A DNA stretch of 64,000 nt from Acidobacteriota bacterium. GTDB taxonomy: Bacteria; Acidobacteriota; Polarisedimenticolia; J045. This document shows positions 1 through 64,000 of the stretch, piece by piece; the first letter of the stretch is position 1, and every line of letters starts with the position of its first letter. A model generated the notes under the pieces. The model was given only the letters and a program-made list of their open reading frames with translations. It had not been told where the DNA came from and ran no database searches. The position numbers were made by a program, and so were the translations under genes. Location: positions 62,001 to 126,000 of the forward strand of contig JAUZRX010000028.1 in assembly GCA_030949985.1 (NCBI GenBank), read 5' to 3'.

Positions 1-1080
1 TTTCTCGTCTATTTCCCGGAGAACCACGGCGCTCTGCTCGGTGCCTCCCGAGCCGCCACGGACCTGATTCCCGCGGCCAATGCCCTCGGATATTCGCCGG
101 ATATCTGCTCTTACCTGACCAGTGATGTGGGTTCGTATCTTCGCAAGAACACGCCCTTGACCCGCGCCTTCGGTATGCGATCGGTACCCCGCCCCGACGT
201 CCTGGTCTACAACACCAACCAGTGTCGAGACGTGCAGGACTGGTTCGCCTTCTATCATCGCGAGACGGGGGCGCCGATGCTGGGCATTCATACGCCCCGC
301 AACCTCGACACCATCGACAGCGACCTGCTCGGGAATCTGGCCGGCCAGCACCGGGCGCTGATCCCGCGGCTCGAGGAGATCTCCGGCCGGGCGTTCGACA
401 TCGATCGGCTGCGTGAGACCGTCGCCGCCTCCTACCGATGCACCCAGTTGTGGAAGACTGTCCTCCGCCTGGCAACCCACCGTCCCTCGCCGATCACCTT
501 CTTCGACGGAACGATTCACATGGGACCGGCCGTGGTTCTGCGCGGTGATCCACGGGCCGAGCAGTACTACGAGACGCTGATCGCCGAGCTCGAAGAGCGC
601 ATCGCCAACGGCGTCGCCGCGGTGGAAGACGAGGCGCACCGGTTCTACTGGGAGGGCATGCCCGTCTGGGGCAAGCTGCGCGACCACGCCGAAACCTTTG
701 CCGCTCAGCGTTCTTGCGTGGTGGCCTCGACCTATTGCAACAGCTGGATCTTCGAAGGCCTGGGCGAGAAGGACCCGTTCATCGGCATGGCCCGGGCCTA
801 CAGCGAGATCTTCATCGTCCGCTCCGAGGCCTACAAGCTCAAGTATCTCGAGCAGATGATCGAGGACTATGCGATCGACGGCATCATCTTCCACGACGCC
901 AAGACCTGCCCCAACAACTCCAACAACCGCTACGGGCTGCACCAACGGTTGACGGAAAAGCTGGGTGTCCCCCATGTGGTGATCAACGGCGACCTCAACG
1001 ACCTGCGCATGTACTCGGAAGAACAGGCCAGGACCCAGTTCGAGGCGCTGATCGAGCAGATCGAGGAGAACGCCCTGTGA
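1..1080 (+). CDS. bcrB: Benzoyl-CoA reductase BcrB-type subunit (5' truncated by window edge)
   Basis: This is a substrate-binding subunit of the 2-hydroxyacyl-CoA dehydratase/class I benzoyl-CoA reductase family. The enzyme reduces the aromatic ring of benzoyl-CoA with electrons activated by ATP hydrolysis. The frame is open to base 1, so the N-terminus is missing; a GTG at 127 is only an internal codon, because the family motif YFPENH is encoded upstream of it. In the 359 visible residues all three expected cluster cysteines are present (visible residues 36, 75 and 303, the last in KTCPNNSN). The blocks RPSPI, GPAVVLRG and FYWEG-P-W-like are typical of BcrB. The next gene, an activase, overlaps the stop by four bases. 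Without the had and dch genes in the facing operon it could be read as a generic hydroxyacyl-CoA dehydratase subunit; with them, benzoyl-CoA reductase is much more likely. Confidence 0.82.
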   Translation, partial: FLVYFPENHGALLGASRAATDLIPAANALGYSPDICSYLTSDVGSYLRKNTPLTRAFGMRSVPRPDVLVYNTNQCRDVQDWFAFYHRETGAPMLGIHTPRNLDTIDSDLLGNLAGQHRALIPRLEEISGRAFDIDRLRETVAASYRCTQLWKTVLRLATHRPSPITFFDGTIHMGPAVVLRGDPRAEQYYETLIAELEERIANGVAAVEDEAHRFYWEGMPVWGKLRDHAETFAAQRSCVVASTYCNSWIFEGLGEKDPFIGMARAYSEIFIVRSEAYKLKYLEQMIEDYAIDGIIFHDAKTCPNNSNNRYGLHQRLTEKLGVPHVVINGDLNDLRMYSEEQARTQFEALIEQIEENAL

Positions 1081-1892
1081 ACTCTCCCGTGGCCGGGGCC
1101 GTCTTCTGCGGCGTCGACATCGGTGCCAGCGCCACCAAGCTGGTGCTGACCGGGAACGAGGGCCGAGCACTGGCGCGGGTGGTGCGCCACTCGGGAGTGG
1201 ACTATGCCGCCACCGCCGAGGCCTGCCTGGACGAAGCTCTCGAGCAGGCCGGTGTCCAGCGCGAGCGTATCGTGCGGACGGTGTCCACTGGATACGGCCG
1301 GCAGAACGTACCTTTCGCCGACGCCCATCGCACCGAGATCACCTGCCATGCCACGGGCTGCTTCGCCCTGATCGGGCGGGCGATGACGATCATCGACATC
1401 GGCGGCCAGGACAACAAGATCATCCACCTCGACGACCAGGGCCGACGTCGCTCCTTCAAGATGAACCGCAAGTGCGCGGCCGGCACCGGCGCCTTCATCG
1501 AAGAGATCGCGCTGCGCCTCGGCCTCGACGTCAGTCAACTCGACCCCCTCGCGGAACAGGCGGAGCGCACCGTCAAGCTGGGCTCCTTCTGCACGGTTTT
1601 CGCCAAGACGGAGATTCTCGCTCACCTGCGCCAGGGAGAGCCGGTGGAGGGGATCATCCGCGGAGCCTTCGAGTCGGTGATCACCCGGGTCCTCGAAATG
1701 GACACCCTCGAAGGCGAGATCGTCGCCACCGGGGGCGTGGTCGCCCACAACCCGATGATCGTGCGCCTGCTCACCGAGAGGGTCGGGCGCGAAGTGACAG
1801 TGCCACCCCACCCCCAGCTCACCGGCGCGCTGGGCGCGGCCCTGCTCGCCGCACGCCAATCGGCGCCCACCACGCCCGCGACGGAGACCTGA
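1077..1892 (+). CDS. bcrA: BcrA-type ATPase/activase subunit of benzoyl-CoA reductase
   Basis: This 271-residue protein is a BadF/BadG/BcrA/BcrD/HgdC-family activase. It hydrolyses ATP and passes low-potential electrons from a [4Fe-4S] cluster, shared between two subunits, to the ring-reducing subunits. The phosphate-binding motif GVDIGASATK lies near the N-terminus and DIGGQDNK in the middle. The two cluster cysteines are present (Cys133 in NRKCAAGTG and Cys172 in GSFCTVF). The GTG start overlaps the upstream stop (GTGA), which implies translational coupling. At 271 residues it is about the length of BcrD or HgdC and shorter than classical BcrA (about 440), so the A/D label rests on the canonical motifs and not on length. 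Confidence 0.85.
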   Translation: MNSPVAGAVFCGVDIGASATKLVLTGNEGRALARVVRHSGVDYAATAEACLDEALEQAGVQRERIVRTVSTGYGRQNVPFADAHRTEITCHATGCFALIGRAMTIIDIGGQDNKIIHLDDQGRRRSFKMNRKCAAGTGAFIEEIALRLGLDVSQLDPLAEQAERTVKLGSFCTVFAKTEILAHLRQGEPVEGIIRGAFESVITRVLEMDTLEGEIVATGGVVAHNPMIVRLLTERVGREVTVPPHPQLTGALGAALLAARQSAPTTPATET

Positions 1893-1894
1893 CG

Positions 1895-3967
1895 ATGTTA
1901 GACGGACTTTTTCGACCCCGGGCCGTCGCCGTGATCGGTGCCTCGGCCAACCCCTACTCCATCGGCCACATCGTCGTCCGCAACCTGGTGGACTACGGCT
2001 TCAAGGGACCGATCTTCCCGATCAACCCCAAGGGTGGACACATCCGCTCGATCAAGGCCTATCGCTCGATCAGCGAGGTACCCGACCAGGTCGACCTGGT
2101 CAATATCTCGATCAAGGCCGACTATATTCCGGCGGTGATGGAGGAGTGCGGCAAGAAGGGAGTGAAGTTCGCCATCGTGCACAGCGCCGGCTTCAAGGAG
2201 GTGGGCGAGGAGGGCCTGGCCCGCGAAAAGAAGATGGTCGAAATCGCCCACCACTACGGCATGCGGGTCTACGGCCCGAATTGCCAGGGGATTCAGAATT
2301 CCGACCCCGAAGTATCCGTCTACGCCAACTTCACGTTCGTGCCGATGAAGCCGGGAAACATCTCGATCATCGCCCAGGGCGGCGGTATGGGCGAGTTGCT
2401 CAAGCTGCACCTGCACAAGGTGGGTCTCGGCCATCGCCTCTACTGCTCCTATGGCAACGAATGCGACCTGACCATGCCCGAAATTCTCGAGTACTACGGC
2501 CGGGACGAAGGCACGCGGGTGATCATGATGCAGACCGAGAGCTTCAAGGACCCCCGCGCCTTCCTCGAAGCAGCGGCCCGAATCACGCCCCACAAGCCGA
2601 TCCTGGCGATCAAGGCGGGCCGCACCCGGGAAGGATCGATCGCCGTTTCTTCCCACACGGGCAGCCTCGTCGACCAGGCCGCCCTGGCCCAGGCGATGTA
2701 CCGCAAGGCCGGAGTGGTTCAGTTCACCGATAGCGACGAAATGATCAAGGCCGCCATCGCCCTGTCGACCCAGGAACCGCCCCGCGGCCGGCGCATCGGC
2801 CTGATCACCAACACCGGCGGTCCGGGCATCCAGGCCGTGGACGAAGCCGTCAGCCGGGGGCTGACCCTGGCCACCTGGTCGGAGGCCGGCCGCAAGCGAC
2901 TCGAAGAGAACCTCTACGCCGAAGCCAGCTGCGGCAACCCGGTGGACGTGGTGGCCACCGCCGGACCCGACCACTACTTCGCCGCGGTGGACACGCTGCT
3001 CAAGGAAAAAGACACGGACATGGTGATGGTCTTCTTCGTCACCGCCCCCTTCGTGGACCTCGACGGCATCGCCGCCCGCATCGAAGAGGCTGCGGCAGCC
3101 TCGGACAAGCCCGTGGTGGTGGTGGTGGAGACCACCGACAAGTGGTCCGGCCTGATCGACAAGCTGCGCGGCTCGGGGTTGCCGGTCTACGAGTTTCCCG
3201 AAGACGGAGTGCGGGCCTTGGCCGACATGGCCCGCTGCAACGATCTGCGACAGCGGCCGCGGGAAGAGCCGCCCGCCCTCGACGTGGACCGGGACACAGT
3301 GGAGAAGATCCTCACCACCGCTTCCGGCGGCTACCTGCCCCAGGGCCAGGCCTACGCGGTACTCGAGGCCTACGGGATCCCCACGCCACCCCTGGCGGTG
3401 CTCGCCGGTCCCGGCGACATCGACGCCGCCCTTAAGAAAGTGGGCCTGCCCTGTGTGCTCAAAGTGGACGCCGCCGACGTGGTCCACAAGTCCGACGAAG
3501 GGGGCGTCGCTCTCGGCCTGGACAGCCGCCAGGCGGTGGAGCAGGCCCTGGCCACCATGCAGGACCGTTTCGCGGGACGCGGCGCCCGTTTCATCGTCCA
3601 GCAGCAAGCTCCCGCGGGCAGAGAACTGATTCTCGGCGCCGTGGAGGCCCCGGGCCTCGGCTCGCTGGTGATGTTCGGACTCGGCGGCATCTTCGTCGAA
3701 GTGCTGCGGGACGTGGCCTTCGCCGTGGCACCCCTGAGCCGGCCCGAAGCCTCCGAAGTGCTGCGTTCGATCCGGGGCCTGCCCCTGCTCGAAGGCGCCC
3801 GGGGAAAAGCCGGCGTCGATCTCGCAGCCATCGAGGGCTTGTTGCTGCGCTTCTCGCGGCTGGTAGCCGACTTCCCCTCCATCGTCGAGATGGACCTCAA
3901 CCCGGTCTTCGCCTACCCCGCCGGCCGCCCCCCGGCCGCGGTGGACGTCCGACTCAAGGTGCGCTGA
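1895..3967 (+). CDS. ADP-forming acyl-CoA synthetase, fused alpha and beta chains
   Basis: This 690-residue protein is an NDP-forming acyl-CoA synthetase (acyl-CoA + ADP + Pi <-> acid + ATP + CoA). The N-terminal CoA-binding Rossmann domain begins with AVAVIGASANPYSIG. It is followed by a CoA-ligase-like domain carrying the phospho-histidine loop SSHTGSLVD, then by a C-terminal ATP-grasp domain with CVLKVDAADVVHKSDEGG and GREL. The ATG follows the bcrA stop by two bases, so it belongs to the same operon. Next to a symporter and benzoyl-CoA reductase genes, it probably activates an incoming aromatic acid, or runs backwards to make ATP from a pathway CoA ester. The substrate cannot be read from sequence. 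Classical benzoate-CoA ligase is AMP-forming, so this is a non-standard choice. Confidence 0.85.
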   Translation: MLDGLFRPRAVAVIGASANPYSIGHIVVRNLVDYGFKGPIFPINPKGGHIRSIKAYRSISEVPDQVDLVNISIKADYIPAVMEECGKKGVKFAIVHSAGFKEVGEEGLAREKKMVEIAHHYGMRVYGPNCQGIQNSDPEVSVYANFTFVPMKPGNISIIAQGGGMGELLKLHLHKVGLGHRLYCSYGNECDLTMPEILEYYGRDEGTRVIMMQTESFKDPRAFLEAAARITPHKPILAIKAGRTREGSIAVSSHTGSLVDQAALAQAMYRKAGVVQFTDSDEMIKAAIALSTQEPPRGRRIGLITNTGGPGIQAVDEAVSRGLTLATWSEAGRKRLEENLYAEASCGNPVDVVATAGPDHYFAAVDTLLKEKDTDMVMVFFVTAPFVDLDGIAARIEEAAAASDKPVVVVVETTDKWSGLIDKLRGSGLPVYEFPEDGVRALADMARCNDLRQRPREEPPALDVDRDTVEKILTTASGGYLPQGQAYAVLEAYGIPTPPLAVLAGPGDIDAALKKVGLPCVLKVDAADVVHKSDEGGVALGLDSRQAVEQALATMQDRFAGRGARFIVQQQAPAGRELILGAVEAPGLGSLVMFGLGGIFVEVLRDVAFAVAPLSRPEASEVLRSIRGLPLLEGARGKAGVDLAAIEGLLLRFSRLVADFPSIVEMDLNPVFAYPAGRPPAAVDVRLKVR

Positions 3968-3980
3968 GAGCGCGTCCGGC

Positions 3981-5399
3981 ATGCACGGCATCGCCCTGGG
4001 AGTGGTGGCCCTCTATATCGTGGCCTTGTTCGCGGTGACGGCCTGGGCCCGTCGACTCAGCCAGCGCAGCGGCTCGGGGCTGGTGGGCTACTTACTCGCC
4101 GGCCGCGGCCTTCCGTCCGGCGTCGCCGCGGCTTTGCTCGCGGGGCTCGCCGTGGGCGGGGTTTCCACCATCGGCACCGCCGAGCGGGCCTACACCCAGG
4201 GCCTGGGGGCCGGCTGGTTCAACGCCGCGTGGGCGGCCGGCGCCTTCGTCATGGGCCTGGTGGCGGCCCGCCGCTTCCGGCGTATCGAAATCACCACCCT
4301 GCCCGAGCTTTTCGAGCGCAGCTACGGCACGACCGCGCGGATTCTCGGCGTGATCGGCCAGTTGGTGGTGCAGCTCGTGATCACGTCGCTGCAATACGTG
4401 GCCGGGGGAGCGATCCTCTCCTCCCTGATGCCGGAGTTCTTCACCCTGCGGGCCGGCATGCTGGTCACGGCGGTGGTCTTCGTGGGTATCACCCTGATCG
4501 GAGGTTTCTGGGCCGCCGGGCTGACCAACGTGATCAACGTGGCGGTGATCTACGGCGGCATCCTGCTCGGCGCCGGACTGACGCTGGCCAAGCTGGGCGG
4601 ACTCGGAGGCCTTGCGGCTCGACTGCCCGAGGCCCATCCCGGGTTCGACCTGCTGGCCGTGGGACCCGCGGTGGTGGCGGCGTGGTTCATCGTGATGATC
4701 ACCCAGGTCCACTCGACCCAGGCCGTGATTCAGATCGGCTTCGCCGCCAAGGACGAAAAGGCCGCGGCCCGGGCCTACCTGATCGGCGGCCTGCTGATCT
4801 TGCCCGTGGGATTCATCTCCGCGGTGATCGGCATCTCCGCCGCTGTGCTGCACCCGGGGATCGTCGCCGCCGAGGCCCTGCCCCGGGTGGTTCTCGACCT
4901 CTCGCCTTTCGCCGCGGGCCTGATTCTCGCCGGGCTGTGGGCCGCGGATGTCTCCACCGCCTCGGCCCTGCTGATGGGCAGCGCCACCCTGGTCTGCAAC
5001 GACCTGGTCAAGCGGTTCGTCGCCCCGGACCTCGATCCCCGCAGGGAACAGCTCGTCTGTCGCGCCACGATCCTGGGCCTGAGCGTGGCCACCTTCGTGC
5101 TGGCCCTGACGGTAGAGGGGATTCTCAAGACCTTGATGGTGGGACTGACCCTGGCGACGGCCTACACGCTGATCGTACTGATGACCCTCTTCGCCCCGCG
5201 ACTGTGCCGCCGGTCGTCGGCGAGCTGGACACTGGCGACCACCATGATCGCCCTGGCCGCCTGGCAGCTCGCACCACCCTCCTGGCGCCTGCTGCCTCAT
5301 CCGATCTACTTCACCTGGATCGTCAGCCTGGTGACCTTTTTCGGGGTGCTGCTCTTCGATCGGCGAGGCATCGGGTCGCCCGTCGCGACAGCCCGTTAG
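3981..5399 (+). CDS. Sodium:solute symporter (SSS) family transporter
   Basis: This 472-residue inner-membrane protein has about a dozen hydrophobic segments and the SSS-family layout. It starts with a membrane helix, has the GLAVGGVSTIGTAERAY segment in the second helix region, and has a conserved ITTLPELFERSYG loop near residue 105. The start lies 13 bases after the acyl-CoA synthetase stop, so it is probably the last gene of the operon. The context suggests sodium-coupled uptake of the carboxylate that the synthetase activates. Substrate identity is inference from position only. About 430 bases without a gene follow. Confidence 0.85.
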   Translation: MHGIALGVVALYIVALFAVTAWARRLSQRSGSGLVGYLLAGRGLPSGVAAALLAGLAVGGVSTIGTAERAYTQGLGAGWFNAAWAAGAFVMGLVAARRFRRIEITTLPELFERSYGTTARILGVIGQLVVQLVITSLQYVAGGAILSSLMPEFFTLRAGMLVTAVVFVGITLIGGFWAAGLTNVINVAVIYGGILLGAGLTLAKLGGLGGLAARLPEAHPGFDLLAVGPAVVAAWFIVMITQVHSTQAVIQIGFAAKDEKAAARAYLIGGLLILPVGFISAVIGISAAVLHPGIVAAEALPRVVLDLSPFAAGLILAGLWAADVSTASALLMGSATLVCNDLVKRFVAPDLDPRREQLVCRATILGLSVATFVLALTVEGILKTLMVGLTLATAYTLIVLMTLFAPRLCRRSSASWTLATTMIALAAWQLAPPSWRLLPHPIYFTWIVSLVTFFGVLLFDRRGIGSPVATAR

Positions 5400-5833
5400 G
5401 CGCTGGACCCGGCTGCCGGCGAGCGGCGGACGGGGCGAAACGGGGGAAGGCGCGGAAGGGAGGACCAGGGGCAAAGGGTCCGGACGCCGAAGAGCCGGTC
5501 TCGTACGCGATCGCGGCCCGAGGACACCGCCACCGTGCTCCCAGCGGTCACGCCCCCCGGGGCACACCGGCATCGTGGGCGCAGATCGGCCCAGGCGATG
5601 CCGGGAGTCCCGGCAAAACGTCAAACGAGCGGGCTCGGTGCACGCGAACGACGCTCATGGGACATCCCTCCCGCTTTGCACCTGGAGCATGCGGCAAGGG
5701 TCGGGGCCCATCGGCCTTTTCTTCGCTCCCCTCGTCCACCCGAAAGGGGCCGGATCCTCGACCCACGGCCGACATTCCCGGTACCCGCGGCACAAAGCGT
5801 CCCACACCGCGGCCATTCGCAGTATCTTCGGGC
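5400..5833. other. Intergenic region, no gene seen
   Basis: This stretch is GC-rich. The open frames crossing it are short or are extensions of neighbouring genes without family motifs. I see no RNA gene or strong terminator. A TATCTT hexamer 5 bases before the ATG at 5834 could be a -10 element, but there is no convincing -35 and no clear Shine-Dalgarno sequence for that start. Confidence 0.5.
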
Positions 5834-8800
5834 ATGGGCCGAATCGCCAAGGCGCTCTTCATCGCCGTCATCGTCGGCGCCGTGTTCCCGGCGCCGGTGG
5901 CCGCCGCCGCGGACGCGCCGGGGGTGCGCCACGACTGTACGATCCGGCCGGCGACCCGTCCTCGCCCGTGTGATGGTGACGTGAACATCACCCGCGGCAC
6001 GTCGATCTACTTCGAGCTGGCGCTTCCGGCCTCGGGGAACTACCCGTTCAACGCCGTCGATCGCGACACCGTGGTGTTGACGATCACCCCCGAGGGCGGG
6101 GCGACCCAGACCGTCTTCGGTCCGAACCTCGCCTGGGCGCCGGGCTGGAGCGGCTATTCGCTCCCCGACTTCTTCGACAATGGTGAGTGGGTCTTCGGCT
6201 TCTACAGTATCCCCGACCAGCGGCTGAGCCCGGAGACTCTCTACACGGTGGAGGTCAGCGGCCAGACGCTTCAGGGCACCCCGATCGATCCCGCCACCGC
6301 GACCTGGACCTTCTCGACCCGACGGGACCTGACCGGCGCCACCGCCGTCTTCGACCTGGATCTGGCCGGGCCGACGGTGTTCTGGACCGGCCGCTGGTGG
6401 GCGGGGGCCAGCAAGGTGAACTTCGACACCAGCCGTCTCTACGAACAGGAAGCGGTCTACCGGTTGATGGACGAAGCCCGTGCCGGAGCCCCGGAATTCA
6501 TGCTCGACCAGCGCGACGCCATGTGGCTCGGCGACTACTACAAGAACGTCTTCGACGGAGTGCCCAACCTGGTGCGCGAGCGACAGACCAGGCGCATCCT
6601 CGCCTTCGAAGACGGAGGCGATCGCACACGCCTGACCCTCACCGACCTGGTCGAGGGCGATCTCTACGGCATACCTCCCGGCCGGCCCCTTTCGGCGGAC
6701 TACCAGGTGGGCGAGCAGGTGCTGGTGTGTGACGTGGACCAGTCGGAGGTGCGCCGCGTCCTCGCCATCGACGATGCGGCCGGTGTGATCGAGGTCGAGA
6801 AGCTCGCCGCCCCGCTCACGGAGTGGAATCCGGGGAATCCGGATGCCGGCCCGGCGGACGAACCGGACGTGCCGGATCACTTCACCTACCCGCTCGCCGC
6901 CCTGCGCAAGTACGAAACTCCCGGCACGCCGGTCTACTACTGGACGCGACTGGATGACGAGGTGGACCAGCATGTCGCCCACGGGCGGCATCCCGTGGTT
7001 CGTCTCGACGATACGCCGATCGACCTGTGTATGACGGGGCTTCCCGCCAACACCTTCGGCGGAGCCTGTCACAACGAACCCAAGGACTACATCGAGTGGG
7101 ACGGTTTCATCTACGCCCTGATCGACCACATGATCACCCGCTACGGTGAGCAGACGACCCGCTGGACATACTCCATCGGCAACGAGATCGCGCTGGTCAA
7201 GTTCTGGCGCGAGAACCGCGAGGCCTTCTTCCGCTACTACGACGTGACCAGCAACGCCATTCTGCGCGCTTTCGAGGATCACGGCTTCGACAGCGCTTCG
7301 ATCCTGATCGGCGGCGTGGAGGACGCGCCGGCGGGCAAGTACCTGCGCGACGTGCTCTACCACTGCAGTCCGTACGTGATCAACCCGGCCGGGCGTGAAG
7401 AGAGCAACCTGGTCTGCACCGATCCCCGCTTCGACGGGCTGCGTTCGGCCCGCGTCGATGGGTTCTGCGCCACGCATGGCGGCGAGGGTTGCCCGTTCGA
7501 CTTTTACTCCATCCACCCCTATCGCCACGCGGACGATGCCGCGGCGCTGATTCGCGAGGCCTGGGATACGGCTCTCTCCATCGATCCCGATCATCTCGAC
7601 GGCTTCCGGGTCCACGCCCACGAAACGGGCCCCGAGTGGCGTGGTCGCCCGGACCCCGCCGCCGAAGCCATTTGGGCGGCCAGCGGCTTCTTCCCGAGCT
7701 GGGGTGCCGACTACTTCGAGCGCCTGCTGGCCGACGCGATGGCCGACCCGCGCCGGGCAGCCGGAAGCGCCACTCCCACCACCTGGCCCTTCAACTACAA
7801 CTTTGCCCAGGGCATGGCATCCATCGCCGCCGTGATGCGGGTGGATCAGGACGGGGACGGCACCCAGGACGCGGCGGAAGCCGTGGGAAACACCTTCTTC
7901 CGCTTCGTCGAGTTGACCGCGTGGATGTCCCACGAGCTGGCCGATATCGGCGCGATCGAGGACGCGGGCACCCGCATCGCCGGCTGGCGCAGCGTCGAGC
8001 AGCACGGCGACCGGATCCTGCTCTACGCCCATGACCGACTCGACCCCGGCGGGTACGAGGACCTGGGCTGGTCGGTGACGCTGAATCTTGCGGGCCTGCG
8101 TTTCAGCGAGGTCGACGTCACCGAGTACCGCCTCGACCGGGATCACGGCATCCGTTCGGCCTATCTGGCCCTGCCCCAACGGGGCCCGGAAGGGGTTTTC
8201 AGCCCCGAAGAGTTGACCGATCTCCTGGCCGCCGACGCCCTGGTCCCTCTCGGGCCGTCGACTCGACATGCCGTGGTGGACGGCAAGCTGACCCTGACGA
8301 CTTTCCTCCAGGGCCAGGGCATCGTCTTTCTCGAACTCTCCGAAGTCGACGCCGACGGTGACGGCATCTGGCCCGAACAGGACAATTGCCCGACAACACC
8401 CAATCCCGACCAGCTCGATCAGGACGCGGACGGAGCCGGAGACGCCTGCGACTGCGCCCCGACCGATCCCGCCGCCTTCGCCTTACCGGACGAGACCAGC
8501 GGCTTGGTCCTCCAGCGCGGCGAACCCACCATGCTGAACTGGAACGACCAGGCCCCGGACGCCGGCAGCGGAACGGTCTACGACGTGCTCACCGGCCGGG
8601 TGACAGATCTCCTGGGAAGCGGCGGTTTCGCAGCCGCCACCTGCCTCGACGCGGACCTGGCCGAGCCCTCGACCTCCGACGGCCGCACACCGGCGACCGG
8701 CGACGGTTTCTATCACCTGGTCCGCGGTCACAATGTCTGCGGCGCCGGCACCTACGGCGCCGACCGCAGCGACCTGGACGCCGCCTCTCCCTGCCCCTGA
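5834..8800 (+). CDS. Secreted glycoside-hydrolase-like protein with Ig-like and calcium-binding repeat modules
   Basis: This 988-residue exported protein has a signal peptide (AKALFIAVIVG hydrophobic core, AAA-A cleavage region near residue 25). A Big_5/SbsA-like Ig domain follows at about residues 40-170. A long catalytic region resembles clan GH-A (beta/alpha)8 hydrolases of the GH39 type, with SIGNEIALVKFW as the probable acid/base Asn-Glu pair and HAHETGPEW as the probable nucleophile region. Near the C-terminus is a thrombospondin type-3-like Asp-rich calcium repeat (DADGDGIW, DQDADGAGDACD). The last 100 residues form a module ending in YHLVRGHNVCGAGTYG that recurs in the gene at 33456. 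The reading frame extends far upstream across the symporter gene, but the signal peptide fixes the ATG. Polysaccharide cleavage is likely; the substrate is unknown. Confidence 0.7.
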   Translation: MGRIAKALFIAVIVGAVFPAPVAAAADAPGVRHDCTIRPATRPRPCDGDVNITRGTSIYFELALPASGNYPFNAVDRDTVVLTITPEGGATQTVFGPNLAWAPGWSGYSLPDFFDNGEWVFGFYSIPDQRLSPETLYTVEVSGQTLQGTPIDPATATWTFSTRRDLTGATAVFDLDLAGPTVFWTGRWWAGASKVNFDTSRLYEQEAVYRLMDEARAGAPEFMLDQRDAMWLGDYYKNVFDGVPNLVRERQTRRILAFEDGGDRTRLTLTDLVEGDLYGIPPGRPLSADYQVGEQVLVCDVDQSEVRRVLAIDDAAGVIEVEKLAAPLTEWNPGNPDAGPADEPDVPDHFTYPLAALRKYETPGTPVYYWTRLDDEVDQHVAHGRHPVVRLDDTPIDLCMTGLPANTFGGACHNEPKDYIEWDGFIYALIDHMITRYGEQTTRWTYSIGNEIALVKFWRENREAFFRYYDVTSNAILRAFEDHGFDSASILIGGVEDAPAGKYLRDVLYHCSPYVINPAGREESNLVCTDPRFDGLRSARVDGFCATHGGEGCPFDFYSIHPYRHADDAAALIREAWDTALSIDPDHLDGFRVHAHETGPEWRGRPDPAAEAIWAASGFFPSWGADYFERLLADAMADPRRAAGSATPTTWPFNYNFAQGMASIAAVMRVDQDGDGTQDAAEAVGNTFFRFVELTAWMSHELADIGAIEDAGTRIAGWRSVEQHGDRILLYAHDRLDPGGYEDLGWSVTLNLAGLRFSEVDVTEYRLDRDHGIRSAYLALPQRGPEGVFSPEELTDLLAADALVPLGPSTRHAVVDGKLTLTTFLQGQGIVFLELSEVDADGDGIWPEQDNCPTTPNPDQLDQDADGAGDACDCAPTDPAAFALPDETSGLVLQRGEPTMLNWNDQAPDAGSGTVYDVLTGRVTDLLGSGGFAAATCLDADLAEPSTSDGRTPATGDGFYHLVRGHNVCGAGTYGADRSDLDAASPCP

Positions 8801-8936
8801 AACCCGGTCACCGCTGGACGGAGGCGGGCATGAAGCAGTGCCCTCATCTGGTCTCCACGCCGGGAGCAGGTGAAATCCCGCGGGGAGAAGGACTCGCCCT
8901 TTCCCCCCGACCGCATGCGAGCCGAAGGATCCGCCT

Positions 8937-10007
8937 TCAGGGAACCAGCACCACTCGGCGGGTCAGCTCACCGGCGTGGGCTGCGCGAAAGACTTCGTTG
9001 ATCTCGTCGAGGCTGCGGCGTTCGACGAAGGGATCCAGCTGAATCTTCCCCTCGCCGACCCAGTCGAGAACCTCGGGGTAGAGTTCCGGATCGCAGCCCC
9101 AGTTGCCGAAAGCCGTGGCATCGAAGGCCATCAGGTTGCTCAGCCGCAGTTCGAGACGGGCCATGGTGAAACCCACGACGGCCAGGGTGGCACCGAAACC
9201 GAGCAGACTAAAGGCGGTCTCCTGGCCGGGACGGGTTCCCGAGGTCTCATAGATCTTCCACAGGTGACCCGGAGCGCCGAGTTTTTTCGCCTCCTCCCGC
9301 ACAGCCTTGCGGATTTCCTTGACCGACAGGCCGCTGACGTCGATCACGGCCGCCGCGCCCGACCGCCGGGCCGTCTCCAGCTTGGCGGCGTCCACGTCGA
9401 GGGCGATCACCGTCGCCCCCACCGCCGCGGCGATCTGCACGCCGTGGATGCCGATGCCGCCGGCGCCGATGAACACCGCCAGGTCACCCCGGGCCAACCC
9501 CGAGCGACGCACGGCCTGGAAGGGCGTGGTGACGGCGTCGGAAACCACGGCGAGCTGCCACAGCTCCGCTCGGGACAGCACCTTTTCACTCACGGGGCAG
9601 ACATAACGCGCAGGCACGGTGACGTGGGAGGCGTAGCCACCGTGGCGGTCGTTGCCCGGCATGATCTGCTTGCGGCAGATGCGGCGCTGGCCCGCCCGGC
9701 ACAGCTCGCATTCCCCACAGGAAAGCACCGCCGGGACCACCACCGGTGCGCCGGCGGGCAGACCCTCGACCCCCGGGCCGGCCGCGTCCACGGTGCCCGA
9801 GATCTCATGTCCCAGGGTCAGGGGCAGCTCGGCACGGGTCTGCACCCCGTGGTAGAGAAACGACAGGTCCGTGTGGCAGACACCGCAGCCGGCGACCTCC
9901 ACCACCACCTCTCCGGCGCCGGGCTCTTCCAGGGGCCGTTCCCGCTTCTCGAAAGGCTTTTCCTGGGCCATCATCATCCAGGCCTGCATCGTCTTCTTCC
10001 CGCTCAT
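8937..10007 (-). CDS. had: 6-hydroxycyclohex-1-ene-1-carbonyl-CoA dehydrogenase
   Basis: This 356-residue zinc-dependent medium-chain dehydrogenase oxidises 6-hydroxycyclohex-1-ene-1-carbonyl-CoA to the 6-oxo compound with NAD+, the second step after benzoyl-CoA reduction in the class I pathway. It has the catalytic zinc site (GCGVCHTDL at 40-48, GHE at 67-69), the four structural-zinc cysteines (97, 100, 103, 111) and a Rossmann motif GAGGIGIHG. Beyond generic alcohol dehydrogenase motifs it carries stretches I recognise from Thauera Had, such as LPLTLGHEISGTV, SDAVTTPFQA and NLMAFDATAFGNWGC. A GAGGAG Shine-Dalgarno precedes the ATG. It is the last gene of the long operon, 30 bases after the activase gene. 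The assignment is strong. Confidence 0.9.
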   Translation of the reverse strand: MSGKKTMQAWMMMAQEKPFEKRERPLEEPGAGEVVVEVAGCGVCHTDLSFLYHGVQTRAELPLTLGHEISGTVDAAGPGVEGLPAGAPVVVPAVLSCGECELCRAGQRRICRKQIMPGNDRHGGYASHVTVPARYVCPVSEKVLSRAELWQLAVVSDAVTTPFQAVRRSGLARGDLAVFIGAGGIGIHGVQIAAAVGATVIALDVDAAKLETARRSGAAAVIDVSGLSVKEIRKAVREEAKKLGAPGHLWKIYETSGTRPGQETAFSLLGFGATLAVVGFTMARLELRLSNLMAFDATAFGNWGCDPELYPEVLDWVGEGKIQLDPFVERRSLDEINEVFRAAHAGELTRRVVLVP

Positions 10008-10037
10008 CTCTTTTTCTCCTCGAGCAACCCCGGTCGG

Positions 10038-10817
10038 CTACCTGCCTTCCAGGGCCAGAAGCGCGGCGCCGAGAGCTCCCGTGAATATCGGTGCCGGCGA
10101 AACGTCCACCTTGGTTCCACACAGACCTTCAAGACCTTGGGCCACCCCCGGGAAGTACTCCGGCACCCCCCCCGTGAACACCACCGGCGATTCCAGGTCA
10201 CCGAGTTCGAAGATCCGCTCGGCGATCGAATGCATGCAGCCGAGAGCCACTTCTTCGCGGGTAAAACCGTCCCGCAGGCGCTCGAGCAACTCCGAACCGG
10301 AGAAGACGGAGCAGTAACTGCTGATCGGCGCGGGCTTGTCCGCCGACGCGGCCAGCTCTTGCATACGGGTGGGATGAATGTCCAGGTGTCGGGCGGCGAA
10401 AATCAGGAAGGTCCCGATACCCACCGCACACTTGCGCACGCTGCGGGCCCCCAGGCGTTTGCCTCGAGCACCGACGTGGATCGCACGGGGTTCGCGCCCA
10501 CCGAGATCGATCAGGGTCATCTCGTGACTCCTGTGCTCGAACGCCCCGCGGGCGTGACAGGCGGTCTCGGAAATCGTCGCGGTCGCGTCTCCCACGCAGC
10601 CCGCGCCGAAGCCCGTGGCGCAGGTGGCGTCCACGTCTTCCCGGGTCACCCCTGCGTCATCGAGCGCCGCACGCAGGGCCTCCTCGATGCAGGCCTCGAA
10701 GTAGCCCCGAGTCGGGACCACGGCCCGACCCCCGGGTTTCCCCGCGGCATCGACGATGACGACCTTCACGCATTCCGTGCCGACATCGATGCCGGCCGCG
10801 ATTTCGACGTTGCTCAA
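10038..10817 (-). CDS. bcrD: BcrD-type activase subunit (divergent)
   Basis: This 259-residue protein belongs to the BcrA/BcrD/HgdC activase family and probably pairs with the activase encoded at 1077. It keeps the N-terminal GIDVGTECVKVV phosphate loop and both cluster cysteines (VRKCAVGIGTF and SSYCSVFSG). The second phosphate motif reads DLGGREPRAIHV, whereas the canonical partner has DIGGQDNK, and the usual AAGTGAF after the cluster cysteine is AVGIGTF. The start overlaps the stop of the fusion gene (ATGA). The divergence fits the D-type role in the heterodimeric Bcr activase. Whether it still hydrolyses ATP cannot be judged from sequence. Confidence 0.75.
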   Translation of the reverse strand: MSNVEIAAGIDVGTECVKVVIVDAAGKPGGRAVVPTRGYFEACIEEALRAALDDAGVTREDVDATCATGFGAGCVGDATATISETACHARGAFEHRSHEMTLIDLGGREPRAIHVGARGKRLGARSVRKCAVGIGTFLIFAARHLDIHPTRMQELAASADKPAPISSYCSVFSGSELLERLRDGFTREEVALGCMHSIAERIFELGDLESPVVFTGGVPEYFPGVAQGLEGLCGTKVDVSPAPIFTGALGAALLALEGR

Positions 10818-13084
10818 CAGGCACCTCCCACTTCCTGCTGCGACTCGATGAAATCCCTGAGCTGACTGTTGAGGCGATCCATGGAGAACAGCCGCAGATC
10901 GTGACTGTCGGCCTCGAGAATCAACGAGGGCAGACCCGTCGTTCTCCGCATCTGGACCTCGAGCCCATGCCGCACGTTGCTGTGCTCGGGGCAGGTTCGA
11001 TCTTCGTGGTAGACCACCGCGTCGACGCCGTAGGCCTCGAACTCGGCCGCCAGATGCTCACTCTTGAAGGCGTCCGACCGATTGGGAAAGATGCTGGTGT
11101 AGGCCAGGGCCATGCTCTCGATGGGATTGTCCGGGTCGAGACCCGCCAGGTCGAAATTGCCGAAGAAACTGGATGCCACCACCGCGACCCGCGTCTCGAG
11201 GAAGAGTCGCGCCAGGGGCCGCAGAGCGCACCAGATGGGTGGACCTTCCCAGTAGAAGCGGAAGCGCTCGCCAGGCACGGCGGCCATCTTCTCCGCCACC
11301 CGCTGTTCGATCTCCGCCTTGAGGATCCGGTAGTACTCCACGGCCTCCGGCGTGCCCCGCATGAGGATCATCGGCCCCAGGTGAATCAGCAGGTCGAAGA
11401 CGGTCACAGGCGAGGGGACGGTGCGGGCCAGGCCGAGGATCTCGGCCCACAGAGCCGAGGCCTGGGCGGAGTACTGCACGATCTCCGCCAGCCGGTCGAT
11501 ATCGAGCTTCTCGCCGGATACTTCCTCGAGGCGCCCGGTCAAGCGCATCATCTGCTGACCGGCGGCGTCCACCTCGATCCGCCCCACTTCCCCCAAGGCG
11601 GCGGGTGGGTGCAAACCGAAGACGGGAACCTGGAAACGCGTGCCGTAATACTCGAACCAGCGAATCAGGCTGTGACCATTGTTGGTGCTGTAGACCACCA
11701 CGTCGGGATGGGGCGGCCCCGCGATACCGTGGGCCGAAACCAGCGGGCTGTGCCCGGCCAGCAGGGCGCCGATGTCGCAGGCCATCCCTGAATTGACGAA
11801 TTGCGAGAAACCTTCCGCCAGGGCCCGGGGGATGTAGCGCCCGGAAAGGCGGCTGGCGGCGATCAGCGCCGCGTGGTTTTCGGGAAAGTACGGGGTGAAA
11901 CCCAGGGCCCGAACGATTTCCACCGGCCCCATACCCGAGCAGCAGGCGATCTTGCGCGAAGGATCGTCTGCCGCCTCCTGGAGCTTGCGGAAGCTCTCCC
12001 GCACCATCTCCTTGAGCTTGGGCGCCGTCTCGAGGGGTACCCGACCCGAAGGCATGCCGCCGCCGATGGCCATCCCCGTAGGCAGCATCCGCGGCATCGG
12101 TTCAGCCTTCTGCCGTTTCTTGGTCTCCTCGAGAGTCCTGGTGATCTCCTGCCTCCGGAGGATCTTCTGGCGCTCTCGGGAATGAATGAAACGCACCAGG
12201 GCGCCGTTGTGTGGCGCCGGCAGGCCGAGCCGGCAGGCCTCCTCGTAGATCGCTCCGTTGATCGCATCGACCTCTGTCCGCGCTCCCCGGGCCAGGTCCT
12301 GCCACATGGACGGACGGTTCTTTCCAAGCGCTTTGAGCGAACCGATCACCGGCCGGAAGGGATCTTCCTCATCGACGATGGGAACTCCGTGGGCCCGCAT
12401 CACGGCGATGATCTCCATGCACAGGTCACGCATGAAGGCCATCAGGTCCTCGTCGGCCAGCATCTCGCGGCAGCTCAACCCCGTGACAGCGGAAACGGGA
12501 TTGACCACGGCGTTGTGCAACAGCTTCTGCCAGGTGACGTGATCGACGTTTTCGACCACATCCGTATCCAGCCCGGCGCGGCGGAAGACGGCGCCGATTT
12601 CCTCGATCTCCGGGGTGATGCGGCCATCGTAGGGAGCGATCTGAATCGGTTTGATCCCGGGGCGGTAGCGCAAACGGTTGGGGCCGGTGTGCTGCACACT
12701 GTGGTAGGTGATGCCGCAGAGAACTCGCTCGGGCCCGATGATCCGCGCCATGGTATCCGTGTTGCCGATGCCGTTCTGCAGAGAGAGCACGCGGGTCGTC
12801 GCTCCGATCACAGGCATCACGCCCCGAACGGCGGCCTCGGTCTGGTAACTCTTGACCGAGACGAAGACCAGGTCGACGGGTGCGAGCCCTTCCACGGTGG
12901 TCACGACATTCAGCTTCACGCAGCGCTCAGCTTCCCCTTCCCGCGAAATGAACAGTCCTGTCTCACCGAGCAGGCGGGCCCGGGCCGCGTTGATCTCTAC
13001 CATCACGGTGTCTTCGCCGGCCTCCGCAAGGCTCGCTCCCACGAGACCACCCAGGGCGCCGGCACCCACAACCAGAATACGCAT
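10814..13084 (-). CDS. Ketopantoate reductase-like domain fused to a BcrB-type benzoyl-CoA reductase subunit
   Basis: This single 756-residue frame joins two enzymes. Residues 1-305 are a complete PanE/ApbA-type reductase: nucleotide loop GAGALGG (7-13) and all three catalytic positions of the family, Asn104 (QNG), Lys187 (WQKLLHN) and Glu271 (TEVDAINGA). After a charged linker (about 306-345), residues 346-756 are a 2-hydroxyacyl-CoA dehydratase/BcrB domain with YFPENHA, PSPVTVFD, YYWEG-like FYWEGPPIW and DRTCPEHSN. Two cluster cysteines are kept (436 and 698), but the middle one is Gly470, where the paralogue at base 1 has Cys75. No stop or frame change separates the domains. The gene starts 9 bases after dch. 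I infer that the C-terminal half is the second ring-reducing subunit; the role of the reductase half is unknown. Confidence 0.85.
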   Translation of the reverse strand: MRILVVGAGALGGLVGASLAEAGEDTVMVEINAARARLLGETGLFISREGEAERCVKLNVVTTVEGLAPVDLVFVSVKSYQTEAAVRGVMPVIGATTRVLSLQNGIGNTDTMARIIGPERVLCGITYHSVQHTGPNRLRYRPGIKPIQIAPYDGRITPEIEEIGAVFRRAGLDTDVVENVDHVTWQKLLHNAVVNPVSAVTGLSCREMLADEDLMAFMRDLCMEIIAVMRAHGVPIVDEEDPFRPVIGSLKALGKNRPSMWQDLARGARTEVDAINGAIYEEACRLGLPAPHNGALVRFIHSRERQKILRRQEITRTLEETKKRQKAEPMPRMLPTGMAIGGGMPSGRVPLETAPKLKEMVRESFRKLQEAADDPSRKIACCSGMGPVEIVRALGFTPYFPENHAALIAASRLSGRYIPRALAEGFSQFVNSGMACDIGALLAGHSPLVSAHGIAGPPHPDVVVYSTNNGHSLIRWFEYYGTRFQVPVFGLHPPAALGEVGRIEVDAAGQQMMRLTGRLEEVSGEKLDIDRLAEIVQYSAQASALWAEILGLARTVPSPVTVFDLLIHLGPMILMRGTPEAVEYYRILKAEIEQRVAEKMAAVPGERFRFYWEGPPIWCALRPLARLFLETRVAVVASSFFGNFDLAGLDPDNPIESMALAYTSIFPNRSDAFKSEHLAAEFEAYGVDAVVYHEDRTCPEHSNVRHGLEVQMRRTTGLPSLILEADSHDLRLFSMDRLNSQLRDFIESQQEVGGAC

Positions 13085-13093
13085 GATGAACTC

Positions 13094-13864
13094 CTAGCGG
13101 TTCTTCCACCTGGGGCGGCGCTTTTCGAAGAACGAAGCGATACCTTCACGCACGTCTTCGGTGACCATCAATTCGTCGAGGAAAACCTGTTCGGCTTCCC
13201 TGCGTGCCGGCTCGAAAGGCACGGCGGCGAGCCGGCGAACGAGCCGCACGTTCATCCGGAGCACCAGCGGACTGGCGCAGCGAAAATCCTTGAGCTTGGA
13301 CTCCATCCCCGCTTCGAGATCATCGTCGGCGACGACTCCCGAGACCAGGCCCCAGCGTTCCATGTCGAGCGCGCTGTAGGCCCGGCCCGAGCAGGTGATC
13401 TCGATCGCCTTCTGCACACCGACCAGCTTGGGCAGCCAGGCCACGCCCACCGGGGCGAAAAATCCGAGGCGTATCTCCGGCTGCCCCAGGGTGGCCGACT
13501 TCGTGGCCACCAGGACGTCGGCCATCATCGCCAACTCGAAGCCCGCGCCCAGGGCCGCGCCGTGAACACCCATCACCACCGGCAGGTCCAGTGAACCGAA
13601 ACACTCGAACATGCGGCTGAAGGCGCCGATCATCTCCGGCGCCTGCTCGGGACGATGTTCGCCCACGTCGGCCCCGGCGCTGAAGGCCTTCCCCCGGGCA
13701 GAAAGGGCGACCGCCTTGAGAGAACGATCCGCACGCGCCTTCTCGAGACAGCCGGTGATCTCGTTCATCATCGCGGCCGTCAGGATGTTCAGCGGCGGCG
13801 CATCGAGCACCAGGTAGGCCACGTCATCCCGAACCGAATAATCCACCAGCGCCTTGTCGCTCAT
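13094..13864 (-). CDS. dch: Cyclohexa-1,5-diene-1-carbonyl-CoA hydratase
   Basis: This 256-residue crotonase-fold hydratase adds water to the cyclic dienoyl-CoA made by benzoyl-CoA reductase, giving 6-hydroxycyclohex-1-ene-1-carbonyl-CoA for Had. The oxyanion-hole segments are at AFSAGADVGEH and HGAALGAGFELAM. Features recalled from Thauera Dch rather than general enoyl-CoA hydratases include LDAPPLNIL near the N-terminus, TLGQPEIRLGFFAP, and the C-terminal FLDELMVTEDVREG followed by FFEKRRPRWKNR. The ATG overlaps the DUF35 stop (ATGA). The neighbourhood with had and bcr genes supports the assignment strongly. Confidence 0.88.
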   Translation of the reverse strand: MSDKALVDYSVRDDVAYLVLDAPPLNILTAAMMNEITGCLEKARADRSLKAVALSARGKAFSAGADVGEHRPEQAPEMIGAFSRMFECFGSLDLPVVMGVHGAALGAGFELAMMADVLVATKSATLGQPEIRLGFFAPVGVAWLPKLVGVQKAIEITCSGRAYSALDMERWGLVSGVVADDDLEAGMESKLKDFRCASPLVLRMNVRLVRRLAAVPFEPARREAEQVFLDELMVTEDVREGIASFFEKRRPRWKNR

Positions 13865-14328
13865 CGCTCCTCCCCTCGGGTCGCTGTCCCGCGCCCCGCG
13901 TCAGCACCTTCCGCCCGCTCCACGAAGAGCAGGATGCGGCGCTCGTCTCCTTCGCCTCGACTCCGAATTACGATGCGCACCCTCTCGCCCATGACCGGAG
14001 GACAGCGCGCGAAACACGGGCCGACCGGCGCGAGCAGCCTTCCACCACCGCTCATTTCCACCAGGGCCAGGGTGAACGGCCCCCCGTGCTCGAAACCCGC
14101 GGGAAGGGCGTGAATCGTCGTGTACGAAACCAGCCGTCCTACGGGATCGACCGCCTCGAGAGTAAACTCGCCGCCCAGGCAGGCGGGACAGTCGGCCCTC
14201 GGCGGCAGGGCCACCACGCCGCAACCGGCGCAACGCGAAGCGGTCAGCTCACCGGCCTCGAGGCGCTCGACGAAGGGGCCGACCCGTGTGTGCCGGGTAA
14301 AGCCAACCGTGCCGAAGCGCTCGAACAT
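13861..14328 (-). CDS. DUF35 zinc-ribbon/OB-fold partner of the thiolase
   Basis: This 155-residue protein has a rubredoxin-like zinc ribbon (CAGCG and CPACLG, residues about 33-52) followed by an OB fold. It is the small partner found beside SCP-x/thiolase-like enzymes, including BbsA of anaerobic toluene degradation. The ATG lies two bases after the thiolase stop, and the two probably form a complex in which this protein stabilises the active site. The larger open frame extending to 15090 is a shadow of the thiolase gene. The function is clear at family level, and the CoA-ester substrate follows that of the thiolase. Confidence 0.8.
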   Translation of the reverse strand: MFERFGTVGFTRHTRVGPFVERLEAGELTASRCAGCGVVALPPRADCPACLGGEFTLEAVDPVGRLVSYTTIHALPAGFEHGGPFTLALVEMSGGGRLLAPVGPCFARCPPVMGERVRIVIRSRGEGDERRILLFVERAEGADAGRGTATRGEER

Positions 14329-14330
14329 CT

Positions 14331-15488
14331 CTACTCCCCCCTGTACACGTTGACGAAACAGTACTGGCCGATACCGCCCACGTTGTGGGTCAGGCCCACC
14401 CGCGCGCCCTCCACCTGCCGCTCGCGGCATTGTCCGCGCAACTGGCGCACGATCTCGCAAGCCATGGAGACGCCGGTGGCGCCGATCGGATGCCCCTTGG
14501 CCTTGAGTCCCCCGTCGACGTTCACCGCCACCCCCCCGCCGCGGTAACTCCGACGCTCGGCGACGAAGCGCCCGCCCTGGCCCGGTTCGCAGAATCCCAG
14601 GTCTTCGTAGGCCAGAATCTCGGCAATGGTGAAGCAGTCGTGAACCTGGGCCACGTCGATGGCGTCGGGACCGACGCCCGCCATGGCGTAGGCCTGCCCG
14701 GCGGCCCGGCGTGCCGACGGCAGGGAGGTCAGCTCTTCGCGGCGCAACACCGACATGGGCGCGGTGGCCGCACCCACGCCGACGAGCCATACGGCCCGGC
14801 GCCCCAGGCGATGCGTGGCCGACTCGGTGGCCAGTAACACGCAAGCCGCACCGTCGGCATTCGCGCAACAGTCGAAGACCCGCAGCGGTTCGGCCACCGG
14901 GGGGGAGGCCAGCACCTTGGCCCGGTCGACCTCCTTGCGGAACATCGCCTTGGGATTCATCGCGCCGTAGTGGTGGTTCTTGATCGCCACGTCGGCGAGT
15001 TGCTCCCGCGTGGTACCGTAGAGCTGCATGTGCCGCTCGGCGAACAGGGCGTAGTAGCCGGGAAAGGTGCTGCCGAACACCGACTCCCACTGCACATCAC
15101 CGACCCGGCCCATCAGGGCCAGGATCTGCGCCGTTTCCAGTTCGGTCATTTTCTGGCAACCGATGACGGCGACGACGTCGTAGAGGCCGGCCCGCAGCGC
15201 CGTCCAGGCGCTGTGGATCGCCGCCGAGCCTGAAGCGCAGGCCGCCTCGGTCAACCAGGTCGGCCGAGGGTTCAGACCCAGGTACTCCTGTACGACGCCG
15301 GCCACCGATCGCTGCTGGTGGTACTCGGGGACGGCCGCGATCCAGCTCGCCTCCACCACGGAGGGTTCGATGGCGGCCTCAGCGACGGCCTCGCGCCATG
15401 CCTCGAAGGCCAGCTCCTGAACCGAGGCATCGTCTCGCACCCCGAAGCGGGTGTGACCGGTGCCGATGATGCCGACTCTCTCCATCAC
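14331..15488 (-). CDS. Thiolase (SCP-x/BbsB-like), candidate 3-oxopimelyl-CoA thiolase
   Basis: This 385-residue thiolase-fold protein has the nucleophile Cys84 in TEAACASGSAA, the histidine motif KAKGHPIGATG and a C-terminal HNVGGIGQY segment typical of the SCP-x-like branch. With the adjoining DUF35 protein it forms the two-subunit type of thiolase. In a benzoyl-CoA operon the most economical role is cleaving 3-oxopimelyl-CoA to glutaryl-CoA and acetyl-CoA after ring opening. BbsAB (benzoylsuccinyl-CoA thiolase) has the same architecture, but other bbs genes are absent here. The start is 11 bases after the SDR stop. Confidence 0.8.
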   Translation of the reverse strand: MMERVGIIGTGHTRFGVRDDASVQELAFEAWREAVAEAAIEPSVVEASWIAAVPEYHQQRSVAGVVQEYLGLNPRPTWLTEAACASGSAAIHSAWTALRAGLYDVVAVIGCQKMTELETAQILALMGRVGDVQWESVFGSTFPGYYALFAERHMQLYGTTREQLADVAIKNHHYGAMNPKAMFRKEVDRAKVLASPPVAEPLRVFDCCANADGAACVLLATESATHRLGRRAVWLVGVGAATAPMSVLRREELTSLPSARRAAGQAYAMAGVGPDAIDVAQVHDCFTIAEILAYEDLGFCEPGQGGRFVAERRSYRGGGVAVNVDGGLKAKGHPIGATGVSMACEIVRQLRGQCRERQVEGARVGLTHNVGGIGQYCFVNVYRGE

Positions 15489-15499
15489 GCCATCCCCGA

Positions 15500-16249
15500 T
15501 CAGAGGTACTGCCCACCGTCGACACGAATCACCTGGCCCGTCAGGTGTCGAGCACGCTCCGAGCAGAGAAAGGCGACGAGCTGGGCCACGTCTTCCGGAT
15601 CCGCCAACCGGCCCAGCAGGCTTTCCTCACGCGCCCGCCGCAGGATTTCCTCCGGCAGGTTCTTCGCCATCTCGGTCATCACCATGCCCGGCGCGACCAC
15701 GTTGACGTTGACGCCATGGCGCCCCAATTCGCGGGCCAGGGTCTTGCACAGGCCCACCAATCCCGCCTTCGACGCGGCGTAATTGGCCTGGCCGAACTTG
15801 CCTCGCAGGCCATTGATCGACGAGACGGCGACGATCTTTCCCGATTCCCGCCCGCGCAGGATCGGGGCGGCCGCCCGGGCAAAATTGAAAGCACCCTTGA
15901 GGTTGACCGCCAGCACCAGGTCCCAGTCTTCCTCGCTCATCTTCCAGCTCACCCTGTCGCGGGTGACACCGGCGTTGCAAACAAGGATGTCCAGCCGCCC
16001 CAGCCTTTCCACCGTGTCCTCCACGGCGCGGCGAGCGGCGTCGGCGTCGGCCACGTCGGCCTCGAGGGCGAGTGCGGTCGCACCGGCCTGGGCCAACCGC
16101 GCCGCCAGGGGACCCAGGTCCTTGTTTCCCGGCCTGTCCACCAGGGCCAGGCGCGCGCCCTCCCGGGCCAGCGCCTCCGCGATCGCCGCGCCGATACCCC
16201 GACCGGCGCCCGTGATCACCGCCACCTTCCCCTGGAGTTCGAGATCCAT
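15500..16249 (-). CDS. SDR-family 3-hydroxyacyl-CoA dehydrogenase (FabG-like)
   Basis: This 249-residue classical short-chain dehydrogenase/reductase has the nucleotide motif TGAGRGIG (14-21), NNAG-like CNAGV, the catalytic Ser in SSINGLRG, and YAASK with the Tyr-Lys pair. The C-terminal VDGGQYL is typical of the family. Position directly before the thiolase suggests it oxidises a 3-hydroxyacyl-CoA such as 3-hydroxypimelyl-CoA to the 3-oxo form. Sequence alone cannot exclude fatty-acid synthesis FabG, but the gene sits inside the aromatic operon between Mo-maturation genes and the thiolase. Confidence 0.8.
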   Translation of the reverse strand: MDLELQGKVAVITGAGRGIGAAIAEALAREGARLALVDRPGNKDLGPLAARLAQAGATALALEADVADADAARRAVEDTVERLGRLDILVCNAGVTRDRVSWKMSEEDWDLVLAVNLKGAFNFARAAAPILRGRESGKIVAVSSINGLRGKFGQANYAASKAGLVGLCKTLARELGRHGVNVNVVAPGMVMTEMAKNLPEEILRRAREESLLGRLADPEDVAQLVAFLCSERARHLTGQVIRVDGGQYL

Positions 16250-16273
16250 GGTGCCCGTTCCCTTCCCCGGCCC

Positions 16274-17149
16274 TCAGGCCGGTCCATCCACCGACCGCAT
16301 GCCGCGAACTTCCTTGCGGCCATGACGCACGGCCTGGAGTTCCGCGGCGATCGAAATGGCGATTTCACCCGGCGAACGCCCACCGAGATCCAGGCCGATC
16401 GGCGCGTGAACCCGCCCGAGCGATTTCCGCGAAGCCGGGTCCCCTCCCACCGCATCGAAAACCTGCCGCACCTTGGCCCGGCTGCCGATCATGCCCAGGT
16501 AACGCCAGGGGCGGTGCAGGCACGCGCGCAACACCGCCTCGTCCTGGCGATGGCCGTAGGTCACGATGACGGCGTAAGTCCGCAGGTCGAAGTCGAGGCC
16601 CGCGATGACCTCCTCGAAGGCTCCGGTGAGGGTTCGCACCCCCGGCGCTTCGGCTCCCGGGGGCGGGTAGCCGGGCCGATCGTCGACCAGGGTCACCAGA
16701 AAGCCGGCCGCCGCTGCCATGGGGGCCAGGGCCAGGCCGATATGGCCGGCACCAAAGATATACAAACGCGGCGGGGAGGGCGTGGGCTGCACGAAGAATT
16801 CACTCTTCCCCAGGCAGGCCTTCTCCAGGTTCTGCTCGGGTCCTCCGGAGAAATCGTAGCGCAGCCGCCGGGGCCGGCCGTCTTCGATCGCTTCCCGGGC
16901 GTGGGCCGCCAGCAACAGCTCGAGGCTACCCCCTCCCACCGTGCCCACGATGCCGCCATCCCCGCGCACGGTCATCGCGGCGCCCATGCCGCGCGGCGCT
17001 GATCCCTCCGCACCGATCACCGTGACCAGAGCGCCGGGCAAGCCCTCCCGCGCCAGGCGCAGGAATTCTTCGTAGGGTGCCAGGTCGAGGGACTCCCGCC
17101 GGTCGCCGGCGGCGACCAAGGGATCGCGGGAGGATCCGCGCTCAGCCAT
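16274..17149 (-). CDS. XdhC-family molybdenum cofactor maturation protein
   Basis: This 291-residue protein has an XdhC N-terminal domain (VTVIGAEGSAPRGMGA, then GTVGGGSLE) and a C-terminal Rossmann domain (LYIFGAGHIGLALAP, then YLGMIGSRAKV). XdhC proteins bind and help sulfurate the Mo cofactor before it is inserted into xanthine-dehydrogenase-family enzymes. It overlaps mocA by 8 bases and shares the operon with the Mo-dependent oxidoreductase at 18403-22130, which is its probable client. Confidence 0.9.
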   Translation of the reverse strand: MAERGSSRDPLVAAGDRRESLDLAPYEEFLRLAREGLPGALVTVIGAEGSAPRGMGAAMTVRGDGGIVGTVGGGSLELLLAAHAREAIEDGRPRRLRYDFSGGPEQNLEKACLGKSEFFVQPTPSPPRLYIFGAGHIGLALAPMAAAAGFLVTLVDDRPGYPPPGAEAPGVRTLTGAFEEVIAGLDFDLRTYAVIVTYGHRQDEAVLRACLHRPWRYLGMIGSRAKVRQVFDAVGGDPASRKSLGRVHAPIGLDLGGRSPGEIAISIAAELQAVRHGRKEVRGMRSVDGPA

Positions 17150-17771
17150 GATCCACCTCCGTCTCGACGGTCGTCGCCGGCGGGCGGGTCTCGAGGAAAC
17201 ACCGGTAGTCGAGGGGAGTGTTGAGATTATCGAGGACCGCGGGATCCCATACCGACACCGTCACCCGGCCTCCCGGTGCCGCTCGCACCCACTGCCGGAG
17301 GTTTCCCTCCGCCTCGGCGCCGGCCATCGCGGCCACTACGCTACCCGGGAGGATCACCGGATGGCCGCAGCGTGCGCCATGGCGCGGCACGACGCTGGCA
17401 TCCGGACGCTCCCGCGCTTCCTCGACCAGGGCCCGCAAAGTCCTCACTGCGACCGCCGGGCAATCCACCGGCCAGAGCAGCAGGGGTTCTCCCCGTGCCC
17501 AGCGGGCGGCTACCTGCACCGAGGAGAAACGCCCCGCCGCATGGTTCGCGTTGTGCGCCACATCCACGCGGAGGCGCAGCGCCGACGCTTCGATCTGCCG
17601 GCGACCGGCGCCCGTGACCACCGCGATGCGCTCGAGACCCGCGCCGCGCAGGGCCGCGATCATGTGCTCGAGCAGCGGTTTGCCGTTCCAGGGCAGCAGG
17701 GCCTTGGGCCGCCCCATCCGGGAGGAGGCGCCGGCCGCTGTGATGGCGGCTACCGGCAACCGGAGGTTCAC
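17142..17771 (-). CDS. mocA: MocA-like molybdenum cofactor cytidylyltransferase
   Basis: This 209-residue nucleotidyltransferase begins VAAITAAGASSRMGRPKALLP, the signature loop of the MobA/MocA group. It probably converts molybdopterin-Mo to the cytosine dinucleotide form used by bacterial xanthine-dehydrogenase-family enzymes. The WPVDCPAV segment is the metal/nucleotide-binding region. A GTG start at 17771 is chosen because it overlaps the TetR stop as GTGA; the frame extends further upstream, but that part lies inside the regulator gene and has no family similarity. A MobA-type guanylyltransferase is less likely beside an XDH-type enzyme. Confidence 0.85.
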   Translation of the reverse strand: MNLRLPVAAITAAGASSRMGRPKALLPWNGKPLLEHMIAALRGAGLERIAVVTGAGRRQIEASALRLRVDVAHNANHAAGRFSSVQVAARWARGEPLLLWPVDCPAVAVRTLRALVEEARERPDASVVPRHGARCGHPVILPGSVVAAMAGAEAEGNLRQWVRAAPGGRVTVSVWDPAVLDNLNTPLDYRCFLETRPPATTVETEVDHG

Positions 17772-18406
17772 GACTGCCGCCCCCGCAAGCCGTCGAGAAC
17801 GAAATCGGTCATTTCCCGGGCCAGTTGCTCGGGTCCGCAATCCCGTCCAGGCCGGTACCACATGAAGACCCAGTTCAACATGCCGAAGAGAAAGAGCGTG
17901 GCATGACGCACCGGGGCCGCCTCACGCACGGAGCCGGGACGCACACCCATCACTTCGGCGATGACGGCCACGCCCAGTGCGAAGTAGCGCCGACGCAGCG
18001 TCTCGATTTCCTGGTACTTCTCACCGGAGAGGGAATCCAGCTCGTAGGTACAGACCTTCAGCTCGTCGGCGTGCTGCACGTAGAACGCCAGGTGACAATC
18101 GATCAGGCGTCTCAAACGGCTTGTGGCATCTCCACCACGGGCCAGATGCTCTTCCTGGAGGCGCAGCAGTTCGGAGAAGGTCCGCCGCTGAATCTGGAAG
18201 AGCAGGTCTTCCTTGCTCTTGAAATAGTAGTACATCCCCGCCAGGCTGAACCCCGTCTCGCGGGCCACGTCCCGCATGGTCGTCTGGCTGTAGCCTTGGC
18301 GGGCCATCAGGGCCGCGGCCCCACCGAGCAGGCGTTCGTACTTCTCGCCGCGACGCGCTTTCGGATGATGAGACATCGATCCACCTGCCGAAAAATCACC
18401 CTTCAT
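17768..18406 (-). CDS. TetR-family transcriptional regulator
   Basis: This 212-residue protein has an N-terminal TetR helix-turn-helix (MRDVARETGFS, then YYYFKSKEDLLF) at about residues 40-70 and a helical ligand-binding domain. It is embedded in the operon it probably controls. Its ATG overlaps the stop of the Mo subunit gene (ATGA), with AGGAG six bases upstream. A second possible ATG at 18376 also has an AGGTGG site. Regulators of this type in aromatic and fatty-acid catabolism usually respond to CoA thioesters. The likely operator is the inverted repeat at 22199-22212. Confidence 0.88.
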   Translation of the reverse strand: MKGDFSAGGSMSHHPKARRGEKYERLLGGAAALMARQGYSQTTMRDVARETGFSLAGMYYYFKSKEDLLFQIQRRTFSELLRLQEEHLARGGDATSRLRRLIDCHLAFYVQHADELKVCTYELDSLSGEKYQEIETLRRRYFALGVAVIAEVMGVRPGSVREAAPVRHATLFLFGMLNWVFMWYRPGRDCGPEQLAREMTDFVLDGLRGRQS

Positions 18407-21231
18407 CGTTGCTCCTGCCTGAGCTCTTTCAGGGCCTGCAGAATCTTCTCCGGTGTGATGGGCAACTCCGTGACGCGTACGCCGCAGGCATCGTAGATGG
18501 CGTTCGCAATCGCACCCAGCACCGGCAGCAGGGACCCCTCCCCGATTTCCTTGGCGCCGAAAGGCCCCCGGGGCTCGTAGCTCTCCACCGCACCGGAGTG
18601 GATTTCGGGCGTCTCGTGGATCGTGGGCACCAGGTAGTCGTGCAGGTTGGGATTGACCAGCTTGCCGCCTTCGCCGACAACAGTGTCTTCCATCAGCGTC
18701 TCGCCGAGTCCCATGATGATCGCCCCCTCCACCTGGCCGTGGAAGGTGACGGGGTTGACTACCGTGCCGGCATCGGAAAAGTCGATGAATCGGTCCACGG
18801 TGACATAGCCCGTCTCTTCGTCGACAGTCACCTCGCAGACAGCCGTCGAGAAGCTGTAGGCGGGAGAAGTGCCTACCGTACTTCCCTTGAAGCCGCCTCC
18901 GAGGTTTTTCGGCGGGCGATAGTGCCCCTTACCCACCACCGGGCCGCCCTGGGCGAAGGCCTTGCGGCCGGCCTCGGCCCAGTCCATGCCCACCGCCGGA
19001 TGCTCGGCGATGTAGATGCGGCCGTCCCGGGCGGTCAGGCTGCCCGGATCGCAGCCCAGTTCGTCGGCCGCCACGCGGAAGAGCTGCCGCTTGACCTGGG
19101 CCGCGGCCATCTTGACCGCGTTACCGGCCATCAGGGTCACCCGGCTCGAGTAGGAGCCCAGGTCGAGCGGCGCGAGGACGGTGTCACAGTCCACCATCCA
19201 CACCTGGTCGTAGGGAATTCCCAGCTCCTCGGCGGCGATCTGGGTCAGGACCGTATCGGAGCCCTGGCCGATCTCCGCCGCGGCGATGTGAAGAGAAACC
19301 CCCGTGGCGTCCTCGTGAACCCGGATCACCGCGTTGGAGTGGGGAAAGTCGGAGCGGTAGATGGGGTAGCCGGCGCCCGAGACGAAACCACCGCAACCCA
19401 CACCGATTCCCTTGCCCCGGGGCAGGCGGCCCTTCTTCTCTTTCCACCCGGAGCGCGCCTCGGCCTGGTCGAGAGTGGCCTTGAACTCACAGGAGGAGAT
19501 GTCGAGGGCGTTGCACGTGCGGAAACCGGGCTCCATGGCGTTTCGCCGGCGAATCTCGAAGGGATCGAGCCCCAGGTCCTCGGCTATGGTGTCGAGCAGG
19601 GACTCGAAAGCGAAGCGCGGCTGCGGCACACCATGGCCGCGGAAAGCCCCCGAAGCCGGCAGGTTGGTGTAGACCCGAACCCCGCTGTAACGGTAGTTGG
19701 GGATCTTGTAGAGCGTGGGCACCATCGAGCCGGCGTAGTAGGCGGTGATCACACCGAAGGAAGTGTAAGCCCCTCCATCGAGAACGATGTCGGACTTGAC
19801 GCCCAGGATCGTTCCGTCCTTTTTGACGGCGATCTCCAAGTCCATGTACTGCTTGTGACGACCACGAAAGTGGAGGTACATCTCTTCGCGGGAGTACTCC
19901 ATCATCACCGGACGACCCGTGATCCTGGCCAGAATCACGGCGCACAGGTCGAGGGGCGTGGTTTCCGCCTTGCCGCCGAAGCCGCCTCCGATGGCCGGAC
20001 GAATCACGCGGATCTGCCCCATGGGAATGCCGAGGGTGCGCGAGACCATCTGGTGCACGTAGTGGGGTACCTGTGTCGCGCTCCACAAGGTGACCTTGTC
20101 GCCATGGTGTTCCCAGCGAGCCAGGGCGGCATGGGGCTCCATCGGGCTCTGGTAGGTGCGGTTGCCCACGAAGCGCTGGCGGCGCACGTGATCCGCCTCG
20201 GCGAAGGCCTTGTCCACATCACCGAAATCCCATTCGACCCGCGTGTTGATGTTGTTCGCGTAGCGCTCCTTTTCCGGGTGGACCAGGGGAGCGCCGGGCT
20301 TCATGGCCTCGAAGGGATCGAACACCGCCGGCAGTTCTTCGTACTCCACGTCGATCAGCCCCAGGGCCTCGATGGCCGTCGCCTCGTCGACGGCCGCCAC
20401 CGCCGCGACCTCGTCGCCTACGTAGCGCACCCGTTCCTTGGCCAGGATCTGCTCGTCGTAACGGGCGGGACTGACGCCGTACCAGGTATCGGGGACGTCC
20501 TGCCCGGTGATCACGGCCAGCACTCCGGGAAGGGCCCTGGCCCTGGAGGTGTCGATGCGCTTGATCAGGCCGTGGGCGATGGGGCTGGTGAGGATCTTGC
20601 CGTAGATCATGCCCGGCAGCTTGAGGTCCGCCGTGTACTTGGCCCGGCCGCAGACCTTGTCGGGGCCGTCGTAGCGGGTCACGCCGTGGCTGACCACGGC
20701 CAGGTCCCGCTTCTGCTCCCGCTCGTCGTCCCGGGGTGGGCGGGTATCGAGGGGCGCGCCCTCCTGCTCTTTCCAGCCCTGGATCGCCCGGATCAGTCTT
20801 GGGTAGGTACCGCAGCGGCAGATGTTGCCCCCCAGGGCCTCCTTGATCTCGCCCTCGCCGGGGTCCGGCGTGCGGTCCAAAAGCGCGGCGGCGGACATCA
20901 ACATGCCTGGAGTGCAATACCCGCATTGCAGGGCCCCGTGCTTGACGAAGGACTTCTGCAAGGGGTGCAACTCGCTCCCCCGGGCGAGTCCCTCCACGGT
21001 GGTCACCTCCCGCCCGTCGGCCTGCACCGCCAGCACGAGACAGGAGTTGACCGGCTTGCCATCGAGCAGAACCGTGCACGCCCCGCAGTCGCCCATCTCG
21101 CAACCCTTCTTCGTGCCGGTCAGGTCGAGATGGTTGCGCAGGGCTTGCAGGAGGGTGGTGCTGGGCTTGACTCCCAGGGTGTGGGAGGTGCCGTTGACGT
21201 TGAGGCGAATCAGGATCTCGTTGCCGCTCAT
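18403..21231 (-). CDS. Fused 2Fe-2S and molybdenum-binding subunits of a xanthine-dehydrogenase/4-hydroxybenzoyl-CoA-reductase-like enzyme
   Basis: This 942-residue protein joins the small iron-sulfur subunit (residues 1-160) to the large Mo subunit (about 180-942). The first [2Fe-2S] cluster uses Cys44, 49, 52 and 64, and the second uses Cys103, 106, 138 and 140. The Mo domain has GGGFGGK (415-421), AFRGHGVPQ and a C-terminal GAKEIGEG with the probable catalytic glutamate 898. The order resembles HcrC fused to HcrA, and the operon of ring-reduction genes suggests dehydroxylation or hydroxylation of an aromatic CoA ester. The FAD partner lacks the extra 4Fe-4S loop of true 4-hydroxybenzoyl-CoA reductase, so I give no hcr symbol. 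The start overlaps the FAD gene stop (ATGA). Confidence 0.85.
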   Translation of the reverse strand: MSGNEILIRLNVNGTSHTLGVKPSTTLLQALRNHLDLTGTKKGCEMGDCGACTVLLDGKPVNSCLVLAVQADGREVTTVEGLARGSELHPLQKSFVKHGALQCGYCTPGMLMSAAALLDRTPDPGEGEIKEALGGNICRCGTYPRLIRAIQGWKEQEGAPLDTRPPRDDEREQKRDLAVVSHGVTRYDGPDKVCGRAKYTADLKLPGMIYGKILTSPIAHGLIKRIDTSRARALPGVLAVITGQDVPDTWYGVSPARYDEQILAKERVRYVGDEVAAVAAVDEATAIEALGLIDVEYEELPAVFDPFEAMKPGAPLVHPEKERYANNINTRVEWDFGDVDKAFAEADHVRRQRFVGNRTYQSPMEPHAALARWEHHGDKVTLWSATQVPHYVHQMVSRTLGIPMGQIRVIRPAIGGGFGGKAETTPLDLCAVILARITGRPVMMEYSREEMYLHFRGRHKQYMDLEIAVKKDGTILGVKSDIVLDGGAYTSFGVITAYYAGSMVPTLYKIPNYRYSGVRVYTNLPASGAFRGHGVPQPRFAFESLLDTIAEDLGLDPFEIRRRNAMEPGFRTCNALDISSCEFKATLDQAEARSGWKEKKGRLPRGKGIGVGCGGFVSGAGYPIYRSDFPHSNAVIRVHEDATGVSLHIAAAEIGQGSDTVLTQIAAEELGIPYDQVWMVDCDTVLAPLDLGSYSSRVTLMAGNAVKMAAAQVKRQLFRVAADELGCDPGSLTARDGRIYIAEHPAVGMDWAEAGRKAFAQGGPVVGKGHYRPPKNLGGGFKGSTVGTSPAYSFSTAVCEVTVDEETGYVTVDRFIDFSDAGTVVNPVTFHGQVEGAIIMGLGETLMEDTVVGEGGKLVNPNLHDYLVPTIHETPEIHSGAVESYEPRGPFGAKEIGEGSLLPVLGAIANAIYDACGVRVTELPITPEKILQALKELRQEQR

Positions 21232-22130
21232 CGCAGCCCCTCCCAGCGGTAGCGACCGCGGCCCTCGGCCCGCGCGGCCGCTTCCGCCAGGGCGCGTCGG
21301 GTCAGAACAGCGACGATCTCACGGCGGTACTCCACGCTGCCTCGAATATCCGAGATCGGTTCAGCCGCCTCGGCGGCCACCCGGCCGGCCTGCTCGAGCA
21401 ACCCCTCGTCGAGGGCCTGGCCCGCCAGCACCCCGGAACAGTCTCGAACGATCAGGGGAACCGGCGCCACCGCCCCGAGCACCACGTCGGCGCTCTCGAC
21501 GCGGCCCCCGGCCAGCACCACCCGCGCGGCCACCGAGGCCACAGCCAGGGCCAGGCCGCCGCGCAGGGTGAAACGTTGGTAGCAGGCTCCCGCACCGGGC
21601 GGTTGAGGAGGAATCGCCAGCGCCAGCATCACTTCGTCGGGCCGACGACAGGTCTTCCGCGGCCCGACGAAGAACTCGGTCGCCGGTACGCGACGCTCGT
21701 TCTCGCCGTCCGAGAGCAGGACCTCCGCTCCGGCGGCGACACAGATCGGTGGTGTGTCCGCGCAGGGAACCGCCCGGCAGAAGTTGCCTCCCAGGGTGCC
21801 CTGGTTGCGGATCTGCACGGCGCCCAGCATACCGGTCGCCTCGGCCAGGGCCGGGAAGAACTCCCGCACCAGCGGTGACGTGGCCACCTCGGCCAGGGTG
21901 CACAGGGCCCCGATGCGCAGGCAGCCGTCTTCCTCCCGGCGGATGCCCCGCAGATCGGCCAGCCCGCCCAGGGCGACCAGGTGACGGGCCGTTTCCCGGC
22001 CGCGCTTGAGGTCGGGCAGCAGGTCGGTGCCGCCGGCGACGAAATGCACCCCCGGCCCCAATTCCCGAAGCAAGGCGACCGCCTGGGCTATCGAATCTGG
22101 ACGGTGATAGACGAAGTCATCCACTCGCAT
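21228..22130 (-). CDS. FAD-binding subunit of the Mo-containing oxidoreductase
   Basis: This 300-residue protein is the middle (FAD) subunit of the xanthine-dehydrogenase family. It has FVAGGTDLLP (FAD pyrophosphate loop, residues about 31-40), then QIRNQGTLGGNFCRA, and a CO-dehydrogenase flavoprotein C-terminal domain. In the HcrB subunit of 4-hydroxybenzoyl-CoA reductase this second loop is followed by an insertion of about 40 residues with four cysteines for a [4Fe-4S] cluster. Here it continues directly into CADTPPICVAAG, so the insertion is absent. It is the first gene of the twelve-gene operon, 69 bases from the putative operator. Confidence 0.87.
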   Translation of the reverse strand: MRVDDFVYHRPDSIAQAVALLRELGPGVHFVAGGTDLLPDLKRGRETARHLVALGGLADLRGIRREEDGCLRIGALCTLAEVATSPLVREFFPALAEATGMLGAVQIRNQGTLGGNFCRAVPCADTPPICVAAGAEVLLSDGENERRVPATEFFVGPRKTCRRPDEVMLALAIPPQPPGAGACYQRFTLRGGLALAVASVAARVVLAGGRVESADVVLGAVAPVPLIVRDCSGVLAGQALDEGLLEQAGRVAAEAAEPISDIRGSVEYRREIVAVLTRRALAEAAARAEGRGRYRWEGLR

Positions 22131-22198
22131 GGCTTGCTCGCATGGCGCGAAGTTGCGCGGGTCCCGGAAAACCCGGGGAAGGTGGCTGGATCACGAAC

Positions 22199-22212
22199 CG
22201 AACGAACGTTCG
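22199..22212. promoter_or_regulatory. Putative TetR operator, perfect inverted repeat
   Basis: The sequence CGAACGAACGTTCG is a perfect inverted repeat of two 6-base arms with a 2-base spacer. It lies 69 bases upstream of the first gene of an operon that encodes a TetR protein, just downstream of a putative -10 element. As I recall it, the consensus reported for Thermus PaaR, a TetR-type regulator of phenylacetate breakdown, is CNAACGNNCGTTNG, and this site fits it fully. The link to the TetR gene at 17768-18406 is inference. Confidence 0.55.
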
Positions 22213-22214
22213 AC

Positions 22215-22244
22215 AGGATACCCCAGAGAGCCGCGGCAGAGCAA
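22215..22244 (-). promoter_or_regulatory. Putative sigma-70-type promoter of the aromatic operon
   Basis: On the minus strand TTGCTC (22239-22244) and TATCCT (22215-22220) are separated by 18 bases. Transcription would start inside or beside the inverted repeat at 22199-22212, so a bound repressor would block it. The hexamers match the consensus only partly (about 3-4 of 6 each). Confidence 0.35.
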
Positions 22245-22529
22245 CGGGGCCCGGAGCTACGAACGGTTCCGCCTCCAGCGCAGCCCCCGGCCCGAACCTG
22301 GGGCACCGGGCCGGTGGCGGCGCAGCCATGCCCCCTTCCGGCTGTCTCGAAGCGAAACGGCGGAACGACGCCCGGGACCCCGAGGCCCCTGGACACGACG
22401 CGCATCGCGCCGCACCGATTCCGTGTTGCCTGGTGCGACCCTCGAACCCGTGGGTTCACACAACGCTGCAGTCGCAACCGGGGCGCGCGTCGGCGCGGAG
22501 TGCCGCGCCTTGCCCCCCCGTGCCGGGCC

Positions 22530-22558
22530 TTGCTCCCCCGGCGGCATGGTCGCATACT
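22530..22558 (+). promoter_or_regulatory. Putative promoter of the metal-efflux operon, possibly leaderless
   Basis: TTGCTC (22530-22535) and CATACT (22553-22558) are spaced by 17 bases. Only 7 bases separate the -10 hexamer from the ATG at 22566, so the transcript would begin at or next to the start codon. No Shine-Dalgarno sequence is present between them, which is consistent with a leaderless message. Confidence 0.4.
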
Positions 22559-22565
22559 CCCAAGC

Positions 22566-22961
22566 ATGAAACGTTGGCTCATCATCCTGCTGATCGCGGC
22601 GAGCGTCGCCCCGATGACCTTGGCGGGAACACTGTTCGACTGCACGCGCGACGCTTGCCCGCCGGGCTGCTGCGGCAGGATCGACGCCAACGACAAATCC
22701 ACTTCAGGGATCGACGCGCAACCTCAACCCTGCTGTTGCCCCTGTGGCCTGAGCCAGGGAAGACTCCCCCGCTCGCTGGACGCCGAACCCGGAACCCTCC
22801 CGGCACCGTCTTCCGGCACCGAACTCGGCCTCGCCCTCGAAAGCGCCCCACGGGCTTCCAGCCCGTCGTTGCCGGCCTTTTGCGCCAACGGTGAACGGGA
22901 CCTGCCACCGGCCTCCTACGACCCACCCGCCTATTTGCGGCTCTGCAGCTTTCTCTCCTGA
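22566..22961 (+). CDS. Small exported Cys-rich protein, first gene of the efflux operon
   Basis: This 131-residue protein begins with a signal peptide (KRWLIILLIAASVAPMTLAG). Two cysteine clusters follow, DCTRDACPPGCCGR at about 25-38 and PCCCPCG at about 55-61, and isolated cysteines lie near the C-terminus. I recognise no family. Its position just before cusC-like, cusB-like and cusA-like genes suggests metal binding or sensing in the periplasm, but this is inference. The ATG lacks an obvious ribosome-binding site and sits 7 bases from a putative -10 element. The next gene begins 97 bases later; that gap contains a small inverted repeat, ATTGC and GCAAT, near 23025. Confidence 0.6.
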   Translation: MKRWLIILLIAASVAPMTLAGTLFDCTRDACPPGCCGRIDANDKSTSGIDAQPQPCCCPCGLSQGRLPRSLDAEPGTLPAPSSGTELGLALESAPRASSPSLPAFCANGERDLPPASYDPPAYLRLCSFLS

Positions 22962-23058
22962 GATATTCGGACAAGTCGCCATCGCCGTTCGCTGATGCAG
23001 CGACCGGATCGATTGCATTTCGCAATACGCGTGACTCGTCTCGTTCCAGGAGATCAAC

Positions 23059-24417
23059 ATGTCTTTCGCAGACCCACGCTTCACCGCCAGGCTGCTGCTC
23101 CTGCTTGCGCTGGTGCTCCCCCGGCCATGGTTCCCCGCCCGCGCCGAAGTCGCCGCAGGGGCGGTGCAGGAGCTGATCGACTCGGCTCCCAGCGCCGCGG
23201 AAAACGCTCTCTTACAACAGATTTACAGTGACAACCCGGCCATCGCCCGGGCCCGCGCCCAGGCCGCCGCCCTGGCCGAGCGCGGCCCGCAGGCGGGCAC
23301 GCTACCGGATCCCACGCTGGGCCTGGCGGCTTTCCTGTTGCCCCCCGAAACCCGTACCGGACCCCAACGCATCAGCGCAACCCTCGGCCAGCGGATCCCC
23401 TGGAAGGGCAAGCTTTCCCTGCGGGAGGACGTCCAGCGGGCCCTGGCGGCCTCTGCCCGGGCCCGGGTCGACGAGATCGCGCTGCAGAAGATCACCCAGG
23501 CGCGGCGACTGCTCACCCGCATCGCCTTCATCGATGTCTCCAAGCGCATCGTCACTGAAGACCTGAACACCCTCGAAGAGTTCGAGCACCTGGCCCGCTC
23601 CCGCTATGCGACCGGTAGGGGCCCCGCCCAGTCGCCGATCAAGCTTCAGGCGGAAATCACCCGGGACCGTACGCGTCTGCTCGAGCTCGACCGACAGCGC
23701 GCAGCTCTCGTCACCGAGGTCAACGCCCTGCGGGATCGTCCGGGGAGCGAAGAACTGCCGCCTCTGCGACTGGCGCATCCGCACGAGAAGTTGCCCTCCC
23801 CCGAGCAGCTTCGCGCCCTGGCCGTCGCCCGTCATCCGGCGGTTCTAGCCGGCCGGGAAACCATCAACAGCACCGAGCATCGCGTGGCCCTGGCCCGTAA
23901 GGACTACCGGCCTGATTTCTCCGTCGGCATGACCTACACGGTCGTCGACCGACGCCAGGACTGGGCCGGGAGAATCGCGCCCCCCGCCGACAGCGGCGAG
24001 GACATTCTCGGCGTCGCGGCGACGATCAATCTGCCGATTCGCAAGCGACGCCTCGATGCCGGCGTGCGAGAGGCCCTCGAAGCACGGACGGCGGCTACCG
24101 CGGACCTGGCATCGACGGTCCTCGATATCGAGCGTCGACTCCATGCGCGCCTGGCCGAACACCCGCCACTGCTGGCCCAATGGCATCTCCTCGGACAGGT
24201 GCTGTTGCCTCAGGCCGAGGAGTCCCTGGCCAGCGCCCGCTTCGGCTACGAAACCGGACATGCGGACGTTCTCGACCTGCTGGACGCCGAACGCATCCTG
24301 CTCGAAGTCCGACTCGGCACCAAGCGTGCCGTAATGCAGCTGCAGCTCCTGCTCATCGATATCGAGGAGGCCATCGCCGGCCCGCTGGCGATCGCCGATG
24401 AAGGGGATCAAGCATGA
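23059..24417 (+). CDS. cusC: CusC/CzcC-like outer-membrane efflux protein (TolC family)
   Basis: This 452-residue protein has a signal peptide and the TolC-family duplicated helical layout, with the QRIPWKGKLSLREDVQ segment typical of the CusC/CzcC heavy-metal branch and a C-terminal GHADVLDLLDAERILLEV repeat. It would form the outer-membrane duct of a three-part efflux pump with the next two gene products. AGGAG precedes the ATG. The stop overlaps the start of the membrane-fusion gene (ATGA). Confidence 0.85.
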   Translation: MSFADPRFTARLLLLLALVLPRPWFPARAEVAAGAVQELIDSAPSAAENALLQQIYSDNPAIARARAQAAALAERGPQAGTLPDPTLGLAAFLLPPETRTGPQRISATLGQRIPWKGKLSLREDVQRALAASARARVDEIALQKITQARRLLTRIAFIDVSKRIVTEDLNTLEEFEHLARSRYATGRGPAQSPIKLQAEITRDRTRLLELDRQRAALVTEVNALRDRPGSEELPPLRLAHPHEKLPSPEQLRALAVARHPAVLAGRETINSTEHRVALARKDYRPDFSVGMTYTVVDRRQDWAGRIAPPADSGEDILGVAATINLPIRKRRLDAGVREALEARTAATADLASTVLDIERRLHARLAEHPPLLAQWHLLGQVLLPQAEESLASARFGYETGHADVLDLLDAERILLEVRLGTKRAVMQLQLLLIDIEEAIAGPLAIADEGDQA

Positions 24418-25871
24418 TCAACGAGACTTCACCCAAGCGCTCGAGGGGGCCGTGGATCGGCCTGATCACGGGAGTCGTCATCGGAGCGTCGCTTGCCGGG
24501 GCTCTTTTCTTCACTCCTCTCGGCAAGTCCTTGACCGGCGCCTCCACCGACCACGCTCACGCCGGCGAAGCCGGCGATGGGCAGCTCTGGACCTGCGGCA
24601 TGCATCCCAACGTCATCCAGGACGAACCGGGAACTTGCCCCATCTGCAGCATGGACCTGGTTCCCCTCAGGCAAGGGAACCCGTCGGCCGGCGGGGCCGC
24701 ACCCGGTTCCGGTGAACGCAAGATCCTCTTCTACCGCAACCCGATGGATCCCACGATCACCTCGCCGGTTCCCGCGAAGGACTCGATGGGCATGGACTAC
24801 GTTCCGGTCTACGAGGACGAAGTCGACCAGGCCGGCGGAGATGGCGCCACCGTCCACATCGACCCCTCGGTGCAGCAGAACATGAACGTCATCATCGAAC
24901 CCGTCCGGCGCCGCGATCTCCGCCGTCCGATTCGCACGGTCGGCTACCTGGACTACGACCAGGAGAATATGGTCTCGGTCACGACCAAGTACGAGGGCTT
25001 CGTCGAGCGCACCTGGGTCAACTACATCGGCCAGGAGGTCAAGAAGGGCGAGCCCCTCTTCGAGGTCTATTCCCCCGAGCTCGTGCAGACCGAGGAAGAG
25101 CTTCTCTCGGCTCTCGACTACGCCCGGCGCATGAAGCGCACCTCGGCCACGGCGGCGGCCCGCGCCCGGGCCCTGGTAGAAGCCGCCCGCCGACGCCTGC
25201 GCTTGTGGGACATCACCCCCGCACAGATCGCCGAGCTGGAGCAGACCGGCAAGGTCTTCAGAACCCTCAAGGTCGTCGCCCCGGCCGGCGGCATCGTCAT
25301 GCGCCGCATGCCCGGACTCGAAGGCATGGCCATTCGACCGGGCATGGAATTGATGCATATCGCCGACCTCACCTCCCTGTGGCTGAACGTGGAGGTCTTC
25401 GAGAGCCAGCTCCCCTGGATCGACATCGACCAGCGCGCTTCGATCGTTTTGAACTATTTCCCCGGCGAGCAGTTCGAGGGAAAGGTGCGCTTCATCGAAC
25501 CCTCCGTCACCGAGCGCACCCGCACGGTCACCCTGACGCTCCAGGTGCCCAATATCGCCTCCAAGCTGCGTGTCGGCATGTACGCCACGGTACACTTCCA
25601 GCCCATCGTGGCCCGCAACGCCATCGCCGTCCCGTCGCACGCCGTGATCCGCACCGGAACCCGCAACATCATCGTGGTCTCCCTCGGCGAGGGCCGTTTC
25701 GCTCCCCGTGAAGTCGAACTCGGCGCCGAGGGTGAAGGCTGGGTCCAGGTGGTCTCGGGCCTGACCGACATGGACCGGATCGTGACCTCTTCGCAGTTCC
25801 TGATCGATTCCGAATCCAGTCTCCAGGAGGCGATTCAGAAGCTTATTGCCGCACGCAAGTCGGGAAAGTGA
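24414..25871 (+). CDS. cusB: CusB-like membrane-fusion protein with heavy-metal-binding domains
   Basis: This 485-residue periplasmic adaptor has an N-terminal membrane anchor (residues about 15-33). Two heavy-metal-binding motifs follow: WTCGMHPNV with CPICSMDLVPL, and YRNPMDPTI with DSMGMDYVPV. The adaptor core then has the barrel-sandwich hybrid split by a helical hairpin and the RTVGYLDYD entry strand typical of CusB/SilB. Methionine and cysteine ligands at the N-terminus suggest Cu(I)/Ag(I). It overlaps cusC by four bases and precedes cusA by 7. Confidence 0.9.
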   Translation: MINETSPKRSRGPWIGLITGVVIGASLAGALFFTPLGKSLTGASTDHAHAGEAGDGQLWTCGMHPNVIQDEPGTCPICSMDLVPLRQGNPSAGGAAPGSGERKILFYRNPMDPTITSPVPAKDSMGMDYVPVYEDEVDQAGGDGATVHIDPSVQQNMNVIIEPVRRRDLRRPIRTVGYLDYDQENMVSVTTKYEGFVERTWVNYIGQEVKKGEPLFEVYSPELVQTEEELLSALDYARRMKRTSATAAARARALVEAARRRLRLWDITPAQIAELEQTGKVFRTLKVVAPAGGIVMRRMPGLEGMAIRPGMELMHIADLTSLWLNVEVFESQLPWIDIDQRASIVLNYFPGEQFEGKVRFIEPSVTERTRTVTLTLQVPNIASKLRVGMYATVHFQPIVARNAIAVPSHAVIRTGTRNIIVVSLGEGRFAPREVELGAEGEGWVQVVSGLTDMDRIVTSSQFLIDSESSLQEAIQKLIAARKSGK

Positions 25872-25878
25872 GGCGGTC

Positions 25879-28800
25879 ATGCTCAACAAAATCATCGAAT
25901 GGTCACTGCGCAACCAGTTTTTCGTCGTCGTCGCGGTGATCTTTGCCATCGTCGCCGGATTCTGGGCCATCAACTCGATCCGCCTCGATGCGATTCCCGA
26001 CCTCTCCGACGTGCAGGTCATTATCTACACCCAGTACCCGGGACAAGCCCCCCAAGTGGTCGAGGACCAGATCACCTACCCACTGACCTCGAAGATGCTC
26101 GCAGTGCCCTACGCCAAAGTCGTGCGTGGCTACTCGTTCTTCGGTTTCAGCTTCGTCTACGTGATCTTCGAGGACGGTACCGACCTCTACTGGGCGCGCT
26201 CGCGGGTTCTCGAGTACCTTTCCGGACTGTCCAGCCAGTTACCGGCGGGAGTGACGCCCGAGCTCGGCCCCGACGCCACCGGCGTCGGCTGGGCCTTCAT
26301 GTACGTCCTCAATTCCGACCAGCACTCCCTGGCCGACCTGCGCAGTATGCAGGACTGGTACTTGAAATATGGGCTGATGTCCGTGGAAGGTGTTTCCGAG
26401 GTGGCCTCCATCGGCGGCTTCGTACGCCAGTACCAGGTCGAGATCGATCCCGTCAAACTGCGCGCATATGACATTCGCCTGCAGAAAGTGATCCAAGCCA
26501 TCAAGCGCTCGAACAACGACGTGGGGGGACGTCTGATCGAGATCGCCGAACGCGAATACATGGTGCGCGGCCTGGGATACATCCAGGGAATCCGCGATCT
26601 CGAACGCATCCCCCTGGGTGTCGGCCCGGGAGGGACACCGATCCTGCTGCGCGATCTGGCCCACGTGACGATCGGGCCGGAAATCCGCCGTGGGCTGGCC
26701 GAATGGAACGGCGAGGGAGAGACCGTCGGCGGTATCATTATCGTCCGCAGCGGAGCCGACACGCTCTCGACGATCGACCGTGTCAAAGAGCGGCTGGCGG
26801 AACTCAAGCAAGGTCTCCCCGAGGGCGTGGAAATTTCCGTAGCCTACGATCGCACCGGGCTGATCCACCACTCGCTGAAAACTTTGACATCCACGCTCAT
26901 CGAAGAATCCATCATCGTCGCACTCGTGTGCATTCTCTTTCTCTTTCACATCCGGTCGGCATTCGTCGCCATCATATCGATTCCGATCTCTTTGCTGCTG
27001 GCGTTCATCGTCATGCGCCTGCAAGGCCTCGGCGCCAATATCATGTCCCTCGGAGGCATCGCGATTTCCATCGGAGTTCTCGTGGACGCCTCGATCATCA
27101 TGGTCGAGAACGCTCACAAGCACTACGAGGAATGGCGGGGTAAACGCAGCCATTTCGAGATCATCCTCCGCTCCGCCCAGGAGGTGGGACCGACCCTCTT
27201 CTTCTCGCTGCTGGTGATCACGGTCTCCTTCCTGCCGGTCTTCACCCTGCAAGCCCAGGAAGGACGCCTCTTCAAGCCCCTGGCCTTCACCAAGACCTAC
27301 GCCATGGCGATGTCCTCCATCGTCGCCATCACCATCATTCCCATCCTCATGTACTGGTTCGTCCGCGGCAAGATCTTCAGCGAGGAACGGCACCCGGTTT
27401 CCCGTGTTCTGCGGTTCATCTACACGCCGGCCCTCAACCTGGCACTCAAGTTCCGCTGGCTGGTGGTCTTTCTCGCCGTCCTGGCGGTCGGCTCCGTCTG
27501 GTACCCGATGCAACGCATGGGATCCGAGTTCATGCCTCCCCTGTGGGAGGGCGACCTGCTCTACATGCCCACGACTTTCCCCGGGCTGTCGATCACCAAG
27601 GCCAAGGAAATCCTCCAGCAAACGGACCGCATCATTCGCACTTTTCCGGAAGTCGATTCGGTGCTGGGCAAGATCGGCCGCGCTGAAACCGCGACCGACC
27701 CGGCCCCCCTGTCGATGATCGAGACGACGATCCGCCTCAAACCCCGGTCGGAATGGCGGCCGGGCATGACGAAGGAGAAGCTCGTCGAGGAGATGGATCG
27801 AGCGATCCAGTTTCCAGGGCTGACCAACGCTTGGACGATGCCGATCAAGACCCGCATCGACATGCTGTCCACCGGCATCAAAACGCCGATCGGTATCAAG
27901 ATCGCCGGCCCCGACCTCCTGACACTCGAGAAGATCGGCCAGCAGGTGGAGGCTGCGGTGCAGGATCTTCCGGGCACCCTTTCCGCTTATGCCGAACGGG
28001 TCATGGGAGGCAGCTACATCGACTTCGACATCGACCGCGAAGCCGCCGCCCGCTTCGGCCTGACCGTCGGTGACATCCAGGACGTGATTCGCTCCGCCGT
28101 CGGCGGTATGAACGTGGCCTGGACGATCGAGGGACTCGAGCGCTACCCGATCAACGTGCGCTATCCCCGGGAACTGCGAAACGATCTGACCAACCTGCGG
28201 GAGATCCTGGTCGCGACTCCCACCGGGGCGCAGGTGCCGATCTCACAACTCGCCACCATCTGGGTTCGGCAAGGTCCCCCCAGCATCAAGTCGGAGAACG
28301 CTCGCCCCAACGCCTGGGTCTACGTGGATCTTCGCGGGATCGATGTCGGAACGTGGGTGCAGCGGGCCAAGCAGGCGGTCGAGGAAAACGTCGATCTGCC
28401 TACCGGCTACACGATCTTCTGGTCGGGACAATACGAATACATGGAGCGGGCCAAAAAGCGCCTGGTCGTCATCGTCCCCATCACGCTCCTCCTGATCTTC
28501 ATCATTCTCTACTTCAACACCAACTCGTTGATCAAGACCGGCATCGTTTTGCTCGCAGTGCCGTTCTCCATCGTCGGTGCGGTGTGGCTGCTCTACTTCC
28601 TGGGCTACAACTGGTCGATCGCCGTCTGGGTCGGCATGATCGCACTGGCGGGTCTCGACGCGGAAACCGGCGTGGTGATGCTGCTCTACCTGGACATCGC
28701 GTGGGAGCGATGGAAGGCCCGCGGGGAGATGAACACGCGCGCCGACCTGGTGGCCGCGGTCGATCACGGAGCGGTCCAGCGCATCCGCCCCAAGATGATG

Positions 28801-29007
28801 ACCGTCGCTGCGACGCTCTTCTCTCTGGTACCGATTCTCTGGGCGACGGGAAGCGGCGCGGATGTCATGCGTCGTATCGCCGCGCCCATGATCGGCGGCG
28901 TCGTCACCTCTTTCGTCGGCGAGTTGATCGTCTATCCGGCTGTTTTCTTCATCTGGCGATCGATGGGCCTCGGCTCGATCCGCAAATCGGTTTCTCCTGA
29001 CCACTGA
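25879..29007 (+). CDS. cusA: CusA-like heavy-metal RND transporter
   Basis: This 1042-residue inner-membrane pump drives proton-coupled metal efflux. The twelve-helix RND layout is clear: a first helix after the ATG, large periplasmic loops, and a fourth-helix motif GVLVDASIIMVENAHKH with the proton-relay acidic residues. The segment NAWTMPIKTRIDMLSTG in the second half is characteristic of the Cu/Ag (HME) branch rather than CzcA. Length matches the family. An ATG 33 bases upstream is less likely because it lies inside cusB and has no ribosome-binding site. Confidence 0.93.
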   Translation: MLNKIIEWSLRNQFFVVVAVIFAIVAGFWAINSIRLDAIPDLSDVQVIIYTQYPGQAPQVVEDQITYPLTSKMLAVPYAKVVRGYSFFGFSFVYVIFEDGTDLYWARSRVLEYLSGLSSQLPAGVTPELGPDATGVGWAFMYVLNSDQHSLADLRSMQDWYLKYGLMSVEGVSEVASIGGFVRQYQVEIDPVKLRAYDIRLQKVIQAIKRSNNDVGGRLIEIAEREYMVRGLGYIQGIRDLERIPLGVGPGGTPILLRDLAHVTIGPEIRRGLAEWNGEGETVGGIIIVRSGADTLSTIDRVKERLAELKQGLPEGVEISVAYDRTGLIHHSLKTLTSTLIEESIIVALVCILFLFHIRSAFVAIISIPISLLLAFIVMRLQGLGANIMSLGGIAISIGVLVDASIIMVENAHKHYEEWRGKRSHFEIILRSAQEVGPTLFFSLLVITVSFLPVFTLQAQEGRLFKPLAFTKTYAMAMSSIVAITIIPILMYWFVRGKIFSEERHPVSRVLRFIYTPALNLALKFRWLVVFLAVLAVGSVWYPMQRMGSEFMPPLWEGDLLYMPTTFPGLSITKAKEILQQTDRIIRTFPEVDSVLGKIGRAETATDPAPLSMIETTIRLKPRSEWRPGMTKEKLVEEMDRAIQFPGLTNAWTMPIKTRIDMLSTGIKTPIGIKIAGPDLLTLEKIGQQVEAAVQDLPGTLSAYAERVMGGSYIDFDIDREAAARFGLTVGDIQDVIRSAVGGMNVAWTIEGLERYPINVRYPRELRNDLTNLREILVATPTGAQVPISQLATIWVRQGPPSIKSENARPNAWVYVDLRGIDVGTWVQRAKQAVEENVDLPTGYTIFWSGQYEYMERAKKRLVVIVPITLLLIFIILYFNTNSLIKTGIVLLAVPFSIVGAVWLLYFLGYNWSIAVWVGMIALAGLDAETGVVMLLYLDIAWERWKARGEMNTRADLVAAVDHGAVQRIRPKMMTVAATLFSLVPILWATGSGADVMRRIAAPMIGGVVTSFVGELIVYPAVFFIWRSMGLGSIRKSVSPDH

Positions 29008-29044
29008 ATCACAACGGCGGCCCCGCGCCGCCCGGAGGCACAAC

Positions 29045-29572
29045 ATGAAAACCAAAGTCGCCCTGATCACGATCCTGGTTCTGACCCTGCTCCCCGCCGC
29101 CTGGGCTCACGGAGACAAGCACGGCGAGCACCACAAGATGAAGAAAACGGCCTTTTCCGAGTTCATCGAGCACTACGAGGCGATCCGCCTGTCCTTGCTC
29201 TCGGACTCCCTGGACGGCATTGGAGAGCACGCTCGGGCGATCAGCAAGCGCGCACGGCGCCTGGCCAGCGCCTTCGACGCCGAGACGGCCGGCGTGGCCG
29301 ACGACAAGAGCGCCGCGATCAAGGCGCTGCTGCCGAAGCTCCGCGAGCAGGCCGATGCCCTGGCCGGGTCGAAGGATCTCCGCTCGGCGCGCGATGCGTT
29401 CGCCCCACTCTCCGAATCGTTGGTCAGCTACCGCGATGCCGCGACGGGTGACAAGCCGGCCGTGGCCTTCTGCCCGATGGCCAAGCGTTCCTGGCTGCAG
29501 CCCAAGGGCCAGATCGGCAATCCTTACGGCGGCACGAAAATGCCCCGTTGCGGACAGTTCGTCAAGAACTGA
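29045..29572 (+). CDS. Periplasmic DUF3347 protein, probable copper-binding accessory
   Basis: This 175-residue exported protein has a signal peptide, a short His-rich stretch after cleavage (HGDKHGEHHK), a helical middle and a C-terminal FCPMA...NPYGG...MPRCG signature of DUF3347. Proteins of this family sit beside CusABC or copper-resistance genes and may act like CusF in handing metal to the pump. It starts 37 bases after cusA with a GGAGG site. A strong hairpin follows its stop codon. Confidence 0.8.
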   Translation: MKTKVALITILVLTLLPAAWAHGDKHGEHHKMKKTAFSEFIEHYEAIRLSLLSDSLDGIGEHARAISKRARRLASAFDAETAGVADDKSAAIKALLPKLREQADALAGSKDLRSARDAFAPLSESLVSYRDAATGDKPAVAFCPMAKRSWLQPKGQIGNPYGGTKMPRCGQFVKN

Positions 29573-29582
29573 AACGTCGCGC

Positions 29583-29614
29583 GGGGGAGGGGTCCTGCAC
29601 AGGACTCCTCCCCC
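29583..29614 (+). terminator. Strong hairpin after the DUF3347 gene
   Basis: A 14-base-pair stem (GGGGGAGGGGTCCT paired with AGGACTCCTCCCCC, one G-T wobble) closes a 4-base loop. It begins 11 bases after the stop codon. No T-run follows, so it may be a partial terminator or an RNA-stabilising hairpin that lowers expression of the downstream DUF2231 gene. Confidence 0.6.
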
Positions 29615-29635
29615 GATCCACCGGAGGGCGTCGCC

Positions 29636-30724
29636 ATGGAATGGCTCGAATCCGTTTCGTCTCTGCCCAACTTGCACCCCGCACTGGTGCACTTCCCGAT
29701 TGTCCTGCTGGTGTTGGCAGCCGGCCTGGACGCGGGCTCGGTCCTCGTCCGCCGCTGGGCTTCCTGGAACTCCCTCGCTTCGGCCGCCTACCTGCTCGGG
29801 GCAGTGAGCGCATGGGCGACATTCTTCTCCGGCGATCACGCCGCCGACGAACTCGGCATGGTTCCCGCCGCGGCCCAAGCGGCCCTGGCCCGTCATGCCG
29901 ACCTGGCGTGGTGGCTGGTGGCCCTCTCCACGGTCGTGGCCCTGGCCAAGGCGGCCCAACTCAGTGGGATCGCCGCCATGGCCGTCACCCGCCGCCCGGC
30001 CTTCAAGGCGGCCTCCTGCGTCCTGGGACTCGGCGCCGTCGCCATGGTCGGCTTGACGGCCGATCGGGGCGGGGCCCTGGTCTACCGACACGGCCTGGCC
30101 GTATCTCTCTCGCAAGGCCCGGAACGCGCTGCTTCCGCAGGCGCCACCCCGCCCGAAACCACCGAGTCTCCCGTCACCATCGACGAGGACGGAACTCTCG
30201 AATGGGTCCCGGGCGCCGGATCCTCCCTCGGGGGTGCCCTCGAGTGGGCCGACCCGGCCATGGCCTCCAAGGCCCGAGTCGTGGCCGGTGATCGGCGGCC
30301 GGGCGCGCTGCTCGAGGTGCACGGACGCGCCGTTTTGCTCTTCTCGCCGGACTATGGCGATCTGCAGGCCGAGTGGCGTGTCGATCTTTCGGAGTTCGAG
30401 GGACAGGTCGCCGTTGTGCACCACTTCGTCGACACGGACTCTTTCGCCTCCTTCACCCTCGATACCCGCAGCGGCAAGGCGCGGCTCGAACAGGTCGAGG
30501 CCGGCAAGGTCGCCGTTCTCGACGAGCAGGCCTTCACGCCGCAGGAGGACGACGCCGCCTCGACCCTGGCCGTTTCCAGCGTGGGCTCCCACCGCAAAGG
30601 CTTCGTCAACGGCGACCTGGTCGTCCATGGTCATGCGGCCGCCCGTTCCCCGGGACCGGCAGGCCTGCTGCTCGACGGCGAAGGCAGGGTCCGCATTCTG
30701 GAAGCGGCTATGTTTCCCCTTTGA
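29636..30724 (+). CDS. DUF2231 membrane protein with extra C-terminal domain
   Basis: This 362-residue protein has an N-terminal DUF2231 domain of four membrane helices with the diagnostic NLHPALVHFPIVLLVLAAG, a second helix ending in ATFFSGDHAADE, and HADLAWWLVALS. A soluble C-terminal domain (about 170-362) resembles a beta-rich lectin/laminin-G-like fold and is probably periplasmic. Its function is unknown; DUF2231 proteins are often associated with metal or redox operons. It ends 17 bases inside the oppositely oriented tag gene. Confidence 0.75.
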   Translation: MEWLESVSSLPNLHPALVHFPIVLLVLAAGLDAGSVLVRRWASWNSLASAAYLLGAVSAWATFFSGDHAADELGMVPAAAQAALARHADLAWWLVALSTVVALAKAAQLSGIAAMAVTRRPAFKAASCVLGLGAVAMVGLTADRGGALVYRHGLAVSLSQGPERAASAGATPPETTESPVTIDEDGTLEWVPGAGSSLGGALEWADPAMASKARVVAGDRRPGALLEVHGRAVLLFSPDYGDLQAEWRVDLSEFEGQVAVVHHFVDTDSFASFTLDTRSGKARLEQVEAGKVAVLDEQAFTPQEDDAASTLAVSSVGSHRKGFVNGDLVVHGHAAARSPGPAGLLLDGEGRVRILEAAMFPL

Positions 30725-31304
30725 GCTGCCGGTAGCGGAAACAACTCACCAGGTGGTCGTTGACCATGCCGGTGGCCTGCATGTGGGCATAGACGATGGT
30801 CGGACCGACAAAGCGGAAGCCACGCCGTTTGAGATCGCGGCTGATCGTCTCCGACAGCGGCGTCGAAGCCGGTAACTCCGAGACGTTCCGCCAGCGATTC
30901 TGAAGCGGTCTCCCATCGACGAAGGACCAGATATACGCGTCGAAGCTGCCCCACTCTTCCTGCACCTTCAGGAAGGCCCGTGCGTTGGAGATGCTGGCCT
31001 CGATCTTCAGGCGATTGCGAATGATCCCGGTATCCGCAAGGAGGCGTCGCACGCTGGAGGCTCCGAAGCGGGCCACCTTCCGGGGGTCGAACCCCCTGTA
31101 GGCCCGCCGGTAGCCCTCACGGCGCTTGAGGATCGTCAGCCAGCTCAGGCCCGCCTGGGCCCCCTCGAGGACGAGAAATTCGAAGAGCTTGCGGTCGTCG
31201 TGTACCGGCACGCCCCACTCCCGGTCGTGGTAGGCCACGTAGACCGGATCCCGACCGCACCAGGGGCACCGTGGCGTCTCGCCGGACCGGGCCTCGTCAC
31301 TCAT
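30708..31304 (-). CDS. tag: DNA-3-methyladenine glycosylase I
   Basis: This 198-residue enzyme removes 3-methyladenine from DNA in base-excision repair. Tag-family markers are RCPWCG and YHDREWGVP near the N-terminus, FEFLVLEGAQAGLSW, FDPRKVA and the C-terminal VNDHLVSC with the zinc-binding His and Cys. The ATG at 31304 has a GAGGAGG site; the frame extends 25 codons further without a better start. It overlaps the end of the DUF2231 gene tail to tail. Confidence 0.93.
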   Translation of the reverse strand: MSDEARSGETPRCPWCGRDPVYVAYHDREWGVPVHDDRKLFEFLVLEGAQAGLSWLTILKRREGYRRAYRGFDPRKVARFGASSVRRLLADTGIIRNRLKIEASISNARAFLKVQEEWGSFDAYIWSFVDGRPLQNRWRNVSELPASTPLSETISRDLKRRGFRFVGPTIVYAHMQATGMVNDHLVSCFRYRQLKGET

Positions 31305-31648
31305 GGAATCCTCCTCGGGCGAGCATACTACCGCGGTCGGGCAGGTCGGCCGGCCGTAACCCCCACGCGCGACAAACAAAATTTCCCGGGCGATTCTTCA
31401 AAAAGAAACCGTCTTGAAGGCGCCAATAAGCCCGCAGCATCCCACGCGGTGTTCCGCCGGAATTATTGACTGCCGCGCCAAATGGTCAACGCGCTGCGGG
31501 AGTTCCTCGGCCTGCGAGCCCTTGACTTGGAGTCCAGTGCCACCAGAATTGCCTGCGAGACTCGAACCGATTGTGAAATGCATGCAGCAGCAGTCACTGT
31601 CAGCCTCGCCTTCCCATGCAACCCTCAGGAGCAGAAAGGCCTTCCCCC
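31305..31648. other. Divergent intergenic region between tag and the radical SAM gene
   Basis: This is 344 bases, somewhat more AT-rich than the surroundings. It holds a putative rightward promoter (31522-31549) and, near 31464, a short inverted repeat TTGAC/GTCAA spanning about 24 bases. I see no RNA gene. Confidence 0.5.
31522..31549 (+). promoter_or_regulatory. Putative promoter of the radical SAM gene
   Basis: TTGACT (31522-31527) matches the -35 consensus at 5 of 6 positions, and CAGAAT (31544-31549) matches the -10 consensus at 4 of 6. The spacer is 16 bases. The leader would be about 95 bases. Confidence 0.4.
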
Positions 31649-33385
31649 ATGACGGCAATCACGACGACTGTCACTACGGGCCAAGCGGCGCCCGCCCGAC
31701 ACCCCCGCGGCTCGCGAGCCAGCGTCCTGCTGACCAGCGTTTTCGGCCCCTACGCCCAGGACGACGAATACGGCAGTCGCACCATCAACCCGATGGAGCT
31801 CTACCACAACCAGGTCACCCGGGTGCAGGGAGCCTTCTCCTTGCGCATGTTCCATCGTTCATGGGGCCTGATGCTGATCCAGGCCAACATCGAGGCGCCC
31901 TGCACGCTTCTCGACTTCCCCACGCTGGACCGCTTCATCGAAGAAATCAAGACCCACGACTACGACATCGTCGGCATCGGCGCGATCATCCCCAACGTGG
32001 CCAAGGTGCAGAAGATGTGCGAGCTGGTGCGCATCCACCTGCCCCAGGCGACCATCGTCGTCGGCGGCCATGTCGCCAACATTCCCGACATCGCCGAGCG
32101 CATCGACGCCGATCACATCGTTCGCGGCGAAGGGGTGGCATGGATGCGCCGCTTCCTCGGCGAAGACGACCGCAAGCCCCTCCGGCACCCGCGCATCGTC
32201 TCCGGAATGGGCACCCGGGTGATGGGCGTCCGGCTCAGGGAAAAACCGGGGGACGTGGCCGCCACCGTGATTCCCTCCGTGGGCTGCCCCCTCGGGTGCA
32301 ACTTCTGCGCCACCTCGGCGATGTTCGGCGGCAAGGGCAAGTTCGTCCACTTCTACGAATCCGGCGATGAACTCTTCGAAATCATGCACGCCCTCGAGCA
32401 ATCGATGAAAGTCCGCTCCTTCTTCATGATGGACGAGAATTTTCTTTTCCATCGCAAGCGTGCTCTGCGCCTGCTCGAATTGATGATCAAGCACGACAAG
32501 CCCTGGGCGCTCTACGTGTTCAGCTCAGCCAACGTGCTGCGGAAGTACACCCTCGAGCAACTGGTCCAGCTCGGGATCTCCTGGATCTGGATGGGACTCG
32601 AGGGAAAGGCCGCCAACTATTCCAAGCTCAACGGCATCGACACGCGCGATGTCGTCCGCCAGTTGCAAGCACACGGCATCCGGGTCCTCGGCTCGACGAT
32701 CATCGGTCTCGAGGAGCATCGGCCCGAAACGATGCACGAAGTGATCAGCCACGCGGTCAGCCACGACACGGAGTTCCACCAGTTCATGCTGTACACCCCC
32801 GTACTCGGTACACCGCTGCACGCGGAATTCGAGGCCAAGGACCGCCTGCTGGACTCCAAAGAGTTCCCCGAGTGCGATACCCACGGACAGTACCGCTTCT
32901 CGTTCCGGCATCCCCACTTCCGCAACGGCGAGGAAGGCGACTTCCTGCTGAAAGCGTTCCGGACCGACCTGGAAGTCAATGGACCGAGCATCGTGCGCGT
33001 CGCCCGCACCCTGCTGCAGGGCTGGCAGCGACACAAGAACCATCCCGACCTGCGGGTCCGGCGCCGATTCCTCTGGGAAATCCGGGACCTGGCCACCACC
33101 TACGCCGGAGCCCTGTGGGCCGCGCGTCGCCGCTTCCGCTCGAACCCCACGGTCTCGGAGAAGATTTCACGGGTGCTGCGTGATCTGTACCGGGAATTCG
33201 GGATCAAGTCCCGCCTTGCGGCCCCCCTCCTGGGCCGCTACCTGCAATTCACCATCGGACGGGAAGAGCGCCGACTCGAACGCGGCTGGACCTACGAGCC
33301 GGCCACCTTCCGCGAAACCGAAGCGCTGTTCGTCTCTCCTGCAGGCAAGTCCGACCGGCAGATGATGGCGCCCGCCCACCCCTGA
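31649..33385 (+). CDS. B12-binding-domain radical SAM protein
   Basis: This 578-residue enzyme has an N-terminal cobalamin-binding-like domain (about 40-170, with DIVGIGAIIPNVAKV and IVVGGHVANI) and a radical SAM barrel with the [4Fe-4S] motif GCPLGCNFCATS at about residue 215 (CxxxCxxC). The GLEGKAANYSKLNG segment is typical of this B12-radical-SAM class. The C-terminal 150 residues are helical and basic. Members catalyse methylations or other reactions at unreactive carbons, often in lipid or natural-product pathways. The gene stands alone, so its substrate is unknown. The ATG at 31649 is preceded by AAAGG; an in-frame ATG at 31616 has no ribosome-binding site. Confidence 0.85.
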   Translation: MTAITTTVTTGQAAPARHPRGSRASVLLTSVFGPYAQDDEYGSRTINPMELYHNQVTRVQGAFSLRMFHRSWGLMLIQANIEAPCTLLDFPTLDRFIEEIKTHDYDIVGIGAIIPNVAKVQKMCELVRIHLPQATIVVGGHVANIPDIAERIDADHIVRGEGVAWMRRFLGEDDRKPLRHPRIVSGMGTRVMGVRLREKPGDVAATVIPSVGCPLGCNFCATSAMFGGKGKFVHFYESGDELFEIMHALEQSMKVRSFFMMDENFLFHRKRALRLLELMIKHDKPWALYVFSSANVLRKYTLEQLVQLGISWIWMGLEGKAANYSKLNGIDTRDVVRQLQAHGIRVLGSTIIGLEEHRPETMHEVISHAVSHDTEFHQFMLYTPVLGTPLHAEFEAKDRLLDSKEFPECDTHGQYRFSFRHPHFRNGEEGDFLLKAFRTDLEVNGPSIVRVARTLLQGWQRHKNHPDLRVRRRFLWEIRDLATTYAGALWAARRRFRSNPTVSEKISRVLRDLYREFGIKSRLAAPLLGRYLQFTIGREERRLERGWTYEPATFRETEALFVSPAGKSDRQMMAPAHP

Positions 33386-33455
33386 CCCGGGAGGAGCACA
33401 AACCGTCTTTCCCCGGCATCCGACTCGCGGTATCTTCCCTCCGGGTGGAGGCAAG

Positions 33456-34847
33456 ATGGCGTTGTTTCGTTCCGGGACTGCCACGCCGGCGGAGCGGCGG
33501 GGACTCCGTCGGCTGATCGCGTTCCTCGCCGTATCAGCGCTGATGGGAAGCGCGCCGGCCGATTCCCTGAGGGTCGGCTCGTACAACACCCAGAGCCTCG
33601 GTACGCCGGGAGACCCGGACTGGAGTGCCCTGGTCCAGGTTCTGCGACGTGTCGACGCGGACGCGGCGGCCCTCCAGGAGGTCATCGGGACCACGGATCG
33701 CGACCATATCGACGAACTCGCACAGGAAGCCGGGTACGCCTACTGGGCCATCTCCCAGGTCTCCGGCACGCTTTCCGGCAACGAGCGAACCGCGGTGCTC
33801 AGCCACGCTCCGGTGCTGCGCTCGGAGTCCTACAGCGCGGCGGAGTTGTCCGGGGACCCGGATGCCAACGACATCACGCGCGATATTTTCGCCGTGTGGC
33901 TCGAGGCCTCGCCGGGATCGGCACCCTGGATCGTGGTCACCGTACACCTCAAGGCGGGCACTTCCGATACCAGCAAGTTCCGCCGCCAGATCGAGATTCA
34001 GCGCATCGTCCAGGCCCTCGACCGGATTCGCCTCGACGACCCCGGCTCCCCCATCCTCCTGACCGGAGATTTCAACCAGGATCCGCGCCAGGGCCCCTTC
34101 GGTGCGCCGGTCTTCGACGCACCGCCGGCCGACCTCCCGACGACCTATCGCCTGGGTTCCGACATCACCTTCCCCGTGATCTACGATCCCTACCGCACCC
34201 TCGAGGACGCCGGCATGATCATGCTCGAGGCCTTCCACGAGGACGACCCCGGCGATCCGGTGACCCACCCCGCCACCTTTCGCATCCTCGACCTGTTGTG
34301 GGTCGAGCAACATGGAGCGGCCTCCGGCACCGAGATCTACGACTCCTGCGACGACAACGGCGTCGACGATCCGCCCCCGGGCTACTGGTTGCCCAAGGCC
34401 GGCGTTCCCCTCAACTGCGGCGTGAGCACCACCGCCTCCGATCACCTCGACCTCTTCGGCGACATCGAACGCTTGCCCGTGGACCAGGACGGCGACGGCA
34501 TCGACGACAGCGTGGACTGCGCGGTCCTCGATCCCCTGGCGGGAACGCCCCTCGAGGTCGAGTCGTTGAGGGCCGAGACTGTCGGCGCCTCGACCACCCG
34601 ATTCACCTGGACCCCGGCCTCGACGGCCGATCGCTACGACGTCGCTCGAGGTGCGCTCGGCACCGCCGACGATTTCCTCTGCCGCACGAACACCGACGAC
34701 GACCCGACAGATACCGAGTTTCTCGAGCCCGCCGTTCCCGCCGCGGGAAGCGGCTGGCACTACCTGGTGCGAGCTCTCGACGACGCCTGCGGTGGAGCCG
34801 GTCCCTGGGGCGCCGACGCGGCGGCGGCGGCGTGCCCTTCGCCCTGA
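33456..34847 (+). CDS. Secreted endonuclease/exonuclease/phosphatase-fold protein
   Basis: This 463-residue exported protein has a signal peptide and an EEP catalytic domain: RVGSYNTQSLG at the start, LQEV for the metal ligand, VTVHLKAG, LLTGDFNQDP, and SDHLDLFG near the end of the domain. It could cleave nucleic acid or phosphoesters outside the cytoplasm. A calcium-repeat-like DQDGDGIDDSVD follows. The last 100 residues form the same C-terminal module as in the glycoside-hydrolase-like gene at 5834 (WHYLVRALDDACGGAGPWG, ending CPSP). A GGAGG site precedes the ATG. Confidence 0.8.
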   Translation: MALFRSGTATPAERRGLRRLIAFLAVSALMGSAPADSLRVGSYNTQSLGTPGDPDWSALVQVLRRVDADAAALQEVIGTTDRDHIDELAQEAGYAYWAISQVSGTLSGNERTAVLSHAPVLRSESYSAAELSGDPDANDITRDIFAVWLEASPGSAPWIVVTVHLKAGTSDTSKFRRQIEIQRIVQALDRIRLDDPGSPILLTGDFNQDPRQGPFGAPVFDAPPADLPTTYRLGSDITFPVIYDPYRTLEDAGMIMLEAFHEDDPGDPVTHPATFRILDLLWVEQHGAASGTEIYDSCDDNGVDDPPPGYWLPKAGVPLNCGVSTTASDHLDLFGDIERLPVDQDGDGIDDSVDCAVLDPLAGTPLEVESLRAETVGASTTRFTWTPASTADRYDVARGALGTADDFLCRTNTDDDPTDTEFLEPAVPAAGSGWHYLVRALDDACGGAGPWGADAAAAACPSP

Positions 34848-34869
34848 CGACAGACCGAACCGGCGCCTT

Positions 34870-36447
34870 TCAGCGCAGGGCGTAGACGATGAAGTTGGCG
34901 ATGCGCCGCTGCTCTTCGTAGTGCCGCCCGAGGAAATTCCGAAATTCCGGAAAGCGCACCATCTGCGTCCGGGAATCTTCGGGCTCGAAGCCGTTGCGAT
35001 CGCGGGTACCGACGAGAACGAAGGCCGGAGGGTCCCTCCGGAGGTTCTCGATGAATTGCCGGCGACGCGTGGCGAGACTGCCCCAGGCCTGCGAAAGGGG
35101 GGAGTCGGTCAGCAGCAAGTGGTGGAAAGGGAAACGCGTGGCGGGGCGGCGATCGGCCAGGACATAGATACCGGGAGAAAGCCCCCAGACGAGCACCCTC
35201 TTCCCCAGCGGACAGTTTTTGCGCAGGTATTGCGCCACCTGCCGCTCGACGAGAGGAGAAAAAGGGCCGACCTGGAAAGAGGCCAGGTAACGCTCCTGAG
35301 TGATACGGCCGGAAAGCCGTCCCAGGTCGCGCCCGTAGACCCTGAACCAGGTGTTGCCTTCCACCAGGCCCGCCGCCGCCAGGGCCAGCATGGCGGCGAC
35401 ACGCAGCGGCCGGCGCCCTCCGGCGGCGGCCGTGGCCAGGGCGGCGACGCCTCGGGCAGCCAACAGGGCCAGGGGGGGAATGACGAGCAGGCAGTGATAA
35501 CCCGCGATCTGCTTCTGGGCGATGACGGCGAAAGCCGCCAGCAGCAGCCAGGCCACCAACCAGTAGATCCGCCGCTCGCGGCGCAGGAAGGCGAAAGCCG
35601 CCCCGATGCCCGCGGCCAGAACCGCTGTCGGGACCGACAGCCCGATCCGGCGGATGAAATCCAGCCCGACACCCGCGAGGGAGGCACCGCCTCCGACCAT
35701 CTCCGCATAGTGCCGGTTGTAGATGAAGACCGCGTCGACGAAATCACCAAAGGCGCCGTGCAGCGCAAACCATCCGGCCGCCAGGAGCCATGGCGCCAGG
35801 GTGCCCAGGGCGGCCAGCCCCGTCCTGCGCAGCACCACTTTCCACTCGAGTCCGGGCCACAAGGCCACAGGCCAGGCCGCCGCGACGATCAGCGCCGGTA
35901 CCTTGTAGAGCCCCGCCACGCCCAACAGCACCCCCGACAGGAAGGCGCTGCGATCCCTTTCCCGCCCCCCGAGGAGAAACCACGCGGCCCCCAGCAGGGG
36001 AAGAGCCAGAAACTCCTCCGACTGGGAGCGACTGGTATAGCCTTCGAGGCCCGCGGACCACAATCCGGTGAAAACGAACACGGCTGCCGCCAGCCCCCCG
36101 GCCCGGCCCCACAAGCGGCGACCGAGGAGGAAAGCGCTCCCCGCGGTCAGCGCAAGCCAGGCGCCCTCGAACAGCCACATACCTCCCACCCCTCCCCCGG
36201 TGAGCACGAAAGCCAGTGGGTAGGTGTAGAGAATCAGCGGGGGCTTGCTGTCCCAAATGTCGCGATAGGGGAGTGCGCCCCGGGGAACCCACTTGCCGAA
36301 GCAGCCGAACAGGCCCTGGTCCATGCCGAAGGGCTCGACCGAACGAACGACCTGCATCGCCAGGAAGAAGATGATGAAGCCCAGGAGAGCGAGCCAGAAC
36401 AGGCCGGAACCGCCCCGTTCGCGCCGCTTCTTCGCTTTTCTCGCCAC
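34870..36447 (-). CDS. GT39/ArnT-like membrane glycosyltransferase
   Basis: This 525-residue integral membrane protein begins with a basic cytoplasmic segment and then about ten membrane helices. The first loop has FGMDQGLFG and PYRDIWDSKPP, the metal- and lipid-phosphate-sugar-binding motif of dolichyl- or undecaprenyl-phosphate-sugar-dependent transferases. The C-terminal part is soluble. It probably glycosylates a lipid or a protein on the outer face of the inner membrane. The GTG at 36447 is preferred because GGAGG lies just upstream; an ATG at 36492 would add 15 residues. Confidence 0.8.
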   Translation of the reverse strand: MARKAKKRRERGGSGLFWLALLGFIIFFLAMQVVRSVEPFGMDQGLFGCFGKWVPRGALPYRDIWDSKPPLILYTYPLAFVLTGGGVGGMWLFEGAWLALTAGSAFLLGRRLWGRAGGLAAAVFVFTGLWSAGLEGYTSRSQSEEFLALPLLGAAWFLLGGRERDRSAFLSGVLLGVAGLYKVPALIVAAAWPVALWPGLEWKVVLRRTGLAALGTLAPWLLAAGWFALHGAFGDFVDAVFIYNRHYAEMVGGGASLAGVGLDFIRRIGLSVPTAVLAAGIGAAFAFLRRERRIYWLVAWLLLAAFAVIAQKQIAGYHCLLVIPPLALLAARGVAALATAAAGGRRPLRVAAMLALAAAGLVEGNTWFRVYGRDLGRLSGRITQERYLASFQVGPFSPLVERQVAQYLRKNCPLGKRVLVWGLSPGIYVLADRRPATRFPFHHLLLTDSPLSQAWGSLATRRRQFIENLRRDPPAFVLVGTRDRNGFEPEDSRTQMVRFPEFRNFLGRHYEEQRRIANFIVYALR

Positions 36448-36521
36448 GGACCTCCTCCCGCGGACATCTCCCGAATCCCGCGCGGAGAGCATAGCAGTCC
36501 ACCGCGGGGAGGAAATGATGC

Positions 36522-36550
36522 TTGACCGCGGCCCGGGCTGCCCGTATGTC
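36522..36550 (+). promoter_or_regulatory. Promoter of the first POT transporter gene
   Basis: TTGACC (36522-36527, 5 of 6 to consensus) and TATGTC (36545-36550) are separated by exactly 17 bases. The predicted start near 36557 would give a leader of about 30 bases containing an AGGGAGGG ribosome-binding site before the ATG at 36588. Confidence 0.5.
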
Positions 36551-36587
36551 CTGCGCGCGTTTCACCGAACCTTCCCAGGGAGGGACC

Positions 36588-38126
36588 ATGCCCCCGAGCG
36601 CCGGCGCCACCGTCGAAAAGCGTGAGTTTTTGGGCCACCCCGTCGGCCTGTATGTCCTGTTCTTCACCGAAATGTGGGAACGCTTCTCCTACTACGGCAT
36701 GCGAGCGATCCTGATTCTCTACATGGTGCAGTACCTGGCCTGGTCCGACAGCCGGGCGGGAGGCATCTACGGCGACTACACGGGGCTGGTCTACATCACT
36801 CCCCTGCTGGGAGGTTTTCTGGCCGACCGCTACCTGGGTATGCGCCGGGCGATCCTGATCGGCGCCCTGATCATGGCGGCGGGCCAGGGCATGCTTGCGT
36901 TCCACGCCTGGCCTTCGGCGGCCGGCGGCAGCGGCGCGGGGGTCGCGCCACTCTACCTCGGACTGTTGCTGCTGATCGCGGGCAACGGATTTTTCAAGCC
37001 CAACATCTCGACCCTCGTCGGCCAACTCTACGAGCCGGGTGACGCCCGCCGGGACGCGGCGTTCACGATCTTCTACATGGGCATCAACATCGGCGCCTTC
37101 CTCGCCCCGCTGGTCTGCGGCACCCTGGCCCAGAGCGAGAACTTCGGCTGGCATTGGGGCTTCGGCGCGGCCTGCCTGGGCATGTTCCTGGGCTTCCTGA
37201 TCTTCGCCTGGGGCCAGCGATTCCTGGGCGACCGCGGCCACGCTCCGGCACCCATCCAGCAACGGGAAGCCACATCCACGTCATCCGAAAGCCTGCCCCC
37301 CATGGGCATGGCCGAAAAAATGCGGCTGGCATGGATCGGCGTCGTGGGAGCCGCGGTCACCCTGGGCTTCGCCTACTGGTCCTGGAACGGCAGCCACAGC
37401 GCCGTCGACGCGGTGCGCGCGATGATCTGGCCGGGCACCGTCTTCGTCGTGATCGGCATGTACGTCTTCATGCTCGGCCGCTGCACCAGGGACGAGATCG
37501 GCCGCGTCAGCGTGATCTTCGCCCTCGGCACTTTCGTGATGATCTTCTGGGCCGCCTACGAGCAGGCCGGGTCCTCGTTGACGCTCTTCGCCGAACGCGC
37601 CACGCGCCTCGAGATCTTCGGTTTCTCCTTCGTGTCGAGCAACTTCCAGGCCCTTCCCGCGCTGCTGGTGATTCTCTTCGCCCCCGTGTTTTCGGCACTC
37701 TGGACGGCGCTGGCGCTCAAGGGAAAAGACCCGTCCACACCGGTCAAGATGGCCCTCGGATTGCTGTTCAACGCCGCGGGCTTTCTGGTCATGGTACAGG
37801 CCGCGCTGCTCGCCGCCGATGGACAGCGGGTCAGCCCCCTGTGGTTGTCGGCCTGCTACCTGCTGCAGGTGATGGGCGAGCTGTGCCTGAGCCCCATCGG
37901 CCTTTCGATGGTCACGCGCCTGGCTCCGGCCCGCTACGGGGCGATGCTGATGGGCGTCTGGTTCCTGGCCAACGCCTTCGCCGGCAAGCTCGCCGGGCTT
38001 GCCGGATCCCTGTACGAGAGCCTGGAGACCCCCACGCTCTTCGGAGGCACCGCCGGCATTCTCATCGGATTCGGGCTGCTCCTGCTGCTTTGCGCCCCCT
38101 GGCTCAAGCGCAAGATGGCCTCGTAG
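36588..38126 (+). CDS. POT-family proton-dependent oligopeptide transporter
   Basis: This 512-residue inner-membrane protein has the ExxER proton-coupling motif in TEMWERFSYYGMRAIL near residue 30, the PTR2 signature FYMGINIGAFLAP and about fourteen hydrophobic segments, as expected for the POT/PTR branch of the MFS. It imports di- and tripeptides with protons. It converges with a second POT gene 55 bases downstream. The ATG at 36588 has a clear Shine-Dalgarno sequence. Confidence 0.92.
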   Translation: MPPSAGATVEKREFLGHPVGLYVLFFTEMWERFSYYGMRAILILYMVQYLAWSDSRAGGIYGDYTGLVYITPLLGGFLADRYLGMRRAILIGALIMAAGQGMLAFHAWPSAAGGSGAGVAPLYLGLLLLIAGNGFFKPNISTLVGQLYEPGDARRDAAFTIFYMGINIGAFLAPLVCGTLAQSENFGWHWGFGAACLGMFLGFLIFAWGQRFLGDRGHAPAPIQQREATSTSSESLPPMGMAEKMRLAWIGVVGAAVTLGFAYWSWNGSHSAVDAVRAMIWPGTVFVVIGMYVFMLGRCTRDEIGRVSVIFALGTFVMIFWAAYEQAGSSLTLFAERATRLEIFGFSFVSSNFQALPALLVILFAPVFSALWTALALKGKDPSTPVKMALGLLFNAAGFLVMVQAALLAADGQRVSPLWLSACYLLQVMGELCLSPIGLSMVTRLAPARYGAMLMGVWFLANAFAGKLAGLAGSLYESLETPTLFGGTAGILIGFGLLLLLCAPWLKRKMAS

Positions 38127-38180
38127 GGTCGGACACGGCCCCTTGGCCCGCTCCATGGCCGGGCGCCGGGCGCCACGTCC

Positions 38181-39758
38181 TTACGAGAGGTTGCGCTCGG
38201 CCATCACGCGGCGAATCCAGGGAACCAGCAGCGCCATCAGGATCGCAGCGCCGAGAGCGGCCGCGCAGTTGATCAGGAAAATGCTGCTGAGGGAATCGAC
38301 CTTCTCCCACAACGAGCCGATCACGCCGGAGAGCTTGTTCCCGATGGCCGTCGCCAGGAACCAGCCCCCCATCATCAGGCCCGTCACCCGCCGGGGCGCC
38401 AGCTTGGAGACCAGCGCCAGGCCCATGGGGCTCAGGCAGAGTTCACCCACGGTGATCACGCCGTAGGTGCCCACCAGCCACCAGGGCGAGGCCTTCACCT
38501 CCCCCCCTCTCGACATTTCCACCGCCGCCACCATGATCAGCGTGGAGGCTGCCGTGATCATCAGCCCCCACGCGATCTTGGCCGGCGTGGAGGGCTCCTT
38601 GTTCCGTTTCCGAAGAAAGGCGAAGAAGGCCACCACCAGGGGGGTCAGCGTAACGACGAAAAAGGGGTTGATCGACTGATAGAGTTCGGTCGAAACCAGA
38701 GTCACCCGCTCACCGGGAGCCGGCCGTTGCCCGGGCGGCACGTTCTCCCAGTAGGATGCCGGCGCCTGCTCGTCCATGTACACCGCCTCGAGCAGAGGCG
38801 CTGTGGCGCCCGCGACCCGGTCGGTATTGTCCCGCGCCCAGAGGGTCAGGGTGTTGCCGTTCTGATGGAAGATCATCCAGAAGATCACCACCACCCCGAA
38901 GATCGCGAGCAGGGCCGCGATGGGACCCTTTTCCTCCGCGGGCGCCTTGAGCCAGACACCGATGTAGTAGCCCACGATGGGAACGACCGCGAAGAGGAAG
39001 GCCACGTTCGTCGGCGTGAAAAAGCCCCCGAGGTCGAGGGAACGGGCGACGAGGAAGCCGATCACTCCCGCCCCGATGGCGGGCAGGAAGATCCGCAGAC
39101 AGAGCTGGAGCAGAATCCCCTCCGAGACCTCCGCACCATCGCCCCGGTCCTGGGTACCCTCCAACTGGCGCTGACCGAGAACGAACCAGATCACCGCCAG
39201 GAACATGCCGATACCCGCGGCGGAAAAGGCCCACTCCCAGCCGAAGCGGTTGCGGAGGATCGCCGCCACGAAGTTGCAGACGAAGGCTCCGATGTTGATG
39301 CCCATGTAGAAGATGTTGTAGCCCGCGTCCCGCAGTGGACTGCCCTCGGGATAGAGTCGTCCCACGATGGAGGAGATGTTGGGCTTGAAAAAACCGTTGC
39401 CCAACACCACCAGCGCCAGGGAAGCGTAGAAGCCCACCGCCCCGGGGGCCCAGCCCACACCCAGATAGCCGAAGGCCATCAACAAGCCACCGAAAATCAC
39501 ACTCTTGCGATAGCCCAGGAAGCGGTCGGCGATGATTCCGCCGGCGAAGGGTGTCAGGTAGACCAGCGCGATGAACCAGCCGTAGATCTCGTTGGCCCAT
39601 TCGGTGTCGAAGGCCCGGCCGCCTCGCTCGGAGTCGGTCATGTAGAGCACGAAGATGCCCAGCATCAGGTAGTAGCCGAAACGCTCCCACATTTCGGTGA
39701 AAAACAGCACCTTCAGACCCGGGGGATGCCTTTCGGCGACTTGCTGGTGATCGGCCAT
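38181..39758 (-). CDS. Second POT-family oligopeptide transporter
   Basis: This 525-residue inner-membrane protein has the ExxER motif in TEMWERFGYYLMLGIF and the FYMGINIGAFVCNFV signature. A longer hydrophilic stretch in the middle (ASYWENVPPGQRPAPGE) is not shared with its convergent neighbour, so the two are not a recent duplication. The ATG at 39758 has a GAGGAGG site. It is probably also a di-/tripeptide importer, perhaps of different specificity. Confidence 0.92.
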   Translation of the reverse strand: MADHQQVAERHPPGLKVLFFTEMWERFGYYLMLGIFVLYMTDSERGGRAFDTEWANEIYGWFIALVYLTPFAGGIIADRFLGYRKSVIFGGLLMAFGYLGVGWAPGAVGFYASLALVVLGNGFFKPNISSIVGRLYPEGSPLRDAGYNIFYMGINIGAFVCNFVAAILRNRFGWEWAFSAAGIGMFLAVIWFVLGQRQLEGTQDRGDGAEVSEGILLQLCLRIFLPAIGAGVIGFLVARSLDLGGFFTPTNVAFLFAVVPIVGYYIGVWLKAPAEEKGPIAALLAIFGVVVIFWMIFHQNGNTLTLWARDNTDRVAGATAPLLEAVYMDEQAPASYWENVPPGQRPAPGERVTLVSTELYQSINPFFVVTLTPLVVAFFAFLRKRNKEPSTPAKIAWGLMITAASTLIMVAAVEMSRGGEVKASPWWLVGTYGVITVGELCLSPMGLALVSKLAPRRVTGLMMGGWFLATAIGNKLSGVIGSLWEKVDSLSSIFLINCAAALGAAILMALLVPWIRRVMAERNLS

Positions 39759-39836
39759 CACGCCTCCTCGCTGCCGCCCCAAGAACATGCGACAGGGGCA
39801 AGAGACTACCCGGGAGTACGGCCGACGGGCAACGGG

Positions 39837-41360
39837 TTAGCCGGGCGGGGGCCAGGGCAGCGCGGCGCGCCGCAAGAGCGTGGCCGGCGGCGACCCGGCG
39901 GCGTTGCCGGTGGCGAGTTGCACCTGCAGCGCGGCCGCGAACTTGGCGGCCAGGGCGTCGAGCACCTGCTGTTCGTCCACCTCCGCCGCGGGCAGGAGCA
40001 CGATCTCCGCCACCTGTGGCTGCTGGCCGGCCACGGCCCTCACGAAGGCGCGGGGAGGATCGCCCACCTGCCACCAGGCGTCCACCTCACCCCAACTTCC
40101 GCGCATCTTTTTGGGGCTGGTGTGGCCCCCGGCCACCGCCAGGTAGAGTTCGAGAGCCCCGTCCGGCTGGACCGGGGTCACCTCGAGCCGGCCCGCCGAG
40201 GGCCGGCCGACCCGTTCCCGACGCGGCGCGGGAGCGACGGTCTTCTCACCGCCTCCCCGCATCTGACGCAGAGCGCGACCCGCCGCCCGCCGCAGACCTT
40301 CCCCCAGGGGCCCCACCGCCGCCACCAGCCGGCTGCGAGCCGCCTCGAGGGTGAGCAGGACCGGACGTTCCACCGCGAGCTGATCTTTCTGGGCTCCTCG
40401 CCCCGGCAGGTAGTCCACCAGCAGCGGGGGGGAAGAAGCCCCGAGAATCCGCTCGTGGGCCTGCCACATCACGATGGTGCCCGCGCTGAGCGCCGCCAGG
40501 CGGTGGTCATAAACCGTGGAATAGGCAATGGCCACCTTGCCGATCTTCTGCCAGAGGATGGCCGCCGCATCGACACCGGCCACCTTGAGCAGGTAGAGCC
40601 GCGACCAGCCCCGCGCGTCGGTGCGCTCGAGCAGGGCCTGGCGGTGACGCCGCATGGCCGCGTTCAACTCGCCCTTCCAGCCCCGCCCGTGGAGCGCGAC
40701 GTAGCGGGCGAAACCATCGGACGCCCCCCGCTCGGGCGCCTCCCAGGCCTCCACCTCGACCGGTCCCAGCCGGGCGGCCTTGTTGGAGAAGTTCTTCACG
40801 GTGCGATGGAATTTTTTCGCCCCGGCGCGAAAGGCGTCCCAGCCCTCCCCGGCGGGGGCCAGGCTCTCCGCGCTGCCCTCCCTCAGCCGCACGGCATAGC
40901 CGCGACTCTCGAGAGCCCGGGCCAGGCCGGCCGTCGCCGGATCCCGTGAAGGCATGGCAAAAAGGCTGAGCTCCCGGTAACCCGCCTCGGCGACGGCCTC
41001 CGCCAGGGCCTCGAGGTCTTGCGGATCGGGCTCGGCACCGGTGACCACCGGCCGGTAGCGGGGGCGAAAGCCGTGACCGGCGGCCCGCGCCTGCCGGCCG
41101 GAGACGACCAGGGGCAGGGCCGCCGCCAGCTCACCGTCCCGCAGCACCGCGGGAATCCGCAGGGCCTGCCTCTGTTCGGGGGACGCGACCCGCAGCCAGG
41201 CGGAGAGCCAGGCGTGGGAGTCGTAGAGATCGGCCTGCCGCCCGCGCCCTTCGGGCAGCCGGTCCCAGGTGTCAGCCAGGGCATCGAGCCGGGGATCGGC
41301 GTCGAAGATGGTGGTTTCGATGGCCAAGGTCGACTCCGTCACTCCTCCCCCCACTCTCAC
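39837..41360 (-). CDS. GNAT/BioF2-like acyltransferase-fold protein
   Basis: This 507-residue protein has a CelD/BioF2-like GNAT region at about 40-330: DLYDSHAWLSAWL near the N-terminus, the basic KKFHRTVKNFSNKAARLG, and HGRGWKG followed by RLYLLKVAG. Proteins of this type transfer acyl or aminoacyl groups in cell-envelope or polysaccharide metabolism. The last 170 residues are Arg/Pro/Ala-rich with no recognisable domain. It is monocistronic. The GTG start is uncertain; a second GTG lies six codons downstream. Confidence 0.6.
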   Translation of the reverse strand: MRVGGGVTESTLAIETTIFDADPRLDALADTWDRLPEGRGRQADLYDSHAWLSAWLRVASPEQRQALRIPAVLRDGELAAALPLVVSGRQARAAGHGFRPRYRPVVTGAEPDPQDLEALAEAVAEAGYRELSLFAMPSRDPATAGLARALESRGYAVRLREGSAESLAPAGEGWDAFRAGAKKFHRTVKNFSNKAARLGPVEVEAWEAPERGASDGFARYVALHGRGWKGELNAAMRRHRQALLERTDARGWSRLYLLKVAGVDAAAILWQKIGKVAIAYSTVYDHRLAALSAGTIVMWQAHERILGASSPPLLVDYLPGRGAQKDQLAVERPVLLTLEAARSRLVAAVGPLGEGLRRAAGRALRQMRGGGEKTVAPAPRRERVGRPSAGRLEVTPVQPDGALELYLAVAGGHTSPKKMRGSWGEVDAWWQVGDPPRAFVRAVAGQQPQVAEIVLLPAAEVDEQQVLDALAAKFAAALQVQLATGNAAGSPPATLLRRAALPWPPPG

Positions 41361-41490
41361 GTCGCCCCCCCCGCGCGCGATCCACCGAATCTAGCCCGGT
41401 CCACCGGCTTCCGCCCGCCACACCCCTCCCCTCGCCCGGGCGGCCCGCGAGAACACGAGGTGCGACAATGGTGAATCTTTCGAGCCAACC

Positions 41491-42699
41491 ATGAATCGTC
41501 AAGCCCGCATCGTTCTCCACCTGGACATGGACGCCTTCTTCGCGGCGGTGGAGCAGCGCGAGGACCCCTCCCTGGCGGGTCGGCCGGTGATCATCGGCCA
41601 CCGGGGTCGCCGGGGGGTGGTGGCAACCTGCTCCTACGAGGCCCGGCGCTTCGGCGTCCGCTCCGCCATGCCCTCGGTGATCGCTGAACGGCTCTGCCCC
41701 CAGGGGGTGTGGCTCCACGGCCGCCACGATTTCTACCGCCAGGTCTCCCGGGAGATCTTCACCCTGGTCGCGCGGCGCATCCCCGTGCTGGAGCGGGTCT
41801 CGGTGGACGAGGCCTACGGCGAGATGACCGGACTGGTGGACTCCTTCGCTCGAGCCGAAAGCCTCGCCCGGGAGCTGCAGGAGGAGATCCACACCACCCA
41901 GCGGCTGGGAGCCAGCATCGGCATCGGCGCCTGCCGTTTCGTGGCCAAGATCGCCTCGGACCTGGAAAAACCCCGGGGCCTGGTGGTGATCCCGCCCCGG
42001 GCCTTCGCCCGCCGCCTCGGCCCGCTGCCCGTCCAGCGCATCGGGGGCGTCGGCCCTCGACTGACGGAACGGCTCGCCCGACTGGGCATCCGCACCATCA
42101 GCGAACTGGGGCGGGCCGACCCCCGTCTGCTGCGACGCGAGCTGGGGCTGCGCACGGCCCTCTTTCTCGAGCAGCGCGCTCGCGGCGAGGACGACACCCC
42201 CATCGGCGAGGTCCACGAACGCAAGCAGATCAGCGAGGAACGCACCTACACCGAGGACCTCTACGGAGACGAGGCCATCGGCCGGGAGCTCCTGGCCCGG
42301 GCGGAGGGTGTGGCCCGCCAGCTCCGCAACCGCGAGGTGCTGGCCCGCACGGTGGTGCTCAAGGTCCGCGACGGGGCCTACCACACCATCACCCGCTCGA
42401 TGACCCTCGACGAGGCGACGGATCTGGGCCCCGAGATCTTCGCCGCGGCCTGGAAGCTGTGGAAAAGGCGCTCCGGCTTCGCCGGGCGGGGCCTGCGCCT
42501 GCTGGGCGTGGGCGCTTCGGGCCTGCTCCACCGCTCCCAGGTTCAACCCCGCCTCTTCCCCGATCTCCGGAGGGAGCAGATCCGGCGGGCCGCCCGGGCC
42601 TCCGACATCATCAACCGGAAGTTCGGCCGGAACACGATTCTCCCCGGCCGGCTGCTGAAGGCGTCCCCCCGCCCGGCCCGGGGCGAGGGCAAGGAGTAG
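41491..42699 (+). CDS. dinB: DNA polymerase IV (Y-family)
   Basis: This 402-residue translesion polymerase has the catalytic motifs LDMDAFFAAVEQ and SVDEAYGEMTG, a YEARRFGVRSAMP finger region, the RIGGVGPRLTERL helix-hairpin-helix and a C-terminal little-finger domain. The usual SIDEAYLD motif is SVDEAYGE here, keeping the catalytic Asp-Glu pair. It leads an operon with the CYTH gene 10 bases downstream. Confidence 0.93.
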   Translation: MNRQARIVLHLDMDAFFAAVEQREDPSLAGRPVIIGHRGRRGVVATCSYEARRFGVRSAMPSVIAERLCPQGVWLHGRHDFYRQVSREIFTLVARRIPVLERVSVDEAYGEMTGLVDSFARAESLARELQEEIHTTQRLGASIGIGACRFVAKIASDLEKPRGLVVIPPRAFARRLGPLPVQRIGGVGPRLTERLARLGIRTISELGRADPRLLRRELGLRTALFLEQRARGEDDTPIGEVHERKQISEERTYTEDLYGDEAIGRELLARAEGVARQLRNREVLARTVVLKVRDGAYHTITRSMTLDEATDLGPEIFAAAWKLWKRRSGFAGRGLRLLGVGASGLLHRSQVQPRLFPDLRREQIRRAARASDIINRKFGRNTILPGRLLKASPRPARGEGKE

Positions 42700-42709
42700 A
42701 ATCTCCACC

Positions 42710-43273
42710 ATGCGTGAAATCGAGATCAAGATCGAGGTGGATTGCGCCGACCGGGCCCGGGAGAAGCTCGGCCGAGCCGGCGCCACGGCCCTGGTGCCCC
42801 GCTCCTTCGAAGACAACCGTGTCTACGACGACGAGCACCTCTCCTTCGCCCGCGGCCGGCGGCTGCTCCGCCTGCGCAGTACCCAGGGACGCCACCTGTT
42901 GACCTTCAAGCATCCTCCCGAACACAGCGAAGAAGGCGCGCGCTACAAGGTGCGGGTCGAGCACCAGTGCGAGGTCTCCGATGCCGAGGAGATGGAGAAG
43001 ATCCTCCTCGCCCTGGGCTACCACCAGACCTGGCGCTATCAGAAGTACCGCCAGAGCTACGAACTCGACGGCGTCCACGTGGAGATCGACGAGTTGCCCT
43101 TCGCCACCTTCATCGAGCTGGAAGGACCGCCGGAGGGCATCGACAGCGCCGCCCGCAAGCTGGGCTACGGTCCCGCCGATTACAGCACCGCCACCTACCG
43201 GGAACTCTTCTGCCGCCAGGTGGGCTCCGACGAGCCGGGGGACATGCTCTTCGACGGGGTGGACGCCCGATGA
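42710..43273 (+). CDS. CYTH-domain protein (class IV adenylate cyclase/thiamine-triphosphatase fold)
   Basis: This 187-residue protein has the ExExK signature (EIEIK, residues 3-7) and alternating Arg/Lys/Glu residues on beta strands that line the triphosphate tunnel (RLLRLR, LTFKHP, KVRVEH, EIDELP, EGP). It probably hydrolyses or cyclises an organic triphosphate; which one is unknown. It overlaps the nucleotidyltransferase gene by four bases (ATGA). Confidence 0.88.
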   Translation: MREIEIKIEVDCADRAREKLGRAGATALVPRSFEDNRVYDDEHLSFARGRRLLRLRSTQGRHLLTFKHPPEHSEEGARYKVRVEHQCEVSDAEEMEKILLALGYHQTWRYQKYRQSYELDGVHVEIDELPFATFIELEGPPEGIDSAARKLGYGPADYSTATYRELFCRQVGSDEPGDMLFDGVDAR

Positions 43274-44286
43274 GTTCCGCGCTGGCCGCGATGGTGCTCG
43301 CGGCCGGTCGGGGCGAGCGCATGCGCCCGCTGACCCGGGAGCGGGCCAAGCCATCCCTGCCGGTGCTCGGCCGGGGACTGGCGGCGCGGGTGATCGAACA
43401 GCTGGCACAACAGGGGGTCACCGACTTCGCCGTCAACGCCTGCCACGGCCTGGCGAGCCTCGAGAACCTGCTCGTCGATCATCCGGTGGAAATCTTCCGG
43501 GAGAAACGCGTGATGGGCACGGGAGGCGCCCTCGACGCGCCCCGCGAGCGCCTGGCCCGGGGGCCCTTCTTCGTCCTGCACAACGCCGACACCCTGGCCC
43601 GGGTTCCTCTCCAGCGCCTGGTGGAGGCCGCCGAGGCGCACCCCCGCAACATCGGGGCCCTGCTCGTCTCCGCCGGGCCGATCGAAGGCTATCGACCGAT
43701 CGCCGTCGAAGAGGGGCGGGTGCGAGCCTTCAGCGCGGCAGCCGCCGATCCGAATGCCGCGACCTACCTGGGCGTGGCGGTCTTCCGCCGGGAGCTGCTC
43801 GCCACGGTGCCGAAGAACGAGCCCTGCGAGCTTTTCCCCGACGTGGTGGCGCCATGGCTCGCCCGGGGCCGGCGCCTGGCCGCGGTGCCCCTCGACGGTC
43901 CCTGGCTCGAGTTCACCTCCGCCGAGAGCTACCTGGCCAAGGTCTGCGAACTGGTCGCCGGCCGAACCCCCCTGCCCCACGGCAGCGCCCACGGCCGCCG
44001 CGAACCGGGACCGGTCTTTTGCGCCCCCGGCGCCCGCGTCGCCCCTGGTACGTCCCTTTCCGTCGTGGCCCTCGAACAGGAGGCGACGGTGGAGAGCGAT
44101 GTTCGCCTCGAGCGCTGCCTCCTGCTCGAAGGCGCCCGCTGCGAGCCGGGGGTCCGCCTGGAGAACGTCGTCCTCGACGCGGGGGTCTGCGTGCCGGCGG
44201 GCCGCCACTTCGCCGACGGTGTCGTGACCACCGGTGAGGGCGGCGGGGCGGAGTGCGTCCCCTTCGCCGCGGTGGGGGGACGGTGA
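43270..44286 (+). CDS. MurU-like sugar-1-phosphate nucleotidyltransferase
   Basis: This 338-residue protein begins MVLAAGRGERMRPLT, the nucleotide-binding loop of sugar nucleotidyltransferases, with KPSLPVLG and a metal-binding LHNADTL. The C-terminal 100 residues look like a left-handed beta-helix (hexapeptide) extension that classical MurU lacks. The following gene is an AmgK-like kinase. In Pseudomonas, AmgK and MurU together turn recycled MurNAc into UDP-MurNAc, so cell-wall salvage is the likely role. Another sugar-1-phosphate is possible. Confidence 0.75.
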   Translation: MSSALAAMVLAAGRGERMRPLTRERAKPSLPVLGRGLAARVIEQLAQQGVTDFAVNACHGLASLENLLVDHPVEIFREKRVMGTGGALDAPRERLARGPFFVLHNADTLARVPLQRLVEAAEAHPRNIGALLVSAGPIEGYRPIAVEEGRVRAFSAAAADPNAATYLGVAVFRRELLATVPKNEPCELFPDVVAPWLARGRRLAAVPLDGPWLEFTSAESYLAKVCELVAGRTPLPHGSAHGRREPGPVFCAPGARVAPGTSLSVVALEQEATVESDVRLERCLLLEGARCEPGVRLENVVLDAGVCVPAGRHFADGVVTTGEGGGAECVPFAAVGGR

Positions 44287-45287
44287 GCGGCGGGAACCGG
44301 CAACACCTGATCCGCCGGCTCAGGGAGCGGTTCGGCCCGCTGCTGTCGGTCGTGCCGCTGGCGGCGGACGCCTCCACGCGGCTCTTCTTCCGGGTCGGCC
44401 GGCTCGGCGGTCACAGCGCGGTGATCATGGTGGACCCGGCGGGCGGCGTGCCGGCCCTGGCCCGCCTGCGCGCGGCTCACCGCGCGCTGTCGGAGGCCGG
44501 CCTGCGCCTGCCCGCGATCCTCGACGAAGACGAGGCCTTGTCCGCGGTGGTTTTCGAAGACCTCGGTGACCAGTTGCTGGCCACCGTCGCTTTCGAGCGG
44601 CGCGCGACACTCTACGCCCGGGCCGGACGGATGGCCGGCCTCCTCGATCGGGCGGCCACCCGGCCGATCCACGGAGAACACCCGCTGGCCTTCCCCCGAC
44701 TGGACGCCGAGCGGCTGCGCTCCGAACTGGCGTTTTTCGTCGTACACGAAGTGGCGGGCCGGCGTGATCTGCGCGACCCGACGCTGCTGCGGGAGATCTC
44801 GCGGGGACTCGACCGCTTCATCACCACCCTGGACCTGGCGAACCCCAGGCTTTGCCACCGGGACTACCACTCCCGCAACCTGCTCTGCAACGGAGACGAC
44901 TGCACCGCCGTGGACTTCCAGGACGCCCTCCTCGGCCCCCGCTTCTACGATCTGGCCTCGCTGATCTACGATCCCTACGTGGAACTCGACCCGGACCAGC
45001 GGCAGGCCGCCGTACGGGGCTGGAACCAGGGCTGCCGGGACGAGGCCACCGACCTCGAGGATCCTCGCCTGATGCGGGTGGGCGTCCAGCGCCTGCTCAA
45101 GGCGGCGGGCACCTTCGCCTACCAGGCCACCCGCCTGGCCAGGCCTCGATTCCTTGACTTTCTGCCGCCGGCCCTGGGGCGTGCGCGGGACCTGCTCGCG
45201 AAGCTGAACGACGCCGAGAGCCGGGAGCTGGCGCGCGTGCTCGGCCGGGCCTGCCCTGAATTCCTCTCCACCGGAGGCACCTCGTGA
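44283..45287 (+). CDS. amgK: AmgK-like anomeric sugar kinase (aminoglycoside phosphotransferase fold)
   Basis: This 334-residue APH-fold kinase has the catalytic loop CHRDYHSRNLL and the metal-binding VDFQDALLGPRFYDLASL, the pattern I know from AmgK (MurNAc/GlcNAc anomeric kinase). The GTG start overlaps the nucleotidyltransferase stop (GTGA), and the pairing with a MurU-like gene supports cell-wall sugar recycling. The long N-terminal part binds ATP (ASTRLFFRV). Confidence 0.78.
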   Translation: MSGGNRQHLIRRLRERFGPLLSVVPLAADASTRLFFRVGRLGGHSAVIMVDPAGGVPALARLRAAHRALSEAGLRLPAILDEDEALSAVVFEDLGDQLLATVAFERRATLYARAGRMAGLLDRAATRPIHGEHPLAFPRLDAERLRSELAFFVVHEVAGRRDLRDPTLLREISRGLDRFITTLDLANPRLCHRDYHSRNLLCNGDDCTAVDFQDALLGPRFYDLASLIYDPYVELDPDQRQAAVRGWNQGCRDEATDLEDPRLMRVGVQRLLKAAGTFAYQATRLARPRFLDFLPPALGRARDLLAKLNDAESRELARVLGRACPEFLSTGGTS

Positions 45288-46084
45288 ACCGCGCAAACCG
45301 CTTCTTCCGGCGCCGGCCCGACGCCGCCCCCCGGCTCGTCGGCATGCTGCATCTGCCCGCCCTGCCGGGTGCCCCCGGTCACGCCGGTGGCCTGGAACTG
45401 GTGCGTCAACGCATGTTGGCCGACGCCCGGGCCCTGGCCGAGGGCGGGGCCGACGCCCTGCTGCTGGAAAACTTCGGTGACACCCCGTTCCATCCCGGGC
45501 CGGTGCCGCCGCCGACCGTGGCCCACATGACGGCTCTGGCCGTGCGTCTGGCGGAGGCCACCGACCTGCCCTTCGGCATCAACGTGCTGCGCAACGACGC
45601 CCTGGCGGCCCTGGCCATCGCCCATGCCACGGGAGCGAGCTTCATCCGCGTCAACGTGCTCTGCGGTGTGCGGGTCTCCGACCAGGGCCTGCTCGAGGGC
45701 CGGGCCCACGAACTGCTGCGGGAGCGTCAGCGCCTGGGCGCGGAGTCCATCGCCATCGTCGCCGACCTGGACGTCAAGCACAGCGCGCCCCTCGCGCCGC
45801 GGGACCTGCTGGACGAAGCCCGGGAGATCCTCTACCGGGCGGGTGCCGACGCCCTGGTCCTTTCCGGACGCGCCACCGGCGCCGCCACCGATGCCGCGGA
45901 CTTCCGCCGCCTGCGCGAGGCCTTGCCCGAAGCCTGCCTGGTGATCGGCAGCGGCGTGACCCCCTCCAACGCAGCGGAGTACGACGACGCGGACGCGTTG
46001 ATCGTCGGCAGCGCTCTCAAGAGCGCCCCGGGAGATCCCATCGACGCCGGCCGCGTCCGCCGCCTGGTCCAGGCGCTGCGCTGA
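45284..46084 (+). CDS. BtpA/SgcQ-family TIM-barrel protein
   Basis: This 266-residue protein has the BtpA/SgcQ-family pattern: VGMLHLPALPGAPG near the N-terminus, LLLENFGDTPF, FGINVLRNDA, FIRVNVLCG and the C-terminal VIGSGVTPSNAAEY. BtpA in cyanobacteria affects photosystem I stability, but most bacterial relatives are uncharacterised TIM barrels. The GTG start overlaps the kinase stop, so it is the last gene of this five-gene operon. Confidence 0.85.
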   Translation: MNRANRFFRRRPDAAPRLVGMLHLPALPGAPGHAGGLELVRQRMLADARALAEGGADALLLENFGDTPFHPGPVPPPTVAHMTALAVRLAEATDLPFGINVLRNDALAALAIAHATGASFIRVNVLCGVRVSDQGLLEGRAHELLRERQRLGAESIAIVADLDVKHSAPLAPRDLLDEAREILYRAGADALVLSGRATGAATDAADFRRLREALPEACLVIGSGVTPSNAAEYDDADALIVGSALKSAPGDPIDAGRVRRLVQALR

Positions 46085-46113
46085 CAGGGGCCGGGGGCGA
46101 GGAGACCGGGTCT

Positions 46114-46136
46114 CGGCCCGCCGCGGTGTCGGGCCG
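46114..46136. terminator. Candidate bidirectional terminator hairpin
   Basis: A 7-base-pair perfect stem (CGGCCCG paired with CGGGCCG) with a 9-base loop lies in the 55-base gap between two convergent operons. No long T-run follows on either side, so terminator function is uncertain. Confidence 0.4.
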
Positions 46137-46139
46137 CCT

Positions 46140-47153
46140 TCAGGCCCGGCGCAGGCGGTGCAGCAGGACGAGGAAGAAGACCACGCCGACCAGCGACGTG
46201 ACGATGCCCACCGGTACTTCCGTGGTACGGGAGAGCAGGCGGGAGCACAGGTCACAGGCCACCAGGAAGGCAGCCCCCGCCACGGCGACCAGCGGCAGCA
46301 GTCTCCGCGCCGCCGCCCCCACCACCGAGCGCACCAGGTGGGGCACCATCAGGCCCACGAAACCCACCGGGCCCACCACGCTGACCGCCCCGCCGGCGGC
46401 GAGGGCGGCCAGCCCCATCACCAGCAGCCGAGAACGCGCCAGGTCGATGCCGATGCCCTGGGCGTGCTCCTCCCCGAGAGCCAGGCCGTCGATGGTGCGG
46501 GCGAAGAGCACCAGCCCCGCGATCCCGGCCAGCACGGGCCCGACGGCCATCCGTACGTGGGCCCAGGTGCGATTCTCCGCGGAGCCCAGCAGCCAGGCGA
46601 AAACCTCGTGCACCCGGTAGTCGCCGAAGCTCACCAGCAGGAAGGAGACCGCCGCCCCCAGCAGGGAGGCCATGGCCACCCCGGTGAGCAGCAGGGCGAA
46701 GGTCCCCGGCGGCCCCGCCGCGTGGGCCACCAGGTAGACCACCAGCACCGCCACCAGGGCGCCGAGAAAAGCGGCCAGGGGCACGCTGGCCGACCACAGG
46801 GCGTAGGCCCCGGTGGCGTAGGCCAGCACGGCGCCCAGGCTCGCTCCTCCCGACAGGCCCAGCAGCCCCGGATCGGCCAGGGGGTTGTCGAGCACCGCCT
46901 GCAGGGCGGCGCCGGCGGCGGCGAAGGCCGCGCCGGCGAGGGCCAGCAGCACCACGCGCGGTAGACGGATGTCGAAGACCAGGGCGCTCAAGATGCGCCC
47001 CTCGGGCCCCGTCTCCGGTCGCCCCAACAGCGTGGCCAGCGCCCTGAGGGGGCCGAAACCCGGCGCCCCCCCCAGGGCGATGCCGGCGAGCATCACCCCG
47101 GCCAACAACAGGAGCAGGAGGAGGCCCGTCAGCCAGGCGCCCCGGGCGCTCAT
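46140..47153 (-). CDS. FecCD/BtuC-family ABC transporter permease
   Basis: This 337-residue inner-membrane protein has about ten helices and the FecCD layout, with RLPRVVLLALAGAAFAAAG after the first helix, GLLGLSGGA, and the ATPase-contact loop GFVGLMVPHLVR near residue 270. Together with the overlapping binding-protein gene and a cobalamin adenosyltransferase it probably imports vitamin B12 or another corrinoid. No ATPase (btuD-like) gene follows in this group. Confidence 0.87.
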   Translation of the reverse strand: MSARGAWLTGLLLLLLLAGVMLAGIALGGAPGFGPLRALATLLGRPETGPEGRILSALVFDIRLPRVVLLALAGAAFAAAGAALQAVLDNPLADPGLLGLSGGASLGAVLAYATGAYALWSASVPLAAFLGALVAVLVVYLVAHAAGPPGTFALLLTGVAMASLLGAAVSFLLVSFGDYRVHEVFAWLLGSAENRTWAHVRMAVGPVLAGIAGLVLFARTIDGLALGEEHAQGIGIDLARSRLLVMGLAALAAGGAVSVVGPVGFVGLMVPHLVRSVVGAAARRLLPLVAVAGAAFLVACDLCSRLLSRTTEVPVGIVTSLVGVVFFLVLLHRLRRA

Positions 47154-48010
47154 TCCCCGTTCCGCTCCAGGGCGGCCAGTCGCGCTTGCAGGGCCAACAC
47201 GCCCTCGGTGAGGAAAGGAGTGACCGTGGTCAGCAACCGGGGCGGCAAGATCACGATTCGGCCCTCGCGCACCGCCCGGGTGGCGGCCAGGTGGGGATAG
47301 GCCGCCAGCAGGTTCCCGGGATCTTCCCCCGTGTCGAAGCCCAGCAGAAGCACCTCCGGATCGAGAGCCACCAGGGCTTCCATCGGCAGCCGGGTGTGAC
47401 CCACGATGCCGGCTTCGGCGGCGACGTTGACCCCTCCGGCCCGGCGGATCAGCGCGTCGACGGTGGTCTCCGCTCCGGCGACGATGCCGTGGGAGAACGA
47501 GAGGATGCCCGGTCGCCAGGCACGGCGGGAGGCCGCCTCGTCCGCCCGGGCCAGGTCGGCGTCCAGCCCCGCGACGACCTCCAGGGCCCGCGACGCCACT
47601 CCCAGGCGCCGGCCCAGTTCGAGGACCTGGCGGCGGATCCCGTCGAAGTCCTTCACATCCGCCAGCGCCTCCACCTCGACTCCCGAATCGGTCAGCAGGC
47701 GGCGGAAGTCGGGATCGTTCCAGGGGGCCACCAGGACCAGGTCCGGCCGGGCACCGAGCACGGGTTCGATGCGTCCGATCACCCGCGCCACGGTGCCTGG
47801 AAAGTGCCCCACCACGTGACTGAGCCGAGGGTCGTCGGCCAGAGTCGAAACACAGGCCACGCGGGAGGGCTCGACCAGCAGGGCCAGCAACTCGTCTCCG
47901 GCCAGGCTGGTCGAGCAAATCCGCGCGGGCCCCGCCAGCGCCGCGGACGCGCAGGCCAGGACGAAGAGCCCCAGCGCCGCCAGGCTAGACCGTCGTATCC
48001 CAGAGCACAT
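47150..48010 (-). CDS. BtuF-like periplasmic corrinoid-binding protein
   Basis: This 286-residue protein has a signal peptide (SLAALGLFVLACASAALA) and the two-lobed periplasmic-binding fold of the BtuF/FhuD class: ARICSTSLAGDELLALL at the start, PDLVLVAPWN, SHGIVAGAETTVDALI and VRILPP-like VILPPRLL at the end. It overlaps the permease by four bases and the upstream adenosyltransferase by 26 bases, so the three are co-transcribed. Iron-siderophore binding is an alternative to B12, but the adenosyltransferase favours corrinoid. Confidence 0.78.
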   Translation of the reverse strand: MCSGIRRSSLAALGLFVLACASAALAGPARICSTSLAGDELLALLVEPSRVACVSTLADDPRLSHVVGHFPGTVARVIGRIEPVLGARPDLVLVAPWNDPDFRRLLTDSGVEVEALADVKDFDGIRRQVLELGRRLGVASRALEVVAGLDADLARADEAASRRAWRPGILSFSHGIVAGAETTVDALIRRAGGVNVAAEAGIVGHTRLPMEALVALDPEVLLLGFDTGEDPGNLLAAYPHLAATRAVREGRIVILPPRLLTTVTPFLTEGVLALQARLAALERNGE

Positions 48011-48545
48011 CGGCGCCACCTGCGCGCCGGTTTTCCCAGCGGGCGAGAATGAAGAGCAGGTCCGAAAGACGGTTGATGAACTCGAGCGCGACGGCGGGGA
48101 CCTCCTGGCGCGCCGCCAGGGCCACCATTTCCCGTTCGGCGCGGCGACAGACGGTGCGGGCCACGTGCAAGCCGGCCGCGGCCCTGCTTCCCCCGGGAAG
48201 AATGAAATTCTCGAGAGGCTCGAGGTCGGCGTTGAACCGGTCACAGGCCTGTTCGAGCCGCTTGACGTGGTCGGCCCGGATCAGCTCCGGCACTTCATCG
48301 GACTCCCGCGAGAGCAGGCAGAGGAGGCCTCCGAGATTGAACAGTTCGCTCTGGATCCGCAGCAGCTCGGCGGCGATCTCTTCGGCCGGCTCCTCGGCGA
48401 GGACCACACCGAGGATGGCTCCCAGCTCGTCCACGGCGCCGTAGGCCCGGACCTGCAGGTCGTCCTTGCCGACCTTCTCTCCCGTGCCCAGACGGGTGCT
48501 CCCGTCGTCTCCCTTGCGGGTGTAGATTTTCGTCAGGCGCGCCAC
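47985..48545 (-). CDS. PduO-type cob(I)alamin adenosyltransferase
   Basis: This 186-residue protein transfers the adenosyl group from ATP to cob(I)alamin. It has the N-terminal YTRKGDDGSTRLGTG ATP-binding motif, VRAYGAVDELGA, the central FILPGGSRAAAGLH and the C-terminal FINRLSDLLFILAR typical of PduO-type enzymes. It is the first gene of a corrinoid uptake group. I found no cobalamin riboswitch in the 327 bases upstream. Confidence 0.92.
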   Translation of the reverse strand: MARLTKIYTRKGDDGSTRLGTGEKVGKDDLQVRAYGAVDELGAILGVVLAEEPAEEIAAELLRIQSELFNLGGLLCLLSRESDEVPELIRADHVKRLEQACDRFNADLEPLENFILPGGSRAAAGLHVARTVCRRAEREMVALAARQEVPAVALEFINRLSDLLFILARWENRRAGGADVLWDTTV

Positions 48546-48872
48546 GCATGCCTCCCCGGCGCCCTCCGAGACGCCGAAACGATGATAGACAGGCCCCAGC
48601 GTTGCACAAACCCTCGGTGTTTTCTACGCTGCTTTTTCGAGCCGGATCCGACAGCTTCCGGCCGATGGTCGAGACGTCGGGCGGGCACTCGAGATCAAAA
48701 GACGCTGGATGAAAACCCATCGTCCCCGTAGACGCGACCGTCGCGAAATTCCCGGTATCCAGGCGGGAGGCGGACGACAAGCCAGGGCACCTTCAGACCG
48801 ACGCCGCAACCCACGGCGCGACGGGGAGAGTCGGGGCGCCGAAGGCAGGCGGGACCGCCTCTGCCCGCTTTC
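48546..48872. other. Intergenic region with a short coding-like segment
   Basis: 327 bases upstream of the adenosyltransferase gene. On the minus strand, about 48709-48860, one frame reads LKVPWLVVRLPPGYREF and then RDGRVYGDDGF before a stop. It looks protein-like but has no start, ribosome-binding site or family I recognise. It may be a gene remnant or chance. Confidence 0.3.
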
Positions 48873-49892
48873 CTAGGGACGCCGCCGCTTGAATCCTTCG
48901 GGAATGCTCACGGCGCTCTCCGCGACCTCGCCGCCCTGGCTGAGCACCTCGGTCCGGGAAGTCATCAACACACGCTTGCCGCCGGCATCAGCGGCTGCCG
49001 CCCGCTCGCCCTCGCTCCCACGAGAACGACGCAGTCGCTTGCCCAGGCCGCGCAGCATGCCTCCCAGCTTGGCTCCTGGACGCTCCCCGGTCTCCGCCTC
49101 GGCGGGAGGGTCGGCGCTCTCCGACCCGGCAACGGTCTCGATGGTCAATTCCGTCCGCAGCGGCGAGCCGCGGAAGGCTGCCTGCTTGTCGCGGAACGCT
49201 TGCATCGCCTGGTCCATCCCCGGCCAAGCGGTCATCGCCGAGACCATCGACTTGCGCATGCCCTCGAGATCGCCGAAACCGAGCTTCTCCGCCATCCGTC
49301 GCTGGAACTCGAGCCGCTCCGCGAAGGCCTGACTCTCCGGACCCATCCACGTGCCCGCGGAAAGCACCAGCCCCCCACCCTCCTCCAGGCTCTTGCCCTT
49401 CTGGCGCAGGGTGACCACGGTCTTCACCTCGCGGCACTCCTGGCCGGCGATGATTTCCGTGCGCCCGGTCTCGTCGATCTGCACCTCGACCTCGTACTCC
49501 AGCGCTTGGCCTTCGTCGTCGGGAGAAGGCTGCTCCTGTCCGGTTCCACCCGGATCCGGGCCGTCGAGGCGCTCCATCTTCCGGCGGAACTCCGCGAAGG
49601 TGGTGACGCTGTACCGCCGGCGACGATAGTCGATGTCGTAGATCTTTTCTTCCGCCAGGTCCACCAGGCGGCCGGTGTCACCGTGGCGCTCGAGCATGCG
49701 GTCGCCCCGCACGTGGTATTCGGTGATGGTCCCCTCCCGGGCGCGCTTGCCGCCCAGCAGGCCCGCCATCTTGCCCAGCGCCCCTCCCAGCGTGACCCGG
49801 GTCTTCTCGGTGATGGCGCTATCGGCACCTGCCGGCGCCGCCGACAGGCCCACCAGCAGCAAAAATACCAGGCATCCCGCGACTCTTCTCAT
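48873..49892 (-). CDS. Secreted protein of unknown function
   Basis: This 339-residue protein has a clear signal peptide (RRVAGCLVFLLLVGLSAAPAGA). After it comes a beta-rich middle region with RMLERHGDTGRLVDLAEEKIYDIDYRRRRYSVTTF. This pattern is also seen in secreted proteins that look like DUF4412/lipoprotein-carrier-like folds, although I cannot assign a family. Later residues are Arg/Ala/Glu-rich (LRGLGKRLRRSRGSEG). The ATG has an AGGGAG site. It stands alone between a non-coding gap and the CBS remnant, and I give it no function. Confidence 0.65.
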   Translation of the reverse strand: MRRVAGCLVFLLLVGLSAAPAGADSAITEKTRVTLGGALGKMAGLLGGKRAREGTITEYHVRGDRMLERHGDTGRLVDLAEEKIYDIDYRRRRYSVTTFAEFRRKMERLDGPDPGGTGQEQPSPDDEGQALEYEVEVQIDETGRTEIIAGQECREVKTVVTLRQKGKSLEEGGGLVLSAGTWMGPESQAFAERLEFQRRMAEKLGFGDLEGMRKSMVSAMTAWPGMDQAMQAFRDKQAAFRGSPLRTELTIETVAGSESADPPAEAETGERPGAKLGGMLRGLGKRLRRSRGSEGERAAAADAGGKRVLMTSRTEVLSQGGEVAESAVSIPEGFKRRRP

Positions 49893-50061
49893 GACGGCTC
49901 CCTGACCGGAATTCACCGTGGAAAACGGCCTCACGTACCTCCCCGGGTAACGCATCATACCTGCGGTGGTCGACCGGAAACACGCCGGGCTTCCGCCGCG
50001 CTTCCCCGGCCCCGGGGCGTGGGGCCAGCGCACCAACCCCGATTCCCGCCGGGGCGGGTGA

Positions 50062-50190
50062 CATCGCCTCTCCACGCCCCTGGGCGAGCACTCCCGGCAG
50101 GTTGCGGCGGGAAACGAGCCCCACCAGCCGGTGCGGGTCGTCCCCCACGGGAACGCGGCGGATGCGCTCCCGCTCCGGCGGGCCGTACCG
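50062..50190 (-). pseudogene. Remnant of a CBS-domain gene
   Basis: In the minus-strand frame between the RES toxin and the secreted-protein gene, the translation reads RIRRVPVGDDPHRLVGLVSR followed by RNLPGVLAQ. This matches the second half of a CBS domain (IRRVPVVD, then LVGIVSRRDLL). No N-terminal half, partner domain or start codon is present, and what follows is low-complexity. It looks like the tail of a decayed CBS gene, perhaps cut by arrival of the toxin-antitoxin pair. Confidence 0.55.
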
Positions 50191-50194
50191 GCGC

Positions 50195-50959
50195 TCAGAT
50201 TCCCGGCCGGGGCAGGGCACCGTCCACCACGAAGAGTTCCCGGGCGAAGACCAGGGTCTCCCTCCGGCCCAGGCTGCGGCGGGTGAATTCCACCCCCGCC
50301 GAGGTGGTCGTGCAGTGCCACGACGTGAAGCGACCGGGCCTGCGGGAACCGAAGGGGGCCGGCGAGAAGAGCCCCACGTTGACGCCCCCGCGGGGGTCCC
50401 GCGCCGAGGGCGCGAGAAAAAGCTCCACCCCGGCCTCACGCATGGCCTGCCCCAGGGCCCGGGTCGCGACCCACGAAGTGGGCGAGGCGATCTCGGCGCG
50501 GCAGACGGCAAAGGCGGGACCGGCCAGATCCACCCCCCGGGAACTCTCCACCCGTATACGAAAGGTGCTCAACTCCATCTCGAGCCGGTCGATCTTCGCG
50601 GCGCTGCCCTCGAGAAAGAGCAGCCGGTAGTACGCCACCTCCGCCAGGGCCGTGTGCCGGCGGCGCGAGCCGTACCAGATACCCGGCTGCCCTCGACTGC
50701 CGAAGCGCGAGCCGTGACGCAGGGGCGGATAGCGGAAGGGGGTGGCCAGCAGGTAGTGGAGCCCGGCCCGGTCCATGCCCCGGGGCCACGGCGGCTTGGC
50801 CGAGTCGATCAGCGCCTCGAGCCACTCCTGCTCCGCGGGGCTGTCGACGAGCTTGCGGGTGGCGATCACGTGCTGGGCCTCCACGGCCCGCAGTACGCTG
50901 CAGGCCAGGGGCCGGACCTCACGCTCGCCCGCGCATCGCGTCCAGATATTCGACGACAT
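50195..50959 (-). CDS. RES-domain toxin
   Basis: This 254-residue protein contains a RES domain: FRYPPLRHGSRFGSRGQPG followed by IWYGSRRRHTALAEVAYYRL carries the conserved Arg, Tyr/Ser and Glu positions of the NAD-binding pocket. RES toxins degrade NAD+ and stop growth. The N-terminus is longer than usual. The start (ATG 50959) lies 41 bases inside the upstream antitoxin gene, a longer overlap than the usual few bases; a later start is possible. It is paired with an Xre/MbcA-like antitoxin. Confidence 0.8.
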   Translation of the reverse strand: MSSNIWTRCAGEREVRPLACSVLRAVEAQHVIATRKLVDSPAEQEWLEALIDSAKPPWPRGMDRAGLHYLLATPFRYPPLRHGSRFGSRGQPGIWYGSRRRHTALAEVAYYRLLFLEGSAAKIDRLEMELSTFRIRVESSRGVDLAGPAFAVCRAEIASPTSWVATRALGQAMREAGVELFLAPSARDPRGGVNVGLFSPAPFGSRRPGRFTSWHCTTTSAGVEFTRRSLGRRETLVFARELFVVDGALPRPGI

Positions 50960-51326
50960 CGACCAACCCCGTCACGCTTTCGATCCGCTCGGCGGGAACC
51001 CCGCCCAGGTGATGGTTGTCGGCATGCAGCCAGGCGCGGGCGGCGGAAGCGTCGCCCCCGACGAGGGTGTCGAGGCTGCGAAAGAGGCGAAGGAAAAGCA
51101 GGGCGAGCTCCCCCTCCTTGCTGCCGGGGTCGATGCGCCGACCCCGTGCCAGGCGCGAGACGCTGGCCTCACTGATGCCGATCACCCGCGCCAGGCTCCG
51201 CCCGGGCAGGGCGAGTTCTTCGGCCGCACGCAGCAGAGCCCGGGTGAGAACCCCCGCCGCTTCCGGCGGCGACGCCCTGCGCCCGGCAAAACCTTCCCCC
51301 GGCGCACCGGCCGGATCAGCGTCCAT
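50919..51326 (-). CDS. Xre/MbcA/ParS-family antitoxin of the RES module
   Basis: This 135-residue protein has a helix-turn-helix (LPGRSLARVIGISEASVSRLARG split over two helices) and the C-terminal MbcA/ParS/Xre toxin-binding domain (RAWLHADNHHLGGVPAERI, then VVEYLDAMRG). The ATG at 51326 has AGGAG six bases upstream. A perfect 12-base palindrome overlaps its promoter region, fitting autoregulation. It precedes and overlaps the toxin gene. Confidence 0.85.
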   Translation of the reverse strand: MDADPAGAPGEGFAGRRASPPEAAGVLTRALLRAAEELALPGRSLARVIGISEASVSRLARGRRIDPGSKEGELALLFLRLFRSLDTLVGGDASAARAWLHADNHHLGGVPAERIESVTGLVDVVEYLDAMRGRA

Positions 51327-51335
51327 GGCCGCTCC

Positions 51336-51347
51336 TTTCAATTGAAA
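51336..51347. promoter_or_regulatory. Palindromic operator candidate of the RES/Xre module
   Basis: TTTCAATTGAAA is a perfect 12-base palindrome in an AT-rich patch between the putative -10 element and the antitoxin ATG. This is the place where an autoregulatory Xre antitoxin would bind. Confidence 0.5.
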
Positions 51348-51375
51348 ATTTACCCATCTTTTCATTCATACGCAA
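51347..51375 (-). promoter_or_regulatory. Putative promoter of the RES/Xre module
   Basis: On the minus strand TTGCGT (51370-51375) and TAAATT (51347-51352) are separated by 17 bases. The patch around it is unusually AT-rich for this genome, which fits either a promoter or acquired DNA. Confidence 0.4.
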
Positions 51376-51617
51376 GACAAAGCCCCGGCCCGGCGCCTGC
51401 GGCACGAACCGGAAAGATCCGCCCCGCCTGATAAGGCACGCCCACCCGGCATCCAAGCCGGCTCCTTCACCACCGTGGAAGCCCGGTGCATAATCCGGCC
51501 GGCCCGTCCGGGGAGGCGGCTCCGCCCACAGGCCGGATCGCCCCCCCGGCGGCACTGGTCTCGCCGCGCGGTCAACCTCCGCTCGCGCCGCCCGTCATCC
51601 CTTGCGGAGACCCCAGC

Positions 51618-52196
51618 GTGAACCCAGCGGCCCCCGTTCCCACCGGAGACAGCGACGCACCCCTGGTCCGGCGGGCGCGCGAGGGCGACCTGGAGGCCTT
51701 CGCCGCCCTGGTCGAACGCTACCAGCGGCCCTTGACAGCCAAGGCCCTCGGCTGCCTGCGGCAGGTGCAGGATGCCGACGACCTGGTCCAGGAAACCTTC
51801 CTCCGGGCCTGGCGGGGACTCGGCTCGTTCCGCGAGGACAGCCGTTTCGGCCCCTGGTTGTACCGGATCCTGCGCAACCTGGTCGTCGACCGCAGCCGCA
51901 AGGCCTGGCGGGAAATCGAGGGGGCCGAGGAAATCGCCCGGCGGGCCGCCGACGGCGCCCCCACTCCAGAGGAGGAAATGATGTCCCGGGATCTCGCAGC
52001 CCAGGTCCAGAAAGCCCTCGACGCGCTCCCCGAGGGGCGGCAGCGGGAGATCTTCCGACTGCGTTTCCAGCAGGGACTGCCCATCGCCGAAATCGCCGGC
52101 CGCCTGGGCATCCACCCGGGCACCGTCAAGGTCCATATCTTCCGCACCGCGCGGCGCCTTCGACGGCGGCTCGAGGGCCTGGAGACCCAGCGATGA
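51618..52196 (+). CDS. ECF-type RNA polymerase sigma factor
   Basis: This 192-residue protein has sigma region 2 (ADDLVQETFLRAWRGLGSF, WLYRILRNLVVDRSRK) and region 4 (LPEGRQREIFRLRFQQGLP, then EIAGRLGIHPGTVKVHIFRT). The GTG at 51618 has GGAG upstream; the open frame extends further 5' into Pro/Ala-rich sequence without family similarity. It is followed directly by a small membrane protein and a Spy-like periplasmic protein, so it probably reports envelope or metal stress. Confidence 0.88.
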   Translation: MNPAAPVPTGDSDAPLVRRAREGDLEAFAALVERYQRPLTAKALGCLRQVQDADDLVQETFLRAWRGLGSFREDSRFGPWLYRILRNLVVDRSRKAWREIEGAEEIARRAADGAPTPEEEMMSRDLAAQVQKALDALPEGRQREIFRLRFQQGLPIAEIAGRLGIHPGTVKVHIFRTARRLRRRLEGLETQR

Positions 52197-52633
52197 ACGG
52201 CGACCGCGACACCTCCTTCGCCGACCGCTTCTTCGACCGCCAGCGGCGGGAGATCCTCGACCGGATCCGTGACGAGCGGCGCCGGGGCCGGCGGCGCCCG
52301 GGCGCGGCGGTCCTCCTCGCCGCCGCTCTGGCGATGGCCGTGCTGGCTTTCGCCGTGATCGGCGCTCCCCCACCCGTGGCCTCCGGGCCGCTGGCCCTGC
52401 TCGAGAGCATCGAGGTGCCTGCCGCCGCAGTCGGTGGCGACGACCCCCTGGGGGCCTTCGGGGCCTGGGAGGCCTCCCCCGCTCTTGCCCGGGATCTCGA
52501 CGGCGGCCCGGAGATCGCCGTGCCCGCCCTGGACTTCCTCGACGACGATCCGGGCCCTGACGATCCCCTCCGCTGGCTCGACCCCTTCGACCCCTCCACC
52601 TTGACCGCCTCGCCCCTTTCCGAGAGAGGATGA
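52193..52633 (+). CDS. Probable membrane anti-sigma factor
   Basis: This 146-residue protein has a basic cytoplasmic segment (residues 1-37, FFDRQRREILDRIRDERRRG), one membrane helix (about 38-58) and an acidic periplasmic tail rich in Asp, Pro and Leu. It overlaps the sigma gene by four bases (ATGA) and the next gene by four. The topology and position fit an anti-sigma factor, but no conserved zinc-binding or known anti-sigma domain is visible, so the assignment is by context. Confidence 0.55.
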   Translation: MNGDRDTSFADRFFDRQRREILDRIRDERRRGRRRPGAAVLLAAALAMAVLAFAVIGAPPPVASGPLALLESIEVPAAAVGGDDPLGAFGAWEASPALARDLDGGPEIAVPALDFLDDDPGPDDPLRWLDPFDPSTLTASPLSERG

Positions 52634-53118
52634 ACGCCATGAAGATCCCCCGCCTCCGCCTGCTCACCTCGCTGGCCTGCGCCACCCTGATGGCGGCCAC
52701 GCCGACCCCGGCCGCACCGGAAGCCGGCCAATGGTGGAACCATCCCCGAATCATCGAGCGCCTGGCCCTGAGCGATGCCCAGGTCGAGGCCCTCGACGAA
52801 CTGATGTTCGCCAGCAGCGAGCGCACCATCGACCTCAAGGCGGCCCTCGAAAAGGCCCACCTGAAACTCGGCCGACTTCTCGAACAGGAGACCCTCGACA
52901 CCGCTGCCATCGAAAAAGCCGTCGAACGGGTGGTGGAAATCCGTTGCGCCCTGTTCCGCGAGGAGTTGCTGACCCGCGCGGAAGTGGCCAAGGTGCTGGA
53001 TCTCGAGCAGCGAAACAAGCTGCGGCGTCTGCACCAACGCCTGGAAGCCCAGCGCCGGGCAGACCGGCGGCGCGGCGAGCGACCACGCCGCGAGCCGCCC
53101 CCGCGCCCCCGGCGCTGA
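52630..53118 (+). CDS. Spy/CpxP/CnrX-like periplasmic protein
   Basis: This 162-residue exported protein has a signal peptide (LLTSLACATLMAATP) and a mature helical domain starting WWNHPRIIERLALSDAQVEALDEL, the usual LTxxQ-type entry of the Spy/CpxP/heavy-metal-resistance family. The remaining helices are amphipathic, and the C-terminus is Arg/Pro-rich. In the Cnr system of Cupriavidus a protein of this fold senses metal for an ECF sigma factor through a membrane anti-sigma partner, and the gene set here is the same in outline. Confidence 0.72.
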   Translation: MNAMKIPRLRLLTSLACATLMAATPTPAAPEAGQWWNHPRIIERLALSDAQVEALDELMFASSERTIDLKAALEKAHLKLGRLLEQETLDTAAIEKAVERVVEIRCALFREELLTRAEVAKVLDLEQRNKLRRLHQRLEAQRRADRRRGERPRREPPPRPRR

Positions 53119-53178
53119 CTCGGCCTTCCGGCACCCGGACCCGCCCGCGGTAGAATCGCTTCCCGTGGAGGAGTCGCG

Positions 53179-54177
53179 ATGAGCGTGCAGGGTCCGGTAA
53201 CCATCGTGGGCGACGGCGGCTGGGGTACCGCTGTCGCCACCGTCTTGTGCTCCAAGAACATCCCCGTGACGATCTGGGGCCACGACCCGGCCTACCTCGA
53301 CGAAATGGCGGCCACCCGGGTCAACCGCCTTTTCCTGCCGGGGGTGCAACTCCCCGCCTCCCTGCGTTTCGAGGCCGACCTGGACCGCGCCCTCGAAGGC
53401 GCCGCCCTGCTGATCACCGCCGTGCCCACCAAGTTCCTGCGCGCGGTGGTCGAACGCTGCCGGGGCCGGGTCCCGCCGGAGATGGGCGTGGTCTCCCTGA
53501 CCAAGGGCATCGAGCAGGAGACACTGCTACGCCCCTCGGAGATTCTCGCCGACTCCCTGGGCGCCAGGCGCATCGCCGTGCTCTCCGGACCGTCCCATGC
53601 CGAGGAAGTCGCCCACCGACGCCCCACGACCGTGGTGGTCTCATCCACCGACGAAGAGCTGGCCCGACAGGCCCAGGCGACCCTGATGACACCCTTCTTC
53701 CGCCTCTACACCTCTCCGGACGTGGTGGGCGTGGAACTGGGGGGGGCGATCAAGAACGTCATCGCCCTGGCGGCGGGCATCTGCACGGGCCTCGAGCTGG
53801 GGGACAACGCGATGGCCGCCCTGCTGACCCGCGGCCTGGCCGAGATGACCCGCCTGGGAGCCGCCCTCGGCGCCGACCCCCGGACCTTCTCCGGCCTGAG
53901 CGGCATGGGCGACCTGGTGGTCACCTGCACGTCGCCCTTCGGGCGCAACCGGGCGGTGGGCATTCAGATCGGCCAGGGTCGAACCCTGCAAGAGATCCTG
54001 GCGTCCATGGAACAGGTCGCCGAGGGCGTGACCACCGCCGTCAGCGCCCGCGCCCTGGCCCGCCGGGCCGGCGTCGAAATGCCCATCGTCGAGCAGGTCT
54101 GGCAGGTGCTCTACCAGGGCAGGGACCCCCGGGAGGGGGTCACCGCGCTGATGACCCGCCAACCCCGACCGGAATGA
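53179..54177 (+). CDS. gpsA: Glycerol-3-phosphate dehydrogenase [NAD(P)+]
   Basis: This 332-residue cytoplasmic enzyme makes sn-glycerol 3-phosphate for phospholipids. It has the nucleotide loop VGDGGWGTAVA at residues 10-20 (the usual GAGxxG with Asp in place of Ala), LSGPSHAEEVA, the catalytic lysine in GGAIKNVIALAAG, and GLSGMGDLVVTCTSPFGRNR. Length is typical. It is monocistronic, and GGAG precedes the ATG. Confidence 0.94.
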   Translation: MSVQGPVTIVGDGGWGTAVATVLCSKNIPVTIWGHDPAYLDEMAATRVNRLFLPGVQLPASLRFEADLDRALEGAALLITAVPTKFLRAVVERCRGRVPPEMGVVSLTKGIEQETLLRPSEILADSLGARRIAVLSGPSHAEEVAHRRPTTVVVSSTDEELARQAQATLMTPFFRLYTSPDVVGVELGGAIKNVIALAAGICTGLELGDNAMAALLTRGLAEMTRLGAALGADPRTFSGLSGMGDLVVTCTSPFGRNRAVGIQIGQGRTLQEILASMEQVAEGVTTAVSARALARRAGVEMPIVEQVWQVLYQGRDPREGVTALMTRQPRPE

Positions 54178-54192
54178 GTCGCCGACGCCGGC

Positions 54193-54852
54193 TCAACGGG
54201 CGTCCGGCGCCAGGGCGGCGATCTGGTCGAGTTCGAGTCCGGCCACGGCGCCGACCAGGTCCTGGATCGGCAGGTTGCTGGTGAAGGTCAGCCGCATCCT
54301 CGAGGTCAGGGCGATATGGAGCATCGCCGGCAGACCCGGACGCACGTGGCGGGCCAGGGCCGGAAAACCGCCGACCTCGAGTCCCTCGACGATCTGTACG
54401 CCTTCGCGGCGGGTACTGCCGATGGGGGGAATCTCCATCTCACCGCCCAAGGGCTGCTGAAAACCGCCCCGATCGAAGATCTCCACCTTCAGGGTGCGCG
54501 TACCGGCCTCGTTGGCGTAGGCCATCTGCATGCGGGTGATGCCCGCCGGTCCCAGCCACTGAACACCGCCGTTGACCGAGCGGCGCGCCAGGCCCCCCAG
54601 GGATTCCGGAAAGAGTCGGCGCAAGGCCGCCGGATCGGCGGGCACGACCTTGCCCGCCCGGGCCACCTCCTCGGTCACCTCGATCTCACCGATCGCCGAC
54701 CGCATGCCCAGGTCGCCGCCGCCTTTCTTCTCGCCGGCGTTTTCAGAAGCCGCCGGCTCCTGACCGGGCTTGACCTGGGCCGTCACCGGCAGCAGGCCGA
54801 AGGCCAGGATCGCTGCCAGCGGGAGCAGCACGGTTCTCGTTCTCATTCCCAT
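54193..54852 (-). CDS. Secreted protein of unknown function
   Basis: This 219-residue protein has a signal peptide (RTVLLPLAAILAFGLLPVTA). A soluble, mainly beta domain follows with LRRLFPESLGGLARRSVNG and VEGLEVGGFPALARHVRPG, and the C-terminus is LDQIAALAPDAR. The layout looks like secreted acidobacterial proteins of unassigned function that bind or report on quinate-like or lipid cargo, but I cannot name a family. Its ATG lies 10 bases inside the upstream TMTC-like gene, so the two are co-transcribed. Confidence 0.6.
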   Translation of the reverse strand: MGMRTRTVLLPLAAILAFGLLPVTAQVKPGQEPAASENAGEKKGGGDLGMRSAIGEIEVTEEVARAGKVVPADPAALRRLFPESLGGLARRSVNGGVQWLGPAGITRMQMAYANEAGTRTLKVEIFDRGGFQQPLGGEMEIPPIGSTRREGVQIVEGLEVGGFPALARHVRPGLPAMLHIALTSRMRLTFTSNLPIQDLVGAVAGLELDQIAALAPDAR

Positions 54853-57005
54853 CTTTCGGCCTTTCCTTGAACGACTCCAAAACTCGCCTCGCGGCGAGCC
54901 CGATCCAGCCAGCGCCGGGCACCGGCATCGTCTCTGATTTTCAGACCGCGAGCGAGGGGCTCGATGGCCTCGGCGGGACGTCCCGCCAGCACCAGGCTGC
55001 GACCGAGATTGAACAGGGTGCTGACATGGTCGGGGGTGGCCACCAGGATCTCCTGGAACAACGACGCCGCCTGGGCGTGCCGCCCCGCCTCGTCGAGCCG
55101 GACCGCCTTGCGGTGCCGCCGCCGCAGCAAGTCGGGATCCTCCGCGACGGCACGCTCCGCGGCCTTCCGCGCTTCCTCTTCGTGTCCGGCGCGGGACAGC
55201 ACCAACGCCCCGAGGAAATAGCCCTCGCCGGGAAGCACTCCCAGGTCCAGGGCCTCGCGCGCGTAGTCCACCGCCCGGTCGACGCGGCCTTGTGCCAGTT
55301 GCGCCTGGGCGAACCGCAGCAACGCGTTCCCCAGCAGGACGGGATTCTCCGGCTGGTCGGGATTCAGTTCCCGAGCCCGGCGGAAGGCCTGAATCGCGCG
55401 CTGCAGGTGGCCGGTCTTCAGCTCGGCTTCCCCGAGCCAGCGCCAGAGAGGTTCCACGTCTCCCGGGGAAAGGTCGATGGCCTTGCGACGGGCTGCCACC
55501 GCCTCGTCCCAACGACCCAGTTCTCCGAGGGCCCGGGCGTAGTTGGTCCACACCTGGGGTCGGCGATCTTCGATGGCCAGCGAGTGACGGAAATGCTCCA
55601 CCGCCCGCTCCAGGTCCCGCTGCGGATTGCCCGGGTTGGCCAGCACCAGGCCCATTTCGAAGTTGGCGTTGGCGGAATCGGGGTAGCTCGCCAGGGAGGC
55701 CTCGATCAGGCGGGAAACCTTGGCCCACTGCTGGACCCGTCCCGTGGTGCGCACGGCGAAGACGGTCACCACGATCATCAGCAGAAACAACACGCCCTTG
55801 CGCGCTCGGGCGGTGATCACCCCCCTCTCGAGCCCGACGCCCGCGGCGAGCAGCACTCCGGCCAGGGGCAGGTAGAGGAAGCGCTCGGCGAAGAGCACAC
55901 CGGAAAGGCTGACCGTGTTGAGCGTCACCCCCAGGGGAAAGAAAACCAGCGCCGCGGCCAGCGCCGGGGCCGGCGTTTTCTCGTGCCGCGCGGCCCGGAA
56001 GGCCAGCCACCCGGCCACCACCACCAGAGCCACGCCGGCCAGTGCTTTCGGATCGCCGAAACCCTCGGCCAGGGGCAGGGTGCCCTTACCGTAGAAGTAG
56101 TTCAGGCTCCAGGGCAGGAGCATCAATCGCAACGCCGGGATCAGCAGCCACGCGGCGGTGGACCAGCGCACCGCCAGCGACTTGTCGTAGAGGGGCATGT
56201 CTCCCGCCCCGATCATGGGAACCCCCCCCAGGGCTCCGGCCAGGGTGTAACGCAGTCCCAGGTAGGCCCCCAGGATCCCGAAAGCGACGATCCACGCCGT
56301 ACGCATCTGGCCACGCAGCTCCGCGCTCGTCGAACCCCGGGACAGGCGCGCGAGATCGGCGACGAGAAGCATGAAGGGAGCCGCGACGGCGTATTCCTTG
56401 GACAGCAGCGCCGCCGCCAGGCACGCGGCGGCCGCCGTCTCCAGCCACCAGCGTCGGGGATGTCCCAGGGCCTTGTGGTGCAGGAGCAGAGCGCCGAGGA
56501 TCCCCGCCGCCGCCATGATGTCCGCCCGGCCCACGAACGAGCAGACGGCTTCGGAGAGCACCGGATGGACCGCATAGACCACGGCCAGCGGAATCGCCCA
56601 GCGCCGCGCGCCTCCGATCAGACCGATCAGCAGGGCGACCAGCACGCTCACCCCGGCGTGCAACCCCATGTCGACCAGGTGAAAGGGCCTCGGACTGTTG
56701 CCGAAGACGCGTACGGTCAGAGCGTAGCTCAGGCTGACCAGGGGCCGATAGGAACGGGTGGCGTAAGGGGCGTCCATCGGGAGGCCCCAGAAGTCGGTGG
56801 TGAAGATCTCGGCCAGCGCGCCTTCCTGGACCACCTCGTTGGCGGGGACGACTTTTCGCGCGTCGGAATGAAACCCGTTGGGCGGCAGCAGCAGGTAGGG
56901 CACCACGGCCAGGAGCGCGACGAGCAGCAGGCCCCGGCCATCGAAGGCCAGTACGTTGCGGGATCTCGCCTCGGAGGGCGCCCGTCTTCGAGCAGTATCC
57001 GCCAT
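54843..57005 (-). CDS. TMTC-like membrane protein with C-terminal TPR repeats
   Basis: This 720-residue protein has about ten to twelve N-terminal membrane helices (residues 20-410) with FTTDFWGLP and a first-loop pattern of GT-C glycosyltransferases of the TMTC/O-mannosyltransferase type (RSYRPLVSLSYAL, SFVGRADIMAAAG, LLSKEYAVAAP). Several tetratricopeptide repeats follow (about 430-700; for example AVEHFRHSLAIEDRRPQVW and RALGELGRWDEAVAARRKAI). This architecture occurs in eukaryotic TMTC1-4 and in some bacteria. It may mannosylate or otherwise glycosylate exported proteins. It is followed by the secreted protein at 54193. Confidence 0.78.
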   Translation of the reverse strand: MADTARRRAPSEARSRNVLAFDGRGLLLVALLAVVPYLLLPPNGFHSDARKVVPANEVVQEGALAEIFTTDFWGLPMDAPYATRSYRPLVSLSYALTVRVFGNSPRPFHLVDMGLHAGVSVLVALLIGLIGGARRWAIPLAVVYAVHPVLSEAVCSFVGRADIMAAAGILGALLLHHKALGHPRRWWLETAAAACLAAALLSKEYAVAAPFMLLVADLARLSRGSTSAELRGQMRTAWIVAFGILGAYLGLRYTLAGALGGVPMIGAGDMPLYDKSLAVRWSTAAWLLIPALRLMLLPWSLNYFYGKGTLPLAEGFGDPKALAGVALVVVAGWLAFRAARHEKTPAPALAAALVFFPLGVTLNTVSLSGVLFAERFLYLPLAGVLLAAGVGLERGVITARARKGVLFLLMIVVTVFAVRTTGRVQQWAKVSRLIEASLASYPDSANANFEMGLVLANPGNPQRDLERAVEHFRHSLAIEDRRPQVWTNYARALGELGRWDEAVAARRKAIDLSPGDVEPLWRWLGEAELKTGHLQRAIQAFRRARELNPDQPENPVLLGNALLRFAQAQLAQGRVDRAVDYAREALDLGVLPGEGYFLGALVLSRAGHEEEARKAAERAVAEDPDLLRRRHRKAVRLDEAGRHAQAASLFQEILVATPDHVSTLFNLGRSLVLAGRPAEAIEPLARGLKIRDDAGARRWLDRARREASFGVVQGKAERWE

Positions 57006-57062
57006 GATCCAGGCAGATTAGCGCGGATCCTCCGCCGATGCCCAAGGCCCGGCGGACGGCGG

Positions 57063-57920
57063 TTACTCGAGAAAGGCGCGGCGCGGCGGGCCGTTCTCGC
57101 GGATGAATCGGGCCATTCCCGGGTCCCAGCGCAGGAATTCCGCCTCTCCTTCCGGGTCGATCACCACGTAGGAAGAGCCGGCCAGGCGCACCAGGGTCAG
57201 CCTCGAACCGAGTCCGGCGGAGACCCAGCGCCACGCCGTCTCGTAGAGTTTGCGGTCGAGAACCTGCTCCACACTGCCGGCCACTTCCTTGTAGCCCAGG
57301 ATCCGGGTGAAGCGGTTGCCGCTGTTGCCCCCCGAGTCGAATTTCATGAAGACCTCGCTCTGACCATCACCGTCCACGTCGTGAAAGGCCAGGTCGGCCA
57401 ACCGTTCCCCGCCATCGCCGATCTTGCCCAAAAGGTGCCCTTCGCGGTCGAAAACGAGGATGCCGCCGCCGGTCTCGACGTAGAACTCGTAGCCCGGATG
57501 GTGATGCAGGTCTTCCACACCGGAACGAGGTCCCAGGGCGGTGCGGACCCGCGACCCCTCGTCCCGGGGATCGAGAAACTCCTCGAGCCACTCCCGGGCG
57601 GCGGCCTCCATCGGGCTTTGGGGCGCCCTGGAGAGCAGATCCTGCTGCTGCCGGCACAACTCGCGCAGGGCCTCCAGGCGCTCGAGGGGGCCGTCGGCGA
57701 AAGCCACCCGGGACATCGCCACCAGGCTGGCAGACGCCCGGCCGGACGGCGCCACAGGTGACCCGACGACCGGGGGCGGCGCGGCCTCGACGGCCTGCGC
57801 TGCGCTGTCCGCGGGGCGTTCGCGGTGCAGCGACAAGCAGGCGCTGGATAGGGCCACAAGGGCCGATAACGCGAAAAAGGCGACAAAAGGCCTGAACCTC
57901 TCTCTGGCGATGAAAAACAT
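57063..57920 (-). CDS. Lipoprotein with an FG-GAP-like calcium-binding segment
   Basis: This 285-residue exported lipoprotein has the lipobox LSSAC at about residues 24-28. The mature part has a Pro/Ala-rich spacer, a helical section, and a beta-rich domain with FHDVDGDGQSEVFMKF, an Asp-rich FG-GAP/integrin-like repeat. Its role is unknown. It is transcribed towards the TMTC-like gene and away from the histone gene. Confidence 0.65.
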   Translation of the reverse strand: MFFIARERFRPFVAFFALSALVALSSACLSLHRERPADSAAQAVEAAPPPVVGSPVAPSGRASASLVAMSRVAFADGPLERLEALRELCRQQQDLLSRAPQSPMEAAAREWLEEFLDPRDEGSRVRTALGPRSGVEDLHHHPGYEFYVETGGGILVFDREGHLLGKIGDGGERLADLAFHDVDGDGQSEVFMKFDSGGNSGNRFTRILGYKEVAGSVEQVLDRKLYETAWRWVSAGLGSRLTLVRLAGSSYVVIDPEGEAEFLRWDPGMARFIRENGPPRRAFLE

Positions 57921-58281
57921 TCTGCTCTGGTCCTCGCCGGGCCTCGGAGGCCCCGTTCCCCCATCTCGAAGATGGTGCCCCCGCGGCGATCGGGAAAGCG
58001 GAAAATGACGAAATCGAGGCTCTAGAAGGCCCTGAGAGCCCTTTTACAAGCTGCGCATCAGCAACCATCGGAGCCCCCCGGAGCGTGCCGCGCAGTCCCG
58101 GACCCCGGCGCAGAGTTGTGGCAGATCGGCGTCAGAATGCGAAAAAAAGCAGGAAAGGCGCAAAAAAACGACGTTTTACGCTTGATCCCGAATCGTTGCA
58201 GTGCTACCAATGACGCGCTGTACAGCAGTGGTATGAAGCAGGTTTGTACGAACCCAGGCAAACAATGGAGGTAACAACCAC
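57921..58281. other. Intergenic region upstream of the histone gene
   Basis: 361 bases without a gene. The right part, 58130-58281, is distinctly AT-rich with several A-runs (near 58141 and 58172) and holds a putative promoter at 58182-58210. A long leader of about 65 bases leads to the histone ATG. The left part contains no recognisable element. Confidence 0.5.
58182..58210 (+). promoter_or_regulatory. Putative promoter of the histone gene
   Basis: TTGATC (58182-58187) and TACCAA (58205-58210) are separated by 17 bases, with A-tract DNA upstream that could act as an UP element. The match of the -10 hexamer is weak. Confidence 0.35.
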
Positions 58282-58557
58282 ATGGCCAGGAAAGCAGCCA
58301 AGAAGAAGACCACCCGCAAGAAGAAGACCACCCGCAAGGCCGCTCCCAAGCGCGGTGGCAAGAAGAAGGCCGCCAGCAAGGAGATGCTCCTCGTCGGCAG
58401 CAAGGTGAAGGCCGCCCTGCGCGAAGCCGGTGTCAACGTCTCCGCCGACGCCCCCGCGGCACTCAACGAGGTCGTCTACTGGTACGTCGAGCAGGCTGTC
58501 AAGCGCGCCGCCGCCAACGGCCGCAAGACCGTCCGCCCCTACGACTTCGTCGTCTGA
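58282..58557 (+). CDS. Bacterial histone-fold protein with a lysine-rich N-terminal tail
   Basis: This 91-residue protein is a single histone fold preceded by a basic tail. Residues 2-33 contain 17 Lys/Arg of 32, including two tandem KKKTTR units at residues 7-18, like the tails of eukaryotic histones or H1. The fold (about 36-91) has helix 1 GSKVKAALREAG, loop 1, a long helix 2 ending AVKRAAANG, and the hallmark RKTVRPYDF of bacterial histones (RKTI-x-ED in archaeal HMf), with a shortened helix 3. It probably coats or bridges DNA. It is a single gene with a strong GGAGG site and a hairpin after the stop, which suggests high expression. Confidence 0.85.
   Translation: MARKAAKKKTTRKKKTTRKAAPKRGGKKKAASKEMLLVGSKVKAALREAGVNVSADAPAALNEVVYWYVEQAVKRAAANGRKTVRPYDFVV
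58300..58335 (+). repeat. Perfect tandem 18-base repeat encoding KKKTTR twice
   Basis: Two identical copies of an 18-base unit (AAGAAGAAGACCACCCGC) lie head to tail in the histone tail, 58300-58317 and 58318-58335. Unit number may vary between strains by slippage, changing tail length without breaking the frame. Confidence 0.85.
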
Positions 58558-58566
58558 TCTCACGCC

Positions 58567-58600
58567 GGGGGCGGTCGGTTCATCCTGGAGCCCCGCCCCC
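58567..58600 (+). terminator. Hairpin after the histone gene
   Basis: An 8-base-pair stem (GGGGGCGG paired with CCGCCCCC) with an 18-base loop begins 9 bases after the histone stop. There is no T-run, so it could terminate weakly or protect the mRNA end. Confidence 0.5.
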
Positions 58601-58680
58601 TACGACTTCTCCCCAACCACACCCCGGATTCCCGATGCCTGCTCCGGCGGTCCCGGCTTTTCCGTTCCCGCGTGCAGCCG

Positions 58681-59316
58681 ATGCGTGATCGGCTGATCGG
58701 GGCTCTTCTTTTTCTGCCGGTCCCTTTCGTCCTCTACCTGCTGACCCGGCATCCCCTGGGCGTTTTCTACTCGGTGGGCCTGGCCCTGGCGCTGATGCTC
58801 ACCCATCGCTTCTACGCCCGCCCCTGGGCACGCAGGCGGGCCGTACATCGCTGCCTGTGGTGTGGCGGCAGCGCCCCCGAAGGGCCGCTGGTGGTGATCC
58901 AGGAGCCGCGGGAACTGACCACCTGGCGCTGCTGCCGCGGCTACCACGGCCTCGACCTGCGGGCCACGCTGGATCGGGCCTGGCGACTGCGCACGTGGTT
59001 GCGAGTGACGATCTTCACAGGCATCGGCGTCGTGGTGGCCCTGCCCCTGGCCGGGGCCTTCGGCGCCTGGGAGGGCTTCCAGGCCGCCGACGCTGTCGCC
59101 GCCTTCCGCCTTCTGGTGGCCCTGGCGGTGTTGCCTCTCGCGTGGCCGGGGACCCGCCGCGGCCCGATGCCGGAAAAACCGTTGCCCTCGCCTTTCCCTG
59201 TGCACATCCAGGCCCTGATCGGCTCGCGGGCCGTCCTCTGGCTTTTCCGCCTGGTCGGCGTCCTCTGGCTGGGACTCGGCCTGCTCCATGTGGCGAAGCG
59301 GAGCGGAATCGTCTAG
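58681..59316 (+). CDS. Small membrane protein with a zinc-ribbon-like segment
   Basis: This 211-residue protein has four to five membrane helices (about 5-22, 28-45, 102-122, 138-155 and 185-203). Between helices 2 and 3 there is a cytoplasmic CLWCGG and CCRGYHG segment with a possible metal-binding CxxC. I recognise no family. A GTG nine bases upstream (58672) is an alternative start. The next gene begins 9 bases after the stop, so they may be co-transcribed. Confidence 0.6.
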   Translation: MRDRLIGALLFLPVPFVLYLLTRHPLGVFYSVGLALALMLTHRFYARPWARRRAVHRCLWCGGSAPEGPLVVIQEPRELTTWRCCRGYHGLDLRATLDRAWRLRTWLRVTIFTGIGVVVALPLAGAFGAWEGFQAADAVAAFRLLVALAVLPLAWPGTRRGPMPEKPLPSPFPVHIQALIGSRAVLWLFRLVGVLWLGLGLLHVAKRSGIV

Positions 59317-59325
59317 ATCTTCCCC

Positions 59326-60039
59326 GTGAACAGCAGCCGGCGCAGCGCACTTCTTCTCATCGGCAGCGAGCTTCTCTCGGGGCGCGTGCAGGACGAAAAC
59401 TTGCGCTTTCTGGCCCGGGAACTGTGGGAATTGGGTGTCAGCGTGGAACGGGCCGTGATGGTCGGTGACGACATCGAAGAGATCGCGACCACCCTCTCGG
59501 CCCTCGCGGACCGGCACGACTGGGTCTTCACCACCGGGGGCATCGGTCCGACCCACGACGACCTGACCATCGACGCGGTGGCCCGCGCCTTCGGCGTCGA
59601 AGTCGTGACCGCCCCCCGGCTCGAGCAACTGATTCGTGCGCGCTGGGGAGACCGGACCACGGCGGCGCACCTGCGCATGGCCCGCGTGCCCCGGGGCGCG
59701 GTCCTCGAGGGCGGCGACCAGCCGGGATGGCCCACCGTACGGATGGAAAACGTGGTGATCCTCCCCGGTGTTCCGGCCATTCTCCGGCGCAAGTTCCAGG
59801 CCTTGCGGGAGCGTTTCCGCTGCGGCAGGTTTCACCGGCGTTCCGTGGCCTACGCCGCTGAAGAAGTGGACCTGGCGCCGATCCTGGAGCGCGTGGCCGC
59901 AAAGCATCCCGCGGTCCGCATCGGTTCCTACCCCCAGGAAGATCACGTGCTGATCACCCTCGAAGGAAGGGACGATCCGCAGGTGCAGGCCGCCGCGCGA
60001 ACCCTGGAAGCGGCCACCGGCGATCTGCCCCGTTTTTGA
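59326..60039 (+). CDS. MoaB/CinA-N domain (COG1058) protein
   Basis: This 237-residue protein has the MoCF-biosynthesis fold: LLIGSELLSGRVQDEN, the FTTGGIGPTHDDLTIDAVA nucleotide loop, and LPGVPAILRRKF. Single-domain relatives act on molybdopterin or have nucleotide-pyrophosphatase activity; full CinA also has a nicotinamide deamidase domain, which is missing here. It begins with GTG 9 bases after the membrane-protein gene. Confidence 0.85.
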   Translation: MNSSRRSALLLIGSELLSGRVQDENLRFLARELWELGVSVERAVMVGDDIEEIATTLSALADRHDWVFTTGGIGPTHDDLTIDAVARAFGVEVVTAPRLEQLIRARWGDRTTAAHLRMARVPRGAVLEGGDQPGWPTVRMENVVILPGVPAILRRKFQALRERFRCGRFHRRSVAYAAEEVDLAPILERVAAKHPAVRIGSYPQEDHVLITLEGRDDPQVQAAARTLEAATGDLPRF

Positions 60040-60139
60040 CGGATTTCGCCCGGACTTGCCCGGCCGGAACTCCGGCACCAAATTGACCCCTGTCTGGTTT
60101 CGGAAGGTTCCGACCCAGTGCCAGCAGGAGGTCGCCTCC

Positions 60140-60649
60140 ATGTCGTGGCCGACGAGCAGCAAGCCGCCCGAGCCCCCCTCTCCCGCCGAGCGCTGGTTCC
60201 GACTCGGTGCCCAGCTCGTTCGCGAAGAGCGCTACCACGAGGCGCTCTCCCCTCTCGAGCAAGCCCTCTCCGCCTCGGTGGAGACCCCCGACGCGCCTTT
60301 CCTGAGGACGTTGCGCTCCCACTACGGGCTGACCATCGCCATGACCCGGGGAGACATCCGCCGCGGGCGTCGGCTCTGCGAGGAAGCGATCCTGCGCGGC
60401 CCGTTCGAGCCTCACCTCTACGCCAACCTGGCGCGACTCTACCTGCGCGCCCAGCGCAAGGACCTGGCGGCGCAGACCGTGGCCACCGCCCTCCGCCTGG
60501 CTCCCGACGACCCCCAACTGGCGAACCTGGCTCGTCGCATCGGTCTGCGCCGTGAGCCGATCTTCTCCTTCCTCGAGCGCAGCCATCCCCTCAACCGGCT
60601 GGTGGGCAAGCTCCGCCACCGCCTCGAGACGACCTTGCAGCATTCCTGA
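60140..60649 (+). CDS. TPR-repeat protein
   Basis: This 169-residue protein has at least two tetratricopeptide repeats (WFRLGAQLVREERYHEALS; YANLARLYLRAQRKDLAAQ, continuing with ALRLAPDDPQLANLA). The C-terminal region is helical and basic (LVGKLRHRLETTL). Probably a cytoplasmic scaffold or partner protein of unknown clients. The ATG at 60140 is chosen for its AGGAGGT site. A TTGACC hexamer lies upstream at about 60084. Confidence 0.75.
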   Translation: MSWPTSSKPPEPPSPAERWFRLGAQLVREERYHEALSPLEQALSASVETPDAPFLRTLRSHYGLTIAMTRGDIRRGRRLCEEAILRGPFEPHLYANLARLYLRAQRKDLAAQTVATALRLAPDDPQLANLARRIGLRREPIFSFLERSHPLNRLVGKLRHRLETTLQHS

Positions 60650-60680
60650 GCCGCCGGGCGACACCCGGCGGCGGCGGCAA

Positions 60681-61328
60681 CTACTCGTCGAAGTAGAGGC
60701 GGGTCGAGAACGCGCCACGGAAATCGCCCAGCATGTAACCCCGGGCGTGGTCCTGGGGATAGCGTTCATCGAGAATCCGGCGCACCTGGGGATCGAGACT
60801 CTCACTGGGACCGTGGCAGAGCAGGCAGGCGGCTTCCACGACTATCGGCTTGAAATAGTGCACGCCTCGCCGCTCCCCCTCCTCGATGGGAACGAAGAGT
60901 TCTTCGGCCGGTTGGCCCTCGACATGAAGCTGCTCGAGGCGGGCGAGATACTCGGCCTCGAAATCGGTCGGCGCATCCCCCGGATGGCGCGCCTTGAAAG
61001 ATATGCGTCGCAGCACGAGCTGATCGCTGGATTTTTCCAGGGCCAGCTTCGGGGCCACCTGCGAGCAGACATCGATCGCCGCGGCCGGCCCCTTCTCGGA
61101 GAGTTCCTTGACCAGCACCGCCTTGAGAGCGCCCCCGAAATCCACGGTCGCCTCCCGCAGACGCTGGCGCACCGCCTCCGGAATCTCCTCGGCCGTTGCG
61201 CTCACCTCTTTCGCCGGGGCCGCGGCGACCGCGGCTTCCTCTTCCTTCCCGGAAGGGGTCGAGGTGCAGGCCCCGGCCAGGACCAGGGACGCCAGGGCGA
61301 AGAACAGGATGGTGTGCGAGGTCTTCAT
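60681..61328 (-). CDS. DUF3365 (Tll0287-like) lipoprotein with one c-type heme motif
   Basis: This 215-residue exported lipoprotein has a lipobox LAGAC at residues 17-21, an Ala/Glu-rich spacer and a helical DUF3365 domain ending with the CLLCHG heme-binding motif (CxxCH) at about residues 177-182. The family includes heme-containing redox sensors or electron carriers in the periplasm. The start overlaps the fumarylacetoacetase stop by four bases, so the two genes are co-transcribed. Confidence 0.8.
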   Translation of the reverse strand: MKTSHTILFFALASLVLAGACTSTPSGKEEEAAVAAAPAKEVSATAEEIPEAVRQRLREATVDFGGALKAVLVKELSEKGPAAAIDVCSQVAPKLALEKSSDQLVLRRISFKARHPGDAPTDFEAEYLARLEQLHVEGQPAEELFVPIEEGERRGVHYFKPIVVEAACLLCHGPSESLDPQVRRILDERYPQDHARGYMLGDFRGAFSTRLYFDE

Positions 61329-62647
61329 GGGCTGTCTCCCTGGCGCGGATCGGCCGCCGAGTCGATGGCCGGCAGGATGCGGCCGGTCACCTCGCCGAAA
61401 CCGACGCGGAAGCCGTCACCCTGGGCCCAGCCAGTCAGTGTCATGGTATCGCCGTCCTCGAGAAACTTGCGCTCCTCGCCGCTTTCCAGCCGCAGCGGCT
61501 CGGTGCCCCGCCAGGTGAGTTCGAGCAGGCTGCCCCGGGATTCCCGAGTGGCGCCGCTGATCGTACCGGAAGCCATCAAGTCGCCCGGCTGCACGGGACA
61601 GCCTCCCACGGTGTGGTGGGCGAGCTGCTGGCAGATGTTCCAGTAGAGAGTGCGGTAGTTACCCCGTCCGATGACCTGGGGGCGATCCATGCGCTCGGTG
61701 GCCAGCAGGGTCTCGAGCCGTACGTCGTAGGACCATGGTTCGGGGGAGCGCAGGTAGGGCAGGGGCTCGAACTCCGGCTCGGGCCCGGCGCAGCGGAAGG
61801 GCTCGAGAGCCTCGAGAGTCACCACCCAGGGCGAGATGGAAGTAGCGAAGTTCTTGGCCAGGAAAGGCCCCAGGGGCTGGTACTCCCACTTCTGGATGTC
61901 CCGGGCCGACCAGTCGTTGACCAGCACCAGGCCGAAGATGTGATCGCCCGCACGCTCGATGGGGATCGGCTCGCCCATGGCGTTACCCGGCCCCACGAAG
62001 AAGCCCATCTCGAACTCGTGATCGAGGAGCCGGGTGGGACCGAAGACGGGCCGCTGAGCGCCGGGAGGCATCATCTGGCCCCGGGGCCGCCGGATCGGCG
62101 TTCCGCTGATCACCACCGAACTGGCCCGGCCGTGGTAGGCCACCGGCAGGTGCAGCCAGTTTTCCAGCAGCGCGTTGTCCTTGCCGCGAAACATGGTGCC
62201 CACGTTGGTGGCGTGCTCCCGGGAGGAATAAAAATCCGTGTAGTCGCCGATGCGGGCGGGAAGACGCAATTCCACGGCGCCCAGGGGCAGCAGGGCCCGA
62301 TCCCTCACCGCCTGATCGTCCCGCAGCTCGGCCACGTCCTCCCGCAGCAGATGCTGCAGGCGCCTTCGCACGGCGCTCCAGGCCGGGCGGCCCCGGGCCA
62401 TGAAGGCGTTGAGGGCATCCCGGGCGAAGATCCCCTGCCCCGCCACGGGAGTCGAATCGAGCAATCCCGCCTCGTCGAGCACCGACAGGTCGCAGACCAT
62501 CTCGCCGATGGCCACGCCGACCCGGGGGGCGCCGCCGGCAGTGGGAACGAAAACCCCGTAGGGAAGATTCTGAATCGGAAAATGGGACTCGGCGGACACC
62601 TCCACGAAGGAACGCAGGTCTGCCGTGGGGTAGGAATCGTGGCTCAT
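61325..62647 (-). CDS. fahA: Fumarylacetoacetase
   Basis: This 440-residue enzyme cleaves 4-fumarylacetoacetate to fumarate and acetoacetate, the last step of tyrosine/homogentisate breakdown. The N-terminal domain is the SH3-like FAA_hydrolase_N (NLPYGVFVP). The catalytic domain has DYTDFYSSREHATNVG with the conserved metal Asp, EMGFFVGPGNAMGEPI with metal Glu, VNDWSARDIQKWEYQPLG and GTISGATRESRGS. The ATG at 62647 is the SHDSYP start. Homogentisate genes are not in the window, so pathway partners lie elsewhere. Confidence 0.93.
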   Translation of the reverse strand: MSHDSYPTADLRSFVEVSAESHFPIQNLPYGVFVPTAGGAPRVGVAIGEMVCDLSVLDEAGLLDSTPVAGQGIFARDALNAFMARGRPAWSAVRRRLQHLLREDVAELRDDQAVRDRALLPLGAVELRLPARIGDYTDFYSSREHATNVGTMFRGKDNALLENWLHLPVAYHGRASSVVISGTPIRRPRGQMMPPGAQRPVFGPTRLLDHEFEMGFFVGPGNAMGEPIPIERAGDHIFGLVLVNDWSARDIQKWEYQPLGPFLAKNFATSISPWVVTLEALEPFRCAGPEPEFEPLPYLRSPEPWSYDVRLETLLATERMDRPQVIGRGNYRTLYWNICQQLAHHTVGGCPVQPGDLMASGTISGATRESRGSLLELTWRGTEPLRLESGEERKFLEDGDTMTLTGWAQGDGFRVGFGEVTGRILPAIDSAADPRQGDSP

Positions 62648-62685
62648 GATCGTTGTTTCTCCATGACGGGAACCCATGGCCCGGG

Positions 62686-63663
62686 TCACAAATGCCCCAG
62701 TTGCCTGAGATCTTCCCGGGGCTCGTCGAAACTGCAACTCCCGAAACTGGTGACCCGGCGGCGGCGCGCGACGACCACCTGTTCGGCCGTGGCCGCCAGA
62801 TCACGCCAGCGGAACACCGCGCCGTCGAAGACGAAGGCCGATGGGTCTTCCTCCGCGACGATCCGGCGCACCGCCTGCTCGTCGAGATCGTGAACGTCGA
62901 GCAGCACACCGGCACCGAAGACGTTCAGAAAACCGTGCTCGTAGACCCCCAGGTCCGGGCGGAAATGGCGTAGGGGGTGGTGCAGGCCGGCGGTGGCCTT
63001 CATCGCCACACCGGCCCGACGACAGGCCAGCAGCGCGGCGACCACCAGGTCGACGTCGGGGTACAGCCCGGCCTCGACCCCGCCGCAGCGCAGCTTGAAA
63101 CCGCCCTCGAGAAAGCGTCCCCCCGGTGCGGAGCGCCGGACCGCCAGCTCGCCCAGGGCTTCGACGGTCGCCTGCACATCCCGGATCGCGGTCGGATCCC
63201 GCGGCGTCAGGGCCGCCTCGAAGAACACCCCGGCGGGAGCCGACAAGTGTTCGTCGAGGGCCGCGGCATAGTCTTCGAGGCCGGCCACCGGTGCTGCGGG
63301 GACCGGCGGCAGCTTCTGCTCGAAGACGTCGGGCTCCACTCGGTCACCGCCGTCGTCGAGGGCCTTGGCCACTTTCCCGGCCACGGCGATCGCCGCCTGC
63401 GGCAGGGCTTCCCAGCGCTCCGGAGCGGCCGAGAGGACGGAAAGGAGCCAGGGCCGGGACGGGTCTCCCGCCTCTCGGCGCAGCGGCAACAATTCGGAAA
63501 GGCGGGTTGCGGGGATGATCAGGCGGCCGAGCATCCAGGCCTCCGATCCCCGGAGGTATGCGGCGTAGTTGCGGGCCGTGGTGTCGAGGTCGAGGGCGGC
63601 GGGAGGAAAAAGCCCCGCGTAGTCCACCAGCCCCGCCAGAAAGGCCCGTGCGCTCTCCTGCAT
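62686..63663 (-). CDS. Unknown protein paired with fumarylacetoacetase
   Basis: This 325-residue cytoplasmic protein begins FLAGLVDYAGLFPPAALDLD and has KLRCGGVEAGLYPDVDLV, HHPLRHFRPDLGVYEHGFLNV and a C-terminal RRRRVTSFGSCSFDEPRED. The alternating helix/strand pattern suggests an alpha/beta or TIM-barrel enzyme. I do not recognise its family. It starts from an ATG with a GAGGG site and ends 38 bases before fahA, so the two form an operon with the DUF3365 gene; a role in tyrosine/homogentisate catabolism is plausible. Confidence 0.65.
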   Translation of the reverse strand: MQESARAFLAGLVDYAGLFPPAALDLDTTARNYAAYLRGSEAWMLGRLIIPATRLSELLPLRREAGDPSRPWLLSVLSAAPERWEALPQAAIAVAGKVAKALDDGGDRVEPDVFEQKLPPVPAAPVAGLEDYAAALDEHLSAPAGVFFEAALTPRDPTAIRDVQATVEALGELAVRRSAPGGRFLEGGFKLRCGGVEAGLYPDVDLVVAALLACRRAGVAMKATAGLHHPLRHFRPDLGVYEHGFLNVFGAGVLLDVHDLDEQAVRRIVAEEDPSAFVFDGAVFRWRDLAATAEQVVVARRRRVTSFGSCSFDEPREDLRQLGHL

Positions 63664-63766
63664 GGGTTCTCCCTCGGAGTTTCCGAAGCCACCGGGCTTA
63701 CGACCCGGCCGGGTCAGTATTGCGGATGGTAGCACCAGGATCCCTCCGCCACCGGCCACCAAGACG

Positions 63767-64000
63767 CTACCGCCCCTCCTCCCTGCCCTCCGCCTCGTCT
63801 TCGTAGTAGGTCTCCCGCCCCCCGGGCCGGGGCACGCGCCAGCGGCCGGGACCGACGGGCTCGAGCCAGCTCACCGGCACCTTGCCGCCCCCGTCCGGGG
63901 GGTCGAGCACGTAGGTCGGCATCGCGGGACCGGGCAAGGCCTCCCGAAGACGGCGGACGATCTGCAATCCCCGCGCAATGGGGAGTCGAAACCGGCGGGT
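63767..64000 (-). CDS. Lysine-2,3-aminomutase (KamA/EpmB) family protein, C-terminal part
   Basis: The minus-strand frame is open to base 64000, so only the last 77 residues are visible. They read LPIARGLQIVRRLREALPG, then AMPTYVLDPPDGGGKVPVS, matching the C-terminal segment of KamA/EpmB radical SAM aminomutases (VPTFVVDAPGGGGKIPV). The radical SAM core lies outside the window, so free-lysine aminomutase and the elongation-factor-P-modifying EpmB type cannot be told apart here. Confidence 0.75.
   Translation of the reverse strand, partial: TRRFRLPIARGLQIVRRLREALPGPAMPTYVLDPPDGGGKVPVSWLEPVGPGRWRVPRPGGRETYYEDEAEGREEGR

Follow-up and report, generated by a model that had tools for sequence, protein, structure and literature searches.

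An FtF-type histone with a basic N-terminal tail encoded in an Acidobacteriota genome

The histone gene and its genomic context

We analyzed a 64,000-nucleotide stretch of an Acidobacteriota contig (the window), in which a forward-strand reading frame at 58282 to 58557, starting with ATG and ending with TGA, encodes a 91-amino-acid protein, MARKAAKKKTTRKKKTTRKAAPKRGGKKKAASKEMLLVGSKVKAALREAGVNVSADAPAALNEVVYWYVEQAVKRAAANGRKTVRPYDFVV. A ribosome-binding site, GGAGGT (58267 to 58272), lies 9 nt 5' of the start codon. Based on its translation, searches, a structure model, and orthologs, the gene encodes a bacterial histone of the face-to-face (FtF) type, with a basic N-terminal tail (residues 1 to 33, 58282 to 58380) followed by one histone fold (residues 34 to 91, 58381 to 58554). 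No second histone was found in the host genome, which is 3.71 Mb in size and rated 100% complete.

Across the family, the histone gene is usually flanked by a TPR/membrane protein gene on one side and a cinA-type gene on the other, and all seven other family members that carry it share at least one neighbor with the window. In genome G010 the TPR gene lies directly next to the cinA-type gene, with the histone gene absent between them, so this absence is real, and the histone cannot be indispensable across the family. Three further genomes (G001, G005, and G007) yielded neither the histone nor the cinA-type neighbor; because the neighbor is missing too, their lack of a histone may reflect an assembly gap. 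None of the neighboring genes suggests a role in chromatin. The genes flanking the histone in the window, at 57063 to 57920 (reverse strand) and 58672 to 59316 (forward strand), have no Pfam match; they encode a lipoprotein-like protein and a membrane protein and are conserved beside the histone in some relatives.

Sequences upstream of the gene

Comparison of orthologs revealed a promoter-like block on the forward strand at 58182 to 58211, TTGATC-N17-TACCAAT, with a TG before the -10. Written as TTGAW-N15/16-TGNTACCWAT, the block is present with zero to two mismatches in all eight family members, and its exact form occurs once in the host genome, at the histone gene only. Upstream of it are two A7 tracts resembling an UP element (58142 to 58148 and 58162 to 58168), and a run of at least five A residues precedes the block in seven of the eight family members. 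We read the block as a putative conserved promoter, keeping in mind that the motif was counted in the very sequences that had been used to derive it. A scan for a strict sigma-70 consensus returned nothing, and a regulon search of the host genome with the block gave about as many near matches as the reversed control.

The gene is genuine and conserved. Since the family orthologs have common neighbors and the promoter-like block, it is old and probably expressed. Codon adaptation did not serve as a proxy for expression: the value for the histone (0.80) is uninformative because ribosomal genes (about 0.72) do not separate from the background (0.71). The 5' leader also contains a near-perfect palindrome, GGTTTGTACGAACC (58241 to 58254), and the window has no other site of this kind. 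It is possibly an operator, and it was not seen upstream of the relatives' histone genes.

Fold and oligomer residues

Pfam and NCBIfam searches with the protein gave sub-threshold matches only, the top one being EccE (3.5e-4, below its cut-off), which we judged to be a composition artefact. Comparison by phmmer identified HLp of Leptospira perolatii (9qt0) as the closest solved relative, with an E-value of 1.2e-10, and gave a weaker match of 1.8e-4 to HBb of Bdellovibrio. We then relied on a structure model of a single chain, built with 12 relatives in the alignment. Its core is confidently modeled (10-residue block means of 86 to 94 over residues 41 to 90), with helices at residues 39 to 48 and 57 to 78 and a third helix of one turn at residues 86 to 88. 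The best Foldseek match is again HLp (9qt0/9qt1; TM 0.94, rmsd 0.7 Å), followed at some distance by HBb (TM about 0.82, rmsd about 1.5 Å). The bacterial histone fold and shortened third helix of the original prediction, which was made from the letters alone, are thus both borne out by the model. The RKTVRPYDF motif that it placed at the end of the histone fold is present but not terminal, as two valines still follow (RKTVRPYDFVV).

The residues that define FtF histones (here K43, R75, N79, R81, T83, and D88) are in place. The Arg/Asn pair of the dimer-dimer interface (R48 and N52 in HMM numbering) corresponds to R75 and N79, which together with R81 align with R49, N53, and R55 of HLp, the residues through which HLp tetramerizes (PMC12701072). 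Among 13 aligned sequences, N79 and R81 are invariant (13/13) and R75 is found in 12. The loop 2 motif RxTxxxxD reads R81-K-T83-VRPY-D88, with its R, T, and D invariant in alignment A1; helix 1 carries its conserved lysine, K41 and K43 both being invariant; and the modeled turn corresponds to the truncated third helix of three to four residues.

The original prediction had likened the protein to the Bdellovibrio histone, which would make it a dimer that bends DNA and forms no tetramer. HBb (Bd0055), which has no long tail, does have an equally shortened third helix and the same RKTV loop, and its structures are among the next-best matches. However, HBb has Ser and Asp where our histone has R75 and N79, and a 2024 survey states that neither the Arg nor the Asn is present in bacterial dimers of the HBb type (PMC11390915). 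HLp also fits far better by both E-value and rmsd, and the dimer-type histones found in the same class (G017 and G018) score far below the tailed FtF type. Because R75 and N79 are present here and absent from HBb-type dimers, we file the protein with the FtF histones and regard a bending dimer as unlikely. By its sequence, predicted fold, and oligomer residues, it is an FtF histone whose closest known counterpart is HLp.

HLp (PDB 9QT0 to 9QT2; PMC12701072) shares with our protein the fold, the tetramer residues, the one-turn third helix, and the RD clamp (R55-D62 in HLp numbering). It differs in its neighboring genes and in its N terminus, which has about 7 disordered residues, compared with about 33 highly basic ones here. 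Archaeal FtF histones such as HTkC (PDB 9F2C) likewise share the fold and the conserved C-terminal residues but are tailless, as are haloarchaeal plasmid-borne DUF1931/DNA-binding proteins with about 52% identity over the core.

The tail and its occurrence among relatives

The tail contains 17 Lys/Arg and no Asp or Glu in its 33 residues, as the original prediction had counted, and it is predicted to be disordered, with mean pLDDT values of 53, 47, and 57 in the first three 10-residue blocks. The two perfect KKKTTR copies also noted there are encoded by an exact 18-bp tandem repeat (58299 to 58338; 2.2 copies, 100% identity) that reads KKKTTR KKKTTR K. The copies are arranged head to tail, and a pattern search recovers both. 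A repeat as long arose in 185 of 20,000 shuffles of the tail composition; its length exceeds chance but is not extreme.

FtF histones are present in 12 of the 41 genomes of the class. Eight belong to the 12 genomes of the host's own family (the host, G002, G003, G004, G006, G008, G009, and G011), and the others are G020, G031, and G035 (family f4) and G019 (family f9). All 12 histones are tailed, with 20 to 34 residues of 35 to 55% Lys/Arg, and the 12 tails contain one acidic residue in total. Charge is kept across these tails and sequence is not. Three FtF histones from other classes of the phylum are tailless (L052 to L054, of which L054 is cut at the C-terminal end), as are 13 from Elusimicrobiota (L055 to L067). 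Among the genomes compared, the basic tail is a class-level trait. Gains and losses cannot be counted, since our tree of 32 histone cores rests on 59 columns and leaves 19 of its 29 inner branches open. In the same class, G017 (L015/L030) and G018 (L014/L029) have dimer-type histones instead, with NKRKTLRPQDL and NKRKTLKPQDL, respectively.

This distribution bears on whether the tail has a function at all. If the tail were a neutral by-product of slippage during replication of an AAG-rich sequence, this would fit the exactness of the 18-bp duplication, the hypervariability of the tails, and the lack of a tail in close FtF relatives from Elusimicrobiota and from other classes. Such an origin is harder to reconcile with tails that stay at 35 to 55% Lys/Arg, almost free of acidic residues, in every FtF histone of the class and in three families, and we give a functionless tail a low probability.

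The original prediction treated tails as rare among bacterial histones, which does not hold for the FtF subgroup. The 2024 survey calls tails common, and mostly basic, among bacterial FtF histones (PMC11390915), and a 2023 study found long tails absent from most bacterial singlet histones (PMC10627809); our data agree with both statements. The tailed FtF kind has thus already been described, and our contribution is its occurrence in one little-sampled class of Acidobacteriota. The word Acidobacteriota does not appear in the main text of the survey, and its supplementary tables may hold the phylum (PMC11390915).

Phage records gave no match. In two viral contigs from IMG/VR (L092 and L093), the encoded histones have a long N-terminal tail with AT-hook-like RGRP cores (MPRGRPRK... 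and KKRGRPKGS...). These histones end in RKTVRxxDL, unlike published "phage histones," which the survey describes as lacking the RxTxxxD motif (PMC11390915).

Other chromatin proteins in the genome

The same genome has five matches to the HU/IHF family, so the histone is not supported as its sole chromatin protein. Searching for the repeat DNA led us to two H1-like lysine-rich proteins with KKKVA/KKKAT-type repeats, one of 184 amino acids (L094:1720-2274, G000:C19) and one of 96 amino acids (L095:1349-1639, G000:C28), the latter about 60 kb before the window. The longer one scores 18.5 bits with the HC2 profile (PF07382), a weak match below the cut-off of 40, and the histone does not match this profile. 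A high-confidence model of the shorter one as a single 94-residue helix was discounted as a low-complexity, single-sequence model built with no alignment.

Proteins of this kind occur patchily in the class. Their make-up of KKKAT, KKKVA, and KKKTT units is that of the histone tail, and tails in relatives are built of like units (KKKVAKKKVA in G008, KKKATKKKAS in G006). Bacterial H1-like proteins of the HC2/AlgP type have a similar make-up but lack a histone fold, and the resemblance is compositional. The shared units fit a tail that would act like an H1 arm and that may have arisen by fusion or by independent slippage.

We also looked for signs that the tail is regulated, as the original prediction had suggested. 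A signaling platform comparable to eukaryotic H3/H4 tails, working through lysine acetylation or methylation, would suit an N-terminal, predicted disordered segment rich in Lys, Arg, Ala, and Thr. Such a tail would be expected to conserve its sequence and modification sites, whereas here sequence, length, and spacing vary freely and the charge stays. In addition, the SET domain (PF00856) had no match in the host genome or in five others, leaving SET-type regulation of the tail unsupported. We therefore consider a regulated tail very unlikely.

Discussion

Histone tails are often seen as a eukaryotic invention, with a few archaeal exceptions. For the tailed histone described here, the likely function is nonspecific DNA wrapping, in which the tail would serve as an electrostatic clamp. 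HLp assembles into tetramers around which about 60 bp of DNA is wrapped (Hu et al. 2025, PMC12701072), and we favor, with reasonable confidence, an analogous nucleoid-associated alpha3 FtF histone whose tetramer and wrapping we infer from this likeness. Two handshake dimers would join into a closed tetramer through two C-terminal interfaces, and about 60 bp of DNA would wrap nonspecifically around its positive belt. The four tails, with about 17 positive charges each, could then neutralize the wrapped DNA or a neighboring strand and so increase both affinity and compaction, comparable to what a linker histone H1 does with its lysine-rich arm. The histone would not act alone, but alongside several HU/IHF proteins and the two H1-like lysine-rich proteins.

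A more specific version, which we put forward only tentatively, sees an FtF core joined, in this class of Acidobacteriota, to a linker-histone-like lysine-rich arm, so that one protein would both wrap DNA as a tetramer and condense linker DNA or bridge neighboring DNA. Core histone and H1 arm would then share one polypeptide, an arrangement reached independently of eukaryotes.

The setting differs from that of Leptospira, which lacks HU: in Acidobacteriota, FtF histones are documented alongside several HU/IHF proteins. The phylum also offers a natural comparison, as very similar FtF cores carry a tail in one class but none in other classes or in Elusimicrobiota. Because these cores are so similar, what a basic tail adds to a minimal histone is directly testable.
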